A stretch of DNA of 64,000 bases. It comes from Ignavibacteriota bacterium. Lineage in GTDB: Bacteria > Bacteroidota > Ignavibacteria > Ignavibacteriales > Melioribacteraceae. The notes beneath the pieces were generated by a model that was not told the origin of the DNA, did not search any database, and saw only the letters and a list, made by a program, of their open reading frames with translations. Made by a program: the position numbers and the translations under genes. The DNA lies in contig PAAX01000013.1 of the NCBI GenBank assembly GCA_002698995.1, positions 1-64,000 on the forward strand, read 5' to 3'. Positions 1-64,000 of the stretch are shown here, piece by piece. Position 1 is the stretch's first letter. Each line of letters starts with the position of its first letter.

Positions 1-122
1 AACTACATTCGTTGTCCAAACAGAAAGTGGACGAATGTACAAACTACATTCGTTGTCCAAACAGAAAGTGGACGAATGTACAAACTACATTCGTTGTCCG
101 AACAAAAAGTGAACAAATGTAC
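1..122. repeat. 41-bp tandem repeat, three copies, hairpin-forming
   Basis: Three head-to-tail copies of a 41-bp unit: the first lacks one base at the window edge, the second spans 41-81 and the third, with several substitutions, spans 82-122. The array probably continues to the left. Each unit contains ACATTC and GTCC that can pair with GGAC and GAATGT, leaving a 3-base bulge and a loop of about 11 bases. The 41-base length is not a multiple of three, and no open frame runs through it, so it is not coding. The units are contiguous with no unique spacers, so it is not a CRISPR. The bases from 123 to 249 hold nothing recognisable. Confidence 0.9.
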
Positions 123-249
123 AAATTAAATTGCAAGGATAATTTAAAGGTAATTTCAGTGTTTTAAAATAAGCACAGTAAATCTAAACAAGCTACATAA
201 ATCAAATTTCTAAATCACCTCATCCTACATCTAAAAATCTTTACAAGTT

Positions 250-2919
250 CTACTTAAGGAGCATAAGTTTCTTAGTCTCAATAAATGAACCGGCTTGTAA
301 TTTGTAGATATAAATTCCGCTTGTTAAAGTATTACCATCAAAATTGATTTTGTATATACCCGCTTCCTTCCTTTCATTAACTAATTCAGCTACTTTATTT
401 CCAAGTACATCATAGATTGTTAGACTAACATACACACTACTCGGTATTGAGTATTCAATACTGGTAGAAGGATTAAAAGGATTCGGATAATTCTGCGATA
501 AACTAAATTCAGTTGGAATTGAATTATTCACTTCAATATCAGAAAGTTGGTTTACTGTGCCATCATAATCAATCTGTAATAGCCTATAATAATTTGATCC
601 GCTAAATGGATTTTCATCAATAAAATTATAATATGTGCTTGATGCTGTAGTCCCTTTTCCTTCCTTAAATCCAATAATATTCCAGTTAATTTTATCAACT
701 GATTTGTAAATCTCAAATCCTTGATTATTAGTTTCTGTAGCTGTCTGCCATATTAAACTGACTGTCTTATCAATAATAGAGCCGGTAAAACTTGTAAATT
801 CAACAGGTACAATTTTATAATAGCTTATTCTAATATCATCAATATACCAGCCGTCTTCTTCAATATAGGTATCGCTTTTAAGTTCAAATCTAAGTTTAAT
901 GTTTGTTCCGGCAAATTGTGAAAGATCAATTTCTTCTTCAATCCAATTGGATTGACTCCCTTGATAAACCGGAGTACCAACAGGAGTCTGCGCACCATCA
1001 CCACTTGCAGAAGAAGTATAGTTGCCTGTTAAGTTAATCCATGTGCTGCCATTGTTGGTTGAGATTTGGACTTTACCACAGTCCCATCCAGCTTCAATAT
1101 CCCATTTGCTTCTGAATGTAAGAATTGGACTTGAAACATTAGCAAGACTAATAGAATTTTTTGTTGTTAATCTTGATGTTAAATTTGCCGAATAGTTTCC
1201 GCTCTCGCTATCGGTAAAGGAATAAGGAGCTGAGAAATATTGATTATCCGTTCTTTTCCAGTTTATACCGCTGGTTGATGAGAAATCCCAGTAATCATTT
1301 TCCATAAGAATTATATCTTCAAATATTATTTCCGGAGTTCCTATTCTTATTGATACTGTATCTTTTCTAATTTCATAACCATCTTTTGAAAAAGCAAATT
1401 CAATCTTAACTTTATCTTCCAACAAAATCTCATCGAGGGAAAGAGTTACAGATTCATTAATTAAAATAGTTTCTCTTGATTCAATAAATTCAATAGTAAA
1501 GCCGGCATTTGTTGTTATATTTAATCCTTCAGTTAATGAGCTTAAAGTAACTGAAATATCAGTCATTTTTTCTAAACCGACATTTTTAATTTTAGGATTA
1601 AGGCTAAAAGTTTCTCCGGGATTAAAATAATTCTGACTAAAATTAGGACTCTCTAATAAAGGATAAGCGCCGGCTACCCATGTCAAAAATAAATTAGGAT
1701 AAAGATTTTCTTCAGCTAAAGGAATAATTCTATCTTGATCAGGCCAAAATCCATCAGAGCCGTTTCCAACTTCAGGAGTCATGGATATAATTTTTTCTTT
1801 TAATAACTGCTCACCATACATCCAGTCATCTGTTGAACCGTTAACTGCATAAAGCAAATCAGCGGAAGTTCCCCAAGCATAATTATTATACTTTGTCATT
1901 TCAGCAGCATAGTCACGAAAGATCAATGAATCTGGAGTTTCAATATTTTCATAACCATAGGGGACAATTAGCAAATTGCTGTATGTATGATAATTTAATG
2001 CAACTTTAAAATTACGGGATAAAACAAAATCTCTAACAACCTGGTTTTCCGGTTCGGAGAAAGGAGTAGTTCCTCTATAAGTTGGATCGGAAGGAATATC
2101 GCTGGAACCGTTATTATCATAACCCCATTCAAATCCCCAGTTGCGGTTTAAGTCAACTCCAAAAGAGCCGTCGGAATTTAATCTTCTGTTCTTTCTCCAA
2201 TAACCTCCTCCGTTTGGATCGGTTGTTCTGTTATACTCATAACCGTCAACATTAAACACGGGTACAAAATATATTTCTCTGTTATTAATCAAATATGTAG
2301 CTTCATCATCAACGCCGTAATTTTCAAGCAGATAAAACATATAGTAAATCAAAACCATCATGCCCTGTGGTTCTCTGGCATGAATTAAAGAATTGAAAAA
2401 TACTTCCGGTTCATCTTCATCAATATTCGGATTATCCGAAATTTTAACTGCGTATATTTTTCTCCCCTCTATCGATTCACCAATTTCGTACTTTTCAGTA
2501 ATTAATGATGGGAAAGAGGAATACATTTCATCAAGCTTCTGATAAACTTCATCCATGGTTAAGTATCCTCCCATAGAGCCGTAATCAAATCCGCTAATGT
2601 TATGTTTCAGTTTTGCTTCATCCAGCAGTTGATTTAACTTTTGTTCATCCGGTTTAGCTTTGTTTTTATAATATTCTTTCCAATCATCAATTAGAATTTC
2701 ATACCTAAATCCTGAGTTTTGTAGTTTTGTATACTGTTGTTCATCTACATAAAATGTGATTGAATTTTTTCTGTCAAAAATAAAATGGTCATCTATCACA
2801 CTTAATTTTTGAAGTGTAACTACATCACTAAGATTATCCAGATAGACTTTAACCTGCTTAATATTTTCTGCATTAATTGTTGATATGACAATAAGAAGAG
2901 TAAGTATAAATTTTTTCAT
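250..2919 (-). CDS. secreted zinc carboxypeptidase (M14) with type IX secretion C-terminal domain
   Basis: This 889-residue protein is predicted to be exported and to trim C-terminal residues from peptides outside the cell. A signal peptide covers about residues 1-17. The peptidase M14 domain lies at about 115-430, with zinc ligands in HAREPQG (H180, E183) and H311 (NYHTYS), the substrate-binding DLNRNWG motif near R259, and the catalytic Glu in TPEVG (E383). An Ig-like and a jelly-roll-like beta region (about 430-700) follow. The last 87 residues are a type IX secretion sorting domain, opening with QNYPNPFNPST and ending KKLMLLK. It is the last gene of a minus-strand run starting at hemW, 11 bases after the MATE gene. 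It is the only clear T9SS cargo in the window. Confidence 0.93.
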   Translation of the reverse strand: MKKFILTLLIVISTINAENIKQVKVYLDNLSDVVTLQKLSVIDDHFIFDRKNSITFYVDEQQYTKLQNSGFRYEILIDDWKEYYKNKAKPDEQKLNQLLDEAKLKHNISGFDYGSMGGYLTMDEVYQKLDEMYSSFPSLITEKYEIGESIEGRKIYAVKISDNPNIDEDEPEVFFNSLIHAREPQGMMVLIYYMFYLLENYGVDDEATYLINNREIYFVPVFNVDGYEYNRTTDPNGGGYWRKNRRLNSDGSFGVDLNRNWGFEWGYDNNGSSDIPSDPTYRGTTPFSEPENQVVRDFVLSRNFKVALNYHTYSNLLIVPYGYENIETPDSLIFRDYAAEMTKYNNYAWGTSADLLYAVNGSTDDWMYGEQLLKEKIISMTPEVGNGSDGFWPDQDRIIPLAEENLYPNLFLTWVAGAYPLLESPNFSQNYFNPGETFSLNPKIKNVGLEKMTDISVTLSSLTEGLNITTNAGFTIEFIESRETILINESVTLSLDEILLEDKVKIEFAFSKDGYEIRKDTVSIRIGTPEIIFEDIILMENDYWDFSSTSGINWKRTDNQYFSAPYSFTDSESGNYSANLTSRLTTKNSISLANVSSPILTFRSKWDIEAGWDCGKVQISTNNGSTWINLTGNYTSSASGDGAQTPVGTPVYQGSQSNWIEEEIDLSQFAGTNIKLRFELKSDTYIEEDGWYIDDIRISYYKIVPVEFTSFTGSIIDKTVSLIWQTATETNNQGFEIYKSVDKINWNIIGFKEGKGTTASSTYYNFIDENPFSGSNYYRLLQIDYDGTVNQLSDIEVNNSIPTEFSLSQNYPNPFNPSTSIEYSIPSSVYVSLTIYDVLGNKVAELVNERKEAGIYKINFDGNTLTSGIYIYKLQAGSFIETKKLMLLK

Positions 2920-2930
2920 GGCATTTCCAT

Positions 2931-4238
2931 TTAAGTTAGATTCATTCTATTAAAAATATATTTTTTTGATAAGAGAGTTAAAGTTATTCCTCTTGCAGCC
3001 ATAAAAAATAACATGGCTCCCCAAAGTGCATGATTTCCAAAGATATCTTTTGTTAATAAATAAAATGGAAGAAATATTAATAAAGTGCTTATCAGCATTG
3101 AGTTTCGCATAGGTTTAGTTGCAACAGCTCCAATGTATATTCCATCCCATATATAACTAAAGCTGTTAATTAACGGCGCAATGATTGTCCAAATAAAAAA
3201 TGTTAATGCAAGATTTATCAACTCAGTTTTATCAGTATAAAGCATTAATATTTCTTTTCCAAACAGCCAGTAAGTTATTGATAAAAGAAATCCAAGTAAT
3301 AACGCCCATACAAAAGAGAGTTTAATTACCTTAGTAAGATTCTGTTTGTCACCAGCACCAAAGTATTTACCTACCAGACTTTCTGATGCAAAAGCAAATC
3401 CATCAACTCCGTATGATAATATCATCCACAGCTGAAGCAGAATAGTATTTACTGCTAAAATGTTTTGATTATATTCTGCAGATTCGGCAGTAAAAAAGCT
3501 GAAAGTAAAGATTAGACACAATGTTCTGATAAAAATATCGAAATTGAGTTTAAAGAATTTTTTGATCGGTTCTAAATCAAGAATTTTATTCTTGATTAAA
3601 AAATTTTTTAGATCAGAATACTTTTTAAGATAAAGAAAAACTGCTAACATCAATCCCATATACTGAGCAATAACAGTTCCCAAGGCAACTCCGTCACTCT
3701 TCATATCAAACTGATAAATGAAAAGAAGATTAAAGAAAATATTAGCAGCATTAACAAAGAAAGCCAGAATTAAAGGATACTTTGCATTCTGCATTCCGAG
3801 AAACCAGCCATGGAAAGCATAAAGAGCAAGGGTAGCCGGTGCAGCATAAATTCTTATATCAAAATATTCCTTTGCATAAAACTCTACTTCATAATTTGCA
3901 TCAATAAGATAAAAGCTGACTTTCTTTATTAATGATTGAAGAAGAATTATTAGCAAAGCCGCAGAAAGAGCTAAGATAATGGATCTGACTAATATTAAAA
4001 TCTGATCTTGTTCAGATTTCTTTCCGAATGATTGAGCGGTTAAACCTGTAGTTCCCATTCTAAGAAAACCAAAAGCCCAATAGACAAAGTTGAAAATCAT
4101 TGAGCCGATTGCAATAGCGCCGAGGTAAGAGACTTTATCTAAGTGTCCTACCACGGCAGTATCTACTGAACTTAAAAGAGGGACTGATAAATTGCTTAGA
4201 ATATTTGGAATTGCTAAGCGAAATATCTGTTTGTTCAT
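2931..4238 (-). CDS. MATE family multidrug/toxin exporter
   Basis: This 435-residue integral membrane protein has about twelve hydrophobic segments and the MATE layout of two six-helix halves. The start reads FRLAIPNILSNLSVPL, and VDTAVVGHL in helix 1-2 is typical of the DinF-like branch. Family members export cationic drugs or metabolites against Na+ or H+; the substrate cannot be told from sequence. Its start overlaps the proC stop in an ATGA junction, so it is probably translationally coupled to proC. Length is normal and there is no sign of damage. Confidence 0.92.
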   Translation of the reverse strand: MNKQIFRLAIPNILSNLSVPLLSSVDTAVVGHLDKVSYLGAIAIGSMIFNFVYWAFGFLRMGTTGLTAQSFGKKSEQDQILILVRSIILALSAALLIILLQSLIKKVSFYLIDANYEVEFYAKEYFDIRIYAAPATLALYAFHGWFLGMQNAKYPLILAFFVNAANIFFNLLFIYQFDMKSDGVALGTVIAQYMGLMLAVFLYLKKYSDLKNFLIKNKILDLEPIKKFFKLNFDIFIRTLCLIFTFSFFTAESAEYNQNILAVNTILLQLWMILSYGVDGFAFASESLVGKYFGAGDKQNLTKVIKLSFVWALLLGFLLSITYWLFGKEILMLYTDKTELINLALTFFIWTIIAPLINSFSYIWDGIYIGAVATKPMRNSMLISTLLIFLPFYLLTKDIFGNHALWGAMLFFMAARGITLTLLSKKYIFNRMNLT

Positions 4239-5026
4239 GAATAGAGAGTTTTAGCCTTTTCGGCTGAAGAAACAATTCCTTTAATTAGAGCAGAACTGAA
4301 ACCGGAATGCTCCATGTTATTCAATCCTGTAATTGTACATCCTTGCGGTGTAGTAACTCTATCAACTTCTCTTTCTGGATGATTTCCGGCATCAAGAAGC
4401 ATAGCAGCGGCTCCTTTTGCAGTCTGTGCTGCCATAAAGAGAGCTTCATCTGCATGAAAACCTATTTCAATTCCACCTTGAGAAGCTGCTCTGATAGCTC
4501 TCATAAAAAATGCAATTCCACAAGCGCATAATGCAGTAGCTGGAACCATATGTTCTTCCGGAATAATTGCACACTTTCCTACTTTATCAAAAATTTTAAC
4601 TGATAAACTGACTGCTTCTTCATTATCTCCGCTTATACATGTCATCGATTCACGAATAGCAATTGCAGTATTTGGCATTACTCTAACAACCGGAAGATCA
4701 ACTCCCAATTGTTCTTTTATCTGTTTTATTGATGCGCCTGACACAACAGATAATATTTTATGTTTAACCGGATTCAATACATCTTTAATTTCATTTAATA
4801 CTCCATCTAACTGCTGAGGAGTAACAGCAACAATTACAATTTCACTGTTCTTTACTGCATCTTTATTATCAGCAGCAATTGAAAAACCAAGTTTCTCATA
4901 ATCTTCAAGTAAATTTCTTCTTTTGCGTGTAAGGAAAATATTTTTTGGTTTGAAGTCTTTGGAACTAACCAATCCTTTAGCAATAGATGATCCGATATTT
5001 CCGACACCAAGAATAGAGATTTTCAT
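4235..5026 (-). CDS. proC: pyrroline-5-carboxylate reductase
   Basis: Catalyses the last step of proline synthesis, NAD(P)H-dependent reduction of 1-pyrroline-5-carboxylate. The 263 residues start with a Rossmann nucleotide-binding motif, ISILGVGNIGSSIAKG. The family signature RVMPNTAIAIRESMT sits near residue 116, and the C-terminal dimerisation helix domain includes the conserved TPQGCTITGL segment. Length matches the family. It lies 15 bases downstream of the glutamate/dicarboxylate symporter and overlaps the MATE gene, so proline synthesis sits next to uptake of its precursor glutamate, if that is the transporter's substrate. Confidence 0.95.
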   Translation of the reverse strand: MKISILGVGNIGSSIAKGLVSSKDFKPKNIFLTRKRRNLLEDYEKLGFSIAADNKDAVKNSEIVIVAVTPQQLDGVLNEIKDVLNPVKHKILSVVSGASIKQIKEQLGVDLPVVRVMPNTAIAIRESMTCISGDNEEAVSLSVKIFDKVGKCAIIPEEHMVPATALCACGIAFFMRAIRAASQGGIEIGFHADEALFMAAQTAKGAAAMLLDAGNHPEREVDRVTTPQGCTITGLNNMEHSGFSSALIKGIVSSAEKAKTLYS

Positions 5027-5041
5027 TTTATTTATTCCTTA

Positions 5042-6253
5042 TTATACTTTTAATTCTTCACCTTCAGTTTTAGCAATAGTTACAGCACCGCAGCTGTCGC
5101 TCCAAACATTAACAACCGTGCGGCACATATCCAAAATTCTATCAACAGAAAGAATTAAACCAACTCCTTCCAAAGGAAGACCTACTGCTGAAAGAATAAT
5201 TGTTATTGTTACAAGTCCCGCCATTGGAATACCTGCAGCACCAATTGAAGCAAGCAGAGCCGTAATCACAACAATAATCTGCTGAACAAAAGTTAACTCA
5301 ACTCCGTAAGCCTGTGCAATAAAAATAGCTGCCACACATTCGTATAAAGCAGTTCCATCCATATTTACAGTTGCCCCTAGCGGCAAAGTAAAACTTGTAA
5401 TTTTGTTTGATACCCCGGAATTATTCTCAACCGCATCAATTGTAAGGGGTAATGTAGCATTTGATGATGAAGTAGAAAATGCAGTTAATAAGGGAGTAGT
5501 CATAGCCTTAACATGAAGCCAAGGATCAGCTTTTGCAAAAAACTTTAAGATAAGAGGAAGCGTGACCATTGAATGAAAAGCTAATCCCAACAAAACAGTA
5601 ATCATATACAATCCCATACTTTGGACTAACTGAAGTAAATCATTCTGTTGAGATATTGTAACGGCAACAATTCCAAATATTCCTAAAGGAGCAAATTTTA
5701 TGATGAACATTGTAATCTTCATCATTACTTCAAAAAAAGCATCAAAGAAGTTTGTTAGATTAACTCTATAACTTTCTTTTATTTGAGTTATGAAAAATCC
5801 AAAAAGAATAGCAAAGAAGATTATTGAAAGCATATCTCCTTTAAGGAATGATTCAAAAATATTAACTGGAATTATATTTATTAAAGTATCGCCAAAGGAT
5901 TCTTTTGCAATTCCTAATTCTTCTACTTGCTTTGATAGACCAAGATCAGCACCAATACCAGGTTGAAAAATATTAACAAGAAACAGACCAATAAGAATAG
6001 CTAATAAAGAAGTTGATAAGTAGTAAGTCAACGTTTTAATACCAAGCTTGCCCAAATTCTCGGCATTTCCAATGTTAGTAACACCGGAGATAATAGAAGA
6101 GAGAATTAAAGGAACAATAATCATTTTAAGAGCTCTTAAAAATAAATCTCCCATCCAGCTTACATATTCAACATAATTTGGGAAAAGTGCTCCGTATAAA
6201 ACAGCTAAAACTAATGCGATTAATATCTGCCAGTGCAGCTTAATTTTTAGCAT
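5042..6253 (-). CDS. dicarboxylate/amino acid:cation symporter (GltP/GltT/DctA family)
   Basis: Takes up glutamate, aspartate or C4-dicarboxylates with H+ or Na+ through the inner membrane. The 403-residue chain shows the family hallmarks: the serine-rich HP1 loop AFSTSSSNATLPLT, the TM7 motif NMDGTALYE, and an HP2 region with the AAGIPMAGLV segment. The C-terminal helix carries DRILDMCRTVVNVWSD, including the Asp and Arg positions that contact substrate in the family. It is nine bases downstream of hemW and fifteen upstream of proC. Exact substrate is not determined; glutamate is the natural guess beside proC. Confidence 0.93.
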   Translation of the reverse strand: MLKIKLHWQILIALVLAVLYGALFPNYVEYVSWMGDLFLRALKMIIVPLILSSIISGVTNIGNAENLGKLGIKTLTYYLSTSLLAILIGLFLVNIFQPGIGADLGLSKQVEELGIAKESFGDTLINIIPVNIFESFLKGDMLSIIFFAILFGFFITQIKESYRVNLTNFFDAFFEVMMKITMFIIKFAPLGIFGIVAVTISQQNDLLQLVQSMGLYMITVLLGLAFHSMVTLPLILKFFAKADPWLHVKAMTTPLLTAFSTSSSNATLPLTIDAVENNSGVSNKITSFTLPLGATVNMDGTALYECVAAIFIAQAYGVELTFVQQIIVVITALLASIGAAGIPMAGLVTITIILSAVGLPLEGVGLILSVDRILDMCRTVVNVWSDSCGAVTIAKTEGEELKV

Positions 6254-6262
6254 TTGAATTCC

Positions 6263-7393
6263 TTATTGAAAGTTTAGTAAAATCTCATCACAAATTGCAT
6301 AACCCTTTGGGGTAAGCTTAATTAGATTATTTTTTTCTTCAACAAAATTATTTAACAAAAGTGTATCAAGATATTTCTTGTTGATCTCAATCCATTTCGT
6401 TCCAAAAATATTTTTTAATTCTGTTAAATCCAAACCTGAGCCCCTTAAAGCGAGCATTATATATTCATCAAGCATCTGTTCTCTGCTTAAAATCTCTTCG
6501 CCAATAACTGCATTCCCTTTTTGATTCATCATTGTAATGTACATTTTAAGTGAAGATACATTCCACCAGCGTTTACCGTTTGCAAATGAATGAGCAGAAG
6601 TACCGAATGACAAATAGTCTTTATAATCCCAGTAAGCTTTGTTATGAATACATTGGAATCCCTCTTGAGAAAAATTTGAAACTTCATACTGCATAAAATT
6701 ATTTTTTGTCATTTCATCAATTGTGAACTCATAAAGTTCTGCATCATAATCATCATCCTGCAGTTTTACTTTACCATCCAAAACCATTTTGTTTAGTATT
6801 GTTCCTTTTTCCAAAATGAGGCTGTACGCAGAAATGTGATTTATGGGAAGTTTAAAAGCAGTTTCCAGATTCGATTTCCACTTTTCTTTTGTCTGTTTAG
6901 GGAGATTAAAAATCAGATCTATGCTTATGTTATCAATTCCGGCTTCTTTAACATTATAAACTGTTTTTAATGCAGTTTCTTTATCATGAATTCTTGTTAA
7001 AAATTTTAATTCATCCTCGTTAAAGGATTGAATCCCAATACTTACTCGATTTATGCCGGCTTCAATAAACTTTTCTATTTTTTGCTTGTTAACGGTTCCC
7101 GGATTAGTTTCCAAAGTAATTTCACACTTTTCTTTCAACTGAAAATTACTTTGTATTGACTCAATTATTTCTCCTATATAACTTGGTTCTACAAAGCTTG
7201 GTGTACCGCCTCCAAAAAAAATTGAGATTATTTCTCGATTATTTCTTTCATTTGAAGCATAAAATTCAATTTCGTTTTTAAGAGTAGTTAAATAATTATT
7301 TAGATTATCATAACTAACAATTGAGTAAAAATCGCAATAGATACATTTATGATCGCAGAATGGAATATGAACATAAATAGCCGTTTCTTTCAA
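6263..7393 (-). CDS. hemW: HemW-like radical SAM heme chaperone
   Basis: A 376-residue radical SAM protein of the HemN/HemW family. The iron-sulfur ligands lie at C13, C17 and C20 (HIPFCDHKCIYCDF). The catalytic coproporphyrinogen oxidase HemN carries an additional cysteine after this motif; here the following residues are Asp-Phe, which points to HemW, a heme-binding protein for heme delivery. Other family features are FFGGGTPS, the ETNPGT segment, RVSIGIQSF and a C-terminal HemN-type domain. The start is TTG, as no ATG lies in frame just upstream and residue 3 onward aligns with family N-termini. It heads a likely five-gene minus-strand transcript and is divergent from the SCP2 gene. Confidence 0.9.
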   Translation of the reverse strand: MKETAIYVHIPFCDHKCIYCDFYSIVSYDNLNNYLTTLKNEIEFYASNERNNREIISIFFGGGTPSFVEPSYIGEIIESIQSNFQLKEKCEITLETNPGTVNKQKIEKFIEAGINRVSIGIQSFNEDELKFLTRIHDKETALKTVYNVKEAGIDNISIDLIFNLPKQTKEKWKSNLETAFKLPINHISAYSLILEKGTILNKMVLDGKVKLQDDDYDAELYEFTIDEMTKNNFMQYEVSNFSQEGFQCIHNKAYWDYKDYLSFGTSAHSFANGKRWWNVSSLKMYITMMNQKGNAVIGEEILSREQMLDEYIMLALRGSGLDLTELKNIFGTKWIEINKKYLDTLLLNNFVEEKNNLIKLTPKGYAICDEILLNFQ

Positions 7394-7462
7394 AATAAGC
7401 CTTTTACCGTTAATTCTTTTTTTACAAATTTATATAAAAGTATTTGAACATTTAGGTGATTT

Positions 7463-7861
7463 ATGAAACAAAAAGCATTTAGTAATGAATGGGCACATCT
7501 CTACAAAGAAAAAATTAATTCTAATAATGAATTTAAAAATCTGGCAGTTTCATGGAGCGATTCTTTAATTCTTGAAACAAATGAAGAAAAAGAAAAAGTT
7601 GGTGTTTTGTTAGTATTAAAAAATGGTGAATGTACATTAGCAAAGATTGCAGATCAAAATGATTATGATAGTACTACTTATGTTATTAACGCAAAGATAG
7701 ATGTATGGAGAAATTTATTAGAAGGAAAAGTTGATCCGGTTATGGCAATTATGCAGAAAAAATTAATTCTTGTTAAAGGGAGTCTTACAAATTTGCTGAA
7801 ATATGTTAATGCTGCAAAAGAATTATTAAAGACAGCCAAACAAATTGAAACATATTTTTAA
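7463..7861 (+). CDS. SCP2 sterol/lipid-carrier domain protein
   Basis: This 132-residue single-domain protein resembles the sterol carrier protein 2 fold. It shows the beta-sheet region (SLILETNEEKEKVGVLLVLKNG) followed by the helix and loop typical of the family: VWRNLLEGKVDPVMAIMQKKL then VKGSLTNLLKYV. SCP2 domains hold long acyl chains or sterols in a hydrophobic tunnel. The start is supported by an upstream AGGTGA. It is followed almost immediately by the R2lox gene, so the two are probably one transcript. Function is inferred from family only; the natural ligand is unknown. Confidence 0.8.
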   Translation: MKQKAFSNEWAHLYKEKINSNNEFKNLAVSWSDSLILETNEEKEKVGVLLVLKNGECTLAKIADQNDYDSTTYVINAKIDVWRNLLEGKVDPVMAIMQKKLILVKGSLTNLLKYVNAAKELLKTAKQIETYF

Positions 7862-7874
7862 CGGTTATATCAAT

Positions 7875-8741
7875 ATGAATGAAATCTATAAAACCACAAG
7901 TGAGACAGGATTGGATAAAGAATCCTTTCCGTTTAAGCTCTATCAAAAAGCGAAAAAATTTGGGATCTGGAATCCTGAGGAGATTGATTTCACAAAGGAT
8001 AAAACTGACTGGATCAATCTTAATGAAAAAGAGAAAGATGTTATCTTAAGATTAACAGCTATGTTTCAAGCCGGTGAAGAATCAGTAACCGAGCATATTC
8101 TTCCATTGATTTCGGTTATTGCTAAAAGAAAAGAACTTGAAGAAGAAATGTATTTGACTACTTTTCTTTTTGAAGAAGCAAAGCATACAGAATTTTTCAG
8201 AAAATTTTTGGATGATGTAACCGAATCAAAATTTGATTTAACTAAATATCACACAGAAAATTATAGAACTCTCTTTTATGAAGAACTTCCTAATGCAATG
8301 AATAATCTTTTAACAGATGATTCTGATGAAGCTCTTGTGATTGCTTCAACTACATATAATATGATTGTTGAAGGTATTTTAGCAGAGACAGGTTATCATG
8401 CCTATTTTACAATGCTTAAGAGAAACGGAATTATGGAAGGAATGCAGAATGGAATTACTCTTCTTAAACGTGACGAATCAAGACATATTGCATACGGAGT
8501 ATATCTTTTAGCAAAATCTATAAAAAATGATCCTTCCCTTTTTGAAAAGATTGAAGAAAGAATGAATTCGCTTTTCCTAATTGCAATGGGAATTATAAGT
8601 GAGATTTTCGAAAGTTACGATGAAATGCCGTTTGGATTAAAGATGGAAGATTTCACTGATTTTGCATTGGATCAATTCAACAAAAGATTTGAAAAATTGG
8701 AAAGGGCTAAATCCGGTATAATTGATATGACCGAAGATTAA
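7875..8741 (+). CDS. R2-like ligand-binding oxidase (R2lox), Mn/Fe ferritin-like
   Basis: A ribonucleotide-reductase-R2-like four-helix protein of the R2lox class. It assembles a Mn/Fe cofactor, binds a long-chain fatty acid and forms a Val-Tyr ether cross-link. Using an earlier in-frame TTG (7845) as residue 1, the residues E78, E111, H114, E176, E211 and H214 match the six metal ligands. V81 and Y171 match the cross-link pair, with a constant offset of nine from the published numbering of the Geobacillus protein. The motifs are GEESVTEH, FEEAKHTEFF, YNMIVEG and RDESRHIAYG. I chose the ATG at 7875 (288 residues) because the TTG start would lie inside the SCP2 gene; neither has a clear ribosome site. 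The physiological reaction of R2lox is not established. Confidence 0.88.
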   Translation: MNEIYKTTSETGLDKESFPFKLYQKAKKFGIWNPEEIDFTKDKTDWINLNEKEKDVILRLTAMFQAGEESVTEHILPLISVIAKRKELEEEMYLTTFLFEEAKHTEFFRKFLDDVTESKFDLTKYHTENYRTLFYEELPNAMNNLLTDDSDEALVIASTTYNMIVEGILAETGYHAYFTMLKRNGIMEGMQNGITLLKRDESRHIAYGVYLLAKSIKNDPSLFEKIEERMNSLFLIAMGIISEIFESYDEMPFGLKMEDFTDFALDQFNKRFEKLERAKSGIIDMTED

Positions 8742-8742
8742 T

Positions 8743-8757
8743 TTTCCTAAGCGGAAA
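8743..8757. terminator. short hairpin between convergent genes
   Basis: TTTCC and GGAAA flank a five-base loop in the 16-base gap between the R2lox stop and the aminotransferase stop. A 5-bp stem between convergent genes could end both transcripts, but it is short and has no run of T on either side. Weak call. Confidence 0.25.
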
Positions 8758-9888
8758 TCAGAGTAAGATTTTTAATGTTCTTACAGCTATATCAATTTCT
8801 TCTTTTGTGTTATAATAATGAGGTGAAAATCTTATATAACCTTCCCGCAATTCACCCAAAATATTTTGATCATTCAATTCTTCAAAAAGCTGCTGACTAT
8901 TTTCTGTTTTGAACGAAACTATTCCGGAGAGAATACTTTTATCATCACTATTAACAAAAGGAGTAATTCCTAGTTCATTCAATTTGTCAATTAAGTAAAC
9001 GGAATTTTCAATTACGCTCTTTTCTAAATTTTCAAAACCAAATGAATTAAATAATTTCAATGACTCATAAAGAGCTGTTATTCCAATTGCATTCATAGTT
9101 CCGTTTTGAAATCTGTCTGCATTATCATTCAAATCTTGTTCATAGTTAAGCATATCAAAAGGATTTTTAACAGAAAGCCAACCAAGATGTTTTTGATTTA
9201 TTCTGTTCTGTAATTCTTCAGTTAAATAAATGTATGAAAGTCCTTGCAATGCCATCAACCATTTTTGTGAACCTCCAGCTAAAAAGTCAATCTTCATTTC
9301 TTCAACATCAATATCTACTGCCGATACAGCTTGAATTGCATCAACTGCAAAAATAATATTGTACTTTCTACATAATTCTCCAATTGATTTCAATTCGGCT
9401 CTAAATCCGCTTAAAAACTGCACAGCACTTATTGAGAGCATTTTTGTTTTGGGAGTAATAGCTTTTTCCAAATCTTCCAATAAAATTTTACCATCTCTGG
9501 ATTTTACAAAATCAATTTCCACACCATAGCTTTTTAAATTTTGAAAAGGATAAACATTTGAAGGAAACTCAAGATCATTCAAAATAATTCTATCCCCTGA
9601 TTTCCATTCCAATCCTTGTGCTAGAACATTAAGTCCGTTTGAAACATTATCAACCCAGGCAATTCTTTTGGGATTTGCATTAATCAGTTTTCCCAGCAAT
9701 TCCTTAGCACCAATGCTAGCTCTTACAAACGTGTTAAAATTTTTAATTGGTGAGACAGATCTTTCAAATAAGTAATCGTTTAATTTCTGCACAATTGGTG
9801 ATGCTAAAGGTCCGATTGAAGCGTGATTGAAATAAATTTTTCCGGTTTGTAAATGAGGGAATAATTGGCGGACTTCATTCTTTGTCAT
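8758..9888 (-). CDS. class V aminotransferase (cysteine desulfurase / isopenicillin-N epimerase-like)
   Basis: A PLP enzyme of fold type I. The Schiff-base lysine lies in GGSQKWLMALQG (K209 counted from the ATG), and the Asp that pairs with the pyridine nitrogen is in FAVDAIQAV. Other family motifs are FNHASIGPLA at the N-terminus and WVDNVSNGLNVLA. It lacks an obvious persulfide-carrying cysteine loop, so a true cysteine desulfurase is doubtful. Kynureninase-like or epimerase-like activity is as likely. I start at the ATG preceded by GGAAAATAGA rather than the in-frame TTG four codons earlier. It stands alone, converging on R2lox; substrate unknown. Confidence 0.82.
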   Translation of the reverse strand: MTKNEVRQLFPHLQTGKIYFNHASIGPLASPIVQKLNDYLFERSVSPIKNFNTFVRASIGAKELLGKLINANPKRIAWVDNVSNGLNVLAQGLEWKSGDRIILNDLEFPSNVYPFQNLKSYGVEIDFVKSRDGKILLEDLEKAITPKTKMLSISAVQFLSGFRAELKSIGELCRKYNIIFAVDAIQAVSAVDIDVEEMKIDFLAGGSQKWLMALQGLSYIYLTEELQNRINQKHLGWLSVKNPFDMLNYEQDLNDNADRFQNGTMNAIGITALYESLKLFNSFGFENLEKSVIENSVYLIDKLNELGITPFVNSDDKSILSGIVSFKTENSQQLFEELNDQNILGELREGYIRFSPHYYNTKEEIDIAVRTLKILL

Positions 9889-10016
9889 TCTATTTTCCAA
9901 AAATTGCTGTTAAATAAAAAGTTAAGTTACTAAATAATTAGGAAAATTTGGAATGATATATAATTCGGTTTGAAATTGATACGCAACAAATAGACTGTTT
10001 GCAAAATTAAAATTTT

Positions 10017-10034
10017 TATAAGAGAAGTGCCTTC
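10017..10034 (+). repeat. left arm of inverted repeat flanking the HEAT-like gene
   Basis: TATAAGAGAAGTGCCTTC. Its reverse complement, with one extra A and one substitution, occurs at 10513-10531 on the other side of the gene at 10078-10494. In the gene's transcript this arm would lie in the 3' untranslated part. Confidence 0.7.
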
Positions 10035-10077
10035 AGGCTTTTTAGTTTTTTATTATTTAATTGGTATTTAGAATTAA

Positions 10078-10494
10078 TCAGTTCTTTAATTGAATAACAG
10101 CAGCCTCGTTCCATCCTTTCCACTCCTTGCAAACTTTCACATAAACTCTTTTAACTCTTTCATCATCTTCATTCTTAAAGAAATTTATCAAGGCTTTTTT
10201 ACCTCTTAAATCTCCTATCTCATGCAAAGCTAAGGCTGTCAATATTTTCAAATCACTATTATCTGTTACTTTAATTGTCCTAATTAATTCATCAACCAAA
10301 TTATTTAATTTATATTTTCCCGCTAAATAAATACAACTTTTCTGTAAACCGTAATTACCGGATTCAATACCTAAAACAAGATTCGCAATTGATCTATCAT
10401 CAAATTTATAATTTATATTCTCTTGAGCAATAATCTGCTTTTGAGATAAGACTGCAGATAAAACTACAATCATAATTAATATACGTTTTTTCAT
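10078..10494 (-). CDS. small exported HEAT-repeat-like protein
   Basis: A 138-residue protein with a signal peptide (MKKRILIMIVVLSAVLS, cleavage near residue 20-24). The mature part is alpha-helical with two to three HEAT-like units. The clearest is LKILTALALHEIGDLRGKKALINFFKN in meaning: an A/L-rich helix, a GD turn, then a second helix. HEAT modules bind proteins, so a periplasmic adaptor role is a guess. A strong AAGGAGG sits seven bases before the ATG. The gene stands alone, with about 180 bases of uncoded sequence downstream and 120 upstream, and is bracketed by an imperfect inverted repeat. Confidence 0.72.
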   Translation of the reverse strand: MKKRILIMIVVLSAVLSQKQIIAQENINYKFDDRSIANLVLGIESGNYGLQKSCIYLAGKYKLNNLVDELIRTIKVTDNSDLKILTALALHEIGDLRGKKALINFFKNEDDERVKRVYVKVCKEWKGWNEAAVIQLKN

Positions 10495-10512
10495 TTTGTA
10501 CCTCCTTAAATA

Positions 10513-10531
10513 GAAGGCACTTTCTCTTACA
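10513..10531 (-). repeat. right arm of inverted repeat flanking the HEAT-like gene
   Basis: On the minus strand this reads TGTAAGAGAAAGTGCCTTC and matches the plus-strand arm at 10017-10034 apart from one substitution and one inserted A. It lies in the leader of the HEAT-like gene, just before its ribosome site. Confidence 0.7.
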
Positions 10532-10615
10532 TTTTTATAAAGAACAAAAATTCAATGCAAAGAATAGCTTAACAGATTACGAATGGCAAGTTAAATTTAG
10601 GTTAATAAGCAATAC

Positions 10616-11923
10616 ATGTCTCTTTTAATTTCAACAGTTATAATAATATCTTTTGGTCAACTTTTGTGCTCAATTTTCGATAATCCTATTGTAATAATTA
10701 TTAAAAGGACTAATACGAAAAAGATAATTGCGGGAATAATATTTATTTCCCAGATAACATTATTAATTGCGCAAGATTCATTTAATGTTGAATATCACGG
10801 ATATATTAATTGGACAGCAATTTATGATTCGAGACAAACCGTTTCTGCCAGAGAAGGTCATTTTCTTTTATATCCAAAAGGTTTGAGTGCAGATGCTTTT
10901 GGAAAAGATATAAATGCTGTACCAAATCTAAATTTTTCTGTAATTCAAACAAGAGTTTCATCTAAAGTTACAACGCCAACTTTTCTTGGTGCTAAAACTT
11001 ATGGATTAATTGAAGCTGAATTTATGGGAAACTCTGAAGCTGATGTTAATGGATTCAGACTTCGTCACGCTTTTATTAATCTTGATTGGGGAAGCACAAG
11101 TTTGTTAATTGGTCAGACTTGGATTCCAATGTTTATAACAGAAGCTTTTCCTCAGCAGATTGGCTCTAACGGCGGTGCTCCTTTTCAACCGTTCGGAAGA
11201 AATCCTCAAATTAGATTAACACAAAAATTCGGAAGTATTTCCTTAATCGGAACAATGATGACTCAGAGAGATTATGTAAGTCCGGGTCCCAACGGTTCAA
11301 GCTCTGAATATATGAGAAACTCTACTTTGCCCGATTTTAATCTGCAAGTAAGATATAATATTCCCTCTTTCTTAGTAGGAGTTTCCGGGCAGTTCAAGAA
11401 ACTTCGTCCTTCTACTGTCAGCGAGTTAAATCATTATACCGATGAAACTGTAAGCGGATATTCTTTTATGGCTTTTACAAAAATTACAACCAGTAATTTT
11501 AATTTTCTTGCGGAAGGTGTTTACGGAACTAACCTTGCAGATTATACTATGCTTGGCGGTTATGCAGTTAAATCTACTGATCCGGTTACAAAAGTTCAAA
11601 AGTACGAACCGTTAAAAACTTATTCAGTATGGACAGATTTTTCATATAACAATTTCTTTATATATGGATTATTTCTTGGATATACAGAAAATTTAGGTTC
11701 AACAGAACAAGTAGAAAATCAATACTTTGCGAGGGGATCAAACATAAAAAGTATATACAGAATTGCTCCAAGAATTTCTTTCAAGCATGCAGAACTTCTA
11801 ATATCTCTTGAGTATGAATTAACTGCAGCAGCATACGGAATTCCAAATCAAAAGGGAATTGTAGAGAACACAACTAATTTTAAGAACAACAGAGTTTACA
11901 CATCAGTGTATTACTTTTTTTAG
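10616..11923 (+). CDS. outer-membrane porin-like beta-barrel protein
   Basis: The mature part (after about residue 53) is made of alternating amphipathic strands. It has a porin-like first strand (NVEYHGYINWTAIYD), an LRHAFINLDWG/LLIGQTW segment resembling DcaP- and OprP-type porins, and a C-terminal strand ending in SVYYFF, the terminal Phe used in barrel insertion. No specific porin family is proven. The start is uncertain: the ATG used adds about 35 residues before a good signal peptide (KKIIAGIIFISQITLLIAQ), and no ATG, GTG or TTG lies directly before it. The chemoreceptor gene begins 20 bases downstream, so both are likely one transcript. Confidence 0.75.
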   Translation: MSLLISTVIIISFGQLLCSIFDNPIVIIIKRTNTKKIIAGIIFISQITLLIAQDSFNVEYHGYINWTAIYDSRQTVSAREGHFLLYPKGLSADAFGKDINAVPNLNFSVIQTRVSSKVTTPTFLGAKTYGLIEAEFMGNSEADVNGFRLRHAFINLDWGSTSLLIGQTWIPMFITEAFPQQIGSNGGAPFQPFGRNPQIRLTQKFGSISLIGTMMTQRDYVSPGPNGSSSEYMRNSTLPDFNLQVRYNIPSFLVGVSGQFKKLRPSTVSELNHYTDETVSGYSFMAFTKITTSNFNFLAEGVYGTNLADYTMLGGYAVKSTDPVTKVQKYEPLKTYSVWTDFSYNNFFIYGLFLGYTENLGSTEQVENQYFARGSNIKSIYRIAPRISFKHAELLISLEYELTAAAYGIPNQKGIVENTTNFKNNRVYTSVYYFF

Positions 11924-11943
11924 AAAGGATTTAGAGGAGAACG

Positions 11944-13863
11944 ATGCAAAAATATATGTTTAAAAACTGGCCTATATCAATCAAACTTACTTTCTTGGTT
12001 GTTCCGGCTTTAATTCCAATAATATTAATTTTCTTTTACATTTTTCCTCAGATAGAAAACAAATATTATTCTGATAAAGAAACAGCATTAAGAAATGTTG
12101 TGGAATCAGCTTTTAATATTTTCGAGTATTATCAAGATAAAGTAAATAACGGTTCACTCTCTTTAGAAGAAGCTCAAGCAGAGGCTGCTGCAGAAATAAA
12201 CAAATTACGTTATGATGAAAAAGAATATTTCTTCGGTTATGATTTAATCGGAGTTACAAAAATACTTGGATCCGATCCTACAAAAGCTGGCACAAATAGG
12301 TTTGATATAAAAGATGACAACGGGAATTATTTTGTAAGAGAGATGATTGAAGTATCAAAAGAAAAAGGAGAAGGATTTGTAACATATTATTATCCAAAGC
12401 TTGGAGAGAAAGAACCATCACCAAAACTGTCATTTGTTAAGCTTTACAAACCATGGAATTGGTTTTTGGGAAGCGGAGTTTATATAGACAATGTTGAAAG
12501 AGAAATAGCTGAGTTTAAATCAAATCTATATCCGATTTTAGCAGTCATTTCTTTAATAAGTTTAGGAATTTTGATTTATGTAATTCGTAAAATATTAAAT
12601 CCTATTAAAACACTTAACAAAGCAGCAAATGATTTCAGCAACGGCAAGCAGGATGTTTATATTGAATCAATAAGCAATGATGAACTTGGTAACTTAGCAG
12701 ATTCATTCAATAAAATGATAAAAAATATTTCTTCTTCAATTGACGAGATAAATAATAAGACTAAAATTGCCGAAGAATCTGCAGAACGAGCAATGAATCA
12801 AGAAAAGCTGGCAATAGAGCAGCAAGAGTATCTTCAGAGAAATACAAAACGAATGCTTGATGAAATGGAGAAATTTGCACAAGGTGATCTTTCTGTTTAT
12901 CTAAAACCTGAAAAGCAAGGTGATGATATTTCAAAGCTATTTGAAGGATTTAATTCAGCAATCACAAATATCAGAAATATGTTTGTTGAAGTAGTAAAAG
13001 CTGTTAAATCAACTGCAGAAGCCAGTTTAGAAATTTCCTCAAGTTCAGAAGAATTAGCTGCCGGAGCTCATGAACAGACAGCACAAGCTTCTGAAATTGC
13101 CGCTGCAATACAGCAAATGACAACAACAATTATGGAAACAACTCGTCATGCAAATCTTGCCACAGAAGCATCCAAAAAGGCGGGAAGTTTAGCTGTTGAT
13201 GGTGGTAAAGTAGTTCAAGAAACAGTTTCCGGAATGCAGAAGATTGCTGAAGTTGTAAGAGATGCTTCAGATACAGTAAAAACCTTAGGAAAGAATAGTG
13301 AATCAATTGGTGAAATAGTTCAAGTTATTGATGATATTGCCAATCAAACTAATCTGCTTGCTCTTAATGCCGCAATTGAAGCTGCCAGAGCTGGTGAACA
13401 AGGGAGAGGCTTTGCAGTTGTAGCAGATGAAGTTAGAAAATTAGCTGAACGAACAACTAAGGCTACAAAAGAAATCAGCGTAATGATAAGTCAAATACAA
13501 AAAGATACAGCCGGTGCTGTTAAATCGATTGAAGAAGGAAACAGTGAAGTAAGCAGAGGGAAAGAACTTGCAGAAAAAGCGGGTAAATCTTTGGAGCAAA
13601 TTATACATGGTTCAAATCAAGTTATTGATGTTATAAATCAAGTTGCGGCTGCAAGTGAGGAGCAATCTTCAGCTTCAGAACAGATAAGTAAAAATATTGA
13701 GAATATTAGTGCAGTAACAAATCAATCAGCAATGGGAACACAGCAAATAGCAAGATCAGCAAACCATTTGACTGAGTTAACGGAACAATTGAGAAACTTA
13801 ATATCAAGTTTTAATATTGGCAAAGAATTACAATCTTATGAATCAACAAGATTAATGAATTAA
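11944..13863 (+). CDS. methyl-accepting chemotaxis protein with periplasmic Cache domain
   Basis: A 639-residue transmembrane chemoreceptor. TM1 is at about 14-36. A periplasmic single-Cache (Cache_2-type) sensor lies at about 40-190, with the family features [11 protein letters not shown] and [13 protein letters not shown]2 is at about 194-214 and HAMP at about 215-267, with a second HAMP-like segment near 305-350. The cytoplasmic signalling hairpin is at about 360-625, with the CheA/CheW-binding tip [19 protein letters not shown] near 471-489. No C-terminal CheR-tethering pentapeptide is seen. GAGGAG precedes the ATG. Such Cache receptors often bind small carboxylates or other metabolites. 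The porin upstream may admit the same ligand (inference). Confidence 0.93.
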
Positions 13864-13874
13864 AAGAGAATACA

Positions 13875-13905
13875 AAAGGCTGGTTAAATTTGTTAACCGG
13901 CCTTT
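13875..13905. terminator. bidirectional terminator hairpin
   Basis: A 13-bp stem with one T-G pair and a five-base loop, between AAAGGCTGGTTAA and TTAACCGGCCTTT. It lies between the convergent chemoreceptor and Nudix genes, overlapping the Nudix stop codon. The arms begin and end with A and T runs, so it can serve either strand. Confidence 0.8.
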
Positions 13906-14527
13906 AATCAAAGACAGTAGGTAAGTTTAAATCCATCAAATGTTTTTGAATATCTAATAAATGCTTATGATTAGTTCTATTTGGAGATAATTCCGGCAAC
14001 TCATTAAAAGGAAAAAATCTAACATCCGAAGTCTCGCTGCTGGTAGATGCTTCTCCCCCAATCAATTCACATAAATAAACTATTTTTACCGCATGAAAAA
14101 ATTCTAAAGGACCCGGATTTCTGTTCGCATCATAAACTCCAATAACTTTTAAGGGCTTTACTTTATAACCGCTTTCTTCCCAAGCTTCTCTTATAGCTGC
14201 TTCAGATGGTATATCGCCAACATCTGCCCAGCCTCCCGGCATTGCCCATTTACCGTCACTTATTTCTTTAACCAGAAGAATCTTATTTTCATGAACAACT
14301 GCAGCTCTAACATCAACTTTTGGTGTAGCATAACCGGGCTGATTCATAAAAACTTTTTTTGTGTGTTCCAAATCTAAATCTGTATGTTCCGCAATTATTT
14401 CTGAGGCGAGTTCAATTATTCTTTTATTTCTTTCTACTTCATAGTTATTGGATGCAAAAGCTAATCCTGTTTGTCCTAATGATTGAATTTCTCTTGCCCA
14501 CAAAAGCCATTTGGGTTCTTTGTTCAT
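13904..14527 (-). CDS. Nudix hydrolase with N-terminal NUDIX_N-type helical domain
   Basis: A 207-residue protein. Residues 1-60 are a helical domain (WLLWAREIQSLGQTGLAFA) seen in ADP-ribose/CDP-choline pyrophosphatase-like Nudix enzymes. The Nudix domain follows, with the box GWADVGDIPSEAAIREAWEE. The first catalytic-box Glu is Asp here, while REAWEESG is intact. The enzyme would hydrolyse a nucleoside diphosphate linked to another group using Mg2+ or Mn2+; the substrate is not known. AAAGGA precedes the ATG. It lies ten bases downstream of the FadL-like gene on the same strand. Confidence 0.88.
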   Translation of the reverse strand: MNKEPKWLLWAREIQSLGQTGLAFASNNYEVERNKRIIELASEIIAEHTDLDLEHTKKVFMNQPGYATPKVDVRAAVVHENKILLVKEISDGKWAMPGGWADVGDIPSEAAIREAWEESGYKVKPLKVIGVYDANRNPGPLEFFHAVKIVYLCELIGGEASTSSETSDVRFFPFNELPELSPNRTNHKHLLDIQKHLMDLNLPTVFD

Positions 14528-14536
14528 AAAAATCCT

Positions 14537-16021
14537 TTATTCCAAATTATATGTATAACCAAGTATAATACTTATATCCTGGTAATTAAGTTTTGCTTTT
14601 TTCGGTTGATTAAATAAGTATATCTCATCATTGATCTGCAAGTTACTGAAATTTACAAGTTGATTATAGTTATCATCAAATGATAAGCTGTAACCTAAAC
14701 CAAGAGAGAAATCTGAACGGGAATCATTAAATGTTGCTCCAAGAGTAAAATGATAAATATCCCATTCCGAAAATCCTAAGTAATAATTATTTCTTTGTTT
14801 ATAAACACCGTTATTATAATCAGTTCTAAAACTGAAGAAAGTCTTAAGAACTTCAGAAGCAGCAAATTCTAATGCAAATCCGAAATTCAAAACGGATTTA
14901 AATTCATCAACAATTTTAAGATTTTCCGCACTATTTGATTCAATATCTTTTGAGCTTCCTAAAGAAAGAACAAAAGTTTTCTGCCATGGTTCGGAAACTG
15001 TATATTGCTTATGAGGAGCAAAATATTCAGCACCAAAAGAAAAATTTAGTTTATTTGTTATAGGTGTCTCAAAACCAAATCCGATTGAAAATGGAGTTTT
15101 AACTTTAGCGAAAAGATCCTGCTGTCTGTCATCTGCAGTAAAATCAATAGGAGTAACAATACCTGATTGAGAATCAGCGTCTCTGAGAACGTTTTGCGAA
15201 CTGAGAATACCTGCAACTTTTGATTGACCGTAAATTGAAATTTGAGGTGATGTTAAAGTTAGTCCCAACTTTATAAAATCATTTTGATATGCAAGCCCAA
15301 TTTTTACTAATAATGCTAAACTCCAAATATCCTGATAACGTAATAAAGAATTAGAGGCAGTTTGAAAGTATGAAGTATCAACTGCAAAGACATTTATATT
15401 TTCTCTAAATGAATAAGTTTTATAAATTCCGAAACCACTTATGCCGACAGACAAATTATCGTTTATTTTTTGGGATAGACTTCCTCCTCCCCAAATCTCT
15501 TCACTTGATTGACTAACAAGATACTGAGCAGTTACATTTTCCTCGCCACTGAAAGTTGGAATGAAAGAATCATTTCCAATATAGATTCCATTAGGATTTT
15601 GCGGAATAAGATCTTGATAAAGTTCTACTCTTGATGTAAAGTTTAGTGCAGATTTATTTCTTGTTAACAGCACATAACCAATTTTCAGATCATCAATTAA
15701 AAAATCTAAGGAAATTAATCCGGAAGCCATTAAGGGAAGTGTCTTAAAGTCATTAGCAATAATATTTAATCCGTCTCCGGCTCCATCTTTAATTCTGTAT
15801 AATGAATAGCCGTAAACATCTGATGAGATTGAATGACTTGAAGTATTTATAAATCCAAGTGCCCCGGGATTATAGAAAGAAGCACTGTTATCTCTAACTC
15901 CTCCAATAACTATGCCTCCCATTAATGCGGATCTTGTTCCTCCCATTATATTCCAGTGGTTTCTTTCTTGTGCTGATATAGAAACCGCTAAAAGCAAAAA
16001 AACAAAAATTATTCTATTCAT
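14537..16021 (-). CDS. FadL/OmpP1-like outer-membrane beta-barrel protein
   Basis: A 494-residue exported protein with a signal peptide (ending near SISAQ). The N-terminal region (GGTRSALMGGIVI, ASFYNPGALGF) resembles the hatch segment and NPA-like motif of FadL/OmpP1 transporters, which move hydrophobic compounds across the outer membrane. The rest is amphipathic beta strand with loops, ending in DISIILGYTYNLE. Similarity is to the family pattern rather than to a characterised member, and barrels of the PorV/PorP type share the same opening, so the function is open. It is upstream of the Nudix gene on the same strand. Confidence 0.68.
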   Translation of the reverse strand: MNRIIFVFLLLAVSISAQERNHWNIMGGTRSALMGGIVIGGVRDNSASFYNPGALGFINTSSHSISSDVYGYSLYRIKDGAGDGLNIIANDFKTLPLMASGLISLDFLIDDLKIGYVLLTRNKSALNFTSRVELYQDLIPQNPNGIYIGNDSFIPTFSGEENVTAQYLVSQSSEEIWGGGSLSQKINDNLSVGISGFGIYKTYSFRENINVFAVDTSYFQTASNSLLRYQDIWSLALLVKIGLAYQNDFIKLGLTLTSPQISIYGQSKVAGILSSQNVLRDADSQSGIVTPIDFTADDRQQDLFAKVKTPFSIGFGFETPITNKLNFSFGAEYFAPHKQYTVSEPWQKTFVLSLGSSKDIESNSAENLKIVDEFKSVLNFGFALEFAASEVLKTFFSFRTDYNNGVYKQRNNYYLGFSEWDIYHFTLGATFNDSRSDFSLGLGYSLSFDDNYNQLVNFSNLQINDEIYLFNQPKKAKLNYQDISIILGYTYNLE

Positions 16022-16077
16022 ACTCTCATAAAAATTTGAAAAACAAATTTAAGGATGGAATTCATGATTAAAAAGAA

Positions 16078-16344
16078 TTACAAAATATATTTAATACATG
16101 GTCTTTCGGAAAGGAGATTGTAAATTGAAATTCTCTCCGTATCAGAATTCAATAGTACAATCAAATTCATAGAAAAATAGTTTCCTTTTTTACTAATGTT
16201 AGATGAAGTGATTTCATAATCAAATCCGGTTGAAACTTCTTCCATAGCAGCTATCATTTTTTCTAAATCATTACCAATAACTTTAAATGTCCATTTGCAT
16301 GGATATTCAATGTTCGGTTTTTTATTTCCTTCACCAATAATCAT
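16078..16344 (-). CDS. DUF493 (YbeD-like) small protein
   Basis: An 88-residue protein of the DUF493/YbeD family, with a ferredoxin-like alpha-beta fold resembling ACT-type regulatory domains. It opens with EYPCKWTFKVIGND. The family pattern of a hydrophobic strand, a helix (LEKMIAAMEEV), then a strand (YFSMNLIVLLNS) and a final helix (RISIYNLLSER) is clear. Its role is not known. No ribosome site is evident. It stands between the FadL-like gene and the terminator of the repeat-protein gene. Confidence 0.82.
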   Translation of the reverse strand: MIIGEGNKKPNIEYPCKWTFKVIGNDLEKMIAAMEEVSTGFDYEITSSNISKKGNYFSMNLIVLLNSDTERISIYNLLSERPCIKYIL

Positions 16345-16401
16345 ATTATAGTTTCTTTTCTTAATAAATTGAGAGCTTAATTTAAGAAATGGATAAAAAA
16401 A

Positions 16402-16421
16402 ATGCCGGAATTATCCGGCAT
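16402..16421 (-). terminator. rho-independent terminator of the 16-residue-repeat gene
   Basis: A perfect 8-bp stem, ATGCCGGA/TCCGGCAT, with a four-base loop, followed on the minus strand by a run of seven T. It lies about 30 bases after the stop of the gene ending at 16450. Confidence 0.9.
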
Positions 16422-16449
16422 CAATCTAGATTAAAAATTAAGATTCTTT

Positions 16450-17559
16450 CTAAAGATTCATATTTATAAGAGGTAAAATTCTAAAAGGAATTGGATTATT
16501 CTTTGCGATATTTAGTAATCCGATTTGAACCCCTTCAAGTATTTCGGCTACATTCAGGATTCCTATTGCAATTCCTGTCTGTTTATGGATTTTGTTAAAT
16601 GAAGCTATTGATAAACCTTTCATAAATTCTACTTCGTTCCAAAAAGCACTAATATTTATGCCGCTGGAATTTTCTGCTTCAATCTTATATATAGTAGAAG
16701 TAATTCCGCTTATATTTGATGATTTTATTTTCCCTGCAGACAAATTAATCCCAGAAATATTATCTCTTGAAAGAATTGCAGTACCGGCAACATTAAGCCC
16801 GGTGATATTTTCTTCTGCAATTAATGCAAATCCGGATAAGTTAATAAAGTTAATATTAGAACCGGAAACAATTGCAGCTCCTGATAAATTTAAACCGGTT
16901 ACTGAACCTTCACTAACGATTGCAAGTCCGCCAAAATTAATTCCGACAATACCTTTAGCACCAACAATTGCTAATCCGCCGGAATTAAAGCCGGTCATTT
17001 CACCTTCTGAAACGGCAGCCAACCCACCTAAGTTTACACCGGTTATATTATTCTGCCCGACTAATGCAAGTCCTCCTAAATTTATTCCAACAATATTACC
17101 TTCACTCACATTTGCTAAACCACCGATATTAATTCCGGTTTGGTTTCCTTCGGAAACATTGGCCAATCCGCCAAAGTTAACTCCTGTCAGATTTCCTTCG
17201 GAAATATTTGCTAGAGTTGCAAAGTTAAATCCATTTGAATAAGAATGCGTAATGTTTGCTAAAAGTCCGACTGAAATTCCATTCATTTGATCTGCTGCCG
17301 GCGCAGCTCCTAAAGCAAAACCATTCATAATAAAATCATCATTATGATATGGTCTCCAAAAAGTAATATTAATTCCATTAACATTTTTTACATCACAATC
17401 GCTAATATTAAAACGTATTCCACTGTGATATTGAGAATTTCCAAATCCAATACCCACATTTCCTGCACCTAAGTTAAAGCTGCTGTGATTACAGAAATTA
17501 TCGTCTTCTTGTCCAAAGAGAAAGAATGGAATTAACAAGATAAACATTAACTTTTTCAA
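16450..17559 (-). CDS. exported protein of 16-residue 'GxNxGGLAxVSEGN' repeats
   Basis: This 369-residue protein has a signal peptide (MKKLMFILLIPFFLFG) and is built almost entirely of 16-residue repeats. The ten clearest copies fill residues 121-280 with a consensus like EGNxTGINxGGLAxVS; degenerate copies extend on both sides. Small and hydrophobic residues recur at fixed positions, as in beta-solenoids. It resembles surface repeat proteins of the LA_2272 type described in Leptospira, but this is recognition of style, not a proven family match. The start is TTG, eight bases after AAGGAGAG, so the ribosome site decides it. It is a single-gene unit between two terminators. Confidence 0.8.
   Translation of the reverse strand: MKKLMFILLIPFFLFGQEDDNFCNHSSFNLGAGNVGIGFGNSQYHSGIRFNISDCDVKNVNGINITFWRPYHNDDFIMNGFALGAAPAADQMNGISVGLLANITHSYSNGFNFATLANISEGNLTGVNFGGLANVSEGNQTGINIGGLANVSEGNIVGINLGGLALVGQNNITGVNLGGLAAVSEGEMTGFNSGGLAIVGAKGIVGINFGGLAIVSEGSVTGLNLSGAAIVSGSNINFINLSGFALIAEENITGLNVAGTAILSRDNISGINLSAGKIKSSNISGITSTIYKIEAENSSGINISAFWNEVEFMKGLSIASFNKIHKQTGIAIGILNVAEILEGVQIGLLNIAKNNPIPFRILPLINMNL
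16720..17199 (-). repeat. ten in-frame 48-bp coding repeats
   Basis: Ten consecutive units of 48 bases encode residues 121-280 of the repeat protein, sixteen residues each with no insertions. The repeats are clearer in protein than in DNA, so they are old and held by selection on the fold. Confidence 0.85.
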
Positions 17560-17632
17560 GATTTCTCTCCTTAATTTTTTTAGTTTTAGACGATTTTACC
17601 GGAAGGAATGTTACACTATCATAAATAAAAAA

Positions 17633-17657
17633 GGCTGTCATTTTTTTGATGACAGCC
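17633..17657 (-). terminator. rho-independent terminator of the protease/OPT unit
   Basis: A 9-bp stem, GGCTGTCAT/ATGACAGCC, with a seven-base loop, followed on the minus strand by TTTTTT. It lies 24 bases past the OPT transporter stop. Confidence 0.9.
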
Positions 17658-17680
17658 CCAGGATAAAACTGATTTATTTT

Positions 17681-19660
17681 TTAGTTTTTCTTTGCTCTTA
17701 ATGAATCCCAAATCATATACATACAAATTAATGCAAACATAACTATACCAACTAATTCAGCAGAATGTGATTCTGCCCATTCACTCATTCTCCAATCAGC
17801 TCCAAGTGATCTCAGAATAACACTAACAACACCCATTAAAGCACCGCCGGCTATAAAACCAGATGCGATTAATGTTCCTCTTTCTCTTCTAGCTTTATTT
17901 AATTCATCATCTTTACTTCTTGTTGAAACAAAATGAGCTATCATACCGCCTACTAAAATTGGAGTATTTAGTTCGAGAGGAAGATACATACCTAAAGCAA
18001 ATGCTAAAGCCGGAACTTTAATCATTGTTAATATTAAAGCCATAAATGCTCCGGCAATGTACATCATCCAAGGTGCAGGCTGGTTTGACATCAAAGGCTG
18101 AATAACAGCAGCCATTGCATTAGCCTGTGGCGCAGGAAGATCAGAACCTACAAAACCGTAAGTATCATTTAAAAGCATTATAACCCATCCTACTGTTGCG
18201 GCTGAGACTACAGTACCAAGGAATTTCCACTTTTCCTGCTTATAAGGAGAAGAACCTAACCAATATCCGATCTTTAGATCTGTTACAAATGCACCGGCAA
18301 CCGATAATGCTGTACAAACTACACCGCCAATAATTAATGCCGAAACCATTCCCGCTTCACCGGTTAATCCTACTGAAACCAAAATTATTGAAGAAAGAAT
18401 AAGTGTCATTAATGTCATACCGGATACTGGGTTAGTTCCAACAATAGCAATAGCATTAGCAGCAACGGTTGTAAATAAGAAAGCAATAATTAAAACGATT
18501 AACAACCCAACTATTGCATGAAGAACATTAGATACAACTCCAAGCATGAAGAATATAAAGATCATAATTGCAGTCACAACAATACCGGAAACAATAATCT
18601 TCATCGGTAAATCTTTTTGTGTTCTTAATTGATTATTTGATTGACCATCTTTTCCACCGAATATTTCTTTGAATCCAAGTGAAAAGGCAGTTTTAATAAT
18701 TCCTGATGATTTAATAATTCCAATTAATCCTGCCATTGCAATTCCGCCAATACCAATGTGGCGGACATAATTACTAAATATCTGCTCTGCGGACATTTGC
18801 TTAATCAGCAAATCAACATTTGCCCCAATAGGAACATTTATAAAATCACCTAAGTATGCAAAAACCGGAATGATAACAAACCAAGCAACAAACGAACCTC
18901 CGGCAATAATAGCGGCGTATTTTAATCCAACTATGTAACCTAAGCCCATTACTGCCGCACCAACATTAAGCTTGAATACTAACTTAAATTTATCTGCAAC
19001 AGATTGACCAACTTCTAAAACTCTAGTTGAAAATACTTCGCTCCACAAACCAAAAGTGGCAATTATAAAATCGTATAAACCCCCAATTATTCCACTAGAA
19101 ACTAGAACTAAAGCTTGATTTCCTCCTTTTTCGCCTGCTACTAAAACCTCAGTAGTAGCAGTAGCTTCAGGGAAAGGAAACTTACCATGCATTTCTGCAA
19201 CAAAATATTTTCTGAATGGAATTAAAAATAAAATTCCAAGAAAACCGCCGAATAATGAAGCCAGGAATATTTGATAAAACTCAACTTCAAGTTCAAGAAT
19301 GTAAAGAGCAGGAAGAGTAAAAATTGCACCGGCAACAATTGATCCGGACGTAGCACCAATTGATTGGATAATTACATTTTCACCCAATGCCTTATTTCTT
19401 TTGAATGCAGTTGATAAACCAACGGCAATAATTGCAATAGGAATAGCGGCTTCAAATACCTGCCCAATTTTTAATCCCAAATAAGCGGCGGCTGCAGAAA
19501 AAATAACTGCCATAACCAAACCCCATAAAACCGACCATATATTTACTTCTGGTACATTCTCTTTCGGAGACATTACAGGTACATATTCTTCACCCGGAGC
19601 CAATTCAAAGTAGGCATTCTCAGGCAGTCCTTCTACTTTTTTTACTTCGTGATCACTCAT
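17681..19660 (-). CDS. OPT family oligopeptide transporter
   Basis: A 659-residue inner-membrane protein with about sixteen hydrophobic segments. It matches the prokaryotic OPT family in the conserved N-terminal cytoplasmic opening, the first helix (WSVLWGLVMAVIFSAAAAYLGLKIG) in general form, and internal motifs KFPFPEATATTEVL and GTNPVSGMT. OPT carriers import small peptides or peptide-like metal chelates with H+. AAGGAGAAATGC precedes the ATG. It is the last gene of a unit with an exported TPPII-like protease 13 bases upstream, which suggests uptake of the released peptides (inference), and a terminator follows it. Confidence 0.92.
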   Translation of the reverse strand: MSDHEVKKVEGLPENAYFELAPGEEYVPVMSPKENVPEVNIWSVLWGLVMAVIFSAAAAYLGLKIGQVFEAAIPIAIIAVGLSTAFKRNKALGENVIIQSIGATSGSIVAGAIFTLPALYILELEVEFYQIFLASLFGGFLGILFLIPFRKYFVAEMHGKFPFPEATATTEVLVAGEKGGNQALVLVSSGIIGGLYDFIIATFGLWSEVFSTRVLEVGQSVADKFKLVFKLNVGAAVMGLGYIVGLKYAAIIAGGSFVAWFVIIPVFAYLGDFINVPIGANVDLLIKQMSAEQIFSNYVRHIGIGGIAMAGLIGIIKSSGIIKTAFSLGFKEIFGGKDGQSNNQLRTQKDLPMKIIVSGIVVTAIMIFIFFMLGVVSNVLHAIVGLLIVLIIAFLFTTVAANAIAIVGTNPVSGMTLMTLILSSIILVSVGLTGEAGMVSALIIGGVVCTALSVAGAFVTDLKIGYWLGSSPYKQEKWKFLGTVVSAATVGWVIMLLNDTYGFVGSDLPAPQANAMAAVIQPLMSNQPAPWMMYIAGAFMALILTMIKVPALAFALGMYLPLELNTPILVGGMIAHFVSTRSKDDELNKARRERGTLIASGFIAGGALMGVVSVILRSLGADWRMSEWAESHSAELVGIVMFALICMYMIWDSLRAKKN

Positions 19661-19673
19661 GCATTTCTCCTTA

Positions 19674-22478
19674 CTATTTAAATATTAGAGGAAGTTCTTG
19701 TTCTATTTTATCATTTACTGAATTCTTAAAAATTAGTTTCCCTTTATAATTTGCTTCCGCCGGAATTTTATCGGCTGGAAGTACATACTTCAGTTCCAAA
19801 GTTTCAATTATAGATGGATATAATGTTACCGATTTACTTTTTCCATCTCTTACTTCAATAGTTTCGTTATTCTTGAAATTACCGATTTCAGTTATATGAA
19901 AGTCAATTTTATTTGGAAGATTTGCAAATGCCGGGACTAATTCCAAAACTAAATTTGTGCTGTCTGCTTCAAATCTATTAAAGATTTTTATAGAATTTGA
20001 CCTATAAGATAAAGCGCTAATTCTAAGAGCTTTTCCTTTTTCATCCAATATTTGGAAGGCACAATCGGTAAGTTTATTAAAATCCTCTTTAGTAACCGAA
20101 ACATAAAACTCTTTTGAATCTTCATTCTTCTTTAACGTAAATGGCAGATGATAAACTGCTTTTTCATCAACGTTTATGAAATGCGCTTTTTCATAACCAT
20201 AAATTTCTCCGCTTAGATTATAGGATGTATTTCCGGTAAATTCATTTATTAATTTTATCTTATTATGATTTTCAGAAATCTCAAAATCATCAATTCTATT
20301 TATTCCTTTGAAGGTTATGTTAAGTTTATAAGCTGATAATTCCAACGCTGAAAAGTTTCCGGTTACTACAACTTCGTAAACTCCAGGTACCAAATCATAA
20401 AATGACTCTTCTCTTTGATATTTATCATCTTTAGTATCAATTGGTAATGAAGTATAAACTTCTCTGCCGTCGGGATTAAAAACTCTAAATTCAGCTTTAC
20501 CGTATTTTCCTTCAACAGCATTAAGATTTACATGCATTGCACTTGCCCCGGCCGGAACAGAAATGAAGTATCTGTTGAACATTCCCGGATCCAATTCACC
20601 GTTAAAATTCATTTCATAATTATTAGAAGCATTAAATTCGTATGGAATAACGGCAGTAACCATGAAATCGAATTCTACAAACTTGTTTTTATCATCTCTT
20701 ACAGCTTTCACAATTCCATTATACAATCCGGGTTTTGATAATTTTTCTCTGTCGATCTTTAAATCAATAAACGAAGGTTGATCATTTCTCAAATAAGTTT
20801 TTTTAGTAATTAACTGAATCCAATCTTGATTGGTTTGTATGTTAAAAGTTCTGAAGAATTTACCTTCATTCGAAAAGTTATCTCTTGATAAAGAGACTCT
20901 AAAGCTATTGTCTTTCTCTAAATATCTTGCATCTCTTAAGTAAATATTAGGAGCAGTATTAGAAGGCATATTAGGAGATAATGCTTTTGTTGTATATGTT
21001 TCAAAAGTATTAACTGCATTGTTATTTAAATATTTTTTCAGAAGTTCATAAGCATTAATTACATTTATATAACCGCCGACTTGGTCAATATCCTGATATT
21101 GATTCATTTTAACAGCACTTTCTTTTACAACTCTATATAATAGTTTTGACGGAATTTTTATATCTGGAAATTCAACTTTTGCTGCACTTAATAAGAGTGA
21201 CATCACTCCTGCCGTATAAGGAGAAGCCATACTTGTTCCCCAAAATCTATCCCAGTCAACAAAGTTTGGAACTGTTGATGCACATGCCCCCGGAGCAATA
21301 ACATCGGGCTTTGAAACTTCACCACCTCTCGAACTAAAGTAAAGAATAATATCATCTTTAAGATTAGTTCCCCATAAATCTCTTCCTACTTCTTGAGTCA
21401 AGATTGCCCCGCTAGAAAAGAGATTGCTTGAAGCTGCCGGAATGCCTGATGTCGAAATTCCTGTCCCTTCATTTCCGTTTGAGGTGCAAATATATAAGTA
21501 GGGATTTTCTTTAACTAAATCTGCAATAAATTTTTCAATTTCTGCATGACCTTCAATTTCAGAACCGATTCCAAAACTCATATTAATAATACATGGTTCA
21601 TTTCTTTCTTTTGAAACTTTATCTGCATATAAGAAAGCTTTCTTCATACTTTCTGCAACTGTTGATCCACCGGAATAATTATTATTACCCAGTTTCATAC
21701 TCATTAAATAAGCACCTGGAGCAACACCATTAAATGAACTTCCATCAATTTGATAACCTGATGCAATACCAGCGCAGTGAGTTCCGTGTGATCCATCATC
21801 AAAATGAAAGCTTACTATCTGTTCTTCTGGTAAAATATTCAATCCCATTGTAAAAGGAGGAAGATCATCTTCGGTTTTAAATGTAAAGGAATCTAAATTT
21901 TCTTTATAATTTCTTAAAGGCTTTTCATCAGATAAATCACCATCTCCGCTTAAATCAGCAAACACAACCCAGTAATTTTCATTCATAACTTTAAAGGTAA
22001 TAAAATGGAAAACATCATCTTCCTTTCCATTTCCGTTAACATCGTTTACACCGCTGCCTGAATTCATCCATAAAGATTCTTTGATTGCACCAATATAAAT
22101 TTTCTCTTCATCGGCTTTTAATTCTAATTGTGAAGTAGAAATTACTTTCAGATTTTGATCTTCATTGTAATAGATATTTTTCCCATCTTCTTCATCAATA
22201 TCTGCTTCATAAAATTTGATATCTCCCTGCTTGGTAAAATCTTGAACATCAATTACCTTAGTTTCGCCGGTTGTTGTTTTCAATAGTCCGTCAATTCCCA
22301 TATCAACACCGGTATCAAGAATTATAATAATTGTCCCGCGTCCGTCAAATTCTGGATTATCTTTAATAAACTGTGCTACACCTGTTCTTTCCAAAGAGAG
22401 AAAAGTTTGGAGAGAATCCTGAGCAATCAATGAAATGCTTAACAGCATTACAATCAATAATAATTTTCTAATTTTCAT
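19674..22478 (-). CDS. exported subtilisin-like (S8) peptidase, tripeptidyl-peptidase II-like
   Basis: A 934-residue serine peptidase with a signal peptide (residues 1-20). The catalytic triad is visible: D55 in ILDTGVD, H231 in GSHGTHCAG and S416 in GTSMASP, with oxyanion N334 in TSNGNEG. The insert of about 175 residues between Asp and His, and the long beta-rich C-terminal half, are the arrangement of tripeptidyl-peptidase II, which releases tripeptides from N-termini. No type IX sorting domain is present, so it is probably periplasmic. AGGTGA precedes the ATG. It lies between a membrane protein and the OPT transporter in one transcript. Confidence 0.9.
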   Translation of the reverse strand: MKIRKLLLIVMLLSISLIAQDSLQTFLSLERTGVAQFIKDNPEFDGRGTIIIILDTGVDMGIDGLLKTTTGETKVIDVQDFTKQGDIKFYEADIDEEDGKNIYYNEDQNLKVISTSQLELKADEEKIYIGAIKESLWMNSGSGVNDVNGNGKEDDVFHFITFKVMNENYWVVFADLSGDGDLSDEKPLRNYKENLDSFTFKTEDDLPPFTMGLNILPEEQIVSFHFDDGSHGTHCAGIASGYQIDGSSFNGVAPGAYLMSMKLGNNNYSGGSTVAESMKKAFLYADKVSKERNEPCIINMSFGIGSEIEGHAEIEKFIADLVKENPYLYICTSNGNEGTGISTSGIPAASSNLFSSGAILTQEVGRDLWGTNLKDDIILYFSSRGGEVSKPDVIAPGACASTVPNFVDWDRFWGTSMASPYTAGVMSLLLSAAKVEFPDIKIPSKLLYRVVKESAVKMNQYQDIDQVGGYINVINAYELLKKYLNNNAVNTFETYTTKALSPNMPSNTAPNIYLRDARYLEKDNSFRVSLSRDNFSNEGKFFRTFNIQTNQDWIQLITKKTYLRNDQPSFIDLKIDREKLSKPGLYNGIVKAVRDDKNKFVEFDFMVTAVIPYEFNASNNYEMNFNGELDPGMFNRYFISVPAGASAMHVNLNAVEGKYGKAEFRVFNPDGREVYTSLPIDTKDDKYQREESFYDLVPGVYEVVVTGNFSALELSAYKLNITFKGINRIDDFEISENHNKIKLINEFTGNTSYNLSGEIYGYEKAHFINVDEKAVYHLPFTLKKNEDSKEFYVSVTKEDFNKLTDCAFQILDEKGKALRISALSYRSNSIKIFNRFEADSTNLVLELVPAFANLPNKIDFHITEIGNFKNNETIEVRDGKSKSVTLYPSIIETLELKYVLPADKIPAEANYKGKLIFKNSVNDKIEQELPLIFK

Positions 22479-22489
22479 AAATCACCTAA

Positions 22490-23323
22490 TTAATTTTCAG
22501 TACTTCTTTCGGTTTGTTGTTTATTTATTTCTTGGTAATCTGCTTCGCTTCCTAATAAGCTGTGAGGAATTAGGAAAATAACCAACATAATAATTGAAGC
22601 CAATATTACCCCTAAGTTTGGTTTATAGTTTTTCTTAATCATAAATAATGCAATAAGCCAGCCGATTAATGCAAGAAGAGTTTTATTGTCTGTTAAATCA
22701 TAACCAAACGGAAAGCCTGTCCAATAAGCATCAAATGCAAATTTCTGCACTAATGGTCCAAGTATAAATCCACCTATCAATAAAAACCCGATTGTCCAAT
22801 AAGTAAGTTTGTTTACATTATTTCTTTTTAGAAGTGCTTCTATTCCGGTTCTTGTAGCCAGCAGCATTGCACCAAACATAATAATTACATGCGGAATTAA
22901 AGCCCAAAGAGGAACGTCACCTTTAAATCTTATAATGATGAAATCTTTGTCCTGCGGGAGTTTGATAGTTTCCGATTGATTTGAAATTTCAACATAATAT
23001 TCAAGCTTTGCAGCCAGTACTTTGGGATTGGGAAGGATACCGATATATTTCCCCTCTTTGTATTCAAACTTAACTTTGTGCCAGTCTTCCGGCGAGTTTA
23101 ATGCTTTCCAATATAGATTGATATCCAAATTTTTATTTTCAGTTTCCAGAATTACTTCATGGTTTTCAAATCCGCCGTGACTTCTAGCTAAAGTATATTT
23201 TATCTCTGTATTATTGAAAGTAATTTTATCATTTATTGGGTAAGTAGGACCGGTAATTCGTTGATAATATGCAGTTGAAAGTGTAATAATGAATGAGACA
23301 ATCCAAATTAATACTTTTTGCAT
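22490..23323 (-). CDS. membrane protein of unknown function with periplasmic beta domain
   Basis: I do not recognise the family. From the ATG chosen it has one N-terminal membrane segment (about 3-20), a beta-rich extracytoplasmic region (about 25-135, with DINLYWKALNSPEDWHKV and LEYYVEIS) and then five hydrophobic helices to the C-terminus. An in-frame GTG three codons earlier is also possible, but GTGGAACCT looks like the ribosome site of the ATG. It is the first gene of the protease/OPT unit, 11 bases before the protease, so a part in that system is a reasonable guess without direct evidence. Confidence 0.72.
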   Translation of the reverse strand: MQKVLIWIVSFIITLSTAYYQRITGPTYPINDKITFNNTEIKYTLARSHGGFENHEVILETENKNLDINLYWKALNSPEDWHKVKFEYKEGKYIGILPNPKVLAAKLEYYVEISNQSETIKLPQDKDFIIIRFKGDVPLWALIPHVIIMFGAMLLATRTGIEALLKRNNVNKLTYWTIGFLLIGGFILGPLVQKFAFDAYWTGFPFGYDLTDNKTLLALIGWLIALFMIKKNYKPNLGVILASIIMLVIFLIPHSLLGSEADYQEINKQQTERSTEN

Positions 23324-23409
23324 AGGTTCCACACTATAAAGAATTTGAAAATTTTTATCGTTAAAGATAGGTTAAATAGGACATTCAACGCAACTTTATT
23401 TTGTCCAAT

Positions 23410-25257
23410 TTAATTAGCTGAAGTGAAGGTTAAAGTAACTTTAGTACCAATATTTTCGGCACTTGTTACTTCAAGTTTTCCCCCTAAAATTAAGGTTAGT
23501 TTATTTGCAATAGTTAAACCTAGTCCTGCACCTTCATAACGTCTTTTATATCCCTCATCGGTATCCTGCAAAAAGGGTTCTAAAATCTGATCAAGTTTTT
23601 CTTGTCTTATTCCTATTCCGGTATCAATAATTTCAATATTTACTTTACCTTCATTTATTGAAGTAGTAGCAAGAATCTTCCCGTCATTTTTATTGTACTT
23701 AATTGCATTATCAATAACTTCCAGCATTATTTTTCGGAATTTGGATTCATCAATATTAATCTGCGGATTATTTTCATCAAATCTAAAATCAACTCCAATA
23801 TTTCTTTCATTTAATTTCTGCTTAAGATTATCAAAATATGTTGATATCACAGCATTAACCGAACAGATTTCAAAATCAAGATCATTTTCACCGGATTCTA
23901 ATTTGGCAACTTCTAAAATATTATCAACTAAATTTAGAAGTCTGTTTACACCGTCTCTTAAAAATCCGGTCATTTCAGTAACATTGTCAAATTCTTTGTT
24001 TAGAATATCATCTTCAAGTAAATCGGCATAACCAACAATTGCATTCAATGGTGTTCTTATTTCATGCGACATATTTGCAAGAAACGCAGTTTTTAATTTA
24101 TTCAGTTTAATTTCCTTTTCGTAAGCGGCTTTTAGTATCTTTTCATTTTGAAGTTGTTCTGTGATATCATTTAAGCTGACTATAAAAAATTTCGCATCTG
24201 AATATTCATCTGCAACAGTAGATATTTTTATTTGATAATCTCTTCCGTTGGTTTTACATGTATAATAATTTTTACTGTTCCTCTCTTCATTATAACTATC
24301 AAGCTTATCTATAATTTGGATATAGAAGTATTCCGGAAAAATAAATTCAATTTCATTGCCTATTGAATTTTCCTTGTCAATTTTGAATTCTGTTATAAAA
24401 CTTTCATTAACATTTTCAATAAGATATTTCTCTTTTACTTTTTTAAGAATTACCAATGGATCGGAAATATTATTGATGATTGTTTTCTGCTGCTGCTCAG
24501 AGTTTTGTATAACACGGTTTTTAAGTATGTAATTTGTTATATCATTTGCAGTTAGAATAAATTTCAGATTCTCGGATTCACTTCTTCTTACCGGATAAAA
24601 TTTCAGTTCCTTAAACCAGATTTCTCCTTCTTTATTTACGGAAGAAATAATTTTAATGCATTCAACTTTATTCTCTAATGAAAAGTTAAATTCTTTGATA
24701 TCACTCTTACTTAAAAATTTTGAAAGTTCGTCTACAATCGGTTGATTGTATAAATTCTCTATTCCTTTATGTAAAATTTTCTCGAATGCTTTTGATACAT
24801 AGTTAATCAAACCGTTTTCATCAGTAATAATAACTGCAACATCGCCGTAATCCAATGCATTGTGCAGACTATTAATTTTTTCTTCTAACTCTTTTTTCTC
24901 TTCATTTGATGTAAAAATTAGAAGAAACAATTCTTTTCCATCTATCAAAATTCTATCTAAATCAACAACATAGCTTGAGAATGGAATGTTTTCTGTTTGA
25001 AAAACAAAAAGATCAAAATGAAAACTGGCATATTTACTTTGAATGAGATTTCTAATTAAAGATGAAATATTTGGTTCGGAATCTAATTGAACAAATGAAT
25101 CATTCTCTTTTAGCAGAAAGAGATTTTCGAAAGTTTTGTTGCAGTATTTAATTATTCCTTCATTATCAACCAAAGAAAGGGCTTTGGTTTCGGGAAGTTC
25201 GACAAGTTTTTTAAATTCGGATAAAGAGACAAACTCTTTAGGATTAAGTTCATTCAT
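23410..25257 (-). CDS. PAS-domain sensor histidine kinase, last gene of the flagellar cluster
   Basis: A cytoplasmic kinase with no membrane segment. Three PAS-like sensor domains lie at about 26-118, 133-243 and 255-368. The DHp domain has the H-box FLANMSHEIRTPLNAIVGYA (phospho-His at residue 398 from this start). The ATPase domain has the N-box EVIDNAIKYN, IIDTGIGI, and GAGLGL. It has no receiver domain. I start at the ATG that overlaps the preceding gene by 8 bases; an ATG seven codons earlier would overlap by 29. As the only intact kinase in the cluster it is the likely phosphate source for the three receiver proteins upstream. Confidence 0.92.
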   Translation of the reverse strand: MNELNPKEFVSLSEFKKLVELPETKALSLVDNEGIIKYCNKTFENLFLLKENDSFVQLDSEPNISSLIRNLIQSKYASFHFDLFVFQTENIPFSSYVVDLDRILIDGKELFLLIFTSNEEKKELEEKINSLHNALDYGDVAVIITDENGLINYVSKAFEKILHKGIENLYNQPIVDELSKFLSKSDIKEFNFSLENKVECIKIISSVNKEGEIWFKELKFYPVRRSESENLKFILTANDITNYILKNRVIQNSEQQQKTIINNISDPLVILKKVKEKYLIENVNESFITEFKIDKENSIGNEIEFIFPEYFYIQIIDKLDSYNEERNSKNYYTCKTNGRDYQIKISTVADEYSDAKFFIVSLNDITEQLQNEKILKAAYEKEIKLNKLKTAFLANMSHEIRTPLNAIVGYADLLEDDILNKEFDNVTEMTGFLRDGVNRLLNLVDNILEVAKLESGENDLDFEICSVNAVISTYFDNLKQKLNERNIGVDFRFDENNPQINIDESKFRKIMLEVIDNAIKYNKNDGKILATTSINEGKVNIEIIDTGIGIRQEKLDQILEPFLQDTDEGYKRRYEGAGLGLTIANKLTLILGGKLEVTSAENIGTKVTLTFTSAN

Positions 25258-25903
25258 AAGCTGTAACAATATTTTCAATAATTACGGCAGATTTTTTATC
25301 ATCAATAAATTTATAAGATTTCATTGATTCATATTTTTTCAATTTTTCAATAAAGGTATAAAGTCCCGAAAGAATAAAAATGAAATCCTCTTCAACTTCA
25401 CTTTGAATTCCGTCCAATAGATTATTAAAAGCAAAGGAATCGTATTTGTCGAAATTACCTTCCATTTTAAGCTGATCAATTTTTTCAAAAAGCTTTTTAA
25501 TTCCGCTCATTTCTCTAATCATAATTTCATCTTCTAAATAGAACAATTTTCTTACAGAAACTTTAACAAATGTTTTAATAACTTTTTGAGATGAAGCAGA
25601 TTTTTTAATCATTCCCAATAATTGACGCGAAGAAACCGTAAATCCAACTAAATCTATATCAGCAGAAAATTCAATTTCATCAATAATAAAATTAAGATGA
25701 ATTTTATCTTTAGAATGATTCTTAACTTCGTTTAAGTACCAGCCTATTTTTGATAAAAATACTGCAGCCGAAGAAAAGACAATAGAATCCCTAGGGAAAA
25801 AATTCGAATCGAATGATTTCTGAAGAAAGTTTTCATAATTGCCGTAACGTTTGGCTTTAGTGTACTTTCCATCCGGATTAATATTTGCAATTTTTCCTAA
25901 CAT
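25250..25903 (-). CDS. flagellar-cluster protein of unknown function
   Basis: A 217-residue soluble protein that I do not recognise. It has a central region with DSIVFSSAAVFLSKIGWYL and NFIIDEIEFSADIDLVGF, followed by mostly charged helices. No signal peptide, membrane segment or catalytic motif is evident. A strong GGAGG precedes the ATG. It lies between a REC-DHp protein and the PAS kinase, overlapping the kinase start, so it may be an accessory or a target of that signalling module (inference only). Confidence 0.7.
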   Translation of the reverse strand: MLGKIANINPDGKYTKAKRYGNYENFLQKSFDSNFFPRDSIVFSSAAVFLSKIGWYLNEVKNHSKDKIHLNFIIDEIEFSADIDLVGFTVSSRQLLGMIKKSASSQKVIKTFVKVSVRKLFYLEDEIMIREMSGIKKLFEKIDQLKMEGNFDKYDSFAFNNLLDGIQSEVEEDFIFILSGLYTFIEKLKKYESMKSYKFIDDKKSAVIIENIVTAYE

Positions 25904-25957
25904 AGAGACAATCCTCCAGTTAATTATCGGAAAAATTTAAGAATAGTTTAATTGCGG

Positions 25958-26617
25958 TTAGTCGATTTTTAACATTTGATTATTGAGAGCATATTCTGTA
26001 AAACTAGGATCTTTCAAATTTTTCAATGCTTCAACAAATTTGCTAATTCTTTCAATCGATTGGTTGATTATAAATAAATCATCTTCATGCTTCGATTTGG
26101 AATTTTTCAGGTCTTCCTGGAGATTATTGACAGCCATTACCAAACTGCCCAGAGGATTATTAATTTGGTGCCCCAAAGTTGCAGCCATTTCAATAAGTGC
26201 TTTATTATGCTCAATATTTCTTAATTCGTTCTGAAGATTATGAATTCTAACTCCCGAGCGAATTCTTGCAAGCAATTCTTGATTTTCAACAGGTTTAACC
26301 AGAAAATCATCTGCACCAACATCCAAACCGGTAACTCTATCTTTTAATGAAGCTCTTGCAGTTAAAACAATGTAATAAATAAGTTTAGATTCTTCTTTAC
26401 TCTTCAGGATATCACACAATTGAAGTCCGTCCATAACGGGCATAGTCCAATCTGCAAGCACAACTTTCGGTTTAAATTCTTTTAAAATTTCTAAAGCTGC
26501 TTCACCGTTTTCGGCAGTTTGAACTTCATAATTATTTTTAGATAAAAGTCTGTTTAAGATAAATCTTGTATCTTCTTCATCTTCAACAACTAATATTCTA
26601 TCTTTTTCTTCACTCAC
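25958..26617 (-). CDS. response regulator receiver fused to a DHp-like helix pair (no ATPase domain)
   Basis: The first 120 residues are a complete receiver domain: the acidic pair in VVEDEED, phospho-Asp D56 in VLADWTMP, T86 in VLTAR and K108 in FLVKPV. A coiled linker leads to residues 140-205, which look like a histidine-kinase dimerisation domain, with an H-box containing H150 (MAATLGHQINNPLGSLVMAV). The protein ends there at 219 residues with no ATP-binding domain. The start is GTG, overlapping the previous receiver gene by 8 bases. It could be a phosphotransfer hub or a dimeric regulator. No DNA-binding or enzyme output domain is present. Confidence 0.87.
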   Translation of the reverse strand: MSEEKDRILVVEDEEDTRFILNRLLSKNNYEVQTAENGEAALEILKEFKPKVVLADWTMPVMDGLQLCDILKSKEESKLIYYIVLTARASLKDRVTGLDVGADDFLVKPVENQELLARIRSGVRIHNLQNELRNIEHNKALIEMAATLGHQINNPLGSLVMAVNNLQEDLKNSKSKHEDDLFIINQSIERISKFVEALKNLKDPSFTEYALNNQMLKID

Positions 26618-27005
26618 TTTTTACCAACTTTTCTACTTTGTTTATTAAAAGATTATAGTCTTCAATTGGCTTAACTAAAAAATCATCTGCAAGACTTTTT
26701 GCAAATTGTTCGCTTCCATGAGAAAGATTATATGCCGTAATAATTAAAATAGGAATATCCGAAAAATTTTCATTTTGTTTTAAAATTCTTGAAAGCTCAA
26801 TTCCATCTATTCTTTTATTATTCAAATAAGTGTTCTTTAGATTCACATCCATAATAATAATCGAATATTTTTTTTGATTTATCAGTTCAAAAATTTTATC
26901 ACCATCTTCAATTACATCAATTTCATAATCTCTTTTAGATAATAAATAACTATAAAATTTTTGTGTAAAGGGATCATCTTCAACAATTAAAATATTTTTT
27001 TTCAT
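26610..27005 (-). CDS. single-domain response regulator (CheY-like)
   Basis: A 131-residue stand-alone receiver domain with DD near residues 10-11 (IVEDDPF), phospho-Asp D53 in IIMDVNL, T84 in LIITAYN and the switch Lys in DDFLVKPIED. A short insertion, LKNTYLNNKRIDG, follows the phosphorylated Asp. It is joined to motB1 by an ATGA overlap. Its place suggests it carries signal to the motor or to the neighbouring phosphorelay proteins. It need not be the chemotaxis CheY, as no cheA is in view. Confidence 0.9.
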   Translation of the reverse strand: MKKNILIVEDDPFTQKFYSYLLSKRDYEIDVIEDGDKIFELINQKKYSIIIMDVNLKNTYLNNKRIDGIELSRILKQNENFSDIPILIITAYNLSHGSEQFAKSLADDFLVKPIEDYNLLINKVEKLVKSE

Positions 27006-27781
27006 AAAGGATTTGTGTACTTAACAATAATACTGATTCTTCTATTTACAACATCATAAGGGTTATTTTTGTTTCTTAATCTATTATCTGCATAACCTCT
27101 AATTTCATCAATTTGTTCTTGCTTAACACCACCGTTTATTAGCGATCTTCTTGCGGCGTTTGCTCTATCAGCACTTAGCTCATAATTAGAATAACCGCCG
27201 TTTTCAGCTCCAGGAAAAGGACGAGAATCCGTATGTCCTTCTATTACAATTTTATTATTTAGTTTAGAAATTTCTTTACCAATTAATCTAACTAATTGTT
27301 CCGCACGATTATTCATTTGAGCTGTACCAACCTCAAAAAAAACATCTTCGGAAGATTCCATTATTTCAATTCTTAATCCTTCATCTATAATTTCAATTTC
27401 AACTTGATCTAGAATTCCTTCAAAATCTGAACTGCTGCTCAATTCATCAAGCAATTCTTCCCCCATCTGCTCAAGTTTTTTTCTTTCCATTTCTTGAAGC
27501 TGAAGATCGGACATAATTTCGGGGCTGACTTTAGTCATTCCACCGCCGTCAATAACGGTTGGTCCTCTTCCGGTTCCAAATCCAACCGGATCTTTAAAAT
27601 AACCGGCTACTGCTTCTTTTACTTGTTCACTTTGTCCTAAAATCCAAAGCACAATAAAAAGAGCCATCATTGCAGTTACAAAATCTGCATAAGCAACTTT
27701 CCAAGCGCCGCCATGATGCCCTTCCCCTTTTCTTTTCCCTTTTTTAATTATTATCGGGGTATTTTCGCCGGAATCAGCCAT
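27002..27781 (-). CDS. motB: flagellar stator protein MotB (first stator set)
   Basis: The peptidoglycan-anchored stator subunit, 259 residues. A basic N-terminus with GHHGGAWKVA precedes one membrane helix carrying the ion-binding Asp D33 (YADFVTAMMALFIVLW). The plug and linker follow, and then an OmpA-like domain (about 125-255) with the peptidoglycan motif IVIEGHTDSRPF and ADRANAARRSL. The WKVAYADFVTAMMA type of helix is usual for proton-driven MotB, though ion use is not proven by sequence. It directly follows its motA, with the TAA of motA immediately before the ATG. Confidence 0.94.
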   Translation of the reverse strand: MADSGENTPIIIKKGKRKGEGHHGGAWKVAYADFVTAMMALFIVLWILGQSEQVKEAVAGYFKDPVGFGTGRGPTVIDGGGMTKVSPEIMSDLQLQEMERKKLEQMGEELLDELSSSSDFEGILDQVEIEIIDEGLRIEIMESSEDVFFEVGTAQMNNRAEQLVRLIGKEISKLNNKIVIEGHTDSRPFPGAENGGYSNYELSADRANAARRSLINGGVKQEQIDEIRGYADNRLRNKNNPYDVVNRRISIIVKYTNPL

Positions 27782-28636
27782 TTACTCTTTTCCTCTTAAG
27801 AAGTTTTCCAGTTCAGAGAAAGTCGGTCTAGCATCTGAATAAATTGTTCTTCTAGCAATTTCAACAGCTACAATTGGAGGATTTCCTTTTGCATAAGCAA
27901 CAACTGCAGCTTTTATGGTTTCCAAATATCTTACATTACCTTCAATCTGATGTTCAATATTTGTTGCTAAAGGATTTACAAATCCATACGATAAAAGCAC
28001 ACCTAAAAATGTTCCAACTAAAGCTGCAGCAACGTGTTTTCCAACAGCTTCGGCGCCGTCATTAATGCTTCCCATTGTTACAATTATTCCAAGCACTGCA
28101 GCAACAATTCCCAATCCGGGTAATGCATCTCCCGTTTTAGCAATTAAATGAGGAATTGGTTTCTGTTCCATTTCGTAAGTTTCAATTTCTGTATCCATTA
28201 AAGACTCAACTTCATGCGGAGGAACACCGCCGGAAAGCATTACTTTTAATGTGTCGCATAAGAAAGTCAGTGCAACTTCATTCTTTATGAATTTTTCATT
28301 TCTGGAAAGTACATCACTTTCCTTCGGATTTTCAATATGTTTTTCAATTGCTAAAAGTCCGTCTCTTTGCGCAACCAGAAATAATTCATAAAAAGATTTT
28401 AATAAATCCATATAATCTTTTTTGGAAACATGATTTCCTTTAATTGCTTTTGGTATTGCAGCAATTATCTGTTTGATTGTTTCCAGGGGTGCAGAGATTA
28501 AAAGACTTCCTATTGCCGCACCTCCAATTGTTACAAATTCAGAAATTTGCAGAAGTACAATTAAATTTCCGCCGGCCATTAAAAAGCCGACTATAACACC
28601 AACCGTTACAACAATAGCACCAATAATTATGAACAT
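27782..28636 (-). CDS. motA: flagellar stator protein MotA (first stator set)
   Basis: The 284-residue stator channel subunit has four membrane helices and a large cytoplasmic domain between helices 2 and 3. The closing helices carry the family segment PGLGIVAAVLGIIVTMG and AALVGTFLGVLLSYG. It resembles the enteric-type MotA with the N-terminus FIIIGAIVVTVGVIVGFLMAGG. It pairs with the adjacent MotB to couple ion flow to rotor torque. It lies 11 bases after the REC-HPt gene. No good ribosome site is visible. Confidence 0.94.
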   Translation of the reverse strand: MFIIIGAIVVTVGVIVGFLMAGGNLIVLLQISEFVTIGGAAIGSLLISAPLETIKQIIAAIPKAIKGNHVSKKDYMDLLKSFYELFLVAQRDGLLAIEKHIENPKESDVLSRNEKFIKNEVALTFLCDTLKVMLSGGVPPHEVESLMDTEIETYEMEQKPIPHLIAKTGDALPGLGIVAAVLGIIVTMGSINDGAEAVGKHVAAALVGTFLGVLLSYGFVNPLATNIEHQIEGNVRYLETIKAAVVAYAKGNPPIVAVEIARRTIYSDARPTFSELENFLRGKE

Positions 28637-28647
28637 AGCATTTTACT

Positions 28648-29352
28648 TTATGTGTTTATTAATCTTTTTATTTGATCGACAGTTAAAAATATTTGATTAC
28701 ATTTAATTTCGGCAAAGAGCCAGTCGCTTGGATTATTATATTCTTTTTCCAAAATCAACGAACTCAGTTCGGTTAATTCGGGATACCCGATTGTACCACC
28801 CGCTCCTTTAATTTCATGAACTGCCATTCTCAGCATATTTTCGTTTTTTTCTCTTAATGCTGATTTAATCATTTCTTTTTTCATCTGAAATGATTCGATA
28901 AAAAATTCGGCTAATTTATTTTTTATTTCGGATTTATCATTACTTGAAAAAGAGGATGAATTAAATGAAGAAAAATTATTTCCGCCAAGTAATTCATTCA
29001 CATTTCTTTTTAATTCCTCGTCGTCAATCGGTTTGGAAATTACTTTATCTGCTCCCGCTTCCAAAGCAGCTAAAACATTGCTTCTTGCGGTATTTGCGCT
29101 GATAACCAAAACCGGAATATTTCTAATATCTTTTAATACTTTTTTTACTTGAAGCATTTTAATTCCGTCAAAATTCGGCATCATTAAATCGAGAATGATT
29201 AAATCGGGTTTAACCTCTGCCGTTTTCTGGATTCCGTCTAAACCGTCGGAACTGGTAATAACATTAAAATCAAAATCTTCAAAAAAAGTTTTTAATGAAT
29301 TAAGAATAACATCCGAGTCGTCAACAATAAGTATTTTAGTTTTGCCCGGCAT
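28648..29352 (-). CDS. receiver-HPt phosphorelay protein
   Basis: A 234-residue protein joining two phosphorelay domains. The receiver covers about 1-122, with D11/D12, phospho-Asp D55 in LIILDLMMP and K107 in VISKPID. After a serine/asparagine-rich linker comes a histidine phosphotransfer domain (about 145-232) with the acceptor H179 in MAVHEIKGAGGTIG. Such proteins pass phosphate between receivers and kinases. The TAATG overlap with csrA couples the two genes. With the PAS kinase, the stand-alone receiver and the REC-DHp protein it would make up a relay encoded inside the stator region. Confidence 0.9.
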   Translation of the reverse strand: MPGKTKILIVDDSDVILNSLKTFFEDFDFNVITSSDGLDGIQKTAEVKPDLIILDLMMPNFDGIKMLQVKKVLKDIRNIPVLVISANTARSNVLAALEAGADKVISKPIDDEELKRNVNELLGGNNFSSFNSSSFSSNDKSEIKNKLAEFFIESFQMKKEMIKSALREKNENMLRMAVHEIKGAGGTIGYPELTELSSLILEKEYNNPSDWLFAEIKCNQIFLTVDQIKRLINT

Positions 29353-29600
29353 TATTTCTTTTTATTCAGCTTATTAATTGAGAGATTTTTTAATTCATCA
29401 GGAGAAATATTAGAGCTCTGTTTAGAAGCTTCTACAGTATGAGTTTTAACAGTTTCATAAATTTCTTCTCTTAAAATTTTCATATCTGCCGGCGCTTCAA
29501 TTCCAATTTTCACTTGATTATCACTTGTACTTAGCACACTGATAATAATATTAGCTCCGATTCTAATTTTCTCGCCTTGTTTTCTGGTTAATACAAGCAT
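29352..29600 (-). CDS. csrA: carbon storage regulator CsrA
   Basis: An RNA-binding post-transcriptional repressor. The N-terminal strand MLVLTRKQGEKIRIG and the LREEIYETV region carrying the RNA-contacting Arg are typical. At 82 residues it has a longer C-terminal tail than enteric CsrA (61), as in species that also have FliW. In those, CsrA represses flagellin translation and FliW releases it. FliW is directly upstream here, supporting that partner switch. The flagellin gene itself is not in the window. Confidence 0.96.
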   Translation of the reverse strand: MLVLTRKQGEKIRIGANIIISVLSTSDNQVKIGIEAPADMKILREEIYETVKTHTVEASKQSSNISPDELKNLSINKLNKKK

Positions 29601-29615
29601 AATATTTTTTCTTAT

Positions 29616-29999
29616 TTAGTTTTCGGTAAATAGTTTATAATCCACTTGATAATTCTCTTTATCTATAATCTTTTGCTCACCTGTATTATTTTTTTGGTTA
29701 ATATAAACTGGAGCCTTAAGATTAATAGAAATATTTAGAGGATCTTTATCAAGTTTTACAATTCCGAAAGGTTCACTTTCGTTGTAATCAGGATAATTTT
29801 CCTCAATCATTTTAACCGGAAATATAGGAAAAACCAGTTCCGGTTCATCAATTGAAGTTAACCAGAAAAATAGGTCATTGTCTTTTGTTATCAAAACAAA
29901 TTTTTTGAATTCTTCAAACCCGAGTAATCCATCAGCAAAGTGTAATATGATTTTCTCGTCGAATTCAAATTCACCAAATTGTTGATTTTGTAGTTTCAT
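29616..29999 (-). CDS. fliW: flagellar assembly factor FliW
   Basis: A 127-residue CsrA antagonist. The family opening is seen as the FGEFEFDE segment followed by ILHFADGLLGFEEFKKFVLI, and the central segment PELVFPIF is also conserved. FliW binds either flagellin or CsrA, so that flagellin export state controls CsrA activity. It is 15 bases upstream of csrA and ten after motB2, in the usual fliW-csrA order. Confidence 0.95.
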   Translation of the reverse strand: MKLQNQQFGEFEFDEKIILHFADGLLGFEEFKKFVLITKDNDLFFWLTSIDEPELVFPIFPVKMIEENYPDYNESEPFGIVKLDKDPLNISINLKAPVYINQKNNTGEQKIIDKENYQVDYKLFTEN

Positions 30000-30009
30000 A
30001 ATGCCTGTA

Positions 30010-30837
30010 TTATTGTTGTTGTTTTAAAATTACTATATCTACTCTTCTATTTTTTGCTCTTCCTTCTTCAGTATCGTTCGGTTTAATAGGCTCGTATGCC
30101 GCAAAACCGGCAATCGATAATTTATCCGGTGTTATACCTTCAATATTTAGAAGAAAGTGGGCAGTATTTGTTGCTCTTGCAACCGATAAATGCCAATTAG
30201 TTGGATATTCCGGAGTACTAATCGGCACATTGTCCGAATGTCCTTCAATTCTAATTTCATTAGGAAGTTCGGATAATACCTGCGCAATTTGTTTAAGAAC
30301 CACTTTTGCATTTTCATTTAATTCTGCTTCACCTGAATTAAACAGAATTTTATCCATAATTCTTAGAGTTAATCCTTTATCTGTTTCTATTAACTCTACT
30401 CCATCTGAAAGACCGTTAATTTCTATTAATTCATTTACGGTAGCCTTCCATGTTCTCATTCCGTTAAATCTATCAGTAATACCTAAATTAGAATCTTCAA
30501 AATCAGTCAGTTCATTTTCCTTACCAAATACACTTCCCAACGCAGCAGTATATGAATCATATTTCTGCAAATCGATTGAAGAAATAGCATAAAGAATTAT
30601 AAAGAGCCCCAGCAAAAGAGTAATCAAATCAGCATAAGTAATTAAGTAACGATCTTTTTCTCCATCATCTTCGGAAAAATTATCTTCAATACTTAAGCGG
30701 CTATTAACTCTTGTTGTTCTCTTTGAGGAAGCATACTTATCATTCTCGACTTGATTATTGTGGGAATCTCCCCACTCTGCAAGGCCAAAACTCCCTCCAA
30801 AGATATTTCCATCATATGTTTTTCTTCTAGATGACAT
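30010..30837 (-). CDS. motB: flagellar stator protein MotB (second stator set)
   Basis: A second MotB-type protein, 275 residues. The single membrane helix has the ion-binding Asp D70 (YLITYADLITLLLGLFIILYAIS). The OmpA-like domain (about 150-272) contains IRIEGHSDNVPI and the NRRVDIVI ending. The helix is closer to MotB of the MotS/PomB-like branch than the first set is, so it may use another ion (inference). The start is odd: the only ATG, GTG or TTG in frame lies 145 bases inside motA2, giving a 65-residue charged, glycine/serine-rich cytoplasmic extension. A rare ATT just after the motA2 stop is the alternative. No ribosome site is visible at the ATG. Confidence 0.88.
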   Translation of the reverse strand: MSSRRKTYDGNIFGGSFGLAEWGDSHNNQVENDKYASSKRTTRVNSRLSIEDNFSEDDGEKDRYLITYADLITLLLGLFIILYAISSIDLQKYDSYTAALGSVFGKENELTDFEDSNLGITDRFNGMRTWKATVNELIEINGLSDGVELIETDKGLTLRIMDKILFNSGEAELNENAKVVLKQIAQVLSELPNEIRIEGHSDNVPISTPEYPTNWHLSVARATNTAHFLLNIEGITPDKLSIAGFAAYEPIKPNDTEEGRAKNRRVDIVILKQQQ

Positions 30838-31472
30838 TGTTTTAATCTATCTGCTATTGGAAACCAAATTAAATTTGCGCTAAAAACTCCCCAAAGTGTA
30901 GCAATAAAAGCAGTTGCAATGCTTTGTATTAATACATTCGGATCATTTCCGGCATTAGCTAAAGTTATAATTAAAGCCATTACGGTTCCTAAAATTCCCA
31001 TTGTAGGAGAATAACCTCCCATTTTGGAAAAAATATGAACATTTGAATAATGGCGTTCCTGCATCGATTTTATTTCTGTTAAAGCTATGGTTTCTAATGA
31101 AACCGGGTCAGTTCCGTCAAGCACATACTTAATCAGCTTTTGCGGAAACTGATATTTTAATCTAAATAAATCCTTTTCTACAGAAAGTAATCCTTCCTGT
31201 CTCGATTTTTTAGAAAGTTCTACAAAAATTTCTATTAAATATTTTACTTCATACTTTTTGGGATTATACGCAAGTTTAATAAGTTTGAATGCCCCGAAAA
31301 ATTTTTCCCAGCCGAAACCGATTATTGTAGCGGAAAAAGTTCCGCCAAAAACAATTATAATTGGTGAAATTAGGAAAAGTGCTCTAAACGAACCTCCTTC
31401 AATCATATAGGCGCCGAATACAACAAGCAAACCCAAAATTAAACCATGTAATCCGCCAAGTTTTTTTATCAT
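30693..31472 (-). CDS. motA: flagellar stator protein MotA (second stator set)
   Basis: A 259-residue MotA/PomA-type channel subunit. Four membrane helices are seen, with the first as GLHGLILGLLVVFGAYMIEGG and the closing pair around PTMGILGTVMALIITLAN and AFIATLWGVFSANLIW. The C-terminal tail LEGVLALQSGEIPTIIK is conserved in the family, so the 3' end that overlaps motB2 is truly coding in this frame. ATGA overlap with flgL at its start. Sequence differs enough from motA1 that the two pairs are not a recent duplication. Confidence 0.93.
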   Translation of the reverse strand: MIKKLGGLHGLILGLLVVFGAYMIEGGSFRALFLISPIIIVFGGTFSATIIGFGWEKFFGAFKLIKLAYNPKKYEVKYLIEIFVELSKKSRQEGLLSVEKDLFRLKYQFPQKLIKYVLDGTDPVSLETIALTEIKSMQERHYSNVHIFSKMGGYSPTMGILGTVMALIITLANAGNDPNVLIQSIATAFIATLWGVFSANLIWFPIADRLKQCHLEEKHMMEISLEGVLALQSGEIPTIIKSRMISMLPQREQQELIAA

Positions 31473-32704
31473 AAGAAATCCATAAGTGATTTAGGAAGAA
31501 TCATGGATGAAATTTTATAACTCATATCTAAATTGAATTGTGTGTTATTTAGATCCATAATTGCTTCTGCCAAATCAACATCTCTTTCATTGCCAAGTAA
31601 TTCTTGAAGCTCAATTGATTGATTAGAAAGCAGTTCACCAGTACTGCTTAATTTATTCATAATACTTCCGGCTTCCGAAGTTTTATTAATAACATGCTGA
31701 CTAAATTCCTCAACAATTTTTACCTGATTACTATTCGGCTTAATTCCATTTTCCAAACCTTCCTTAATAGATAGCAGTGTTTTGAAAATATCAGCCTTTT
31801 GAACTTGATTAGAAAATACTTGCGCCGATGCTGATTTTTCCGTTAATCCTTTTATATTCAAATCAAGCTTAATTCCAGTTGCCGAATCCTCAATAAAAAT
31901 TGATTCTTCATTATTTCCATCTATTGTACTCAAAGCCCCGTTTGCATTAAACACCAAAGTATTTGAACCTGAAGTCACTGATGTCATACCTGCATCAACA
32001 ATATCATAATCCAATGTATAAGTATTTGCTGCAGTTTTAGTATAGGATATATTCATATCGTATTCGTTTCCATCAGGATCCAAAACTTTAACCGTATTAG
32101 AAACCACAGAACCTACTGCTGAGCTTGAATCCAAATTTCCTGTCTGTTTTAGCGATGGGAAGAATAATTCATTTCCGGTTATATTAATCTTCTGATTTAT
32201 ATTGGTGGCTATTCGAATTTTTTGTTCACCATTTAATTCGCTTGAAGAAGCATCTATTGTTGAACCATTTTTAACAAAAGGATCAGTTGAATGATTTGTT
32301 CCGCCGAATAAGTATTGTTCATCAAACTTAGAATTAGCAAAATTAAGCATAGCTTCAATCGACATTCCAATCTTTGAGGCGTAAGAATTTAAATCATTTA
32401 CGGAAGCATTATTAATAGAAGCAAGATTCACCAAAACATTTTGAACTTCCGAAGTTATTCCTTCAAGAGAAAGTGCTGTTGCATCCAAATATGATTGCGC
32501 ACTTTCAATATTTTTTTGAAATGTAGTAACTCCGCTCAACTGGTTTTGAAGTCTCAGAATTCTAGAAGTACCTGCAGGCGAATCAGATGGTCTATTTACT
32601 TTACTTCTTGTAGAGATCTGTTCTTGTATATTTTGAGTATCAACCTTGTGCTTTTCAAGATTGTAAAGAAACGTCTGCTGAAGTATTCTATCTGTTACTC
32701 TCAT
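31469..32704 (-). CDS. flgL: hook-filament junction protein FlgL with inserted FlgE-type D2 domain
   Basis: The second junction protein (HAP3) between hook and filament, 411 residues. The N-terminal coil is flagellin-like (MRVTDRILQQTFLYNLEKH, then RPSDSPAGTSRILRLQ), and the C-terminal coil contains ERDVDLAEAIMDLNNTQFNL. Between them residues 189-293 match the D2 domain of the hook protein FlgE encoded at 54343-55983: GNLDSSSAVGSVVSNT, then DPDGNEYDMNISYTKTAANTY and ATGIKLDLN, against AVGDSVTDSNT, NGNEYTLSVTYTKTAADEY and TLGIDFNFD. It follows flgK by 2 bases. Confidence 0.9.
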   Translation of the reverse strand: MRVTDRILQQTFLYNLEKHKVDTQNIQEQISTRSKVNRPSDSPAGTSRILRLQNQLSGVTTFQKNIESAQSYLDATALSLEGITSEVQNVLVNLASINNASVNDLNSYASKIGMSIEAMLNFANSKFDEQYLFGGTNHSTDPFVKNGSTIDASSSELNGEQKIRIATNINQKINITGNELFFPSLKQTGNLDSSSAVGSVVSNTVKVLDPDGNEYDMNISYTKTAANTYTLDYDIVDAGMTSVTSGSNTLVFNANGALSTIDGNNEESIFIEDSATGIKLDLNIKGLTEKSASAQVFSNQVQKADIFKTLLSIKEGLENGIKPNSNQVKIVEEFSQHVINKTSEAGSIMNKLSSTGELLSNQSIELQELLGNERDVDLAEAIMDLNNTQFNLDMSYKISSMILPKSLMDFL

Positions 32705-32706
32705 AA

Positions 32707-34068
32707 TTATACCATGCTTAATAATGTTTGTAATATTTCATCTGCAACTTTTATTAATCTTGCAGAAGCATCATACGATCTTTGAAACTTTAATACGTTT
32801 ACCATTTCTTCATCAACTGAAACACCGGAATATTCTGCTTTCTGTAATTCCAACTGATTCAAAACCAATTCATACGATTCAAGGTTTTGTTCTTGAACTC
32901 TCTTGTCGTTTCCTAATCCGCTTACAAAATTTGAGTACTTTTCAGATATAGTTATTCCGTCTATTAATTTTTCATCCTGTAGTTTTGATATCTGAAGAGC
33001 AATAGAATTATTTCCGCTTGTTCCGTCTTCAGAAATTGAAATCAAATTAACATTATCGACAATTTCCGAATTTAACTTTAGCACTCCACTATCGTAGCTG
33101 CTGAAAAAATTAACTCCGGTTGCCGGTGGTTCGGTATTTGAATAACCTGAACTATGAAGTGTATTTACCTGTTCGTAAATTGCTTTTGCAACCAAATCCA
33201 ACTCATTTTGATAACTTGGAATCTGTGTATTGTAAGCTTTTGAAAGAGCAAATAATTCTCCACCGTTTAATGCCAAAGATGCTGCTCCATCTTCTGTAGT
33301 AATTTTAATTTTACCGCCGGTTTCGGTCAATTTAAATTGAGTACTTTGAATTCTATCAACAGCAAATACACCACCAATGGAAATATTGGCAACATTAAAT
33401 TCATCATACGAAACATTTATGTTTGCCAGTTTACTCAACTGATTTATTAATTCATCCCGTTTATCCAAAAGATCGTTAACCGAACTTCCTCCGGTTGCAT
33501 TTGCTTCATAAACTTGTCTGTTTAATACCCTAATCTGTTCAGTTAATCCGTTCAACTGATCAACAATATCGGAACTTTCATTTTTAAGATCTGATTTTAC
33601 TCTTGTAATCCCTGAATAAATATTTTCAAGTTTGGTAGCCATCTGTTGGGCAGATTGTACAACATTATTTCTTAAAGGAACTGAAGTAGGATTAACAGCA
33701 AGTTCATCCCAAGAATTGAAAAAACCGCTGATTAAATTTGATAACCCAAGCTCAGAAGGTTCACTTAAAAGTGATTCTATTTGTCCAAGTATTGAGGACT
33801 GCTTATCTGCAAAAGAATAGCTTTGGTTGTAAGTTCTTATCTGCGTTTCCGTAATTTCATTTTTTACTCTAACTATATCATCCAACCTTACACCCGAACC
33901 GAAGGCTATTTTGGTTCTCATATCCGGAATTTCGGTTGCAAGCACAACATTCTGCCTTGAATAATTTGGATTATTGGCATTTGCAATATTGTTTGATGTT
34001 ACAGCAAGCGCCTTCTGATACGCAGATAGTGATGTACGCGATATGTCAAATAATTTGTTAACGCCCAT
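32707..34068 (-). CDS. flgK: hook-filament junction protein FlgK
   Basis: The first junction protein (HAP1) on the hook, 453 residues, shorter than the enteric protein (about 550), so it has a reduced outer domain. The N-terminus has the axial-protein motif with YQKALAVTSNNIANANNPNYSRQ. The C-terminus has the matching coil VDEEMVNVLKFQRSYDASARLIKV. Both ends form the coiled-coil core. It follows flgN with a TAATG overlap, so chaperone and substrate are translated together. Confidence 0.94.
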   Translation of the reverse strand: MGVNKLFDISRTSLSAYQKALAVTSNNIANANNPNYSRQNVVLATEIPDMRTKIAFGSGVRLDDIVRVKNEITETQIRTYNQSYSFADKQSSILGQIESLLSEPSELGLSNLISGFFNSWDELAVNPTSVPLRNNVVQSAQQMATKLENIYSGITRVKSDLKNESSDIVDQLNGLTEQIRVLNRQVYEANATGGSSVNDLLDKRDELINQLSKLANINVSYDEFNVANISIGGVFAVDRIQSTQFKLTETGGKIKITTEDGAASLALNGGELFALSKAYNTQIPSYQNELDLVAKAIYEQVNTLHSSGYSNTEPPATGVNFFSSYDSGVLKLNSEIVDNVNLISISEDGTSGNNSIALQISKLQDEKLIDGITISEKYSNFVSGLGNDKRVQEQNLESYELVLNQLELQKAEYSGVSVDEEMVNVLKFQRSYDASARLIKVADEILQTLLSMV

Positions 34069-34523
34069 TATATTTTTCTATCCACTATTGATTTTTTATT
34101 GTTTGATAAGAGCGTATTTATGGTTTCGTTTATAAATCTTTTTGAATGCTGAATTAGAAACATGTTCTGATTATTTACATCCGAAATCATTTCTGCAAGG
34201 TTTTTAATCTTGTTTTCAAATTTTGATAAAGATTTTAATTCATCTTCTGAAACCAAATTTTTCAATTTCTCTACAACATCACTTAATTTTGTTGAATTAA
34301 ATTTAGTATTGTAAGTAAGAGTTAAATTGTCCAAGGCCGATTGTCTTTCCTTTTCAATTTCCTTAACTCTTATTAATAATTTTTCTTCCTGCTGAATCGA
34401 ATCTTCAATTCCTTGATGAGACATTGAAATCAAGGCAATCTGCTTTTTTTGAACTGTCTCTAAAAGTTCATTTAAGTTTTTTTCATGTTTTTGCAGCGAA
34501 CTGTATAATTCTTTTAAGTCCAT
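34068..34523 (-). CDS. flgN: FlgN-like export chaperone
   Basis: A 151-residue all-helical, coiled-coil-rich protein with no signal peptide. It has the size, helix-turn-helix pattern and late NQNMFLIQHSKRFINETINTLL segment of FlgN chaperones (family motif around NxxLL). FlgN protects FlgK and FlgL before export. The position directly before flgK and flgL is the main support. AAGG lies before the ATG. Sequence identity to known FlgN is low by eye. Confidence 0.8.
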   Translation of the reverse strand: MDLKELYSSLQKHEKNLNELLETVQKKQIALISMSHQGIEDSIQQEEKLLIRVKEIEKERQSALDNLTLTYNTKFNSTKLSDVVEKLKNLVSEDELKSLSKFENKIKNLAEMISDVNNQNMFLIQHSKRFINETINTLLSNNKKSIVDRKI

Positions 34524-34524
34524 T

Positions 34525-35328
34525 TTAACCTTCCAAATGATTTAAGTAACCGAGAACTCTTTTTACATATTTTTGAGTTTCATCAAACGGGGGAATTCCA
34601 TTGTATTTATCAACATTCCCCGGACCCGCATTATAAGCGGCTAAAGCTAATTCAACATCACCATCATATTTTTTTAACATCTGCGAAAAATATTTTGTAC
34701 CGCCAAAAATATTCTGCTGGGGATCCCAAACATTTTTTACACCCATATCTTTAGCAGTTCCATCCATTAACTGCATTAATCCTTTTGCTTTTGCTTTTGA
34801 AATAGCTTTTGGATTTCCGGCAGATTCAGTAAGTATAATTGATTTTATTAGATTTTCACTTATTCCAAATTTTGAAGAAGCCTCTTTGATTATCGGATTA
34901 AAGTAATCTACTTTACTCATCGAATTTTTAGAAGGCATAATTCCTTTTAATCCGCCGTCAAATTTAAGTTCGGGAGATTTTTTAGTTACAGGTAGTCCGT
35001 ATCCAAACTGTGAGGGATCAAATTTTTCACCTGTTACTTTTTCAAAAATCTGTTTTGCAATTCCCAAACTTTTACTTTCGGTCATATGGCTTGCAATTTC
35101 CATTTGGAATAATGAATCAAAAACATCACCGCCGTAATTGTTTTCACCAAACATTCCGTTTGTAGTTTGATTCATACTTTTAAGCATCATTGTAGTAAGC
35201 ATACTTTCAAAATCCATTGATGCTTTTGCAAGCTTATTCTTTTCCTCTGCTGTATATCTTGATTCAATTTTCTGAGGTTCAGAAATATGCTTTGTATTAT
35301 TCGATATTTTTAATGGTATCTGTTCCAT
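34525..35328 (-). CDS. flgJ: FlgJ-type rod-binding domain fused to SLT lytic transglycosylase
   Basis: Residues 30-100 are the rod-binding domain of FlgJ (ASMDFESMLTTMMLKSM, YGGDVFDSLFQMEIASHM, SLGIAKQIFEKV). Residues 145-260 are a soluble lytic transglycosylase domain (GH23) with catalytic E168 in ILTESAGNP, then AKGLMQLMDGTAKDMG and LALAAYNAGPGNVDKY. In enterics the second domain of FlgJ is instead a GH73 glucosaminidase. The protein would be exported into the periplasm with the rod and open the peptidoglycan for it. It lies between flgI and flgN. Confidence 0.92.
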   Translation of the reverse strand: MEQIPLKISNNTKHISEPQKIESRYTAEEKNKLAKASMDFESMLTTMMLKSMNQTTNGMFGENNYGGDVFDSLFQMEIASHMTESKSLGIAKQIFEKVTGEKFDPSQFGYGLPVTKKSPELKFDGGLKGIMPSKNSMSKVDYFNPIIKEASSKFGISENLIKSIILTESAGNPKAISKAKAKGLMQLMDGTAKDMGVKNVWDPQQNIFGGTKYFSQMLKKYDGDVELALAAYNAGPGNVDKYNGIPPFDETQKYVKRVLGYLNHLEG

Positions 35329-35337
35329 AATATTTTT

Positions 35338-36420
35338 TTATATAATTATTAACTCAGCAGTTAATGCTCCGGCTTCTTTTAATGCTTGAAATATTGCTAT
35401 AATATCTCTCGGTGCAACTTTTAATGAATTCAATGCTGCAGCAACTTCCTGAGCATTTGCAGCTCCGTCAATTGAAATTGCATTTGAATTATTCTGATTT
35501 GCCTGCGGCACTAAATTATTAAAAGTAACTGTCTCACCATTTGAAAATGCATTAGGCTGAGAGATTACCGGGAATGATCTAATTGTTATATTCAAACTTC
35601 CATGTGAAATTGTAACCGGACTAATTCTAACATTTGAACCTGAGACAACTGTACCGGTTCTTTCATTTAGTACAACTTTGGCAATTACATCTTTCTGAAC
35701 TTCTATTGATTCAACTCCGGATAAGAAAGAAGTTAAATTTTCTGAAAATTGATCCGGTACATTTATTTTAATTTCAGAAGCATCTCTAGCTTCGGCAACA
35801 CCGGCTCCAAATTGTCCGTTAACTGCTTCGGCAATATTATACGCAGTTGTAAAATCGGGATCTTTTAATATTACGCTTAATTGTGATGCACTTAAATTTC
35901 CTTGAAAAAAATCTTTTTCCAAAATTGCACCATTTGGAATTCTTCCGGATAATGCATGATTCTGTGCAACTCTTCCGCCTGAGCTGGTATTTATGTCATA
36001 TCCACCGATTGACATTGGACCTTGAGCAACTGCATAAACTGAACCGTCTTTGCCGGAAAGTGGAGTCATTAATAATGTTCCTCCCATTAAACTTGTTGCA
36101 TCTCCCATAGAAGAAACATTAACATCAAATTCACTTCCCGATTTTATAAAATTATTTACTCTTGCAGTTACCATTACTGCTGCAATATTTCTTGTTCTAA
36201 GATTTGTTTCGGGAACTGTTATTCCAAATCTTTTAAGCATACTTGTAACAGATTGAATTGTAAATGAAGAACGATGAGTATCTCCGGTTCCGGCTAAACC
36301 TACTACCAAACCGTATCCAATAAGCTGTTCGGAATTAACTCCTTGAAAGTATGCTAAATCTTTAATCCGCTGTGCAGAAACAAGCGAAGTAAGGATTAAT
36401 AATATTAATAATTTTTTCAT
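35338..36420 (-). CDS. flgI: flagellar P-ring protein FlgI
   Basis: Forms the periplasmic ring around the rod in diderm bacteria. A signal peptide (MKKLLILLILTSLVSA) is followed by the family opening RIKDLAYFQGVNSEQLIGYG, GLVVGLAGTGDT and the SMGDATSLMGGTLLMTPL motif, through to the C-terminal LKEAGALTAELIII. The length is normal at 360 residues from the ATG chosen. That ATG is preceded by AAAGGA at proper distance; an in-frame TTG two codons earlier is less likely. Eight bases or so separate it from flgH. Confidence 0.95.
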   Translation of the reverse strand: MKKLLILLILTSLVSAQRIKDLAYFQGVNSEQLIGYGLVVGLAGTGDTHRSSFTIQSVTSMLKRFGITVPETNLRTRNIAAVMVTARVNNFIKSGSEFDVNVSSMGDATSLMGGTLLMTPLSGKDGSVYAVAQGPMSIGGYDINTSSGGRVAQNHALSGRIPNGAILEKDFFQGNLSASQLSVILKDPDFTTAYNIAEAVNGQFGAGVAEARDASEIKINVPDQFSENLTSFLSGVESIEVQKDVIAKVVLNERTGTVVSGSNVRISPVTISHGSLNITIRSFPVISQPNAFSNGETVTFNNLVPQANQNNSNAISIDGAANAQEVAAALNSLKVAPRDIIAIFQALKEAGALTAELIII

Positions 36421-36433
36421 ATCCAAATTCCTT

Positions 36434-37003
36434 TTAGAATAACCAATGGAATAACTTTGTTAACCAGCCCGGTTCTGTATTGCTGTCAATCATTCCATTT
36501 CCTTCAAATATTATTTCAGCATCAGAAATGTTATAAGAGTAAACCATGTTATCAGAATTGATATCAGAATTTCTTACAATTCCTTTTATTTTTATAATTT
36601 GTTCTTCACCGTTGACTACAATTTTTCTGCTTCCCGAAATTCTTAACAAACCATTAGAATAAACTGAATCAATCATTGCACTAATTTTTGTTTTTACCAT
36701 TCCGGATGATTTAGTAGAACCGCCTCCTCTAAATTCGTTGTTAGCTCCAAGACTAAAATCAACACTTGGTAAATCGGAGCCGTCTAATGAACCACCGGCA
36801 GCTAATCCAACATCACTTGATCTTCCGGCAGAAGTTTGAGCTTGATTGCTTGCTTCAGATGACTCGACAACAATTATAGTTATTGCATCCCCAATTCTTG
36901 CAGCTTTATAGTCGGAAAAAATTGATCTGCTTGCATTCGTTCTAAAATCTTGTGCAAATAAATTTGAAAGCAGAATTAATGTAATTACGGTTAACTTTTT
37001 CAT
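36434..37003 (-). CDS. flgH: flagellar L-ring protein FlgH, without lipobox cysteine
   Basis: Forms the outer-membrane ring around the rod. The 189 residues include the family segments SIFSDYKAARIGDAITIIVVE, followed by the SGMVKTKISAMIDSVYSNGLL region and IKIKGIVRNSDI. FlgH is normally a lipoprotein, anchored through a Cys at the end of its signal peptide. Here the signal peptide reads LILLSNLFAQDF and the whole protein has no cysteine, so it would be cleaved by signal peptidase I and carry no lipid. It is four bases after flgA. Confidence 0.93.
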   Translation of the reverse strand: MKKLTVITLILLSNLFAQDFRTNASRSIFSDYKAARIGDAITIIVVESSEASNQAQTSAGRSSDVGLAAGGSLDGSDLPSVDFSLGANNEFRGGGSTKSSGMVKTKISAMIDSVYSNGLLRISGSRKIVVNGEEQIIKIKGIVRNSDINSDNMVYSYNISDAEIIFEGNGMIDSNTEPGWLTKLFHWLF

Positions 37004-37007
37004 TTTA

Positions 37008-37661
37008 TTACTCTATGATTTTTACATTTTTTGAATCGATAACTTCTGCGATGAAGATTTTGTTATCATCTCTTACTACTCTAATTTTTTCTCCAAAAAC
37101 TCCGTTGTCTCTCGCTTTAACTTGAAAGGTGATACTTAAATTTTCATATTCAGAATAAGCCGAAATGATTTCACCTGCATGTACAATAGGATTTCCTTCA
37201 ATAAGATTTTTAGTTAATACTTCACCGGCTTCAATATTTACTTTACTTCTATATTCCGTGATGTTAAATAAATCATGCACAGGTTCTATTCTTATTTTAG
37301 AAACTTCCTTTAGTTCTTGTTTGAACATTTCAGGAGTAAGTTTTTCATCTCTCTTTATTTCCTTAACTGCAACAAAAACTTCTTGATATAATTGAACGGA
37401 AAGAGTGAGATATGAACTTTTCTCAATTCCATTAACTGATACTAAAACCGGCAGATATAAATATTTCCCGTTAATTCTATATCCTTTGGAATTGTCTATT
37501 TTCAAATGTTCATCATTAATACTTTCTATTCCAATTGGTTTTGAAACCAGTTCATAATCATACTTTACATATCCGGCAAGAATATTCTTTATATACTCTT
37601 CAATACCATTTCCGGCATTTAAGCTTACGGATAAAATTAATATGTAAAGAAGTTTATTCAA
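37008..37661 (-). CDS. flgA: flagellar P-ring assembly chaperone FlgA
   Basis: A 217-residue periplasmic protein with a signal peptide (residues 1-16). Its C-terminal half is the SAF/FlgA domain: AVKEIKRDEKLTPEMF, NIEAGEVLTKNLIEGNPIV, HAGEIISAYSEYENLSIT, ending in VRDDNKIFIAEVIDSKNV. FlgA helps FlgI polymerise into the P ring, and both ring genes follow. The start is TTG, after AGGAGATAAAA, so the ribosome site supports it. It follows flgG by two bases. Confidence 0.93.
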   Translation of the reverse strand: MNKLLYILILSVSLNAGNGIEEYIKNILAGYVKYDYELVSKPIGIESINDEHLKIDNSKGYRINGKYLYLPVLVSVNGIEKSSYLTLSVQLYQEVFVAVKEIKRDEKLTPEMFKQELKEVSKIRIEPVHDLFNITEYRSKVNIEAGEVLTKNLIEGNPIVHAGEIISAYSEYENLSITFQVKARDNGVFGEKIRVVRDDNKIFIAEVIDSKNVKIIE

Positions 37662-37663
37662 TT

Positions 37664-38461
37664 TTATCTCCTAAGGTTATTAACCATTGTCATCATTTCT
37701 TCAACGGTTTTAACTGTTTTAGAATTTATTTCATAAGCTCTTTGCGCAGTAATCATTGAAATCATTTCTTCAACTATATCAACGTTTGAAGACTCTAAAA
37801 ATCCTTGCTTTAGAATTCCAAAACCTTCTTGATTTGGTCTTCCTAATAATGGAGCACCGGAAGCTTCTGTTTCTGCATAAAGATTATCACCAAGAGCTTT
37901 TAATCCGGCTGGATTAATAAACTTTGCTAATTCAATTGTACCAATTTCAACAGCATCTCCAGTTACATCTGTAACTCTTACAGTTCCATCGTCAGAAATC
38001 TGAACTTGCAGAACATCATCATTTATAGATATTCCAGGTTCAATTAAATATCCTCCTGCAGTGGCTAATGATCCGTCGCCTGAAATCTTAAACGAACCAT
38101 CTCTTGTGTATGCAAATGTTCCATCCGGTTTTCTGATTTGGAAAAAACCTTCGCCCGAAATAGCAACATCAAGCTGATGACCGGTCTGCTGCAGATCACC
38201 TTGTTGAAATAATTTTTGCGTGGAAGTAGGCTGAACACCGTTACCTATTTGCAGCTTTGTAGCAACGTTTTCAATTATTCCGGGAATATTAACATTTTCA
38301 GTATTAGTAGAGACTTCTTGGTAAATCTGATCACTAAATTCAGCTCTGCTCTTCTTAAAGCTGGTTGTATTAATATTTGCAATATTGTTAGCAATAACTT
38401 GTATGTTTAACTGCTGTGCATACATTCCGGAAGCTGCTGTTCTAAGTGCTCTTGTTGGCAT
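37664..38461 (-). CDS. flgG: flagellar distal rod protein FlgG
   Basis: A 265-residue axial protein of the rod. The N-terminal rod motif is RALRTAASGMYAQQLNIQVI followed by ANNIANINTTSFKKS. The region after the first sheet contains GEGFFQIRKPDGTFAYTRDG, and the C-terminal coil has LESSNVDIVEEMISMITAQR. Length matches FlgG (about 260). AGGAGAGGT precedes the ATG. It lies 12 bases after flgF. Confidence 0.95.
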   Translation of the reverse strand: MPTRALRTAASGMYAQQLNIQVIANNIANINTTSFKKSRAEFSDQIYQEVSTNTENVNIPGIIENVATKLQIGNGVQPTSTQKLFQQGDLQQTGHQLDVAISGEGFFQIRKPDGTFAYTRDGSFKISGDGSLATAGGYLIEPGISINDDVLQVQISDDGTVRVTDVTGDAVEIGTIELAKFINPAGLKALGDNLYAETEASGAPLLGRPNQEGFGILKQGFLESSNVDIVEEMISMITAQRAYEINSKTVKTVEEMMTMVNNLRR

Positions 38462-38473
38462 AATTTACCTCTC

Positions 38474-39184
38474 CTATTGTACTCTTCCAATTTCCTTTGC
38501 CATTCCCATAATCTGGTCAAGCGAAGTAATCAGCTTTTGTGACATTTCAAAATTTTTGCTGAATTCAATCATATACTGCATTTCTTGAATTGCATTTACG
38601 TTTGCTTCTTCTAAAAATCCTTGATGAACTTCATATTCATCTTCCATAGCTTCCAAGTAATCATCATTTTTAACTATAAAATTTTGTCCCACAGATCTTT
38701 TTACTTGAGATTGATCATCAATCTTACCCATTGCAAGCTGATCAACTACATTCTCACCAATTTTTATTTCACCTTTTGTATTAATATTTACACTTTGGTT
38801 TTTACCAACTATTGCTTCTGCAATATTAATATCACCTTGTTTACCCATTACTCTTGCACCGTTTTCAGTAACAAGAAAACCTTCTTCATCAATTTTAAAT
38901 CTGCCGTTTCTTGTCAGTTGAATTTCATCATCAGTTTTAACAACAAACATTGCATCACCGGAAATTGCCAAATCAAAAGTGTTATCTGTTTCGATGAAAG
39001 AACCTTCAGTAAAATCTGTTAATTGACTTACATCTTGATTTTGCATTCTTTGTAAATACTCGGCAAATGGAAGTTCTCTCTTAAAACCGGTTGTATTTAT
39101 GTTTGCCAAGTTGTTGGCAACTATTTCCATATTCTTCATTCTTGAATTCAAATTTTTTGCACCAAGTGCTAAACTTTTAATCAT
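38474..39184 (-). CDS. flgF: flagellar proximal rod protein FlgF
   Basis: A 236-residue axial protein of the FlgF/FlgG family. It has NSRMKNMEIVANNLANINTT near the start, DLAISGDAMFVVKTDDEIQL in the middle and the C-terminal coil EEANVNAIQEMQYMIEFSKN. Length and position before flgG indicate FlgF. A GAGGA ribosome site lies inside the last codons of the preceding 60-residue gene, which overlaps this start by 8 bases. Confidence 0.93.
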   Translation of the reverse strand: MIKSLALGAKNLNSRMKNMEIVANNLANINTTGFKRELPFAEYLQRMQNQDVSQLTDFTEGSFIETDNTFDLAISGDAMFVVKTDDEIQLTRNGRFKIDEEGFLVTENGARVMGKQGDINIAEAIVGKNQSVNINTKGEIKIGENVVDQLAMGKIDDQSQVKRSVGQNFIVKNDDYLEAMEDEYEVHQGFLEEANVNAIQEMQYMIEFSKNFEMSQKLITSLDQIMGMAKEIGRVQ

Positions 39185-39359
39185 TTTTGAATCCTCTTTT
39201 TTGATGTTCGTTAATCATTAATCCAATTGCCGAATAAACTTTTATACTTGCCGATTTATTATCTTTTCTTTCCATTAAGTTCATTAAAGTTTCTGCTTCG
39301 CTCATTTTTATCATTTTCAATTTTCTTGCATTCGAAATAATGTTTCTATCAAATTTCAT
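39177..39359 (-). CDS. 60-residue basic protein of unknown function in the flagellar cluster
   Basis: A small, Lys/Met-rich helical protein that I do not recognise. It begins MKFDRNIISNARKLKMIKM and contains SEAETLMNLME and KVYSAIGLMINEHQKRG. It has no signal peptide or membrane segment. It is held in the operon by tight junctions: TAATG with the gene before it and an 8-base overlap with flgF, whose ribosome site lies in its last codons. That arrangement favours a real gene over chance. It could be a small regulator or chaperone, but nothing in the sequence shows which. Confidence 0.6.
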   Translation of the reverse strand: MKFDRNIISNARKLKMIKMSEAETLMNLMERKDNKSASIKVYSAIGLMINEHQKRGFKND

Positions 39360-40462
39360 TATGCTACCCTATCTATTGAATATTTGTTTGCTGTAATTTC
39401 TTCATAAACAAATGAACTGAAATTGAAAATTTTCAATAGTTTTTCTTCAAGTCCTTTAAATATCTTTGATTCATTTCTTTTTAGAACTAAGTGATCGGTA
39501 ACTGCTGCAAAGTTTGCTTCCAGTCTGTCTAATAAGAATTTTATCGTTACATTTACACTGTTTCCGTTTAGTGATACAAAGTAAATTACTGGTGCAAAAT
39601 CATTTTCGTTCTTTTCAAATATGAAATCGGGGAATACATTAAAAGTTGAGTAAACTTCTTTTTGAACTTGATACTTCACAATCAATTCGAAAAATTCATT
39701 TAATCCTCTTTTGTGTTCTTGAAGTAAGTACTCTTCCGAATCAATAGAATTCATTAGATTTACTATTTCTTCATCCTTACTCTTTAACAATTTTACTTTA
39801 GCCGGATTATTATAATCATTCTCTTCAAACATGAATGTTTTATTCAATTCATCATAAATTCTGTTTGGCAGATTTAACGTATTTAATTCTTTCATTTTTT
39901 GATAAATGGCAGCGACTAAATTTTCGAAAGATGTTGATAAGAATTTTTTGAATACACTCTTTATTTCATCAAAATCTTTTGGTGAATCATTCCAAATTAA
40001 ATTGACTAAAAGGAACAACTGATTTTCATCAAATTCTAATCCCAATTCTTTTAAGAATTCTTCAAATCTTTTCATTTTTGCTTTCGAAAAAGATTTACCG
40101 AATGAGTTTATCTTACCGAATATTTCTTTTGTTAAAATGTTTTTATCCAGACCAAAATCGGTTAAAAGCTGAGCATATAAATTATTCATTGCTGTTTGAG
40201 AAAAACCATCAAGCTTTAGTGTAAAAGGATTATGACCAAATACATTAGCAAAAAACTCATCCCCCTTTTTAGCAAGTATAGGAAGATTAGCAATAAACAC
40301 GGAACCATTTACAGTTATTCTAAAAGTAGAATCCTTAACCGGCTCAAGAACTTCAATTTTAACAAGTGAATTCAAATCCGGTAAAGCTCTTTTTAAGTTA
40401 ACCGGATTAACTTCAATTGTTCCGTTAGAAACTTGGGCAATATTTGAAACTCCATTTATCAT
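39359..40462 (-). CDS. flagellar-cluster protein, possible FliK-like
   Basis: A 367-residue soluble protein without a clear family. The N-terminal part (about 30-75: LVKIEVLEPVKDSTFRITVN, then FIANLPILAKKGDEFFANV) looks like the beta module found ahead of the core in many hook-length control proteins, where a V-G-x-x-L-x-A-x-L-P pattern recurs. The C-terminal segment (VNVTIKFLLDRLEANFAAVT) could be a diverged FliK core. The cluster already has a large FliK, so this is either a second hook- or rod-length factor or something else. Junctions of 1 and 4 bases tie it to its neighbours. Confidence 0.62.
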   Translation of the reverse strand: MINGVSNIAQVSNGTIEVNPVNLKRALPDLNSLVKIEVLEPVKDSTFRITVNGSVFIANLPILAKKGDEFFANVFGHNPFTLKLDGFSQTAMNNLYAQLLTDFGLDKNILTKEIFGKINSFGKSFSKAKMKRFEEFLKELGLEFDENQLFLLVNLIWNDSPKDFDEIKSVFKKFLSTSFENLVAAIYQKMKELNTLNLPNRIYDELNKTFMFEENDYNNPAKVKLLKSKDEEIVNLMNSIDSEEYLLQEHKRGLNEFFELIVKYQVQKEVYSTFNVFPDFIFEKNENDFAPVIYFVSLNGNSVNVTIKFLLDRLEANFAAVTDHLVLKRNESKIFKGLEEKLLKIFNFSSFVYEEITANKYSIDRVA

Positions 40463-40983
40463 TTACTTCTTTCCGCCAGCATTTTTAATTTTGCAGCTAA
40501 ATGAACTTCCCCTTTGGAGATTGAATATTTTTTTGCTTTGTATGTAATATCTCTTCCATGATCATTCACGTTAATAGGTTGAGCAATTAATGTTGTTCTT
40601 AATCTTGAAAGTTCATCATTTAGTTTTGTGCCGATTTTTTCTTTTCTAATTTTTGCGACATTCAGCTTAAGATATTTTACTGCATACTTGTTGTTTATTT
40701 CTTTTCTTTTCATCCAGAGTAAAATCAGACTTGCAGCTAAACCAATTTCAATTACAAAAAAGATAACGTAATTGGTGTAGTCCTTACTTTCTGATTTTAC
40801 TTCTATTGAAGTCTGTGGAATTACTTCAGCTTTATTACTTTCTACTGCTGTTTGATTCTCTTTTATTTTTACCGCATTTATTTGTTCAGCTACTAAAGAG
40901 CGGATATCAATTGAATCTTGCTTTACATTTTCTTGAGCAGAAACCGATAACGACAAAATCAATATTAAAATGAGTTTCTTCAT
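40459..40983 (-). CDS. single-pass membrane protein of unknown function in the flagellar cluster
   Basis: A 174-residue protein with a signal peptide or first helix (LILILILSLSVSAQ), a short polar extracytoplasmic stretch, a membrane helix at about 72-91 (VIFFVIEIGLAASLILLWMK) and a basic cytoplasmic tail of about 80 residues ending ISKGEVHLAAKLKMLAERSK. I do not recognise it. The layout resembles FliO in outline, but a separate fliO lies in its normal place. ATGA overlaps link it to both neighbours. Confidence 0.62.
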   Translation of the reverse strand: MKKLILILILSLSVSAQENVKQDSIDIRSLVAEQINAVKIKENQTAVESNKAEVIPQTSIEVKSESKDYTNYVIFFVIEIGLAASLILLWMKRKEINNKYAVKYLKLNVAKIRKEKIGTKLNDELSRLRTTLIAQPINVNDHGRDITYKAKKYSISKGEVHLAAKLKMLAERSK

Positions 40984-42296
40984 TTTCTAATTTTTCTCCT
41001 TAAAGGAAAGCTTAACATTATTGCCGATCCGCTTTCATCAAAACTTTCAATTATAAAATCACCTTCATGTTTCTTCATCAAGTTTTTGATGATTTTATAA
41101 TTGATATCCAAACCGGACTTAATCTTCGATCTGCTTAAATCTTTCAAGTTAGCTGTAGTTATTACTTTTAATAATACGGAATCAGATTTTTTTCTTGATT
41201 GAATAATTATTCCGCCGCCGTTTGTAATTCTTGCTTTAACTATTCCGAAAAGATTTGTAAGAATCTGGAAGAAATAATTTTCATGTGATAAAATTGGAGG
41301 AAGATTTGAATCTAAATCCAATACAAATTCTATATTAGAGCTATCCAAAGTTGATTTCAACAAAGTGAAATAATCATTTATTACCGAGTTAATTGAGCAT
41401 GGATGAATTTTAATGCTGCTTTGAGTTACATTTGCAAATTTTATTAATCTTGTTACAGAACGATTAATTTTCTGAATTTGGTTTTTAATCGATTCGACTT
41501 CTTCGTTGGATTCTTCAGGAATATCAAGCATATCAATTTGTGAAACCATAACTTGAAGCGGTGACATAATATCTTCAACAATTCCTTCGGTTAATTCGCC
41601 AATTGCCGAAAGTCTAAAATCATTTGCTAATTTAGCTTGATAAGTCTGTAATTCTTCATAAACAGTTGTTAAATCTTTTTTGAGCTGAAGTCTTTCTATT
41701 TTTGCATAACCAAGATTAAGAATAACGGAAAGCATTTGTTTATCAACTTCTGTAATTGATTCTTTTCTTAATGAAGTTAGAATTACAAACAATCCCTTTT
41801 TCTTTTCTTTTTCAAAAATCGGAACGATTACATAATTTAATTTTGCTTCATTACTGTTATGCGATTGTAATTCCGGTACAACTAAAACTTTAGCAGATTC
41901 AAACAAAAGATTTAAAACCCCTTCTTTGTAATAATGATTTATTACAGAAGTAATTTCATATTCTTTAGTTGTTCCAATTGGATTTAATTTATTGAATGAA
42001 GAATCGAACAAGAATAGATTTGCTTCTTTTACCGGTACAATTCTTTTTAGAGAGAGGGTAAGTTCATCAATAATTTCAAAAGGTTTTTCAAGTTTATCAC
42101 AATTTTTTTCAAAGTTGATTATCGTCTGAAATAAATGTGAATACTTTTCAAGTAATGAATTATTATTTCCGTTAGTTTCTTTTTTATGACTTATTAAAGA
42201 AATCGGATTATAACCTTCATCCTCTTCGGCAGCTAAGTTCTGCAAAGTTTTGTAGAACGGTTCGTATTCAACGGTATTTGATTTAACTACTCTCAC
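40980..42296 (-). CDS. GAF-domain histidine-kinase-like protein with degenerate H-box (probable pseudokinase)
   Basis: A 438-residue soluble protein. A GAF-like sensor domain lies at about 70-200, followed by a coiled linker and a DHp-like domain where the H-box reads AIGELTEGIVEDIMSPLQVM. The phospho-accepting His of the usual AHEINNPL is Glu (E241). The ATPase part (about 330-436) is also worn: the N-box region (ILTNLFGIVKARI) lacks the normal NA.K pattern, and no DTG.G motif is visible. It probably does not autophosphorylate and may act as a partner or sensor scaffold. The start is GTG. It follows the second HDOD gene by three bases. Confidence 0.82.
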   Translation of the reverse strand: MRVVKSNTVEYEPFYKTLQNLAAEEDEGYNPISLISHKKETNGNNNSLLEKYSHLFQTIINFEKNCDKLEKPFEIIDELTLSLKRIVPVKEANLFLFDSSFNKLNPIGTTKEYEITSVINHYYKEGVLNLLFESAKVLVVPELQSHNSNEAKLNYVIVPIFEKEKKKGLFVILTSLRKESITEVDKQMLSVILNLGYAKIERLQLKKDLTTVYEELQTYQAKLANDFRLSAIGELTEGIVEDIMSPLQVMVSQIDMLDIPEESNEEVESIKNQIQKINRSVTRLIKFANVTQSSIKIHPCSINSVINDYFTLLKSTLDSSNIEFVLDLDSNLPPILSHENYFFQILTNLFGIVKARITNGGGIIIQSRKKSDSVLLKVITTANLKDLSRSKIKSGLDINYKIIKNLMKKHEGDFIIESFDESGSAIMLSFPLRRKIRK

Positions 42297-42299
42297 GGT

Positions 42300-43181
42300 T
42301 TAGAATCTCAATGACTCAGCTTCTTCTTGAAATAATGATTTATAATTGTTCATAAAACTTTCTGCTTCGGCAACTGAAGAAAAACCTAAAACTTTAGCAG
42401 CTTCTGGAATTAATTCCAATGAATTATCCCAATAAAATTTCCCGACTTCCAAATATTGTGTCATATAATCAGCAAAATGAACCAAAGAGTTTAATTGAAT
42501 ATTTGAAGATTCATTTAATGGAGAATGATGATTAGTAATAGATTCACTTAACTGACTTGGAAGATTCCATTTCTTACTTAGGAATCCACCTATATCTTGA
42601 TGATTATAACCAATAGTTTCAAGTTCGGCATCTAAATAAGAATAACCTTTTTCATTAACCTTTTTAACAATCTCTTCAAAACTGGAATGGAAATATTTAT
42701 GAATTACAGGAATACCTAAATCATGTAGAAGTCCGCTTACAAAAGCCTCTCCCGAAAGTTTAATATTTCTATCTTCTGCAATTCTTTTAGCGCCGTTTCC
42801 GCATACAACTGAATGCAGCCAGAAATCTTTTTGATTAAGATTTTTATCGGTTTTATTCTTGAATGATTCGATCATAGAAAGAGCAATAACAATGTTTTTA
42901 ATATCTTGATAACCGATAATTAAAATTGCAAAATCGATTGTAGAAACTTTGCGCGGAAGTCCATACAAAGGAGAATTAGCAATTGAAAGAATTTTGGTAG
43001 CTAATCCTTGATCTCTTCCGATCATTTTACTTAATCTAGAAGTTCCGGTTGATGGATCATCCAGTAATTTAGAAACTTCCAGCATAACTGAAGACATTGC
43101 CGGAAGATTGTAAATGTTAGAAAGTATTAATTCAGTTTTCTTTCTTTTTTGATTTAATTCGTCATTAACTTCTACAGTCAT
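42300..43181 (-). CDS. HDOD domain protein (second of a tandem pair)
   Basis: A 293-residue protein whose core (about 20-215) is an HDOD domain, the catalytically silent relative of HD phosphohydrolases used in signalling. Typical segments are NLPAMSSVMLEVSKLLDDPS, IGRDQGLATKILSIANSPLY and SGEAFVSGLLHDLGIPVIHK. It is clearly a paralogue of the next gene upstream. HDOD proteins often integrate signals for motility and biofilm switching. It lies between that paralogue and the pseudokinase, in the regulatory block behind fliA. Confidence 0.9.
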   Translation of the reverse strand: MTVEVNDELNQKRKKTELILSNIYNLPAMSSVMLEVSKLLDDPSTGTSRLSKMIGRDQGLATKILSIANSPLYGLPRKVSTIDFAILIIGYQDIKNIVIALSMIESFKNKTDKNLNQKDFWLHSVVCGNGAKRIAEDRNIKLSGEAFVSGLLHDLGIPVIHKYFHSSFEEIVKKVNEKGYSYLDAELETIGYNHQDIGGFLSKKWNLPSQLSESITNHHSPLNESSNIQLNSLVHFADYMTQYLEVGKFYWDNSLELIPEAAKVLGFSSVAEAESFMNNYKSLFQEEAESLRF

Positions 43182-43191
43182 AATAGGTCTC

Positions 43192-44070
43192 TTAAAAGTT
43201 TATGGTTTCTAATTGGTTTGTAAAAAGTTCTCTGTAAGTTTCAATAAAACTTTTCAAATAATCTTCGTCATGAAGATTTAATGTATTAATAATGCTTGTA
43301 TCCAGTTTAAATTCTCTATCCCAAAAGAAATTTCCGGTTTCAAGAACATTAGTCATATAATCTGCTAAATGAACAACAGCAACAAGCTCTCTGTAATTTT
43401 CTGAATTAACAGGACTGTGATGATACATTGCAGCTTCAGAAAATGTTAAAGGTAAATTCCATTTATCAATTAATATTTTGGCAATTTCGCAGTGTGAAAG
43501 ACCAATAATTCCTTTTTCAATTAAATCAACGGGAAGTTCGGAATTATTCAATATTTGATAAACTTGAGTGTATTCTTTATTAAAATATTTATGAACAATC
43601 GGAAGACCTAAATCATGCAGCAGACCGGCAGTAAAAGCTTCACCGCTGCAATTTAAATTAAGATCATCTGCCAATCTTTTTGCGGCAGATGCAACCATAA
43701 TTGAGTGAATCCAATATTCTTTTTTAGGAAACTTAACATCTCCTAAATCTCTAAATGATTCCATCATAGAGATGGCAATTATTATGTTTTTAATTTGGTT
43801 AAAGCCAAGAATAACAACGGCAAAATCTATAGTGGCAACTCTTCTAGGTATTCCGTACAAAGGTGAATTTGCTACTTTTAATATTTTTGTAACTAATCCT
43901 TGGTCCTTACTGATAATTCTTCCAATCTGTGCAGCACTTGCCATTGGGTTTTCAATAACTTTATTTAATTCAAAAATTATTGCCGGAACAGAAGGTAAAT
44001 TCTGAACAGTAGAAATAATTCTTAATGCTTTTTCTCTTTTCTTATCCAATTCTTGAACAGTATTATTCAT
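43192..44070 (-). CDS. HDOD domain protein (first of a tandem pair)
   Basis: A 292-residue HDOD protein. Its segments NLPSVPAIIFELNKVIENPM, ISKDQGLVTKILKVANSPLY, GIPRRVATIDFAVVILGF and GEAFTAGLLHDLGLPIVHKY align one-to-one with the following gene over the full length. The HD-like dyad in LLHDLG is present, but the other metal ligands of active HD phosphodiesterases are not. The start overlaps the end of fliA by 8 bases, so it is coupled to the sigma factor. Confidence 0.9.
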   Translation of the reverse strand: MNNTVQELDKKREKALRIISTVQNLPSVPAIIFELNKVIENPMASAAQIGRIISKDQGLVTKILKVANSPLYGIPRRVATIDFAVVILGFNQIKNIIIAISMMESFRDLGDVKFPKKEYWIHSIMVASAAKRLADDLNLNCSGEAFTAGLLHDLGLPIVHKYFNKEYTQVYQILNNSELPVDLIEKGIIGLSHCEIAKILIDKWNLPLTFSEAAMYHHSPVNSENYRELVAVVHLADYMTNVLETGNFFWDREFKLDTSIINTLNLHDEDYLKSFIETYRELFTNQLETINF

Positions 44071-44689
44071 TATAGTTTTTTTCCAGAATTTGTTTAAGGT
44101 CTTTCAAAACTTTAGAATGAATTTGTGATACTCTGGAAACAGTAATTTTTAGAATATCGGCAATTTCTCTGTAGTTTAAATTTTCGTAATAATAAAGACT
44201 AATAATTAGTCTGTCTCTTTCATTTAATTGTTTAATGGCATCAACTAATAATTCTTTTTCTTCAGATTTATCAGCAATTTCAACTGGAGTTTCTGCATCG
44301 GATGGAATAACTTCATAAAGTAAATATCCGTCTTCCTTATCAATTGAATTATTTAATGAAACATTAGAAAAAGGAACTGCGTTTTCTGAAGATTGTGTGC
44401 GGGGTTTTATTTGAAGCTTTCTTAATTCATCAATTATTTTTCCTCTTATTCTTTGGATTGCATAAGTTTCAAACTTAGTTCCAAAGTCGGGATCAAATCT
44501 ATCTATTGCTTCACTTAATCCTTCGATTCCAAACTGAAAAAAATCTTTTTCATCAACTACATTAAGATTAATAAATTTAGAATGATGAATAACATAATGA
44601 ACTAAATTAGAGTAGTTTATAATGATTTTCTTCTTTAGCGAAGGATTCTGTTCTTTCTTATATTCAGCCCACAGCGTTGAATTATTCAT
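44063..44689 (-). CDS. fliA: flagellar sigma factor FliA (sigma-28), lacking region 3
   Basis: A 208-residue sigma-28 family factor. Region 2 (about 22-95) has FFQFGIEGLSEAIDRFDPDF, then YAIQRIRGKIIDELRK, the FliA/WhiG-type 2.4 segment. Region 4 (about 145-205) has LNERDRLIISLYYYENLNYR and the recognition helix VSRVSQIHSKVL. Between them only about 50 residues of Ser/Asn/Asp-rich linker are present; the sigma-3 helices found after ..RKLDWVPRSVR.. in enteric FliA (239 residues) are missing. It would direct late flagellar and chemotaxis genes. No obvious FlgM anti-sigma gene is in the window. Confidence 0.92.
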   Translation of the reverse strand: MNNSTLWAEYKKEQNPSLKKKIIINYSNLVHYVIHHSKFINLNVVDEKDFFQFGIEGLSEAIDRFDPDFGTKFETYAIQRIRGKIIDELRKLQIKPRTQSSENAVPFSNVSLNNSIDKEDGYLLYEVIPSDAETPVEIADKSEEKELLVDAIKQLNERDRLIISLYYYENLNYREIADILKITVSRVSQIHSKVLKDLKQILEKNYNE

Positions 44690-44918
44690 CTCTGTTGCTT
44701 CCCATTAAATTTTGGTTTGAATTCTTTGATTTCTCAAATGTTGTTTTGTTGATTGCCTTTACGAATACGATTGCTAAAATGCTGAACATTACGGTTATTA
44801 CAACAAAAACAATAAATGATTTAAGTAGAACTTGTTCTATCATCCAGCCTTTTTGACTGAAGATTATCATCGATATGAAAAAGACGAGCAATCCAAAATT
44901 AAGTATTATCTTATTCAT
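44682..44918 (-). CDS. small two-helix membrane protein
   Basis: A 78-residue protein with two hydrophobic segments (about 4-19 and 28-52) and a polar tail rich in Asn and Ser. AAAAGGAG lies six bases before the ATG, which fixes this start; an in-frame TTG six codons upstream would include the ribosome site. It overlaps fliA by 8 bases. Function not recognised. The gap of about 117 bases before it, up to flhG, is one of only two such gaps in the cluster, so a promoter for the fliA block may lie there. Confidence 0.65.
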   Translation of the reverse strand: MNKIILNFGLLVFFISMIIFSQKGWMIEQVLLKSFIVFVVITVMFSILAIVFVKAINKTTFEKSKNSNQNLMGSNRDE

Positions 44919-45035
44919 TAGTTCTCCTTTTAGCAAGGATTAATTCAAAGAATATACCAATAGGATTTTCTGGTTTGATTTGTTTTCAGCTCAAATTCGA
45001 ACTTTTTTAAGGGTTATTTTATCTGTAGGAAATTG

Positions 45036-45866
45036 TTACTGGTTACTATTAGCCACTTGCTTGATTTTGCTTATTTTCCTCGCTAATGAATAAATCCTTT
45101 TTGATAAGTGCGTCTCTGTGTTTTCGGCAATATATAGTTTTTGATCTAAAATAGATTTGGATGCATTTTCGCTATACGGCAGCCAACCGGCACTTTGGAG
45201 GCTCTCTTTAAGAAAATGTAATGATGCTTTATTTAAGTTTTCAAAGGCAAGATTTGCTTCATTTTCATTATTGCATCTGTTAACCACTATAAATTTATTC
45301 TGTTTAATTCCTTCTCTTGAAAGAAGTTTAACTACAACATATGCATCCATAATTGAAGTAGGTTCGGGGGTTGTTACAATCACATTATAATCAGAATAAG
45401 TTAAAAAAGACATCACCTCTTCACCAACTCCGGAACCGGTATCAAGAAGAATAAAATCATAATTGCTTGAAATTTCTCTCAATCCATTAAAAATCTTTTG
45501 GCTGTTCGCTTCATTCATCTCGGGATGATCCGATTTACCGGAATCACCAAAGAGAAAATGAAGATTTGGAAGATATTTACTAATCAATTCCGGCAGAGCA
45601 GCTTTATCTTTTAAGAAATGATATAAAGTCTGATCAACTTTAACATCAAGCATAATATTTATGTTGGAAAGATTAAGATCAACATCAAGAAGAAGAATCT
45701 TTTTTCCTAATCTTGCCAAAGCATAGGCAGTATTTAAGATTACAAAAGATTTTCCCGTTCCCCCTTTACCGGAACTAAATGCAATAATTGGGCAATCAAA
45801 ATTTTGTTTTAATGATTGTCTTCTAAGATGATTTAATTCATATAATCTTTCAGTCTGACCAATCAT
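45036..45866 (-). CDS. flhG: FlhG (FleN/YlxH) MinD-like ATPase
   Basis: A 276-residue ParA/MinD-family ATPase that controls the number and place of flagella with FlhF. The deviant Walker A is in AFSSGKGGTGKSFVILNTA, the switch region in KILLLDVDLNLSNINIML and Walker B in YDFILLDTGSGVGEEVM. The N-terminal QTERLYELNHLRRQ is the activation helix that in FlhG stimulates FlhF GTPase. ATGA overlap with flhF. A gap of about 117 bases follows before the next gene. Confidence 0.95.
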   Translation of the reverse strand: MIGQTERLYELNHLRRQSLKQNFDCPIIAFSSGKGGTGKSFVILNTAYALARLGKKILLLDVDLNLSNINIMLDVKVDQTLYHFLKDKAALPELISKYLPNLHFLFGDSGKSDHPEMNEANSQKIFNGLREISSNYDFILLDTGSGVGEEVMSFLTYSDYNVIVTTPEPTSIMDAYVVVKLLSREGIKQNKFIVVNRCNNENEANLAFENLNKASLHFLKESLQSAGWLPYSENASKSILDQKLYIAENTETHLSKRIYSLARKISKIKQVANSNQ

Positions 45867-46996
45867 GACGAAGTAGAACCTGTATAAATTAAGTTAGCAA
45901 TAAAATCCGGATCAGCTGCAATTATATCATCCGGAATAACTTGACCGTTAGTTAAATATTTTATTGGTGTATTAAACTTATTCACCACATTAAGAATATT
46001 TCCATAAGTAACAGCTTCATCAATTTTTGTAAAAACAAATCCGTCATATTTTATTGATTTGAATTTGTCTGCTACATCAATCATATTTTTTGTTGTTGAT
46101 GTGGTACTCATAACCAAATATTTTTCGTCAATATTAACTTCATTTAAATAATCATTGATGCCTTTTAATAAAGAAGTATTTTTCTGACTTCTTCCAACCG
46201 TATCAATAAATACAATATCTTTTTTCTTTAATTTCTGCATTAAACTTTTCATTTCGGAAGGTTCGTATGCAACTAAAAAATCTATGTTTGAAACTTCAGC
46301 AAATATTTTAAGCTGATCTAATGCACCAAGTCTGTATGTATCAATTGAAATCAATCCGATATCTAGATTATGAAGAATTTTTGAAATTACTGCAAGTTTT
46401 GCGATGCACGTTGTTTTTCCAACTCCGGTTGGACCAATAAGCGCAATAGTTTTAGGAGTTTTTCCTTTTGTAATTTTAAATTCGGATGTTGGAATCATTG
46501 AACTGATAGTTGACAAAACGTAATTATCAATATTTTCTTTATTAAGAAACATCGAATATTTCTTCAACTGATTTACAATTGTATTGATGAGTAAATCATC
46601 AACTTCTTTATATTTTAGAATATCAATTACTTCTTGAAAATCACTAAAAGCTTTTTTGTTTTTCAGCTTTTCAGCAGAAATTATTTCCTTTTCAGGCTTC
46701 TTATCTTTCGTTTGATTTGCTGCACCGTAAATTTTATTTGTAAGTTTTTTTAATTCGGTTTCAAAATTTTTTGAAGAATTAGGGAATGATATCGGCTCAT
46801 TATCATCAATTAAAAAATCTTTGGTTTTCGGTTCATCATCAAACCCGGCAGTAATTTCAAATTCTTTTTTCTTACCAAGTTTTAAATCACCTTCATAAAC
46901 TTTAGTACTTAAAACAACAGCTTCTTCACCAAGCTGTTCTTTCATCATATTAATAGCATCCTTTAATGATGCTGCTCTAAACTTTTTTATCTGCAT
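45863..46996 (-). CDS. flhF: FlhF, SRP-type GTPase for flagellar placement
   Basis: A 377-residue SRP-family GTPase. The N-terminal basic domain opens MQIKKFRAASLKDAINMMKE, the variable middle is charged, and the NG domain has the P-loop TIALIGPTGVGKTTCIAKLA, DTYRLGALDQLK, DTVGRSQKN and TKIDEAVTYG. FlhF recruits the first flagellar components to the site of assembly, often the pole. GAGGTG precedes the ATG. It lies between flhA and flhG, the usual order. Confidence 0.95.
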   Translation of the reverse strand: MQIKKFRAASLKDAINMMKEQLGEEAVVLSTKVYEGDLKLGKKKEFEITAGFDDEPKTKDFLIDDNEPISFPNSSKNFETELKKLTNKIYGAANQTKDKKPEKEIISAEKLKNKKAFSDFQEVIDILKYKEVDDLLINTIVNQLKKYSMFLNKENIDNYVLSTISSMIPTSEFKITKGKTPKTIALIGPTGVGKTTCIAKLAVISKILHNLDIGLISIDTYRLGALDQLKIFAEVSNIDFLVAYEPSEMKSLMQKLKKKDIVFIDTVGRSQKNTSLLKGINDYLNEVNIDEKYLVMSTTSTTKNMIDVADKFKSIKYDGFVFTKIDEAVTYGNILNVVNKFNTPIKYLTNGQVIPDDIIAADPDFIANLIYTGSTSS

Positions 46997-46999
46997 TTT

Positions 47000-49039
47000 T
47001 TACACCTCAACCTTACCAATAAATTCAATATCAACATTTGCCGGAAGTTCGGTATAACTTAAAAGTATAACATCAGGAAAAGTTGAATTAATTAATTTAA
47101 AGAAATAAGGTCTAATTGTTGCCGAAGTTATAAAAACCGGAATGTAACCATATTCTCTAAACTGCATAACTAAATTATGTATTGATTGATTTAATTTCTG
47201 CAGCATTTCGGGAGTTAAGCCTAATGATTGAACCGAATCTTTATTGTTAGCTAAAGCGCTTGTGATATGATCTTCCAAATTATCTCCAATTGCTGCGGCA
47301 TGAATAATTCCATTATGATCTTTATATAGATTTGCAATCGTATCACCAAGTGAATGACGTACATACTCTGAAAGCACATCAATATTCTTAGTAACTTTAG
47401 CATAATCAATTAATGATTCCAAAATCTGAACCAAATCTTTAATTGGTATTAATTCTCTTAATAAATTCTGCAATACTTTTTGTATTGTTCCAAGCGGAAG
47501 TGCATCCGGATTTATATCTTCAATTACAGCCGGATATTCCTTTTTCAGATTTTCAAGAAGCTGTTTTACAGATTGACGAGTTAATATTTTATCAAAATTC
47601 TTTTTAATTGTTTCCTGTAAATGAGTTGATAAAACTGAGATACTGTCAACAACTGTATATCCTAAAAGTTCTGCTTTGTCTTTTTCTTGCTCGGTAATCC
47701 AAATTGCAGCTAGATTAAAAGCCGGATCAGTTGTTGGAATTCCAGCAAGTTCTTCATCTATTCCGCCCGGATTCATAGCTAAATATCTATCGCTGTAAAT
47801 ATCAAAATGTGCAACAACATTTCCTTTAATCTTTATAATATATTCATTTGGATTTAGTTGTAAATTATCCCTAACTCTAACCGGAGGAACCAAAACTCCA
47901 TATTCTAATGCAATAAATTTTCTTGTAGAAGCAATTTTTTGAAAAAGATTTCCGCCTTGATTCTCATCAACTAGAGAAATTAATCCATATCCAATTTCTA
48001 CTTCAATCGGATCAACTTGGAGATATTCTTCTACTTTTTCTTCTTTATTTTCTGGAGCTACAACTTCTTCAGGTTCATCATTTATTTTTTCAACTTTTTT
48101 CTGTTTGTTTATAATAAATGTTGCTGCCCCTAAACTGATGCTTAAAATCATAAAAGGAATTGTTGGCATACCGGGAACAAGAGCAAATAAAAATACCGCA
48201 CCGGAAACAGTTCCTAAAACTCTTGGATTAGAAAACAATTGCGTTTTCATTTGCGAGTCAAGAGTTTCACCGGCAGCACTTTTTGTAACAACCATACCGG
48301 CAGCGGTTGCAATTAAAAGAGCAGGAACTTGAGAAACAAGACCATCACCAATTGTTAAAATTGTATAAGTCTGCAATGAATCGGTGATTGAAAGTCCGCG
48401 CTGAGCAACACCAATAATAATTCCGCCTATAATATTTATCGCATTAATTAAAAGTCCGGCAATTGCATCTCCTTTTACAAACTTACTTGCACCATCCATG
48501 GCACCATAAAACTCAGCTTCCTTTGAAATATTATCTCTTCTTTTTCTTGCATCTGATTCGTTTATCAAACCGCTGTTTAAATCGGCATCAATTGCCATTT
48601 GTTTACCGGGCATGGCATCTAAAGTAAATCTTGCAGCTACTTCCGAAATTCTACCTGAACCTTTTACGATTACTATGAATTGAATAATCAAAAGAATTAA
48701 GAAGATTATGAAACCAACGACATAACTTCCGCCAACAACAAAATTTCCAAAAGTTTCGATTACCTTTCCGGCATAACCATCAAGAAGTATTAATCTTGTT
48801 GAACTTATGTTTAGGGATAATCTAAAAATAGTTAAGACAAGCAGTAAGCCCGGGAATACTGAAATATCAAGAGGTGAATTAATATATAAAGCCACAATAA
48901 GAATTAAAACAGCTAAAGAAATATTTATTGCTAATAGGAAATCCAAAAAGAAAGGAGGAAGAGGAATAATCATTAATCCTAGAATGAATATTATTCCAAA
49001 GGCAAAAATTATATCGCTATTTTTTAAGAATTTACTCAT
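47000..49039 (-). CDS. flhA: flagellar export gate protein FlhA
   Basis: A 679-residue component of the type III export gate. About eight membrane helices fill the first 310 residues, with the family motif RFTLDAMPGKQMAIDADLNS and the FHIPEP-like segment. The C-terminal cytosolic domain (about 350-679) forms the nonamer that receives chaperone-substrate complexes, with EVEIGYGLISLVDENQGGNL at its start. An ATGA junction joins it to flhB. Confidence 0.96.
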   Translation of the reverse strand: MSKFLKNSDIIFAFGIIFILGLMIIPLPPFFLDFLLAINISLAVLILIVALYINSPLDISVFPGLLLVLTIFRLSLNISSTRLILLDGYAGKVIETFGNFVVGGSYVVGFIIFLILLIIQFIVIVKGSGRISEVAARFTLDAMPGKQMAIDADLNSGLINESDARKRRDNISKEAEFYGAMDGASKFVKGDAIAGLLINAINIIGGIIIGVAQRGLSITDSLQTYTILTIGDGLVSQVPALLIATAAGMVVTKSAAGETLDSQMKTQLFSNPRVLGTVSGAVFLFALVPGMPTIPFMILSISLGAATFIINKQKKVEKINDEPEEVVAPENKEEKVEEYLQVDPIEVEIGYGLISLVDENQGGNLFQKIASTRKFIALEYGVLVPPVRVRDNLQLNPNEYIIKIKGNVVAHFDIYSDRYLAMNPGGIDEELAGIPTTDPAFNLAAIWITEQEKDKAELLGYTVVDSISVLSTHLQETIKKNFDKILTRQSVKQLLENLKKEYPAVIEDINPDALPLGTIQKVLQNLLRELIPIKDLVQILESLIDYAKVTKNIDVLSEYVRHSLGDTIANLYKDHNGIIHAAAIGDNLEDHITSALANNKDSVQSLGLTPEMLQKLNQSIHNLVMQFREYGYIPVFITSATIRPYFFKLINSTFPDVILLSYTELPANVDIEFIGKVEV

Positions 49040-50118
49040 ACTATGGATTTCTTTTTGCTGTTTTTCAATTGATAAACATATGCTAAAATTTGTGCAACAG
49101 CTTTAAATAATTTCTCGGGAATTTCATCTCCAACATCACATGCTTTGTAGAGTGATCTTGCTAAGAAAACATCTTCGTGCATTGGAACATTATGTTCTGC
49201 TGCAATTTGTTTTATTCGTTGTGCCAAATGATCCATCCCTTTTGCTACAACTTTTGGAGCTCCGCTTTTACCCAATTCATATTTTAACGCAACAGCAAAG
49301 TGAGTAGGGTTAGTAATAACAACATCAGCAGTAGGAATATCTTTAATCATTCTTCTTCTTGCCATCTCAAACTGTTTAGATTTAATATGAGATTTAACAA
49401 GTGGATCACCTTCGGACTGTTTATTTTCTTCTTTTACTTCCTGTTTGGTCATCATCAAGTCTTTATTGAATTTCCATCTTTGAAAGAAGAAATCTGCAAT
49501 AGCTATAACTGCAAAAATTATTGCAATTTTATAAAGAAGTGTAAAAGAACTGTCAATCATATTATCAACTATTTCTGCTACAGTTAATTCAACTAATCCA
49601 ACCGAGTTGAAAATCATAGATTCCAAAATAAAATAGGTGAATAAAGAAATTACACTTAGCTTAACAATTGATTTAATCGTTTCAACAAAAGTACTTGAAG
49701 AGAAAAATTTGTTCTTAATTCCTTTAATAGGATCTAACTTTGAAAATTTTGGTTCTAATGCTTTGGGAGTAATTTTAAATCCGACTTGACCATAACCAGC
49801 GGCAATTGCTACAATAACTAATCCAATAAAAAATGGAGAGAGTGCAATTATAAAATAAAAATATCCTTGCTGCGAATAGTAAACAACAAGATCTCTGCTT
49901 AATGTAAGTTTGTCTAACGAATCAAAAATAAAAATTGTAAGTGATGAGAGTTTTCCACCTAAAAATTCTTTGGCAACTATGAGAAGAATAATTCCTGATG
50001 TAAAAATTGCAAGGGAATTAATTTCCATACTTTTGGCGGCCTGCCCTTTTTCACGGGAATCTTCAAGCTTTTTCCCCGTCGCTTGTTCGGTTTTTTCTTG
50101 TCCGTTCGATTCCGCCAT
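49036..50118 (-). CDS. flhB: flagellar export switch protein FlhB
   Basis: A 360-residue export-gate protein with four membrane helices and a cytosolic domain that cleaves itself. The cleavage motif NPTH is in VVITNPTHFAVALKYE, and the opening GQEKTEQATGKKLEDSREKG is conserved. FliK acts on FlhB to switch export from hook to filament proteins, and that FliK is encoded upstream. TAATG overlap with fliR. Confidence 0.96.
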   Translation of the reverse strand: MAESNGQEKTEQATGKKLEDSREKGQAAKSMEINSLAIFTSGIILLIVAKEFLGGKLSSLTIFIFDSLDKLTLSRDLVVYYSQQGYFYFIIALSPFFIGLVIVAIAAGYGQVGFKITPKALEPKFSKLDPIKGIKNKFFSSSTFVETIKSIVKLSVISLFTYFILESMIFNSVGLVELTVAEIVDNMIDSSFTLLYKIAIIFAVIAIADFFFQRWKFNKDLMMTKQEVKEENKQSEGDPLVKSHIKSKQFEMARRRMIKDIPTADVVITNPTHFAVALKYELGKSGAPKVVAKGMDHLAQRIKQIAAEHNVPMHEDVFLARSLYKACDVGDEIPEKLFKAVAQILAYVYQLKNSKKKSIV

Positions 50119-50897
50119 TAGTAACTCATTACCTTAATTAAATCGTATAATTTATTTTCGTATGAATACATAATTGATTTCAGCAAATAAACTATAACCG
50201 GAAGACTTGCAATTATGAGTAAAAATCCCAAACCAAGTTTAAGAGGGAATAAAACAAAAAATACATTCATAGAAGGAATTACTCGTGCAATTATACCAGC
50301 CGATAAATGAACTAGGAAAAAAGAGACCATTAAGGGGGATGCAATTTTTACTGCTACTACAAATATAGAAGCAGAGTATTTTGTCATTAATGTAAAGAGA
50401 CTTTCGTTAATAGTATAAAAACCGAGCGGTATAACCTTAAATGAAGCAGTAATTCCTCTTACAATGTAATGATGTCCATTTATCAATATGAAAATAACTA
50501 TTGCAAACATTACCAAAATCTGTCCAATTACATTTGATTCAGCTTCGGTGTTGGGATCAAAAGCTTGAGCCATTGAAAGTCCCATATCAAAACCAATCAG
50601 CATACCACCAAAATTAACCGCATGAAAAATAAATGTTAGAACAAAACCCATAATCAAACCGGTTAATACTTCCTTAAATCCCATAAAAGCCAACAGAACA
50701 ATTCCATCTTGAGGGTTATAATTTACATCTCCGGGAATAGTAAAATAAATGATATACGTTAATGCTAAAGCCAACAGCATCTTTGCAAAATTAGGAACGG
50801 CATTATGACTGAAAACCGGCGCCATAAACATCACTGCGATGATTCTTAAAAAAATCAATAATCCTTTAACAAAATCTGTTACAAGAATTTCAGTCAT
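50118..50897 (-). CDS. fliR: flagellar export protein FliR
   Basis: A 259-residue export-gate subunit with about six hydrophobic helices. Family motifs include RIIAVMFMAPVFSHNAVPN, the GFKEVLTGLIMGFVLTF segment and FDMGLSMAQAFDPNTEAESN. FliR assembles with FliP and FliQ into the pore of the export gate. It is joined to fliQ upstream by an ATGA overlap and to flhB downstream. Confidence 0.95.
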   Translation of the reverse strand: MTEILVTDFVKGLLIFLRIIAVMFMAPVFSHNAVPNFAKMLLALALTYIIYFTIPGDVNYNPQDGIVLLAFMGFKEVLTGLIMGFVLTFIFHAVNFGGMLIGFDMGLSMAQAFDPNTEAESNVIGQILVMFAIVIFILINGHHYIVRGITASFKVIPLGFYTINESLFTLMTKYSASIFVVAVKIASPLMVSFFLVHLSAGIIARVIPSMNVFFVLFPLKLGLGFLLIIASLPVIVYLLKSIMYSYENKLYDLIKVMSY

Positions 50898-51163
50898 TTT
50901 GCAACTTGTTCAATTAGGTTAAAAATTTTATGTGTAATACCAATAATTTTTTCAATCATAAACGGAAGCATTAAAATTATTGCAATACCGGTAATTATTA
51001 TTTTGGGAACAAAGGTTAAAGTCATTTCCTGGATTGATGTTGCAGCCTGGAAAATAGAAAGTATAATTCCAACTATTAATGAAACTCCTAAAATGGGTAA
51101 TAGTATTATCAATACTGTATAGAAAGCATCAGTTAAAATTTCGGTTACAAGTTCAACGGTCAT
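50894..51163 (-). CDS. fliQ: flagellar export protein FliQ
   Basis: An 89-residue export-gate subunit, the normal length of FliQ. Two hydrophobic helices are seen, with MTVELVTEILTDAFYTVLII at the start and the family motif IFQAATSIQEMTLTFVPKI. I start at the ATG in the TAATG overlap with fliP. An in-frame ATG 14 codons earlier lies inside fliP and would add residues not present in the family. Confidence 0.95.
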   Translation of the reverse strand: MTVELVTEILTDAFYTVLIILLPILGVSLIVGIILSIFQAATSIQEMTLTFVPKIIITGIAIILMLPFMIEKIIGITHKIFNLIEQVAK

Positions 51164-51915
51164 TATGCAAAACTCCTTACAATTGATCCGACTATTAAAT
51201 TCCATCCGTCAACTAAAACAAATAGTAATATTTTAAATGGGAGAGAAACCATCATTGGAGGAAGCATCATCATACCCATAGACATCAATATGCTGGATAC
51301 AATCATATCAATCATTAAAAAGGGAATGAATAAGAAAAATCCGATTATAAATCCGGCTCTTAATTCGCTTAAAACAAATGCCGGAATTAAAACATAAGTT
51401 GGAAGATCTTCTCTTGTCTGTGGTTTATCAACTTCCATAAAACTCATAAACAATTCCATGTCTTCGGTTCTTGTATGCTTAAACATAAATTCTCTTAAGG
51501 GAGTAATTCCTTTATCATACGCCTCTTCCATTGATATTTGTCCTTCTAAATAAGGCTGCAGTGCATCCGTATTTACCTTATTCCAAGTTGGACCCATAAC
51601 AAAAAATGTTAAGAATAATGCAATACCGGCTAATAGTTGATTGGGCGGCATCTGCATTGTTCCCATTGCATTCTTCAAAAATTGAAATACAATTATTATT
51701 CTAAGATATGATGTAGTCATTATCAAAATTGAAGGGGCAAGTGATAGTACTGTAAGAAGCAGTAATAATTGGAGTGTTACCGAAACATCTTCGGGACTAT
51801 CGGCAGTTCCTATATCAATTCCGATTTTGGGTAATGGAACAGTATTTTGCTGAGCACTGACTTCAAATGCAAAAAATAAAAATGATATTATAAAAATTAA
51901 TTTCCATCGTTTCAT
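51163..51915 (-). CDS. fliP: flagellar export protein FliP
   Basis: A 250-residue core subunit of the export pore with a cleavable signal peptide (about residues 1-21, FLFFAFEVSAQQ). The family signatures are seen: VLSLAPSILIMTTSYLRIII, GTMQMPPNQLLAGIALFLTF, and LIPAFVLSELRAGFIIGF. ATGA junction with fliO upstream; fliQ starts within its stop. Confidence 0.96.
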   Translation of the reverse strand: MKRWKLIFIISFLFFAFEVSAQQNTVPLPKIGIDIGTADSPEDVSVTLQLLLLLTVLSLAPSILIMTTSYLRIIIVFQFLKNAMGTMQMPPNQLLAGIALFLTFFVMGPTWNKVNTDALQPYLEGQISMEEAYDKGITPLREFMFKHTRTEDMELFMSFMEVDKPQTREDLPTYVLIPAFVLSELRAGFIIGFFLFIPFLMIDMIVSSILMSMGMMMLPPMMVSLPFKILLFVLVDGWNLIVGSIVRSFA

Positions 51916-52250
51916 TTTATATTCATGCTCTTTTTAAGAATTTCCATAAAGTTGGAATTTCCAACTGTTTGCATTTCATCAAGTCCTAATTCATCTGCAT
52001 CAACTTTATCAATAAGATTTATTGCATTGTCACTAATTCCAAGTAAAAATACTTTGTCTTTAAATTTTACTAAGGAGATATATTTTTTAGGAAGAATTGC
52101 TTGAGTTGTCAATACTCTAATTCCCAGACTGTTATTTGCTTTAGTATCAAACTTGTATATAAATCTTTTCATCAACCAAAGAATGGCAAACATTGCACCA
52201 AGCAAAAGTAAAAGAATGGATATGATTTTTAAGATATCAACAAAACTCAT
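51912..52250 (-). CDS. fliO: flagellar export assembly protein FliO
   Basis: A 112-residue protein with one N-terminal membrane helix (about 8-27) followed by the small cytosolic FliO domain, visible as RVLTTQAILPKKYISLVKFK and KVFLLGISDNAINLIDKV. FliO helps FliP assemble. The sequence is poorly conserved in general, but place between fliN and fliP and the L-G-I-x-x-x-x-I-x-L pattern support the call. Confidence 0.88.
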   Translation of the reverse strand: MSFVDILKIISILLLLLGAMFAILWLMKRFIYKFDTKANNSLGIRVLTTQAILPKKYISLVKFKDKVFLLGISDNAINLIDKVDADELGLDEMQTVGNSNFMEILKKSMNIK

Positions 52251-52621
52251 TGTTGAATTCCTTTTAATCTATCCGAAGCATCAATTAAACTTGTGATTCT
52301 AATGCCAAAGTGTTTATCGATTACAACAACTTCACCTTCGGCAATTTTTTTGTTATTCACATAAACATCAACCGGTTCACTTGCTAGCTTTTCAAGTTCA
52401 ATAACATAACCTCTTTCAAGATCAAGAATATCACTTATTCTCATTTTAGTTCTGCCTAATTCTATATAAATATTAAGCTGCAGATCTTTTAAGAAGTCAA
52501 GTTTATTATCCCCTAAAAAACCTTTTTTATTTGATTCATCAAATTCCGGGAACTCTGCTAAATTTGCGGTGGTCTCTTCCATATTTTCATTCACATTTTT
52601 TTGTTCTTTATTGTCACTCAT
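52247..52621 (-). CDS. fliN: flagellar motor switch protein FliN
   Basis: A 124-residue C-ring protein. The acidic N-terminal third is variable, and the SpoA domain (about 45-120) carries LNIYIELGRTKMRISDILDL, EPVDVYVNNKKIAEGEVVVI and FGIRITSL. It forms the lower C ring with FliM and docks FliH. ATGA overlap with fliO and one base from fliM. Confidence 0.94.
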   Translation of the reverse strand: MSDNKEQKNVNENMEETTANLAEFPEFDESNKKGFLGDNKLDFLKDLQLNIYIELGRTKMRISDILDLERGYVIELEKLASEPVDVYVNNKKIAEGEVVVIDKHFGIRITSLIDASDRLKGIQQ

Positions 52622-52622
52622 T

Positions 52623-53603
52623 TTAATTCTCCTTTGTATCTGCTCTTCTCATAATTTTGATTGCTTTATGATTATTAACAGTTCCAATCGATCCATAAAA
52701 CATCTCTTTGGAATCAATTTTTACTTTAGCTTCATCACCAATTTTTGTATCGAGCAGAATTATATCCCCTTTGCTTAATTCCATAATTTGTGAAAACTTT
52801 ACAACAGCTTTGCCAAACTCAACCGAAACCGGAAGTTCAGTATCATGTAAATGATGAAGTAAAATTTTGCGTGCTGTTGTTCCGGTATATTTTAAGGGAC
52901 GAATTGTTGAAAAATTTTGAGTCGATAATTTTGATAGAATTGAATCAAATGCATAAGTAGCAAAACATAAATTCATCAAATATGATTGCTCACCTATAAA
53001 AATTTCAAACGTAATTAAAAGCACACTTTCAGATTGAGATGTTATTTGGGCAAAATCTATATCCGGTTCAAATCTATCTATTCCAAATTCATAATCGCCA
53101 ATTATCTGCCAGGCTTTTCTTAAATCTTTCATTATTTTATCAACAACAACAACTAAAACTTTCTGTTCTATAGGTGTAATTAATTTTGATTGTTTAGTAC
53201 CGTTTCCGTATCCGCCAAGAAGTCTGTCAACTAATGTTAAAGCGAGTTCCGGACTAAATTCGAGAATTCCTTTTATGTCGGTATCTCTAATATCCAATGT
53301 AAATAAACAAGCCGGATTTGAAACTGAAAGGACATATTCGGAATAATAAATTTGATCGACAGAAATAACATTAATGTTTATTATAGACTGCAGCTTAGAC
53401 ATTAAAAACGAGCTGAATATTTCGGCAAAGTTTTCATGAATATTGCGGATAGTTCTTAACTGATTTTTAGATATACGGTTGGGTAATCTAAAATCGAATG
53501 GAATTGCTTCTTTATCTTGATGTGAAGGACTCGATTCTTCAGAACCGGTCTTCATATTATTAAGAAGCTGATCAATTTCCTGTTGTGATAGTACTTCTGC
53601 CAT
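52623..53603 (-). CDS. fliM: flagellar motor switch protein FliM
   Basis: A 326-residue switch protein. The N-terminal CheY-binding peptide is LSQQEIDQLL, the middle CheC-like domain holds PNRISKNQLRTIRNIHENFA and GVLEFSPELALTLVDRLLGG in near form, and the C-terminal SpoA domain has LPVSVEFGKAVVKFSQIMEL. It receives phospho-CheY and passes direction change to FliG. TAATG overlap with fliL. Confidence 0.95.
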   Translation of the reverse strand: MAEVLSQQEIDQLLNNMKTGSEESSPSHQDKEAIPFDFRLPNRISKNQLRTIRNIHENFAEIFSSFLMSKLQSIININVISVDQIYYSEYVLSVSNPACLFTLDIRDTDIKGILEFSPELALTLVDRLLGGYGNGTKQSKLITPIEQKVLVVVVDKIMKDLRKAWQIIGDYEFGIDRFEPDIDFAQITSQSESVLLITFEIFIGEQSYLMNLCFATYAFDSILSKLSTQNFSTIRPLKYTGTTARKILLHHLHDTELPVSVEFGKAVVKFSQIMELSKGDIILLDTKIGDEAKVKIDSKEMFYGSIGTVNNHKAIKIMRRADTKEN

Positions 53604-54178
53604 TATTGTATTATATATTTTGAGAAATAAACGTTATTTACTTTTACTTCGGGAAACATCGAAGAAACATTAGAAGAAAGTTCAATTTTTAATGTATCTC
53701 TAAAACTGTAATTACTTAATTCTGCCAAAGTCTTTTTAGATAATGTAGAAATTATAAGATCTTTTAGAATTACATTTTTCGATTCAAGAGTTTTAAGTTC
53801 TTCTTCCGATGCCAAATCAAATCCCATTGAAACAAGCATAATTCTTTGTCCTTTTGTACCGGCAGGATTAACAATCATATCATCAACATTTAATATGTGT
53901 TTGCCAACCTCAACAGAATCTAATTTCTTGGTTTCTTCTGTTTCTTCGGGTGATTCTTCTACAACCTCAAATCCTGAAGGATCAATAACCGGATTTGCAT
54001 TTGTACCTTTGTTCAATAATATGTTTGCAGTAACAAAATAAACCACAATCAACTGAATTATGAAAAGGGGCAATCCAATTAAAAAGATTTTGGGATTGAT
54101 CGCAGAAGAAGTTTTAGCTTCCGGAAGACTTAATTTTTCGTCTACATTTTCGTTCATATTTTTTTCGTTTTTTGCCAT
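53603..54178 (-). CDS. fliL: flagellar basal-body-associated protein FliL
   Basis: A 191-residue inner-membrane protein with one helix at about 29-51 and a periplasmic stomatin-like domain (about 85-190) containing HILNVDDMIVNPAGTKGQRI and ILKDLIISTLSKKTLAELSN. FliL supports stator function. It starts the fliL-flhG block after a gap of about 160 bases behind flgE, so its promoter probably lies in that gap. No ribosome site is obvious. Confidence 0.92.
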   Translation of the reverse strand: MAKNEKNMNENVDEKLSLPEAKTSSAINPKIFLIGLPLFIIQLIVVYFVTANILLNKGTNANPVIDPSGFEVVEESPEETEETKKLDSVEVGKHILNVDDMIVNPAGTKGQRIMLVSMGFDLASEEELKTLESKNVILKDLIISTLSKKTLAELSNYSFRDTLKIELSSNVSSMFPEVKVNNVYFSKYIIQ

Positions 54179-54294
54179 AACTATTAACTTTATTCAAATG
54201 ATATACCATAAGAAAAAGTTAATTTTGAACGAAATTGGGGGTTTTTAGGAGTGATTGTAAATATTACTGGCTAATATTGCACAGTTGACGAAAT

Positions 54295-54327
54295 CTAAAG
54301 GGGGGAATTTCTTCCCCCCACCTTTAG
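54295..54327 (-). terminator. hairpin after flgE, possible terminator
   Basis: A GC-rich stem GGGGGGAA/TTCCCCCC with a four-base loop, extended by an outer CTAAAG/CTTTAG pair separated by a small bulge, 16 bases past the flgE stop. On the minus strand it is not followed by a clean T run, so it may attenuate rather than end transcription between flgE and fliL. Confidence 0.5.
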
Positions 54328-54342
54328 GAATTTATTTAGGAC

Positions 54343-55983
54343 TTATCTTACTAAGTTTGTTATTTCTTGAAGTAAATTGTCACTTGTTGTTACAACTCTC
54401 GCATTAGCTTGGAATCCTCTTTGAGAAACTATCATTCTTGTAAATTCTTCAGAAAGATCTACGTTTGATTGTTCTAAGGCGCCAGATTGAATTGTTGTTC
54501 CTGTAGATTCGCCCGGTTCACCAATTAAAGGATTTCCAGAGTTAGCTGATACTGTGTACATATTTTCACCCACACTTGTTAATCCGTTTAAGTTAGGGAA
54601 TGTAGCCATCATAATTTGAGCTAATTGTTTTGATTGACCATTTGAGAAAACACCAACTATATATCCATATTGATCTATACTTAAATTTGATAAAGAAGCT
54701 GCAGCAGAACCATTTTGGCTTAATGCTGAAAGTACAGAATCAGCAGAAGTTTGTGTAATTCCATCAAAGCCTGATCCAAAGTTTAAAGTTATATTTTCAG
54801 CTTGTGCGCCGCCTGTTGGTGCAAAAGTAACTACCGGTGGATTCGGAGAGATTGAATCAACTGATCCATCAGAGTTAAATGATATTGTACCGGAGTTTTG
54901 ACTTAAAGTACCGCTTGAGTTTGGAATATCTGCTGTCCAGTTCCAGTTATTTGATGAAGTTTTTGTAAACTTAACTGTTAATGTATGTGAATTACCTAAT
55001 GAATCAAAAATTGATACTGTACCTGTTACTATAGTTGCATCTCTGTTATCATCAACTGTAGAACTTACTGTAGTTGAATTACTTGTTTGTGTTATTTCTG
55101 TCATGTCAAAATTAAAATCAATTCCTAAAGTCGGCTCCACAATATTGATAGCTGCGGCAGCTGCTCCGTTAACAGTTGCAACATCACCTGTTGTATTGTC
55201 AAAAACAACTGCTAAAGCTGTTGCACCGTTATCTGCTACAACGTTACCGTCTGCATCGGTTAATTCGTAAGTCATATCATATTCGTCGGCAGCGGTTTTT
55301 GTGTATGTTACACTTAATGTATATTCATTTCCATTTGAATCATAAATAGTATTCGAATCAGTTACTGAATCGCCAACAGCAATTGCAGAATTGATATTTC
55401 CTGATTGCACATATTCTTCTGATCTAGTAATTGAAGCGGTACTATCCAAGTTTCCGCCCCATGTTGCATTAGTTGTTGCAACTGCAGGTAATCTTAAATT
55501 TGTATCTATTGAAATATCTTCTAAATTATTTCCGGGAGGTATAACACCTTCGCTGGTTGCTACTTTACCTTGAACAATAGCACCGTTTTGAGGATTAACT
55601 AATTTTCCGTCAGCATCAAAAACAAACGATCCGGCTCTTGAATAAAATCTTTCGCCGTTATTTTCAAGAATAAATAAACCGCTACCTTGTAAAGCTAAAT
55701 CAGTAACAATACCTGTTCTTTCAAAAGTACCTTGATTCCAGTTTCTATCAACTGAATTCAATTTCATACCTAAACCTATTTGAAATGTATTTGTACCACC
55801 GGAAAGATCAGTTGGATTGTTGCCAAATCTTACAAACTGATTGAAAGTATCGCTGAAAGTAACTCTTGAACCTTTATAACCGATTGTATTAACGTTGGCG
55901 ATGTTATTACCAATAACATCCATCATAGATTGGTGATTTCTTAAACCAGAAACGCCTGCGAATAGTGAATTAATAAGTGACAT
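54343..55983 (-). CDS. flgE: flagellar hook protein FlgE with duplicated D2 domain
   Basis: The hook subunit, 546 residues (enteric FlgE is about 400). The axial N-terminus reads MSLINSLFAGVSGLRNHQSM then VIGNNIANVNTIGYKGSRVT, and the C-terminus has GALEQSNVDLSEEFTRMIVS. The central part holds two D2 (FlaE-type) domains in tandem, about 177-305 (YDSNGNEYTLSVTYTKTAAD) and 310-415 (FDSLGNSHTLTVKFTKTSSN), which explains the extra length. The first copy is the one that resembles the insert in FlgL. AGGAGG sits close before the ATG. Confidence 0.95.
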   Translation of the reverse strand: MSLINSLFAGVSGLRNHQSMMDVIGNNIANVNTIGYKGSRVTFSDTFNQFVRFGNNPTDLSGGTNTFQIGLGMKLNSVDRNWNQGTFERTGIVTDLALQGSGLFILENNGERFYSRAGSFVFDADGKLVNPQNGAIVQGKVATSEGVIPPGNNLEDISIDTNLRLPAVATTNATWGGNLDSTASITRSEEYVQSGNINSAIAVGDSVTDSNTIYDSNGNEYTLSVTYTKTAADEYDMTYELTDADGNVVADNGATALAVVFDNTTGDVATVNGAAAAAINIVEPTLGIDFNFDMTEITQTSNSTTVSSTVDDNRDATIVTGTVSIFDSLGNSHTLTVKFTKTSSNNWNWTADIPNSSGTLSQNSGTISFNSDGSVDSISPNPPVVTFAPTGGAQAENITLNFGSGFDGITQTSADSVLSALSQNGSAAASLSNLSIDQYGYIVGVFSNGQSKQLAQIMMATFPNLNGLTSVGENMYTVSANSGNPLIGEPGESTGTTIQSGALEQSNVDLSEEFTRMIVSQRGFQANARVVTTSDNLLQEITNLVR

Positions 55984-56015
55984 ATGACCTCCTAAAGGAT
56001 TTTGTTATTTTATTT

Positions 56016-56069
56016 GATTCAGCGTCTGTCAGTCGGCTGAATCGGGGGCGTCCTTAAAAGGTCCCGCCC
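56016..56069 (-). promoter_or_regulatory. GC-rich double hairpin in the flgE leader
   Basis: Two stem-loops in the 106-base gap upstream of flgE. One is GATTCAGC/GCTGAATC with a 12-base loop (56016-56043); the other is GGGCG/CGCCC enclosing CCT/AGG (56046-56069). Both are strikingly GC-rich in an AT-rich window. They could terminate the preceding fliG-flgD transcript partly, control flgE translation, or be a dispersed intergenic repeat. No riboswitch class is recognised. Confidence 0.55.
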
Positions 56070-56089
56070 TAGTGTTAGTTAATTAAAAT

Positions 56090-56467
56090 TTATTGTGCAA
56101 AAACTACACTGTCTATATTTGTAAAAACATTATCGGTACTTTCTTCAATTGGTAAAGCCGTTACAACTGTTTTGTTTGGGATATTAACGATAAACGCTTT
56201 GTTATCCATCATTACCAAAGAATCTTTTGCTCCTTTTGCTTCAGCTCTGGATACTGCATCCTGCAGTCTGCTTAATTCAGTATCACTCATTTCAATATTT
56301 CTTGTTTCCAATCTTTTCATTGCATGAGCTGAGAATTTAATTTTATCAAGTTCTTTCTTGAAAAGATCATCAAAGGTTGAACCTGTAGTTTGAGGTTTTT
56401 TAGCAACCTGCTGACTCTCTTTAACAATCGGAACAAAAGGAACACTTACCCCATTAATATGAGCCAT
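56090..56467 (-). CDS. flagellar operon protein (TIGR02530-like)
   Basis: A 125-residue soluble protein of the family known only as 'flagellar operon protein', found between flgD and flgE in many phyla. The family pattern is clear: FDDLFKKELDKIKFSAHAMK, then RLETRNIEMSDTELSRLQDA, and AFIVNIPNKTVVTALP. Its function is not established; its fixed place suggests a link to hook cap or hook assembly. It follows flgD directly with no gap. Confidence 0.88.
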   Translation of the reverse strand: MAHINGVSVPFVPIVKESQQVAKKPQTTGSTFDDLFKKELDKIKFSAHAMKRLETRNIEMSDTELSRLQDAVSRAEAKGAKDSLVMMDNKAFIVNIPNKTVVTALPIEESTDNVFTNIDSVVFAQ

Positions 56468-57157
56468 CTATCTTCCTCCGCTCGTAACTTGAACCGCGTT
56501 TAATATTTCGTAAACATCAGCTAAATTATATTCTATGTTGTTTATTACCAGCATTGTTCCATTCTCTGTAAACCTTAGTGAATCAATTAATCCTGTTCTG
56601 AATGCTTTTGTTACCATATCTTCATCATTTAATGTTTTTGCTTCTACTTCAAATCTGTAATTACCATTAGAAACTTTTTCACCATTATTATCGGTAAAAT
56701 CCCAAGAAAGTTTATGGTCTCCTTCAGAAACAGGTAAATCATCAAAGGTTTTTACCAAAACACCGTTTTCATCATATATTTTAACTGTAACCGACCTGGC
56801 TTCAGACGGAAGATTATAGCCTAAACCGATTTCCTCCTGTCCGTTGTTAATTAAAGTTGTTCCTTCTAATTTTACTTCTTTGCCGATTAAAGCTGCAGTC
56901 ATAGTATTGTTAACAGCCTGAGTTAACTGGTAATTTGCATTTATACTTTGCTCTAATGAATCACTCATATTACTTAATTGCTCAAGAGAACTGAATTGTG
57001 CGAGCTGTGCAGTAAACTCCGTTCCTTCCATAGGCGAAAGTGGATCTTGATTTTTCATCTGTTCAATCATAAGCTTTAAGAAATCATCTTTGCCTAACTC
57101 GCTTTTACCTTGAGTTGTATTTGTACCATAAATATTGTTTTGAACTCCGTTTACCAT
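56468..57157 (-). CDS. flgD: flagellar hook cap protein FlgD
   Basis: A 229-residue hook scaffolding protein. The N-terminal motif GKDDFLKLMIEQMKNQDPLS with EFTAQLAQFSSLEQL is diagnostic. The C-terminal half is the Ig-like/tudor pair, seen in VTVKIYDENGVLVKTFDDLP and DNNGEKVSNGNYRFEVEA. It caps the growing hook and is replaced by FlgK. It lies nine bases after fliK. Confidence 0.95.
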   Translation of the reverse strand: MVNGVQNNIYGTNTTQGKSELGKDDFLKLMIEQMKNQDPLSPMEGTEFTAQLAQFSSLEQLSNMSDSLEQSINANYQLTQAVNNTMTAALIGKEVKLEGTTLINNGQEEIGLGYNLPSEARSVTVKIYDENGVLVKTFDDLPVSEGDHKLSWDFTDNNGEKVSNGNYRFEVEAKTLNDEDMVTKAFRTGLIDSLRFTENGTMLVINNIEYNLADVYEILNAVQVTSGGR

Positions 57158-57166
57158 TTTAATCTC

Positions 57167-60100
57167 CTATACAACATAATCGTATGTGTTATAGCCAAGT
57201 GATTTAACTTTAGATTCATCAGTAATTTCTATTTCTTCTTCTCTAAGTGAGTTTCCGTTACTTCTTTTTTTGCTTCCGCTGAACTGCTTTCCGCTTTTTA
57301 CATCAGTATCACTTAAAGATATATTTACACCGCCAAGTTGAATACCGCTTCTTGACAACTGCGACTGTAATTCATTAAGGTTATTTTCTACGTGATGTTT
57401 AATTGCCGTAGATTCAACTTCAATTTTTGCTCTAAGTGTGTTTTCAACCATCTCCAGCTTTATCTTCATCTTACCCAGATTTTCCGGATCGACTTGAAGA
57501 ACTAACGTATTCTTGTCCTGCTTTTGAATATGCTTTGCAACTTCTCTCATTATCTCGGCAGTTTTAACAATTCTTACGTTGTTGCTGTTAAATCTTGCTT
57601 GTTCGTTTCTAAACTCGTTATTAACTTTTTTAGTAAAGTCCTCTTTACTATTTATTAATTCTTTTTCGAATCTTGATTCCGGTTTATCTCTTAATTCTGT
57701 TTTAACATCCTTGTGATCGTCAAGCTTATATTGATCATTTTTAGATAGATCTTCTTTTGTACTGCTTTGATTTCTTAGATTAGAATCAGAACTAGTTTTA
57801 GATTCCGCAGTTAATTCTTTTTCGTTAACCTGAGTCTTTTCAGATTTATTGTTATCATTTTTTGTCACAGATTCTTTTATAACAACAGTTTCCTTTTCAA
57901 TCTTTTGTTCAGGTTTTGCAGCTGTTTCAAAATTGGTCTCTTTAACTTTCTCATTTAATTTATTTCTTTCGCTGCTCTTTAAGTCCGCACCTGGAGCCGG
58001 TTTTCTATCATCGTCAATTTTGCTTACTGATTCTTTAGAAGATTTATTTTCTGTATCATTTACTTTGTTTAACTGAACAGTTTCTGATTTTTCACTTTTC
58101 AGCGGTTTGCCATTTTCTTGTATAGTATTTTTATCAGTAGAATTGTTATAAACTGATTTTAGCTTTTCTTCATGTTTTACTTCTTGATTGCCACCCGGTT
58201 TTTCAAATGATGCAGTTTTGATATCCCTTTCAATAACTGTATTAGGTTTATCTTCTTTTACTTGATCTGTACTAGTTTTTTTATCTACAATAATTTCCTT
58301 TTCAACAGCGACATGCTTCTCAGGTTTAACTTTGATTTCTTCTTTCTTTACAAGTTCATCCATTTTCGGATTTGCATTTAGAGATTCTTTATTCTCTGTT
58401 TTATTGGCGGCACCGTTATTCTTTTCCGAAATTATCTTTTCCATATTCTGTGATTTTGTATTAGGTTCAGTGGTTTTAACTTCCTCAATATTTTTTAGAT
58501 TTGGATGCAATTCAACTTTTATTTCTTTGGCTGAAGTCTGTTCAATTTTACCATCGATGATCTTTACTTCATTTTGCAAAGTTGGTTTTGTATCCGGTTT
58601 ATCATTCTTTACTTCAGTTTGGTGTAATTCAATTTTACTTACCGGTGCTTTTACTTCAGTTTGATTCTTCTCTCTTCCAGTGTGTACTTCCGCACTCTCA
58701 TTTATTTTATTATTGGTGTTATCAACTTTAATTTCACTTTTTAACTGAACTGGTTTAACTTCAACATTATTTGTATTTTGTTTCGACTCAATACTTGAAT
58801 TTAATTCAGCTTTTACATTCTTTACTTCACTTTGCAATGTGGGTTTTACATCTGCCTTCGAATTCTTTATCGTTTCATTTAGTTCAGTTACAGATTTTTT
58901 TACAGTAGAATTGGATAAGCTTTTTTTATCTGCAATTGCGCTGTTAGTCAATTCCTTCTTAACAATTTCCTTATCATTATTTGATTCTGATTTTATGTAA
59001 TTAACATCTTTAACAATCTTTTTAACTTTGATACTGATCTGCTCACCTGAATTATTTTCTTTTGGTTTTTCAACTGTAGCATTTGGAACTGTGACTTTTA
59101 TATCATCATTTTTAGTCGCTGCTAATTTAGAATCTTGCTGAACTGGTTCCTGTTTAATCAATTTAACCGGTTCATTATTCGCGGAAATTTTTACTTCACT
59201 GTTTTGATTATTTCTTTCGGTTGAATTTTGAACAGCCACTTTCTCTGCTTCATTGTTTGAAGAAAGAATATTTTTATCAGGATTGGTGCTTGTTTTTACT
59301 TCAGCAGCTTCAGTTTTGATTTCACTTTTAGAATCTGAATTCACTTTATGGTTAGCAATTTTTTCCGGTTCTGAATTTACTGTATTAAGAATCGGAGTTT
59401 TTTTATTTAATTCAGTCTCTTCAATTTCAGTAGCAACTTTACTCTCTGATCCATTTGAAATATTGATTGAAGGTTGTCCGATAACATTTTTGGTAATGTT
59501 ATCAGATTGATTTTCATTGCCATTTGTCGATTCAATCTTTACTTCAGAATTTACACTTTCCTTTGCCGGTACTGCAGTTTCAGTCTTAGGCATTATTTCT
59601 ATTTTTTCTGATTTTTCTTCAATGTTATCTTTATTCTGAATTTTAGTTGTCGAATCAGAAAGGTTAAGTTCACTTGAAATCGATTTAATTATTTGTGAAT
59701 CTGAGTTTGATTTTAAGTCATTAATATTATTGTCAGCACTTTTTACTAGTGTAAGTTTAGCACTTTCATTACTTACTTTTTCAACCAGATCAATACTGAT
59801 AATGTTTTCATTTAACAATGCAGCAGCATGTTGAGTTGTATTTTGAACAGCATTATTATTGGTAATCAAGGCTAAATTCAGCTGCTTACTGTTAGCAAAT
59901 GAAGCAATATTCTTAGAAGCATAAACTGGATTTTCATCTTCAATAAAACTTGATAATTCTTCTTTATTATTTATTACATTTATCTGTGCAACAACCAGAT
60001 TGTTTTCATCCACTAATGCAAAATCTTTTTTATCTAGTTTTATCTTATCAACATTTTTTTGTAGAACATCTAAATCCGAATCAATCTTTTGTACAGATAA

Positions 60101-60706
60101 TTTAATTGATTTGGTCTCAGATTGATCAGTGCTCTTTTTAACAACTTCATTATCTTTATTTACCTTTGAAATAAGAAAAGACTGAATCCCTTTATCAGTA
60201 CTAACAGAAACAATAAGAGGATTGCCCGAATTTAATTCCTTAACAATCTTATTATTATTATCTGATGTTGTTTGATTATCATTTGGGGTTTCTATTTTCG
60301 CAACTTTTGTCTCAACATCGGTATTACTTTCACTTGATTCATTTTCATTAACAGATAATATCTTCTTTAATATACTAAGTAAATTCACTTGTGCCGAATC
60401 ATTACTGCCATTTTGTTTAGTAATTTCATTTACATTTAGAGTAAGTTTTACTTCCTCTAAATTATCTTGTGATAATTGGGTTAAACTAATCTGATCATTT
60501 TGAAATATTGATTTTACATCCAAACTCGGTAATTCGTTTTGCTTTCCTTTAAGAAGTGTAGGGAAACCGCTTTCATTCTGTTCATGGTTTATAAATACAT
60601 TTATAATATCTGAGAACAAATAATTTGTACTTTTCAGCTTTGCCTGTTTAGCAAAAGTCAATCCTTCCTGCACATCTGTATTTATAAAAAGTGGACTGAA
60701 AACCAT
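57167..60706 (-). CDS. fliK: very long hook-length control protein FliK
   Basis: A 1179-residue FliK, about three times the enteric length. The C-terminal core that acts on FlhB is at about 1060-1150 (LVLQVDPENLGKMKIKLEMV, VENNLNELQSQLSRSGIQLG). Everything before it is low complexity: about a thousand residues rich in Lys, Glu, Ser, Asn and Val with recurrent motifs such as SEVK, KTEVK and EVKPT, predicted to be disordered. FliK is a molecular ruler that is exported during hook growth. The long reading frames on the opposite strand arise from this biased composition. Adjacent to flgD downstream and motE upstream. Confidence 0.93.
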   Translation of the reverse strand: MVFSPLFINTDVQEGLTFAKQAKLKSTNYLFSDIINVFINHEQNESGFPTLLKGKQNELPSLDVKSIFQNDQISLTQLSQDNLEEVKLTLNVNEITKQNGSNDSAQVNLLSILKKILSVNENESSESNTDVETKVAKIETPNDNQTTSDNNNKIVKELNSGNPLIVSVSTDKGIQSFLISKVNKDNEVVKKSTDQSETKSIKLSVQKIDSDLDVLQKNVDKIKLDKKDFALVDENNLVVAQINVINNKEELSSFIEDENPVYASKNIASFANSKQLNLALITNNNAVQNTTQHAAALLNENIISIDLVEKVSNESAKLTLVKSADNNINDLKSNSDSQIIKSISSELNLSDSTTKIQNKDNIEEKSEKIEIMPKTETAVPAKESVNSEVKIESTNGNENQSDNITKNVIGQPSINISNGSESKVATEIEETELNKKTPILNTVNSEPEKIANHKVNSDSKSEIKTEAAEVKTSTNPDKNILSSNNEAEKVAVQNSTERNNQNSEVKISANNEPVKLIKQEPVQQDSKLAATKNDDIKVTVPNATVEKPKENNSGEQISIKVKKIVKDVNYIKSESNNDKEIVKKELTNSAIADKKSLSNSTVKKSVTELNETIKNSKADVKPTLQSEVKNVKAELNSSIESKQNTNNVEVKPVQLKSEIKVDNTNNKINESAEVHTGREKNQTEVKAPVSKIELHQTEVKNDKPDTKPTLQNEVKIIDGKIEQTSAKEIKVELHPNLKNIEEVKTTEPNTKSQNMEKIISEKNNGAANKTENKESLNANPKMDELVKKEEIKVKPEKHVAVEKEIIVDKKTSTDQVKEDKPNTVIERDIKTASFEKPGGNQEVKHEEKLKSVYNNSTDKNTIQENGKPLKSEKSETVQLNKVNDTENKSSKESVSKIDDDRKPAPGADLKSSERNKLNEKVKETNFETAAKPEQKIEKETVVIKESVTKNDNNKSEKTQVNEKELTAESKTSSDSNLRNQSSTKEDLSKNDQYKLDDHKDVKTELRDKPESRFEKELINSKEDFTKKVNNEFRNEQARFNSNNVRIVKTAEIMREVAKHIQKQDKNTLVLQVDPENLGKMKIKLEMVENTLRAKIEVESTAIKHHVENNLNELQSQLSRSGIQLGGVNISLSDTDVKSGKQFSGSKKRSNGNSLREEEIEITDESKVKSLGYNTYDYVV

Positions 60707-61302
60707 TATTGTTTACCTGTTAATTGAATGACTGTCTGAGGATCTAATTGAGTTAATATTTCTGCTGCTTTTTTCTTTTTCATAGAATAAATAATATCTC
60801 TTGCCACATTATCGGAATATTCTGTAATAATTTTAGCTGCTTTTCGAGAATCCATTGCTTCAAATAATTTCACTGTACTTTTAATCCAGTCTTTATATAC
60901 AGAATCCTGCTTTGCATTTAGGTTTGTTTCAAGAGTTTCTATTTTCTTTTCCTGGTTTTTTAAGTCATCTGCCATTTTAGAAAAATTAACTTTAGCATCA
61001 GCCAGACTCTCTTGCAGTGTAGGATCTTTTAGAACAACTTTGTAAACTGTATCTGTTTTAGTTGTTACATAAATTTTCTTTAAGCTGTCAATTACTTCTT
61101 GTTTAAACTCATTTTTAATAAAATCTTCAACCTGCGTATAATCTTTCTCAGCAAGTTTAATCGACCTCTCATTAACGGTTTTGGGTTTGCTGAAATCAAA
61201 CTTGAAAATATTATTGAATTGTGTATTCAAGAAAATAAGCAAACCGGTTACACCCAGAAATGCCGTAGAAAAAACAATTATATAAACAATTTTATTTTTC
61301 AC
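60706..61302 (-). CDS. motE: MotE-like chaperone (MgtE N-like domain)
   Basis: A 198-residue protein with an N-terminal membrane helix (about 7-25), a coiled coil (about 60-140) and a C-terminal MgtE intracellular N-type domain: FEAMDSRKAAKIITEYSDNV, KKKAAEILTQLDPQTVIQL. This is the layout of MotE, the periplasmic chaperone for stator protein MotC in alpha-proteobacteria, and of the YlxF gene found between fliJ and fliK. The exact role here is unproven. The start is GTG, and the stop overlaps the fliK start. Confidence 0.82.
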   Translation of the reverse strand: MKNKIVYIIVFSTAFLGVTGLLIFLNTQFNNIFKFDFSKPKTVNERSIKLAEKDYTQVEDFIKNEFKQEVIDSLKKIYVTTKTDTVYKVVLKDPTLQESLADAKVNFSKMADDLKNQEKKIETLETNLNAKQDSVYKDWIKSTVKLFEAMDSRKAAKIITEYSDNVARDIIYSMKKKKAAEILTQLDPQTVIQLTGKQ

Positions 61303-61303
61303 T

Positions 61304-61741
61304 TTAAGATTCCCTTACAAACTTTTTTGCTGCTATTTCATCTATCTCTATCTGCTCAATTTTTTTCTGTTCATTTAGAAAATCCAAATAATGTTTCTCT
61401 TTCAACTTTTCAAACATTTTGGCTTCTTTGGTTCTTTGAGCTAATTCAGCAATTTTTTTTTCTTTTGATTTATTCAATTCAGTTATATGCTTTTGTAATG
61501 TTTCAATTTTTTTATCAATAAGTAATTCATAATTTTGAAGGTAATGAAGCATATTTACCTTCACTGTTCCGTTTGTTGTTAATTTTGCTTTGTGCAGTTT
61601 TATTGATACAAGTAAATTCTTAATTGCTTCATTAGTTTTAGTAATCTCAAGTTCAATTAAAGAAAGCTCTTTCTGAGTTTTCTTTTCCATTGTCTCTTTT
61701 ATTTTCTTTATAGTTTCAAATTTGTATTTGAACTTTGCCAT
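61304..61741 (-). CDS. fliJ: flagellar export protein FliJ
   Basis: A 145-residue coiled-coil protein, the stalk of the FliI ATPase ring. It opens with AKFKYKFETIKKIKETMEKK, the usual F-x-L-x-x-V/I-x-x-x-x-E pattern, and is Lys/Glu-rich throughout. It lies three bases behind fliI and before motE, the standard place. Family conservation is weak, so position carries weight. Confidence 0.9.
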   Translation of the reverse strand: MAKFKYKFETIKKIKETMEKKTQKELSLIELEITKTNEAIKNLLVSIKLHKAKLTTNGTVKVNMLHYLQNYELLIDKKIETLQKHITELNKSKEKKIAELAQRTKEAKMFEKLKEKHYLDFLNEQKKIEQIEIDEIAAKKFVRES

Positions 61742-61744
61742 TTA

Positions 61745-63076
61745 TCATACCAATGGTTTTTCAATTATTGAATTCAACTTACTTATCGAATCTTGAAACA
61801 TTGCTTTTTCCGTCATATCCTGTTTTAGGAATGATCTAAGTTTAGAAATCTTTGAGAGTGCATGATCAATTTGAGGATTACTTCCTTTTACGTAAGCTCC
61901 AATATTTATAAGGTCTTCAGCTTCATTATACGTTGTTAATATTTCATTAAACTGTATTGCACGCATTCTATGATCTCTGTTAACAATATCGGGCATAACT
62001 CTACTTACGCTTTGTAAAGGATCAATTGCCGGAAACTGCCCCTTATTTGCAATCTTTCGAGAAAGAACAATATGTCCATCTAAAATGGATCTTACTGCAT
62101 CAGCAACCGGTTCGGTCATATCATCACCGTCAACTAAAACAGTATAAAAACCGGTAATTGAACCACGGTCTGATGTACCGGCTCTTTCCAATAATTTTGG
62201 AAGAATTGCAAATACAGAGGGTGTATAACCTTTTGTTGTTGGAGGTTCGCCGACTGTCAAACCGACTTCACGCTGTGCCAATGCAAATCTTGTTACCGAA
62301 TCCATCATCAAAACTACATCTTTCCCTTGATCTCTGAAATACTCGGCAATAGTGGTTCCAATGTAAGCGGCTTTAATTCTCATTAATGCCGGTTTATCGC
62401 TGGTTGCAACAATTACTACCGATCGCTTAAGTCCTTCTTCACCTAAATCTTTTTCAATAAATTCTCTAACTTCTCTACCTCTTTCACCAAGTAAAACTAT
62501 AACGCTTACATCGGCATTTGTGTTTCTAGCAATCATACCAAGCATTACACTTTTACCAACTCCGCTTCCTGCAAAAATTCCTACGCGCTGTCCCCGTCCA
62601 ACTGTAAGCAAACCATCAATTGATCTTACCCCGGTTTGCAATGGAGTTTCAATTCTTCTTCTATTTAACGGATTAGGAGGATCGCGAAAAACAGTTTTGT
62701 TCGAAATATTTTGTATCGGTCCTTTGCCATCTATCGGTTCTCCCATTCCATCAATAACTCTTCCTAAAAGTTCGTCGCCAACTCCAATTGAAAAACTTCT
62801 TCCGGTAGCAATAATTTCGCACGAAGGAGAAATGTTTTCAACATTTCCAATAGCGATTGATAATACTTTTCCTTCCTTAAATCCAACTACTTCGGTTCTG
62901 CAGACTTCAGTTCCATCTCTATTAACAATTGTGCAGACTTCACCCAAAGAAACATTAGGTCCAATTGAAACAATTACCAATCCAATAACATCAGTTACTT
63001 TTCCATTTATTTTATATACATCTGTAGATGTGATTATTGAAGAATATTTGTCAATATATTTTGCGGCTAATTCCAT
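61745..63076 (-). CDS. fliI: flagellum-specific ATPase FliI
   Basis: A 443-residue F1-type ATPase that helps energise export. The Walker A is in GQRVGIFAGSGVGKSVMLGM, Walker B is in VVLMMDSVTRFALAQREVGL, and the family segment ETPLQTGVRSIDGLLTVG precedes the P-loop. C-terminal helices are present. TAATG overlap with fliH, its regulator. Confidence 0.96.
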   Translation of the reverse strand: MELAAKYIDKYSSIITSTDVYKINGKVTDVIGLVIVSIGPNVSLGEVCTIVNRDGTEVCRTEVVGFKEGKVLSIAIGNVENISPSCEIIATGRSFSIGVGDELLGRVIDGMGEPIDGKGPIQNISNKTVFRDPPNPLNRRRIETPLQTGVRSIDGLLTVGRGQRVGIFAGSGVGKSVMLGMIARNTNADVSVIVLLGERGREVREFIEKDLGEEGLKRSVVIVATSDKPALMRIKAAYIGTTIAEYFRDQGKDVVLMMDSVTRFALAQREVGLTVGEPPTTKGYTPSVFAILPKLLERAGTSDRGSITGFYTVLVDGDDMTEPVADAVRSILDGHIVLSRKIANKGQFPAIDPLQSVSRVMPDIVNRDHRMRAIQFNEILTTYNEAEDLINIGAYVKGSNPQIDHALSKISKLRSFLKQDMTEKAMFQDSISKLNSIIEKPLV

Positions 63077-63705
63077 TATTGTTCTTCAACCGCATTTTCT
63101 AGTTTTTTAATTAGCTCATTAACCATAGTCGATATTTTCGAATCAACATTTCCCAGTTCGGTATTTATTAAGCAGCCTCCTTTTTCAATTTTTTCATCTT
63201 CCTCAAATTTTACTTTATTAAATTGATTTTCCAGTTCGGGAAGGAAATCTGAATTAACAATTGATTGATAATCATTGGGATTAAGCTTAATTAAAATTTG
63301 ATTTGCACCAATTACTTTCTGTAATGAATTTTTTAAAACTGTTTCTATAATCGATTGATTTTCAATTTCTCTGGTTATAATTTTTTTTGAAATCTGCTTT
63401 GAAGTTTCAATTACAACTTTTTCGAATGCTGTTTCATAATTGATTATTCTCTCTTCAAATGATTTTATTATACTGTAAAATTCTTCAGCTTTTTCCATCA
63501 TTTGCTGGTTGTATTCGCTCTCCAATTCAGCCTTTGCATCATCATATCCTTTATTGTAGCCTAAGTTAAATTGTCTTTCAAGTTCAACCCTAAATCTTTT
63601 ATCATTGCTTTCTTGATCATCAATATCAATGCTTGAAATATTATCTTCATTTAAAACAGCTTTTAATGATTTTGATTTTATATTTAATTTGATAACATCA
63701 GACAT
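63076..63705 (-). CDS. fliH: flagellar export ATPase regulator FliH
   Basis: A 209-residue protein with a long central helix (ERQFNLGYNKGYDDAKAELE, with G-rich turns typical of the FliH coil) and a V-ATPase-E-like C-terminal domain (VIETSKQISKKIITREIENQ, NQILIKLNPNDYQSI). It holds FliI at the C ring through FliN. Overlaps the end of fliG by 8 bases. Confidence 0.92.
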   Translation of the reverse strand: MSDVIKLNIKSKSLKAVLNEDNISSIDIDDQESNDKRFRVELERQFNLGYNKGYDDAKAELESEYNQQMMEKAEEFYSIIKSFEERIINYETAFEKVVIETSKQISKKIITREIENQSIIETVLKNSLQKVIGANQILIKLNPNDYQSIVNSDFLPELENQFNKVKFEEDEKIEKGGCLINTELGNVDSKISTMVNELIKKLENAVEEQ

Positions 63706-64000
63706 AAACTTCTTCCGAGCCTCCTCTGAAGTTTATAGTTATCTCTTCTTGTTCTTCTAACATCTTAATAACTTCAACTATTCTTGCCTGAGCACCTTCA
63801 ACTTCTTTAAGTCTTACAGGACCCATATATTGTAATTCTTCTTTAAGCAGATCAGCGGCTCTTTCAGACATATTAGAGAATACTTTATCTTTAACTTTTT
63901 CTTCGGATATCTTCATTGCAAGACCAAGATCTTTTCTGTCAACCTCTTTAAGAATTCTTTGAATATCTCTATCTTGAAGATGAATTATATCGTCAAATAT
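63698..64000 (-). CDS. fliG: flagellar motor switch protein FliG, C-terminal part (cut by the window edge)
   Basis: The last 100 codons of fliG; the reading frame is open to the window edge and continues beyond it. The part seen is the torque-generating C-terminal domain: FDDIIHLQDRDIQRILKEVD, KDKVFSNMSERAADLLKEEL and MGPVRLKEVEGAQARIVEVI. The end is EEVYV, as in EDTYV of enteric FliG. A methionine near 63916 is internal, not the start. fliF and the earlier rod genes presumably lie to the right. Confidence 0.95.
   Translation of the reverse strand: MFDDIIHLQDRDIQRILKEVDRKDLGLAMKISEEKVKDKVFSNMSERAADLLKEELQYMGPVRLKEVEGAQARIVEVIKMLEEQEEITINFRGGSEEVYV

Follow-up and report, generated by a model that had tools for sequence, protein, structure and literature searches.

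An SCP2-fold protein encoded directly before the R2-like ligand-binding oxidase, and fused to it in other bacteria: a putative lipid carrier for the oxidase

In solved structures of R2-like ligand-binding oxidases (R2lox) a long-chain fatty acid sits on the metals within a hydrophobic channel, and a two-electron oxidation by the cofactor forms a Tyr-Val cross-link; in 2019 the physiological function of these proteins was stated as not identified (PMC6399176). The stretch of DNA analysed here, hereafter the window, covers 64,000 nucleotides of contig PAAX01000013.1 from an Ignavibacteriota bacterium (GCA_002698995.1), and in it a gene for an SCP2-fold protein precedes a R2lox gene. The locus raises the question of whether the SCP2 protein serves the oxidase, and in which role, or is its neighbour for historical reasons.

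The initial annotation had placed the SCP2 gene directly before the R2lox gene, and this order was confirmed (Table 1). Because the R2lox ATG lies 13 bases past the SCP2 stop, with a divergent HemW gene upstream and a convergent aminotransferase gene downstream, the pair is a two-gene unit. Judging by spacing only, the two genes are probably co-transcribed; a local promoter scan around the pair gave chance level only. The R2lox start at 7845 given earlier had to be revised. This is a TTG that overlaps the SCP2 gene by 17 bases and would make the oxidase 298 aa long. The in-frame ATG at 7875 begins just before a conserved TTSxxGL stretch and is most likely the start. Further out, a sodium:dicarboxylate symporter gene is found 1.2 kb upstream of the pair (5042-6253) and a gene for a DcaP-like outer membrane protein about 2 kb downstream (10616-11923).

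Table 1. Features of the SCP2-R2lox locus (window coordinates).
Feature	Position	Strand	Basis or remark
HemW-type radical SAM protein	6263..7393	-	TIGR00539, 303 bits; synteny marker, also flanks SCP2 in genus g12
Intergenic stretch HemW/SCP2, 69 bases, probable promoter region (inferred)	7394..7462	.	ORF positions
SCP2-fold protein, 132 aa	7463..7861	+	Subfamily fused to R2lox elsewhere; PF02036, A4 subfamily profile, AlphaFold
Gap from SCP2 stop to R2lox ATG, 13 bases	7862..7874	+	From sequence
R2-like ligand-binding oxidase (R2lox), 288 aa from ATG	7875..8741	+	NF006202, residues, PDB relatives
Class V aminotransferase, convergent, bounds the pair	8758..9900	-	PF00266, 171.6 bits

The oxidase was assigned with the NF006202 model, which it matches at 398.1 bits (cut-off 315). 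Among PDB entries, 4hr0 and variants, 7qbk, 6qrz, 3ee4 and 7qbp match it best, far above ribonucleotide reductase (RNR) subunits, some of these entries being titled ribonucleotide reductase by their depositors. All nine active-site residues that we checked are present: the six metal ligands (E68, E101, H104, E166, E201 and H204), the ether cross-link residues V71 and Y161, and A170, the tunnel alanine, which stands at the Phe position of RNR R2. Positions were transferred by alignment from G. kaustophilus, with its residues as given in PMC10867098 and PMC6399176. The intact metal site and Val-Tyr pair reported before are thus upheld, and only the numbering changes, since Val81-Tyr171 becomes V71-Y161 (minus ten) when counted from the ATG. 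An ordinary RNR small subunit with an unrelated neighbour was considered too, as PF00268 does match the protein. RNR subunit models reach at most 59 bits against the 398 of NF006202, and V71, Y161 and A170 agree with R2lox; we reject this reading on scores and residues and give it a negligible probability.

The SCP2 protein scores 25.1 bits against PF02036 in the Pfam scan (cut-off 21.3) and is the only match to that family across the 4.23-Mb genome. The A4 subfamily profile, which includes the window sequence, gives it 156 bits. Its AlphaFold model, built from 15 natural sequences, is predicted with pLDDT 96.0 and pTM 0.89, and by this model the protein has the SCP2 fold. The best PDB match of the model is the Thermus SCP2 2cx7 (Z 21.8, rmsd 1.6 over 124 residues, 33% identity). 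Among the matches listed, the SCP2 domains of alkylsulfatases reach Z 10.8; the SCP2 of MFE-2 (1ikt) gives Z 9.7, a mosquito SCP2 with a C16 fatty acid Z 9.6, and UbiJ Z 8.3-8.8 at 11-12% identity. When the A4 profile is run over PDB chains, the Thermus proteins score 133 bits and the next chain 20.7.

The pairing recurs beyond the lineage of the window: several phyla have it, usually with both parts in a single polypeptide. The refuting outcome of no recurrence, set out in the initial annotation, thus did not occur. Across six group surveys (whole-fusion profile, E at most 1e-40), 48 of 117 R2lox-bearing genomes have SCP2 fused to R2lox or directly before it. The six centre genomes were picked for carrying R2lox, four of them linked, so these rates are not unbiased. 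Since the fusion profile reads one frame, it misses any SCP2 gene that lies in a different one. SCP2 profiles were therefore also run over the flanking DNA, in many cases no more than about 1.5 kb, of 68 of the 69 genomes left; the last, G1283, is truncated by a contig end.

Rates differ between groups. The Rhodothermia-type class, that of the Rhodothermales locus L097, has R2lox in 48 of 195 genomes, with SCP2 in the same frame in 35 of the 48 (32 full length, one covering 44-435, two cut by contig ends) and 13 without linked SCP2. Both R2lox genomes of the KSB1 phylum (2 of 82) carry the fusion. For Gemmatimonadota, R2lox was found in 13 of 180 genomes, five fused and one forming an adjacent pair with a divergent R2lox. 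Acidobacteriota have R2lox in 15 of 297 genomes; SCP2 lies directly upstream, unfused, in three of them, exactly those with a high-scoring R2lox; the remaining 12 R2lox score low (152-226 bits). Chloroflexota have it in 28 of 201, one fused (the survey centre) and one adjacent, and the SCP2-profile screens of the flanks detected no linked SCP2 in the other 26. Finally, no link was seen in the Lujinxingia phylum (R2lox in 11 of 188 genomes, 0 of 11 linked), where ten R2lox are without linked SCP2 and the eleventh is cut by a contig end.

Single loci show how SCP2 genes of the same subfamily can stand to R2lox. In Gemmatimonadota L254 (G1526) and L255 (G1490) such a gene precedes a divergent R2lox in the same orientation, at a distance of 2.0 and 1.4 kb; these two were not counted as linked. 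L233 (G1496) has one (93 bits) directly before a much more divergent R2lox (176 bits), with one in-frame stop between. The one in the Gemmatimonadota genome G385 (L176 3191-3622, 115.7 bits) is on a different contig from the R2lox of that genome, which has no SCP2 beside it.

Two other samples were examined. A 296-genome phylum sample holds 12 genomes with R2lox over cut-off, including the window; ten of the 11 others have it in one open frame with SCP2, and only L007 shows none. By contig coordinates, these R2lox genomes recur among those of the Rhodothermia-type class. Among the best 80 of 553 confirmed loci from a genome-contig scan, mostly Chloroflexota by title, seven are fused (L040, L042, L046, L077, L097, L100 and L109, with L040 and L042 nearly identical), three are adjacent (L060, L090 and L099) and 70 are without linked SCP2.

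The link was then controlled in both directions. A profile made from 13 unfused SCP2s (window, adjacent and stand-alone) picks out the SCP2 portion of all 40 fused frames (counting duplicates; E at most 1e-27) and matches 0 of 118 unlinked R2lox frames. Over 226 R2lox-bearing loci, many of which repeat the same genome, every directly adjacent SCP2 precedes R2lox in the same orientation, at 26-88 bases from the R2lox domain, and no SCP2 match is on the opposite strand. Since 48 of 117 genomes have the two parts fused or directly in tandem and no opposite-strand SCP2 occurs in the 226 loci, the pairing is more than chance. Of 33 R2lox genomes searched, 30 have PF02036 genes of some kind. That both families occur in a genome therefore says little, and the case is made by adjacency and fusion.

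Pfam alone recognises only part of these fusions. For ten fused proteins, SCP2 was over cut-off in five (L003, L006, L179, L181 and L225), below it in one (L223) and without a match in four (L004, L010, L011 and L177). The long frames of L122-L125 (717 aa and more) were considered as further fusions and rejected, the one scanned (L122) being without a second Pfam domain.

Two distant SCP2 branches are also linked to R2lox. In Chloroflexota G938 (L249 1855-3181) a classical SCP2 (PF02036, 62.7 bits), of another branch than the window SCP2, stops a single base short of the R2lox ATG. We also inspected plasmid loci, 6 of 46 matches. Rhodococcus opacus pROB01 carries, in one direction, genes for an NDMA-dependent alcohol dehydrogenase, R2lox, an NAD(P)/FAD oxidoreductase, a ferredoxin, an aldehyde dehydrogenase, an SCP2 and a fatty acid-CoA ligase; pRB11 of R. 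oxybenzonivorans has the same set in a different order with a regulator pair between. The Mycobacterium plasmid pMyong1 likewise clusters an SCP2 with R2lox, alcohol dehydrogenase and fatty acid-CoA ligase, its SCP2 having no Pfam match alone and being 60% identical to that of R. opacus. Of these actinobacterial clusters, two include ferredoxin, FAD oxidoreductase and aldehyde dehydrogenase. The R2lox of Rhodococcus sp. 008 is accompanied by genes for alcohol dehydrogenase, an oxidoreductase and ferredoxin; the stretch shown carries no SCP2 annotation, and annotated SCP2 is absent from the R2lox loci of Haloterrigena and of G. kaustophilus pHTA426. In this last locus (L037) a divergent R2lox adjoins an adenylate-forming enzyme near a UbiD-family decarboxylase gene. 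The actinobacterial SCP2s are 15-19% identical to the window SCP2 and were not tied to its subfamily by profile comparison (hhalign probability 2.4; 2-6 bits).

Around the fusions themselves no common lipid pathway is evident among the few neighbour families identified, and we dropped the idea that fused or Chloroflexota R2lox share a conserved metabolic context, as none was evident. One neighbourhood comparison dropped 13 of 96 loci in which the R2lox ORF lost an overlap contest. The largest recurring neighbour is MnmG, divergent from the fusion in 18 of 43 loci (e.g. L204 and L211; Pfam-checked in L204 only). FeoB occurs in seven of 43 loci and an AMP-binding enzyme on the opposite strand in five, one copy of each having been scanned. 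In nine loci the fusion is followed in the same direction by a secreted gene, which in L204, the one locus scanned, encodes a reprolysin-type peptidase. In L077, FeoB (5273-7507) lies 47 bases before the fused gene and an AMP-binding enzyme (9313-11199) 449 bases after it. Two Acidobacteriota loci (L090 8883-10430 and L099 8864-10390, the latter by eye) have a 5'-nucleotidase-family gene directly after R2lox on the same strand.

The next point is how the pair came about. In the family of the window, R2lox is found in 1 of 116 genomes and the SCP2 subfamily in 4 of 116. The three further SCP2 carriers, all of genus g12 (G051, G059 and G066), have no R2lox match; their SCP2 stands at the same place, divergent from HemW and with R2lox absent (L187, L188 and L189). 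SCP2 is 39-42% and HemW 64-66% identical between g12 and the window. Either R2lox arrived behind a resident SCP2, or an inherited pair later lost R2lox. In the Rhodothermia-type class, strong R2lox-type SCP2s (over 100 bits) are present in 39 of 195 genomes: 35 are fusions, three stand alone (G802, G711 and G714) and one runs to a contig end (G845). The subfamily is therefore not exclusive to R2lox genomes, with three of four carriers in the window family and four of 39 in the Rhodothermia-type class as exceptions. The functional pairing suggested in the initial annotation holds in so far as the two parts recur together and fuse; it had missed that the subfamily also stands without R2lox and that many R2lox are without a linked SCP2.

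In a 74-row R2lox tree the window sits beside the fused L181 (support 83/91), and in a wider quick tree of 82 rows this part is not separated. SCP2 linkage changes six times on the former and nine times on the latter, the well-supported branches of which force only one change. On these trees one old pair, followed by many losses, may account for most linked cases; they yield neither a single clean origin nor a firm count of independent origins. SCP2 and R2lox distances correlate over 28 linked pairs, 22 of them fusions (Mantel r 0.84, 0 of 2000 permutations as high), as expected for joint inheritance.

These data bear on the idea that the window genes are neighbours by history only and each acts alone in this genome, SCP2 being ancestral at the HemW locus and R2lox either inserted beside it or lost in relatives. 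The three g12 genomes with SCP2 beside HemW and no R2lox favour it, as does the rarity of R2lox in the family. The same genomes are 66-87% complete, however, and R2lox may sit in their missing parts. Furthermore, both window proteins come from the subfamilies whose members occur fused in other genomes, and a chance landing behind that very partner, on the same strand and with a 13-base gap, is unlikely. We regard neighbourhood by history only as quite unlikely.

A functional link between SCP2 and R2lox is well supported by these sequence comparisons. As for its nature, SCP2 domains bind lipids, and the SCP2 of UbiJ has been proposed to hold intermediates of the Ubi metabolon (PMC9499169). Because covalent joining of the two parts recurs, an SCP2 that supplies or removes the R2lox lipid is the best explanation, and we consider it fairly probable that SCP2 is a dedicated carrier which hands over a long-chain lipid to R2lox, or takes its product, with R2lox as an O2-dependent hydroxylase. 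What we infer includes transfer, contact, hydroxylation, product, electron source and a shared transcript. The hydrophobic tunnel of SCP2 would receive a long-chain lipid from the membrane or the cytosol, for presentation to the hydrophobic channel of R2lox, whose Mn/Fe site would use O2 and two electrons for hydroxylation of an aliphatic C-H bond. Alternatively, SCP2 might carry off the hydroxylated product. The window encodes the two as separate, probably co-transcribed proteins, the same parts forming one polypeptide in many Bacteroidota, KSB1 and Gemmatimonadota genomes. Of the proposal in the initial annotation, recurrence and fusion support the functional link to R2lox; delivery of substrate, removal of product and tethering to the membrane are putative roles of SCP2.

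Lysates with GkR2loxI, the R2lox of G. kaustophilus, were reported in 2024 to consume C10-C22 alkanes (PMC10867098). That claim comes from crude lysates, and a double ligand mutation had a modest effect, the mutant keeping much of the activity (PMC10867098).

In the fused model, the linker has pLDDT under 50 at 128-148 and is probably flexible. Such a low-confidence linker also fits a tether, which brings in another role for SCP2: it could be a membrane-docking or stabilising domain, the lipid entering a membrane-held R2lox directly and uncarried. In simulations, the SCP2 domain of UbiJ adsorbs to membranes (PMC9499169). The SCP2 fold is nevertheless well kept in the modelled window protein, and many R2lox have no linked SCP2; we consider a docking or stabilising role unlikely.

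A third possibility concerns the ligand, which could be an isoprenoid (a carotenoid or quinone precursor), with SCP2 playing the part of UbiJ for an isoprenoid hydroxylase. UbiJ belongs to the Ubi metabolon together with three hydroxylases (PMC9499169). L214, a fused neighbour of the window in the 74-row tree, has a lycopene cyclase gene, a TspO gene and a TfoX-like gene downstream of the fused gene on the same strand (5539-7744). This context is limited to one locus, though, solved R2lox bind fatty acids (PMC6399176), and a fatty acid-CoA ligase is part of the Rhodococcus clusters, all of which makes an isoprenoid quite unlikely. The preferred ligand of the proposed carrier stays a long-chain lipid, and the Rhodococcus plasmid clusters (L032 and L034) offer a candidate pathway, candidate electron donors and candidate downstream enzymes for R2lox.

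Compared with known systems, the window oxidase matches GkR2loxI (4hr0) and 3ee4, which we take to be the R2lox of Mycobacterium tuberculosis, over the whole domain, and it shares with GkR2loxI the metal ligands, the Val-Tyr pair and the tunnel alanine. Unlike the fusions, the solved chains of 4hr0 and 3ee4 (316 and 323 residues) have no SCP2 domain. The alkylsulfatases SdsA1 and Pisa1 and MFE-2 are lipid-acting enzymes that likewise bear an SCP2 domain (Z about 10). It is C-terminal in SdsA1 and Pisa1, and presumably in MFE-2, whereas in the R2lox fusions it is N-terminal and placed on a ferritin-like Mn/Fe oxidase. The Thermus thermophilus SCP2 (2cx7, 1wfr) is of the same subfamily as the window SCP2, with 33% identity and 133 bits to the A4 profile. 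It was solved as a stand-alone protein, unlike the fusions, and the R2lox model has no match in a Thermus composti control genome. The GkR2loxI cluster as described in PMC10867098 names no SCP2. UbiJ (6h6n-6h6p) is alike in having an SCP2 fold proposed to bind a lipid intermediate in a complex with hydroxylases (PMC9499169), and differs in being a separate accessory protein for other hydroxylases, at the low identity to the window SCP2 given above. We found no description of an SCP2-R2lox fusion in CC-licensed PMC literature. R2lox and SCP2 are each known singly, and by sequence the fused and paired forms appear to be a new arrangement of known parts.

Natural fusions with a putative lipid carrier would provide a direct handle on the function of R2lox, the physiological role of which was not identified as of 2019 (PMC6399176). 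Somewhat more tentatively, and with slightly less than even confidence, we propose that SCP2-R2lox acts as a bacterial lipid monooxygenase, self-contained and widespread, whose built-in carrier would load a long-chain substrate derived from the membrane into the Mn/Fe oxidase; the two-gene form in the window would be its split version. If this is true, the lipid bound by the carrier would reveal the long-sought natural substrate of R2lox.

Follow-up and report, generated by a model that had tools for sequence, protein, structure and literature searches.

The window analyzed here is a stretch of 64,000 nucleotides from a member of the Ignavibacteriota (order Ignavibacteriales, family Melioribacteraceae), in which no Rfam matches were found. 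It carries a flagellar gene cluster that includes the genes for the hook protein FlgE and for the two junction proteins, FlgK and FlgL (Table 1). The assignment of FlgL rests on the NCBIfam equivalog model TIGR02550, which matches the whole protein at 183.5 bits (cut-off, 127.2), on the Pfam models Flagellin_N (41.6 bits; cut-off, 26.6) and Flagellin_C (27.9 bits; cut-off, 23), and on the position of the gene directly after flgK, which also lies beside flgL in relatives. A full-length AlphaFold2 (AF2) model of the protein aligns with solved FlgL chains (Z about 13), at a model pLDDT of only 63.5. We conclude that this FlgL is an orthodox D0-D1 junction protein into which a single D2 domain of the FlgE type has been inserted; by orthology, its predicted place is the upper ring of the junction, with FlgK on one side and flagellin on the other.

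TABLE 1 Features of the hook and junction genes in the window
Feature	Position	Strand	Evidence
flgL, hook-filament junction protein FlgL (HAP3), 411 aa	31469..32704	minus	TIGR02550; Flagellin_N and Flagellin_C; place after flgK
FlgL N-terminal D0-D1 part, ending at the insertion point after INITGNELF	32147..32704	minus	Flagellin_N match; alignment to FlgLs lacking D2
FlgE-type D2 in FlgL, residues about 187-296	31817..32146	minus	PF07559; BLASTP to own FlgE; FlgL-only profile; AF2 model
FlgL C-terminal D1-D0 part, restarting at ADIFKTLLSIKEGLENG	31472..31816	minus	Flagellin_C match; alignment to FlgLs lacking D2
flgK, 453 aa, ring protein between the hook and FlgL, lacking an outer D2	32707..34068	minus	Pfam FlgK_D1 at 94-322; Flg_bbr_C
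flgE, hook protein (546 aa) containing a tandem pair of D2 domains	54343..55983	minus	Two stretches matching Pfam FlgE_D2; also the D1, rod and C-terminal domains of FlgE
FlgE D2a, first copy, residues 193-306	55066..55407	minus	Own D2 profile, 112 bits; closest FlgE match to the D2 in FlgL
FlgE D2b, the canonical D2 (second copy), residues 309-418	54730..55059	minus	Own D2 profile, 107 bits

Reading the sequence points to further features of the cluster. A FlgJ-like protein (34525-35328) joins an N-terminal rod-binding part to an apparent SLT lytic transglycosylase domain, not a hydrolase of the enterobacterial type. There are two separate motA/motB-like stator pairs (27002-28636 and 30010-31472), the second directly after flgL. 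Beside flgD lies a low-complexity protein of 1179 aa (57167-60706) that is rich in lysine, asparagine, and serine; its C terminus resembles that of FliK, and its length would be unusual for a hook-length protein.

The sequence-only reading had recognized a hook-protein D2 in FlgL residues 189-293 (positions 31826-32140 of the minus strand), and residues and positions correspond as it claimed. BLASTP aligns FlgL 187-289 with residues 193-299 of the window's FlgE at 35% identity and 63% positives (E 3e-14), which bears out the proposed likeness, although the FlgE range that had been given, 177-300, is slightly off, the partner segment beginning at about 193; FlgE carries a second GNLDS motif at residue 177. 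The next match (E 2e-7) is the second D2 copy, so that what had been called both FlgE copies are indeed two D2 copies, but in tandem inside one FlgE protein. Chance likeness is excluded by a shuffle test, in which the real score of the FlgL stretch against FlgE was 166 and the maximum of 1,000 shuffles was 77. The Pfam FlgE_D2 model (PF07559) matches FlgL at 25.2 bits (cut-off, 22.7; E 2.6e-5) and the insert alone at 29.9 bits, and in this genome the model matches in three places only, two in FlgE and one in FlgL. Among nine FlgL inserts, eight match PF07559 at E values of 0.1 or lower, and when the domain alone was searched against NCBIfam, the FlgE model was recovered for all nine and the FlgL model for none.

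It could be argued that the insert is an ordinary outer domain of the FlgL, FlgK, or flagellin kind, whose likeness to FlgE D2 is accidental or just that of beta-sandwiches in general. A D2 domain in this region is common among FlgLs, and that of Xanthomonas FlgL is a beta-sandwich (PMC6155364). A standard FlgL D2, that of a Cupriavidus FlgL, was run as a control; in the PDB it finds FlgL of Legionella, FlgL of Xanthomonas, and FlgK of Burkholderia, but no FlgE. A profile built from the nine FlgL inserts, with no FlgE included, behaves in the opposite way: it retrieves eleven FlgE sequences (best, 1wlg; E 1.1e-7) and, even at an E value of 10, no FlgL, FlgK, or flagellin chain in the PDB. The same division appears in profile-profile comparison by hhalign, where the inserts score 98.7% (E 1.7e-16) against canonical FlgE D2 and a probability of 0.4% against the Cupriavidus domain. 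The latter gave no match when compared with FlgE D2; its faint 6-bit score against the D2 profile of this analysis would favor an ordinary outer domain. Plasmid-borne proteobacterial FlgLs, also taken as controls, lack the FlgE D2. The PDB profile searches, together with the two hhalign comparisons, thus refute an ordinary outer domain at this level, and we consider it extremely improbable that the insert is one. The search that the sequence-only reading had named as its refuting test hence came out on the side of the hook protein, and the identity of the insert as a FlgE-type D2 is confirmed.

Predicted structure agrees with this assignment. As the full-length model was mediocre, the D2 domain was modeled alone, giving an AF2 model with a pLDDT of 90.3. 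This model matches 16 FlgE entries of the PDB with VIA Z scores of 10.1 to 12.5 over 100 to 111 residues (rmsd, 1.9 to 2.4), and the next chain, an unrelated one, reaches only 4.9. Foldseek concurs, so the structural comparison that had been proposed earlier likewise points to FlgE D2. Xanthomonas FlgL D2 is not among the structural matches listed for the model, but it may still share this fold. The alignment rows behind the model were the window's own two FlgE D2 copies, however, and the structural match is accordingly not fully independent, unlike the sequence profile, which was built from FlgL inserts alone.

Alignment to D2-less FlgLs from the same family shows the domain to be a clean insertion, located after the D1 beta-hairpin INITGxELF and before the next D1 helix, ADIFNTLxxI. 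The contrast is sharpest within one genus, where the FlgL cores of two genomes (G029 and G106) are sisters, yet only one of the two FlgLs has D2 and the alignment is otherwise continuous. The GC and GC3 contents of the domain are similar to those of the rest of flgL. A different insertion site is used in G162, a member of another family of the class, whose FlgL carries the D2 after helix alpha3 instead of before it.

The class was sampled with 294 genomes, 119 of which gave a match to the FlgL model, some of these matches being flagellins. In the window's order, D2 is present in 15 and absent from 23 of the 38 FlgLs read, and it occurs in all three families sampled. Outside the order, a FlgE-type D2 was found in the FlgLs of G013, G162, and G261, all from other families of the class; across the phylum sample, FlgE_D2 matches spanning FlgL were confined to this class. 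On the FlgL core tree, the pattern of presence and absence takes a minimum of six changes, and strong branches force four of these.

Trees of the D2 domain, which the sequence-only reading had suggested building with both FlgE copies, place the FlgL D2s of the order with the order's FlgE D2a and apart from D2b (support, 92; 99/84 in a second tree), whereas in G013 and G162 the D2 of FlgL falls beside the FlgE D2a of two other families (100/99). FlgE D2b groups with the single-copy FlgE D2 of other families. A single, class-wide origin of all 17 FlgL D2s is rejected (p-AU 0.0008). For the order, one clade of its 15 FlgL D2s is not rejected (p 0.25), and in another run the likelihood was higher when they were held together. 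Within the order, FlgL D2 distances track those of the FlgL core (partial r 0.65, p < 0.001) and, with the cores accounted for, show no co-variation with those of FlgE D2a (partial r 0.06, p = 0.34), which indicates one old acquisition in the order followed by vertical descent and repeated loss. The two D2 lineages, together with the different site in G162, indicate at least two acquisitions in the class, perhaps three, a conclusion that we regard as well supported.

We propose, with good support from these trees and distances, that the ancestor of the order gained in its FlgL a D2 related to the N-terminal copy (D2a) of the two tandem hook D2s, that this D2 has since descended together with FlgL, with many losses along the way, and that another lineage of the class gained a FlgE-type D2 in FlgL separately. 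D2 is a universal domain of FlgE, and so the domain ultimately comes from the hook. Even so, one D2 tree has the FlgE D2a clade nested inside the FlgL D2s, and the D2a type may have been copied in either direction, FlgL to FlgE included. Two other histories do not hold. A recent copy from the window's own FlgE is countered by the GC and GC3 of the domain, which are like those of the core, and by identities, which reach 43% with the D2s of other FlgLs against 34% with the FlgE D2a of the window. Continuing exchange with the hook gene is countered by the FlgL D2 distances, which follow the FlgL core; mean identity is 39% among FlgL D2s and 29% between FlgL D2 and FlgE D2a. An early BLAST result in which the window's FlgL core seemed nearer to short FlgLs was an artefact, D2 having split the alignment. 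Thus, of the exchange of an outer domain between hook and junction that had been suggested for this DNA, the transfer itself is upheld, the insert being of the FlgE type, and a recent or ongoing event in this genome is not. Taken together, the identity of the domain and its history constitute a reading in which we have considerable confidence.

The role of the domain has to be considered in light of its axial neighbors. Axial proteins fall into two structural classes, those of rod and hook, whose D1 is built of beta-strands, and those of junction and filament, whose D1 is helical (PMC6155364). The FlgK of the window has no match to the Pfam FlgK D2 model, and in relatives FlgK is about 452 aa long both with and without D2 in FlgL. 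The flagellin of this genome, at 275 aa, has no room for an outer domain, and a second flagellin frame spans 276 to 280 aa. With FlgK and the flagellins bare, the axial order is a hook with doubled D2, a bare FlgK, a FlgL with a hook-type D2, and a bare filament.

The sequence-only reading had supposed that the FlgL D2 continues the surface lattice of the hook, touching FlgE D2 over the junction and extending the array on the filament side. Such a continuation is suggested by the hook type of the domain and its nearness to the added D2a copy, by the possibility that the doubled FlgE D2s of the order reach past a thin FlgK ring, and by a somewhat higher frequency of FlgL D2 with the most FlgL-like subtype of FlgE D2a (Fisher p = 0.053, uncorrected for kinship). 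However, many relatives with a tandem-D2 hook have a FlgL without D2, and the distances of the FlgL domain do not vary with those of FlgE D2a, as given above. The geometry is also unfavorable. In the Salmonella hook, D2-D2 contacts run along 6-start lines only (PMC6769732), and the FlgK layer would interrupt such lines; Salmonella FlgK and Salmonella FlgL each make up a single layer of 11 subunits (PMC12221982). If the arrangement here is Salmonella-like, a FlgL subunit has FlgK, FlgL, or flagellin as its 6-start neighbors but at no point FlgE, and any D2 array on FlgL would join no more than pairs. Owing to the intervening FlgK ring without D2, the hook D2 array is probably not extended by the FlgL D2, and on the layer geometry and the absent co-variation we judge continuation of the lattice to be unlikely.

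As an alternative, we suggest that the FlgL D2 would be a surface knob that adds FlgL-FlgL contacts and so may stiffen or shield the junction, a dispensable tuning part that would not be needed for assembly. Hong et al. proposed in 2018 that the D2 of Xanthomonas FlgL reinforces FlgL-FlgL contacts (PMC6155364), and it is by analogy with this protein, whose D2 belongs to a different family, that reinforcement of the ring may be put forward here; taken alone, we offer this role only tentatively, as possible rather than probable. Its main rival is that the domain is near-neutral baggage from recombination among axial genes, tolerated at a permissive surface site and drifting until it is lost. Repeated loss, the clean in-frame absence in a congener, and the use of two insertion sites within the class would all be expected of baggage. 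Yet the domain has been kept long enough for mean identity among FlgLs to fall to the value given above, with the D2 motifs D-GN and TKTA-N-Y retained; it has diverged (1.19) only slightly more than the FlgL core (1.06), and the independent gain of the same kind of domain suggests a use. We therefore regard drift of an idle domain as a somewhat unlikely account.

Selection might instead concern outside interactions (adhesion, evasion of phages or predators, or glycosylation) and not the mechanics of the junction. Exposed flagellar domains in general show fast, patchy turnover, which would suit this idea, as would the bareness of the flagellins here. But one ring of about 11 copies would make a poor adhesin or target, and no specific evidence was seen for outside interactions, which we consider quite improbable as the explanation. 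A broader proposal, decidedly doubtful in our estimation, is that a portable hook-type D2 has been recruited repeatedly, at more than one site, and that here it may form a second collar reaching over bare FlgK to the doubled hook D2s, such that hook and junction would bend as one surface-coupled unit. Of these readings, we take reinforcement of the FlgL ring to be the likeliest.

Compared with known systems, the domain shares its sequence family and, over its whole length, its predicted fold with the D2 of FlgE (PF07559; Salmonella, 1wlg; Treponema denticola, 6ndx). It differs from the D2 of the hook in sitting on a flagellin-type helical D1 instead of the beta-strand D1 of the hook and in forming part of a ring one layer thick, where the hook is a long helical array. 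The FlgLs of Xanthomonas campestris, Legionella, and Cupriavidus likewise have an optional outer domain in the variable central region, a beta-sandwich like the D2 of FlgK (5ziz, 7c7z), and FlgL of Bacillus cereus has none (PMC6155364). Those domains are of another sequence family than the one described here, and the Xanthomonas D2 splits helix alpha3 (PMC6155364), whereas that of the window precedes it. In Campylobacter, FlgL and FlgK have divergent outer domains (PMC5691160), and there as here the outer domains of the junction vary along with extra FlgE domains; in Campylobacter, however, FlgK has diverged to fit the extra hook domains (PMC5691160), whereas here FlgK is bare and it is FlgL that has a hook-type D2. 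The pair of FlgG (rod, no D2) and FlgE (hook, D2) also shows D2 present or absent on a common axial core (PMC6769732), but these are paralogues of one fold, and in our case D2 crosses between two structural classes of axial protein.

Optional FlgL outer domains and variation in the outer domains of FlgE are thus already known. In the open-access literature searched, we found no report of a FlgE-type D2 in FlgL; what appears to be new is a hook-family D2 on a junction protein, gained more than once. A D2 common to both axial classes and gained at least twice shows that outer domains are exchangeable between the classes; with its repeated loss, it also means that one segment of the flagellum can reuse outer parts of another. 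What FlgL outer domains do becomes testable in natural pairs that differ in having D2, some of them from a single genus. A FlgE_D2 match by itself is, moreover, no proof of a hook protein.

FlgE of the window's order carries tandem D2 domains, of which D2a evolves much faster (mean distance, 1.49) than the FlgE core (0.34). Tandem FlgE D2 is also found in two other families (f5 and f19), apparently of separate origin, and one relative (G237, L118) has three D2s in a FlgE of 705 aa. In families f10 and f18 of the class (L066, L072, L073, L084, L085, L087, and L090), FlgE is about 683 to 708 aa long and has a single recognized D2 from near residue 440, with about 260 unexplained residues ahead of it. 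Outside flagellar genes, an open frame of 2412 aa (G009:C56:121040-122629) has two weak, below-cut-off matches to FlgE_D2.
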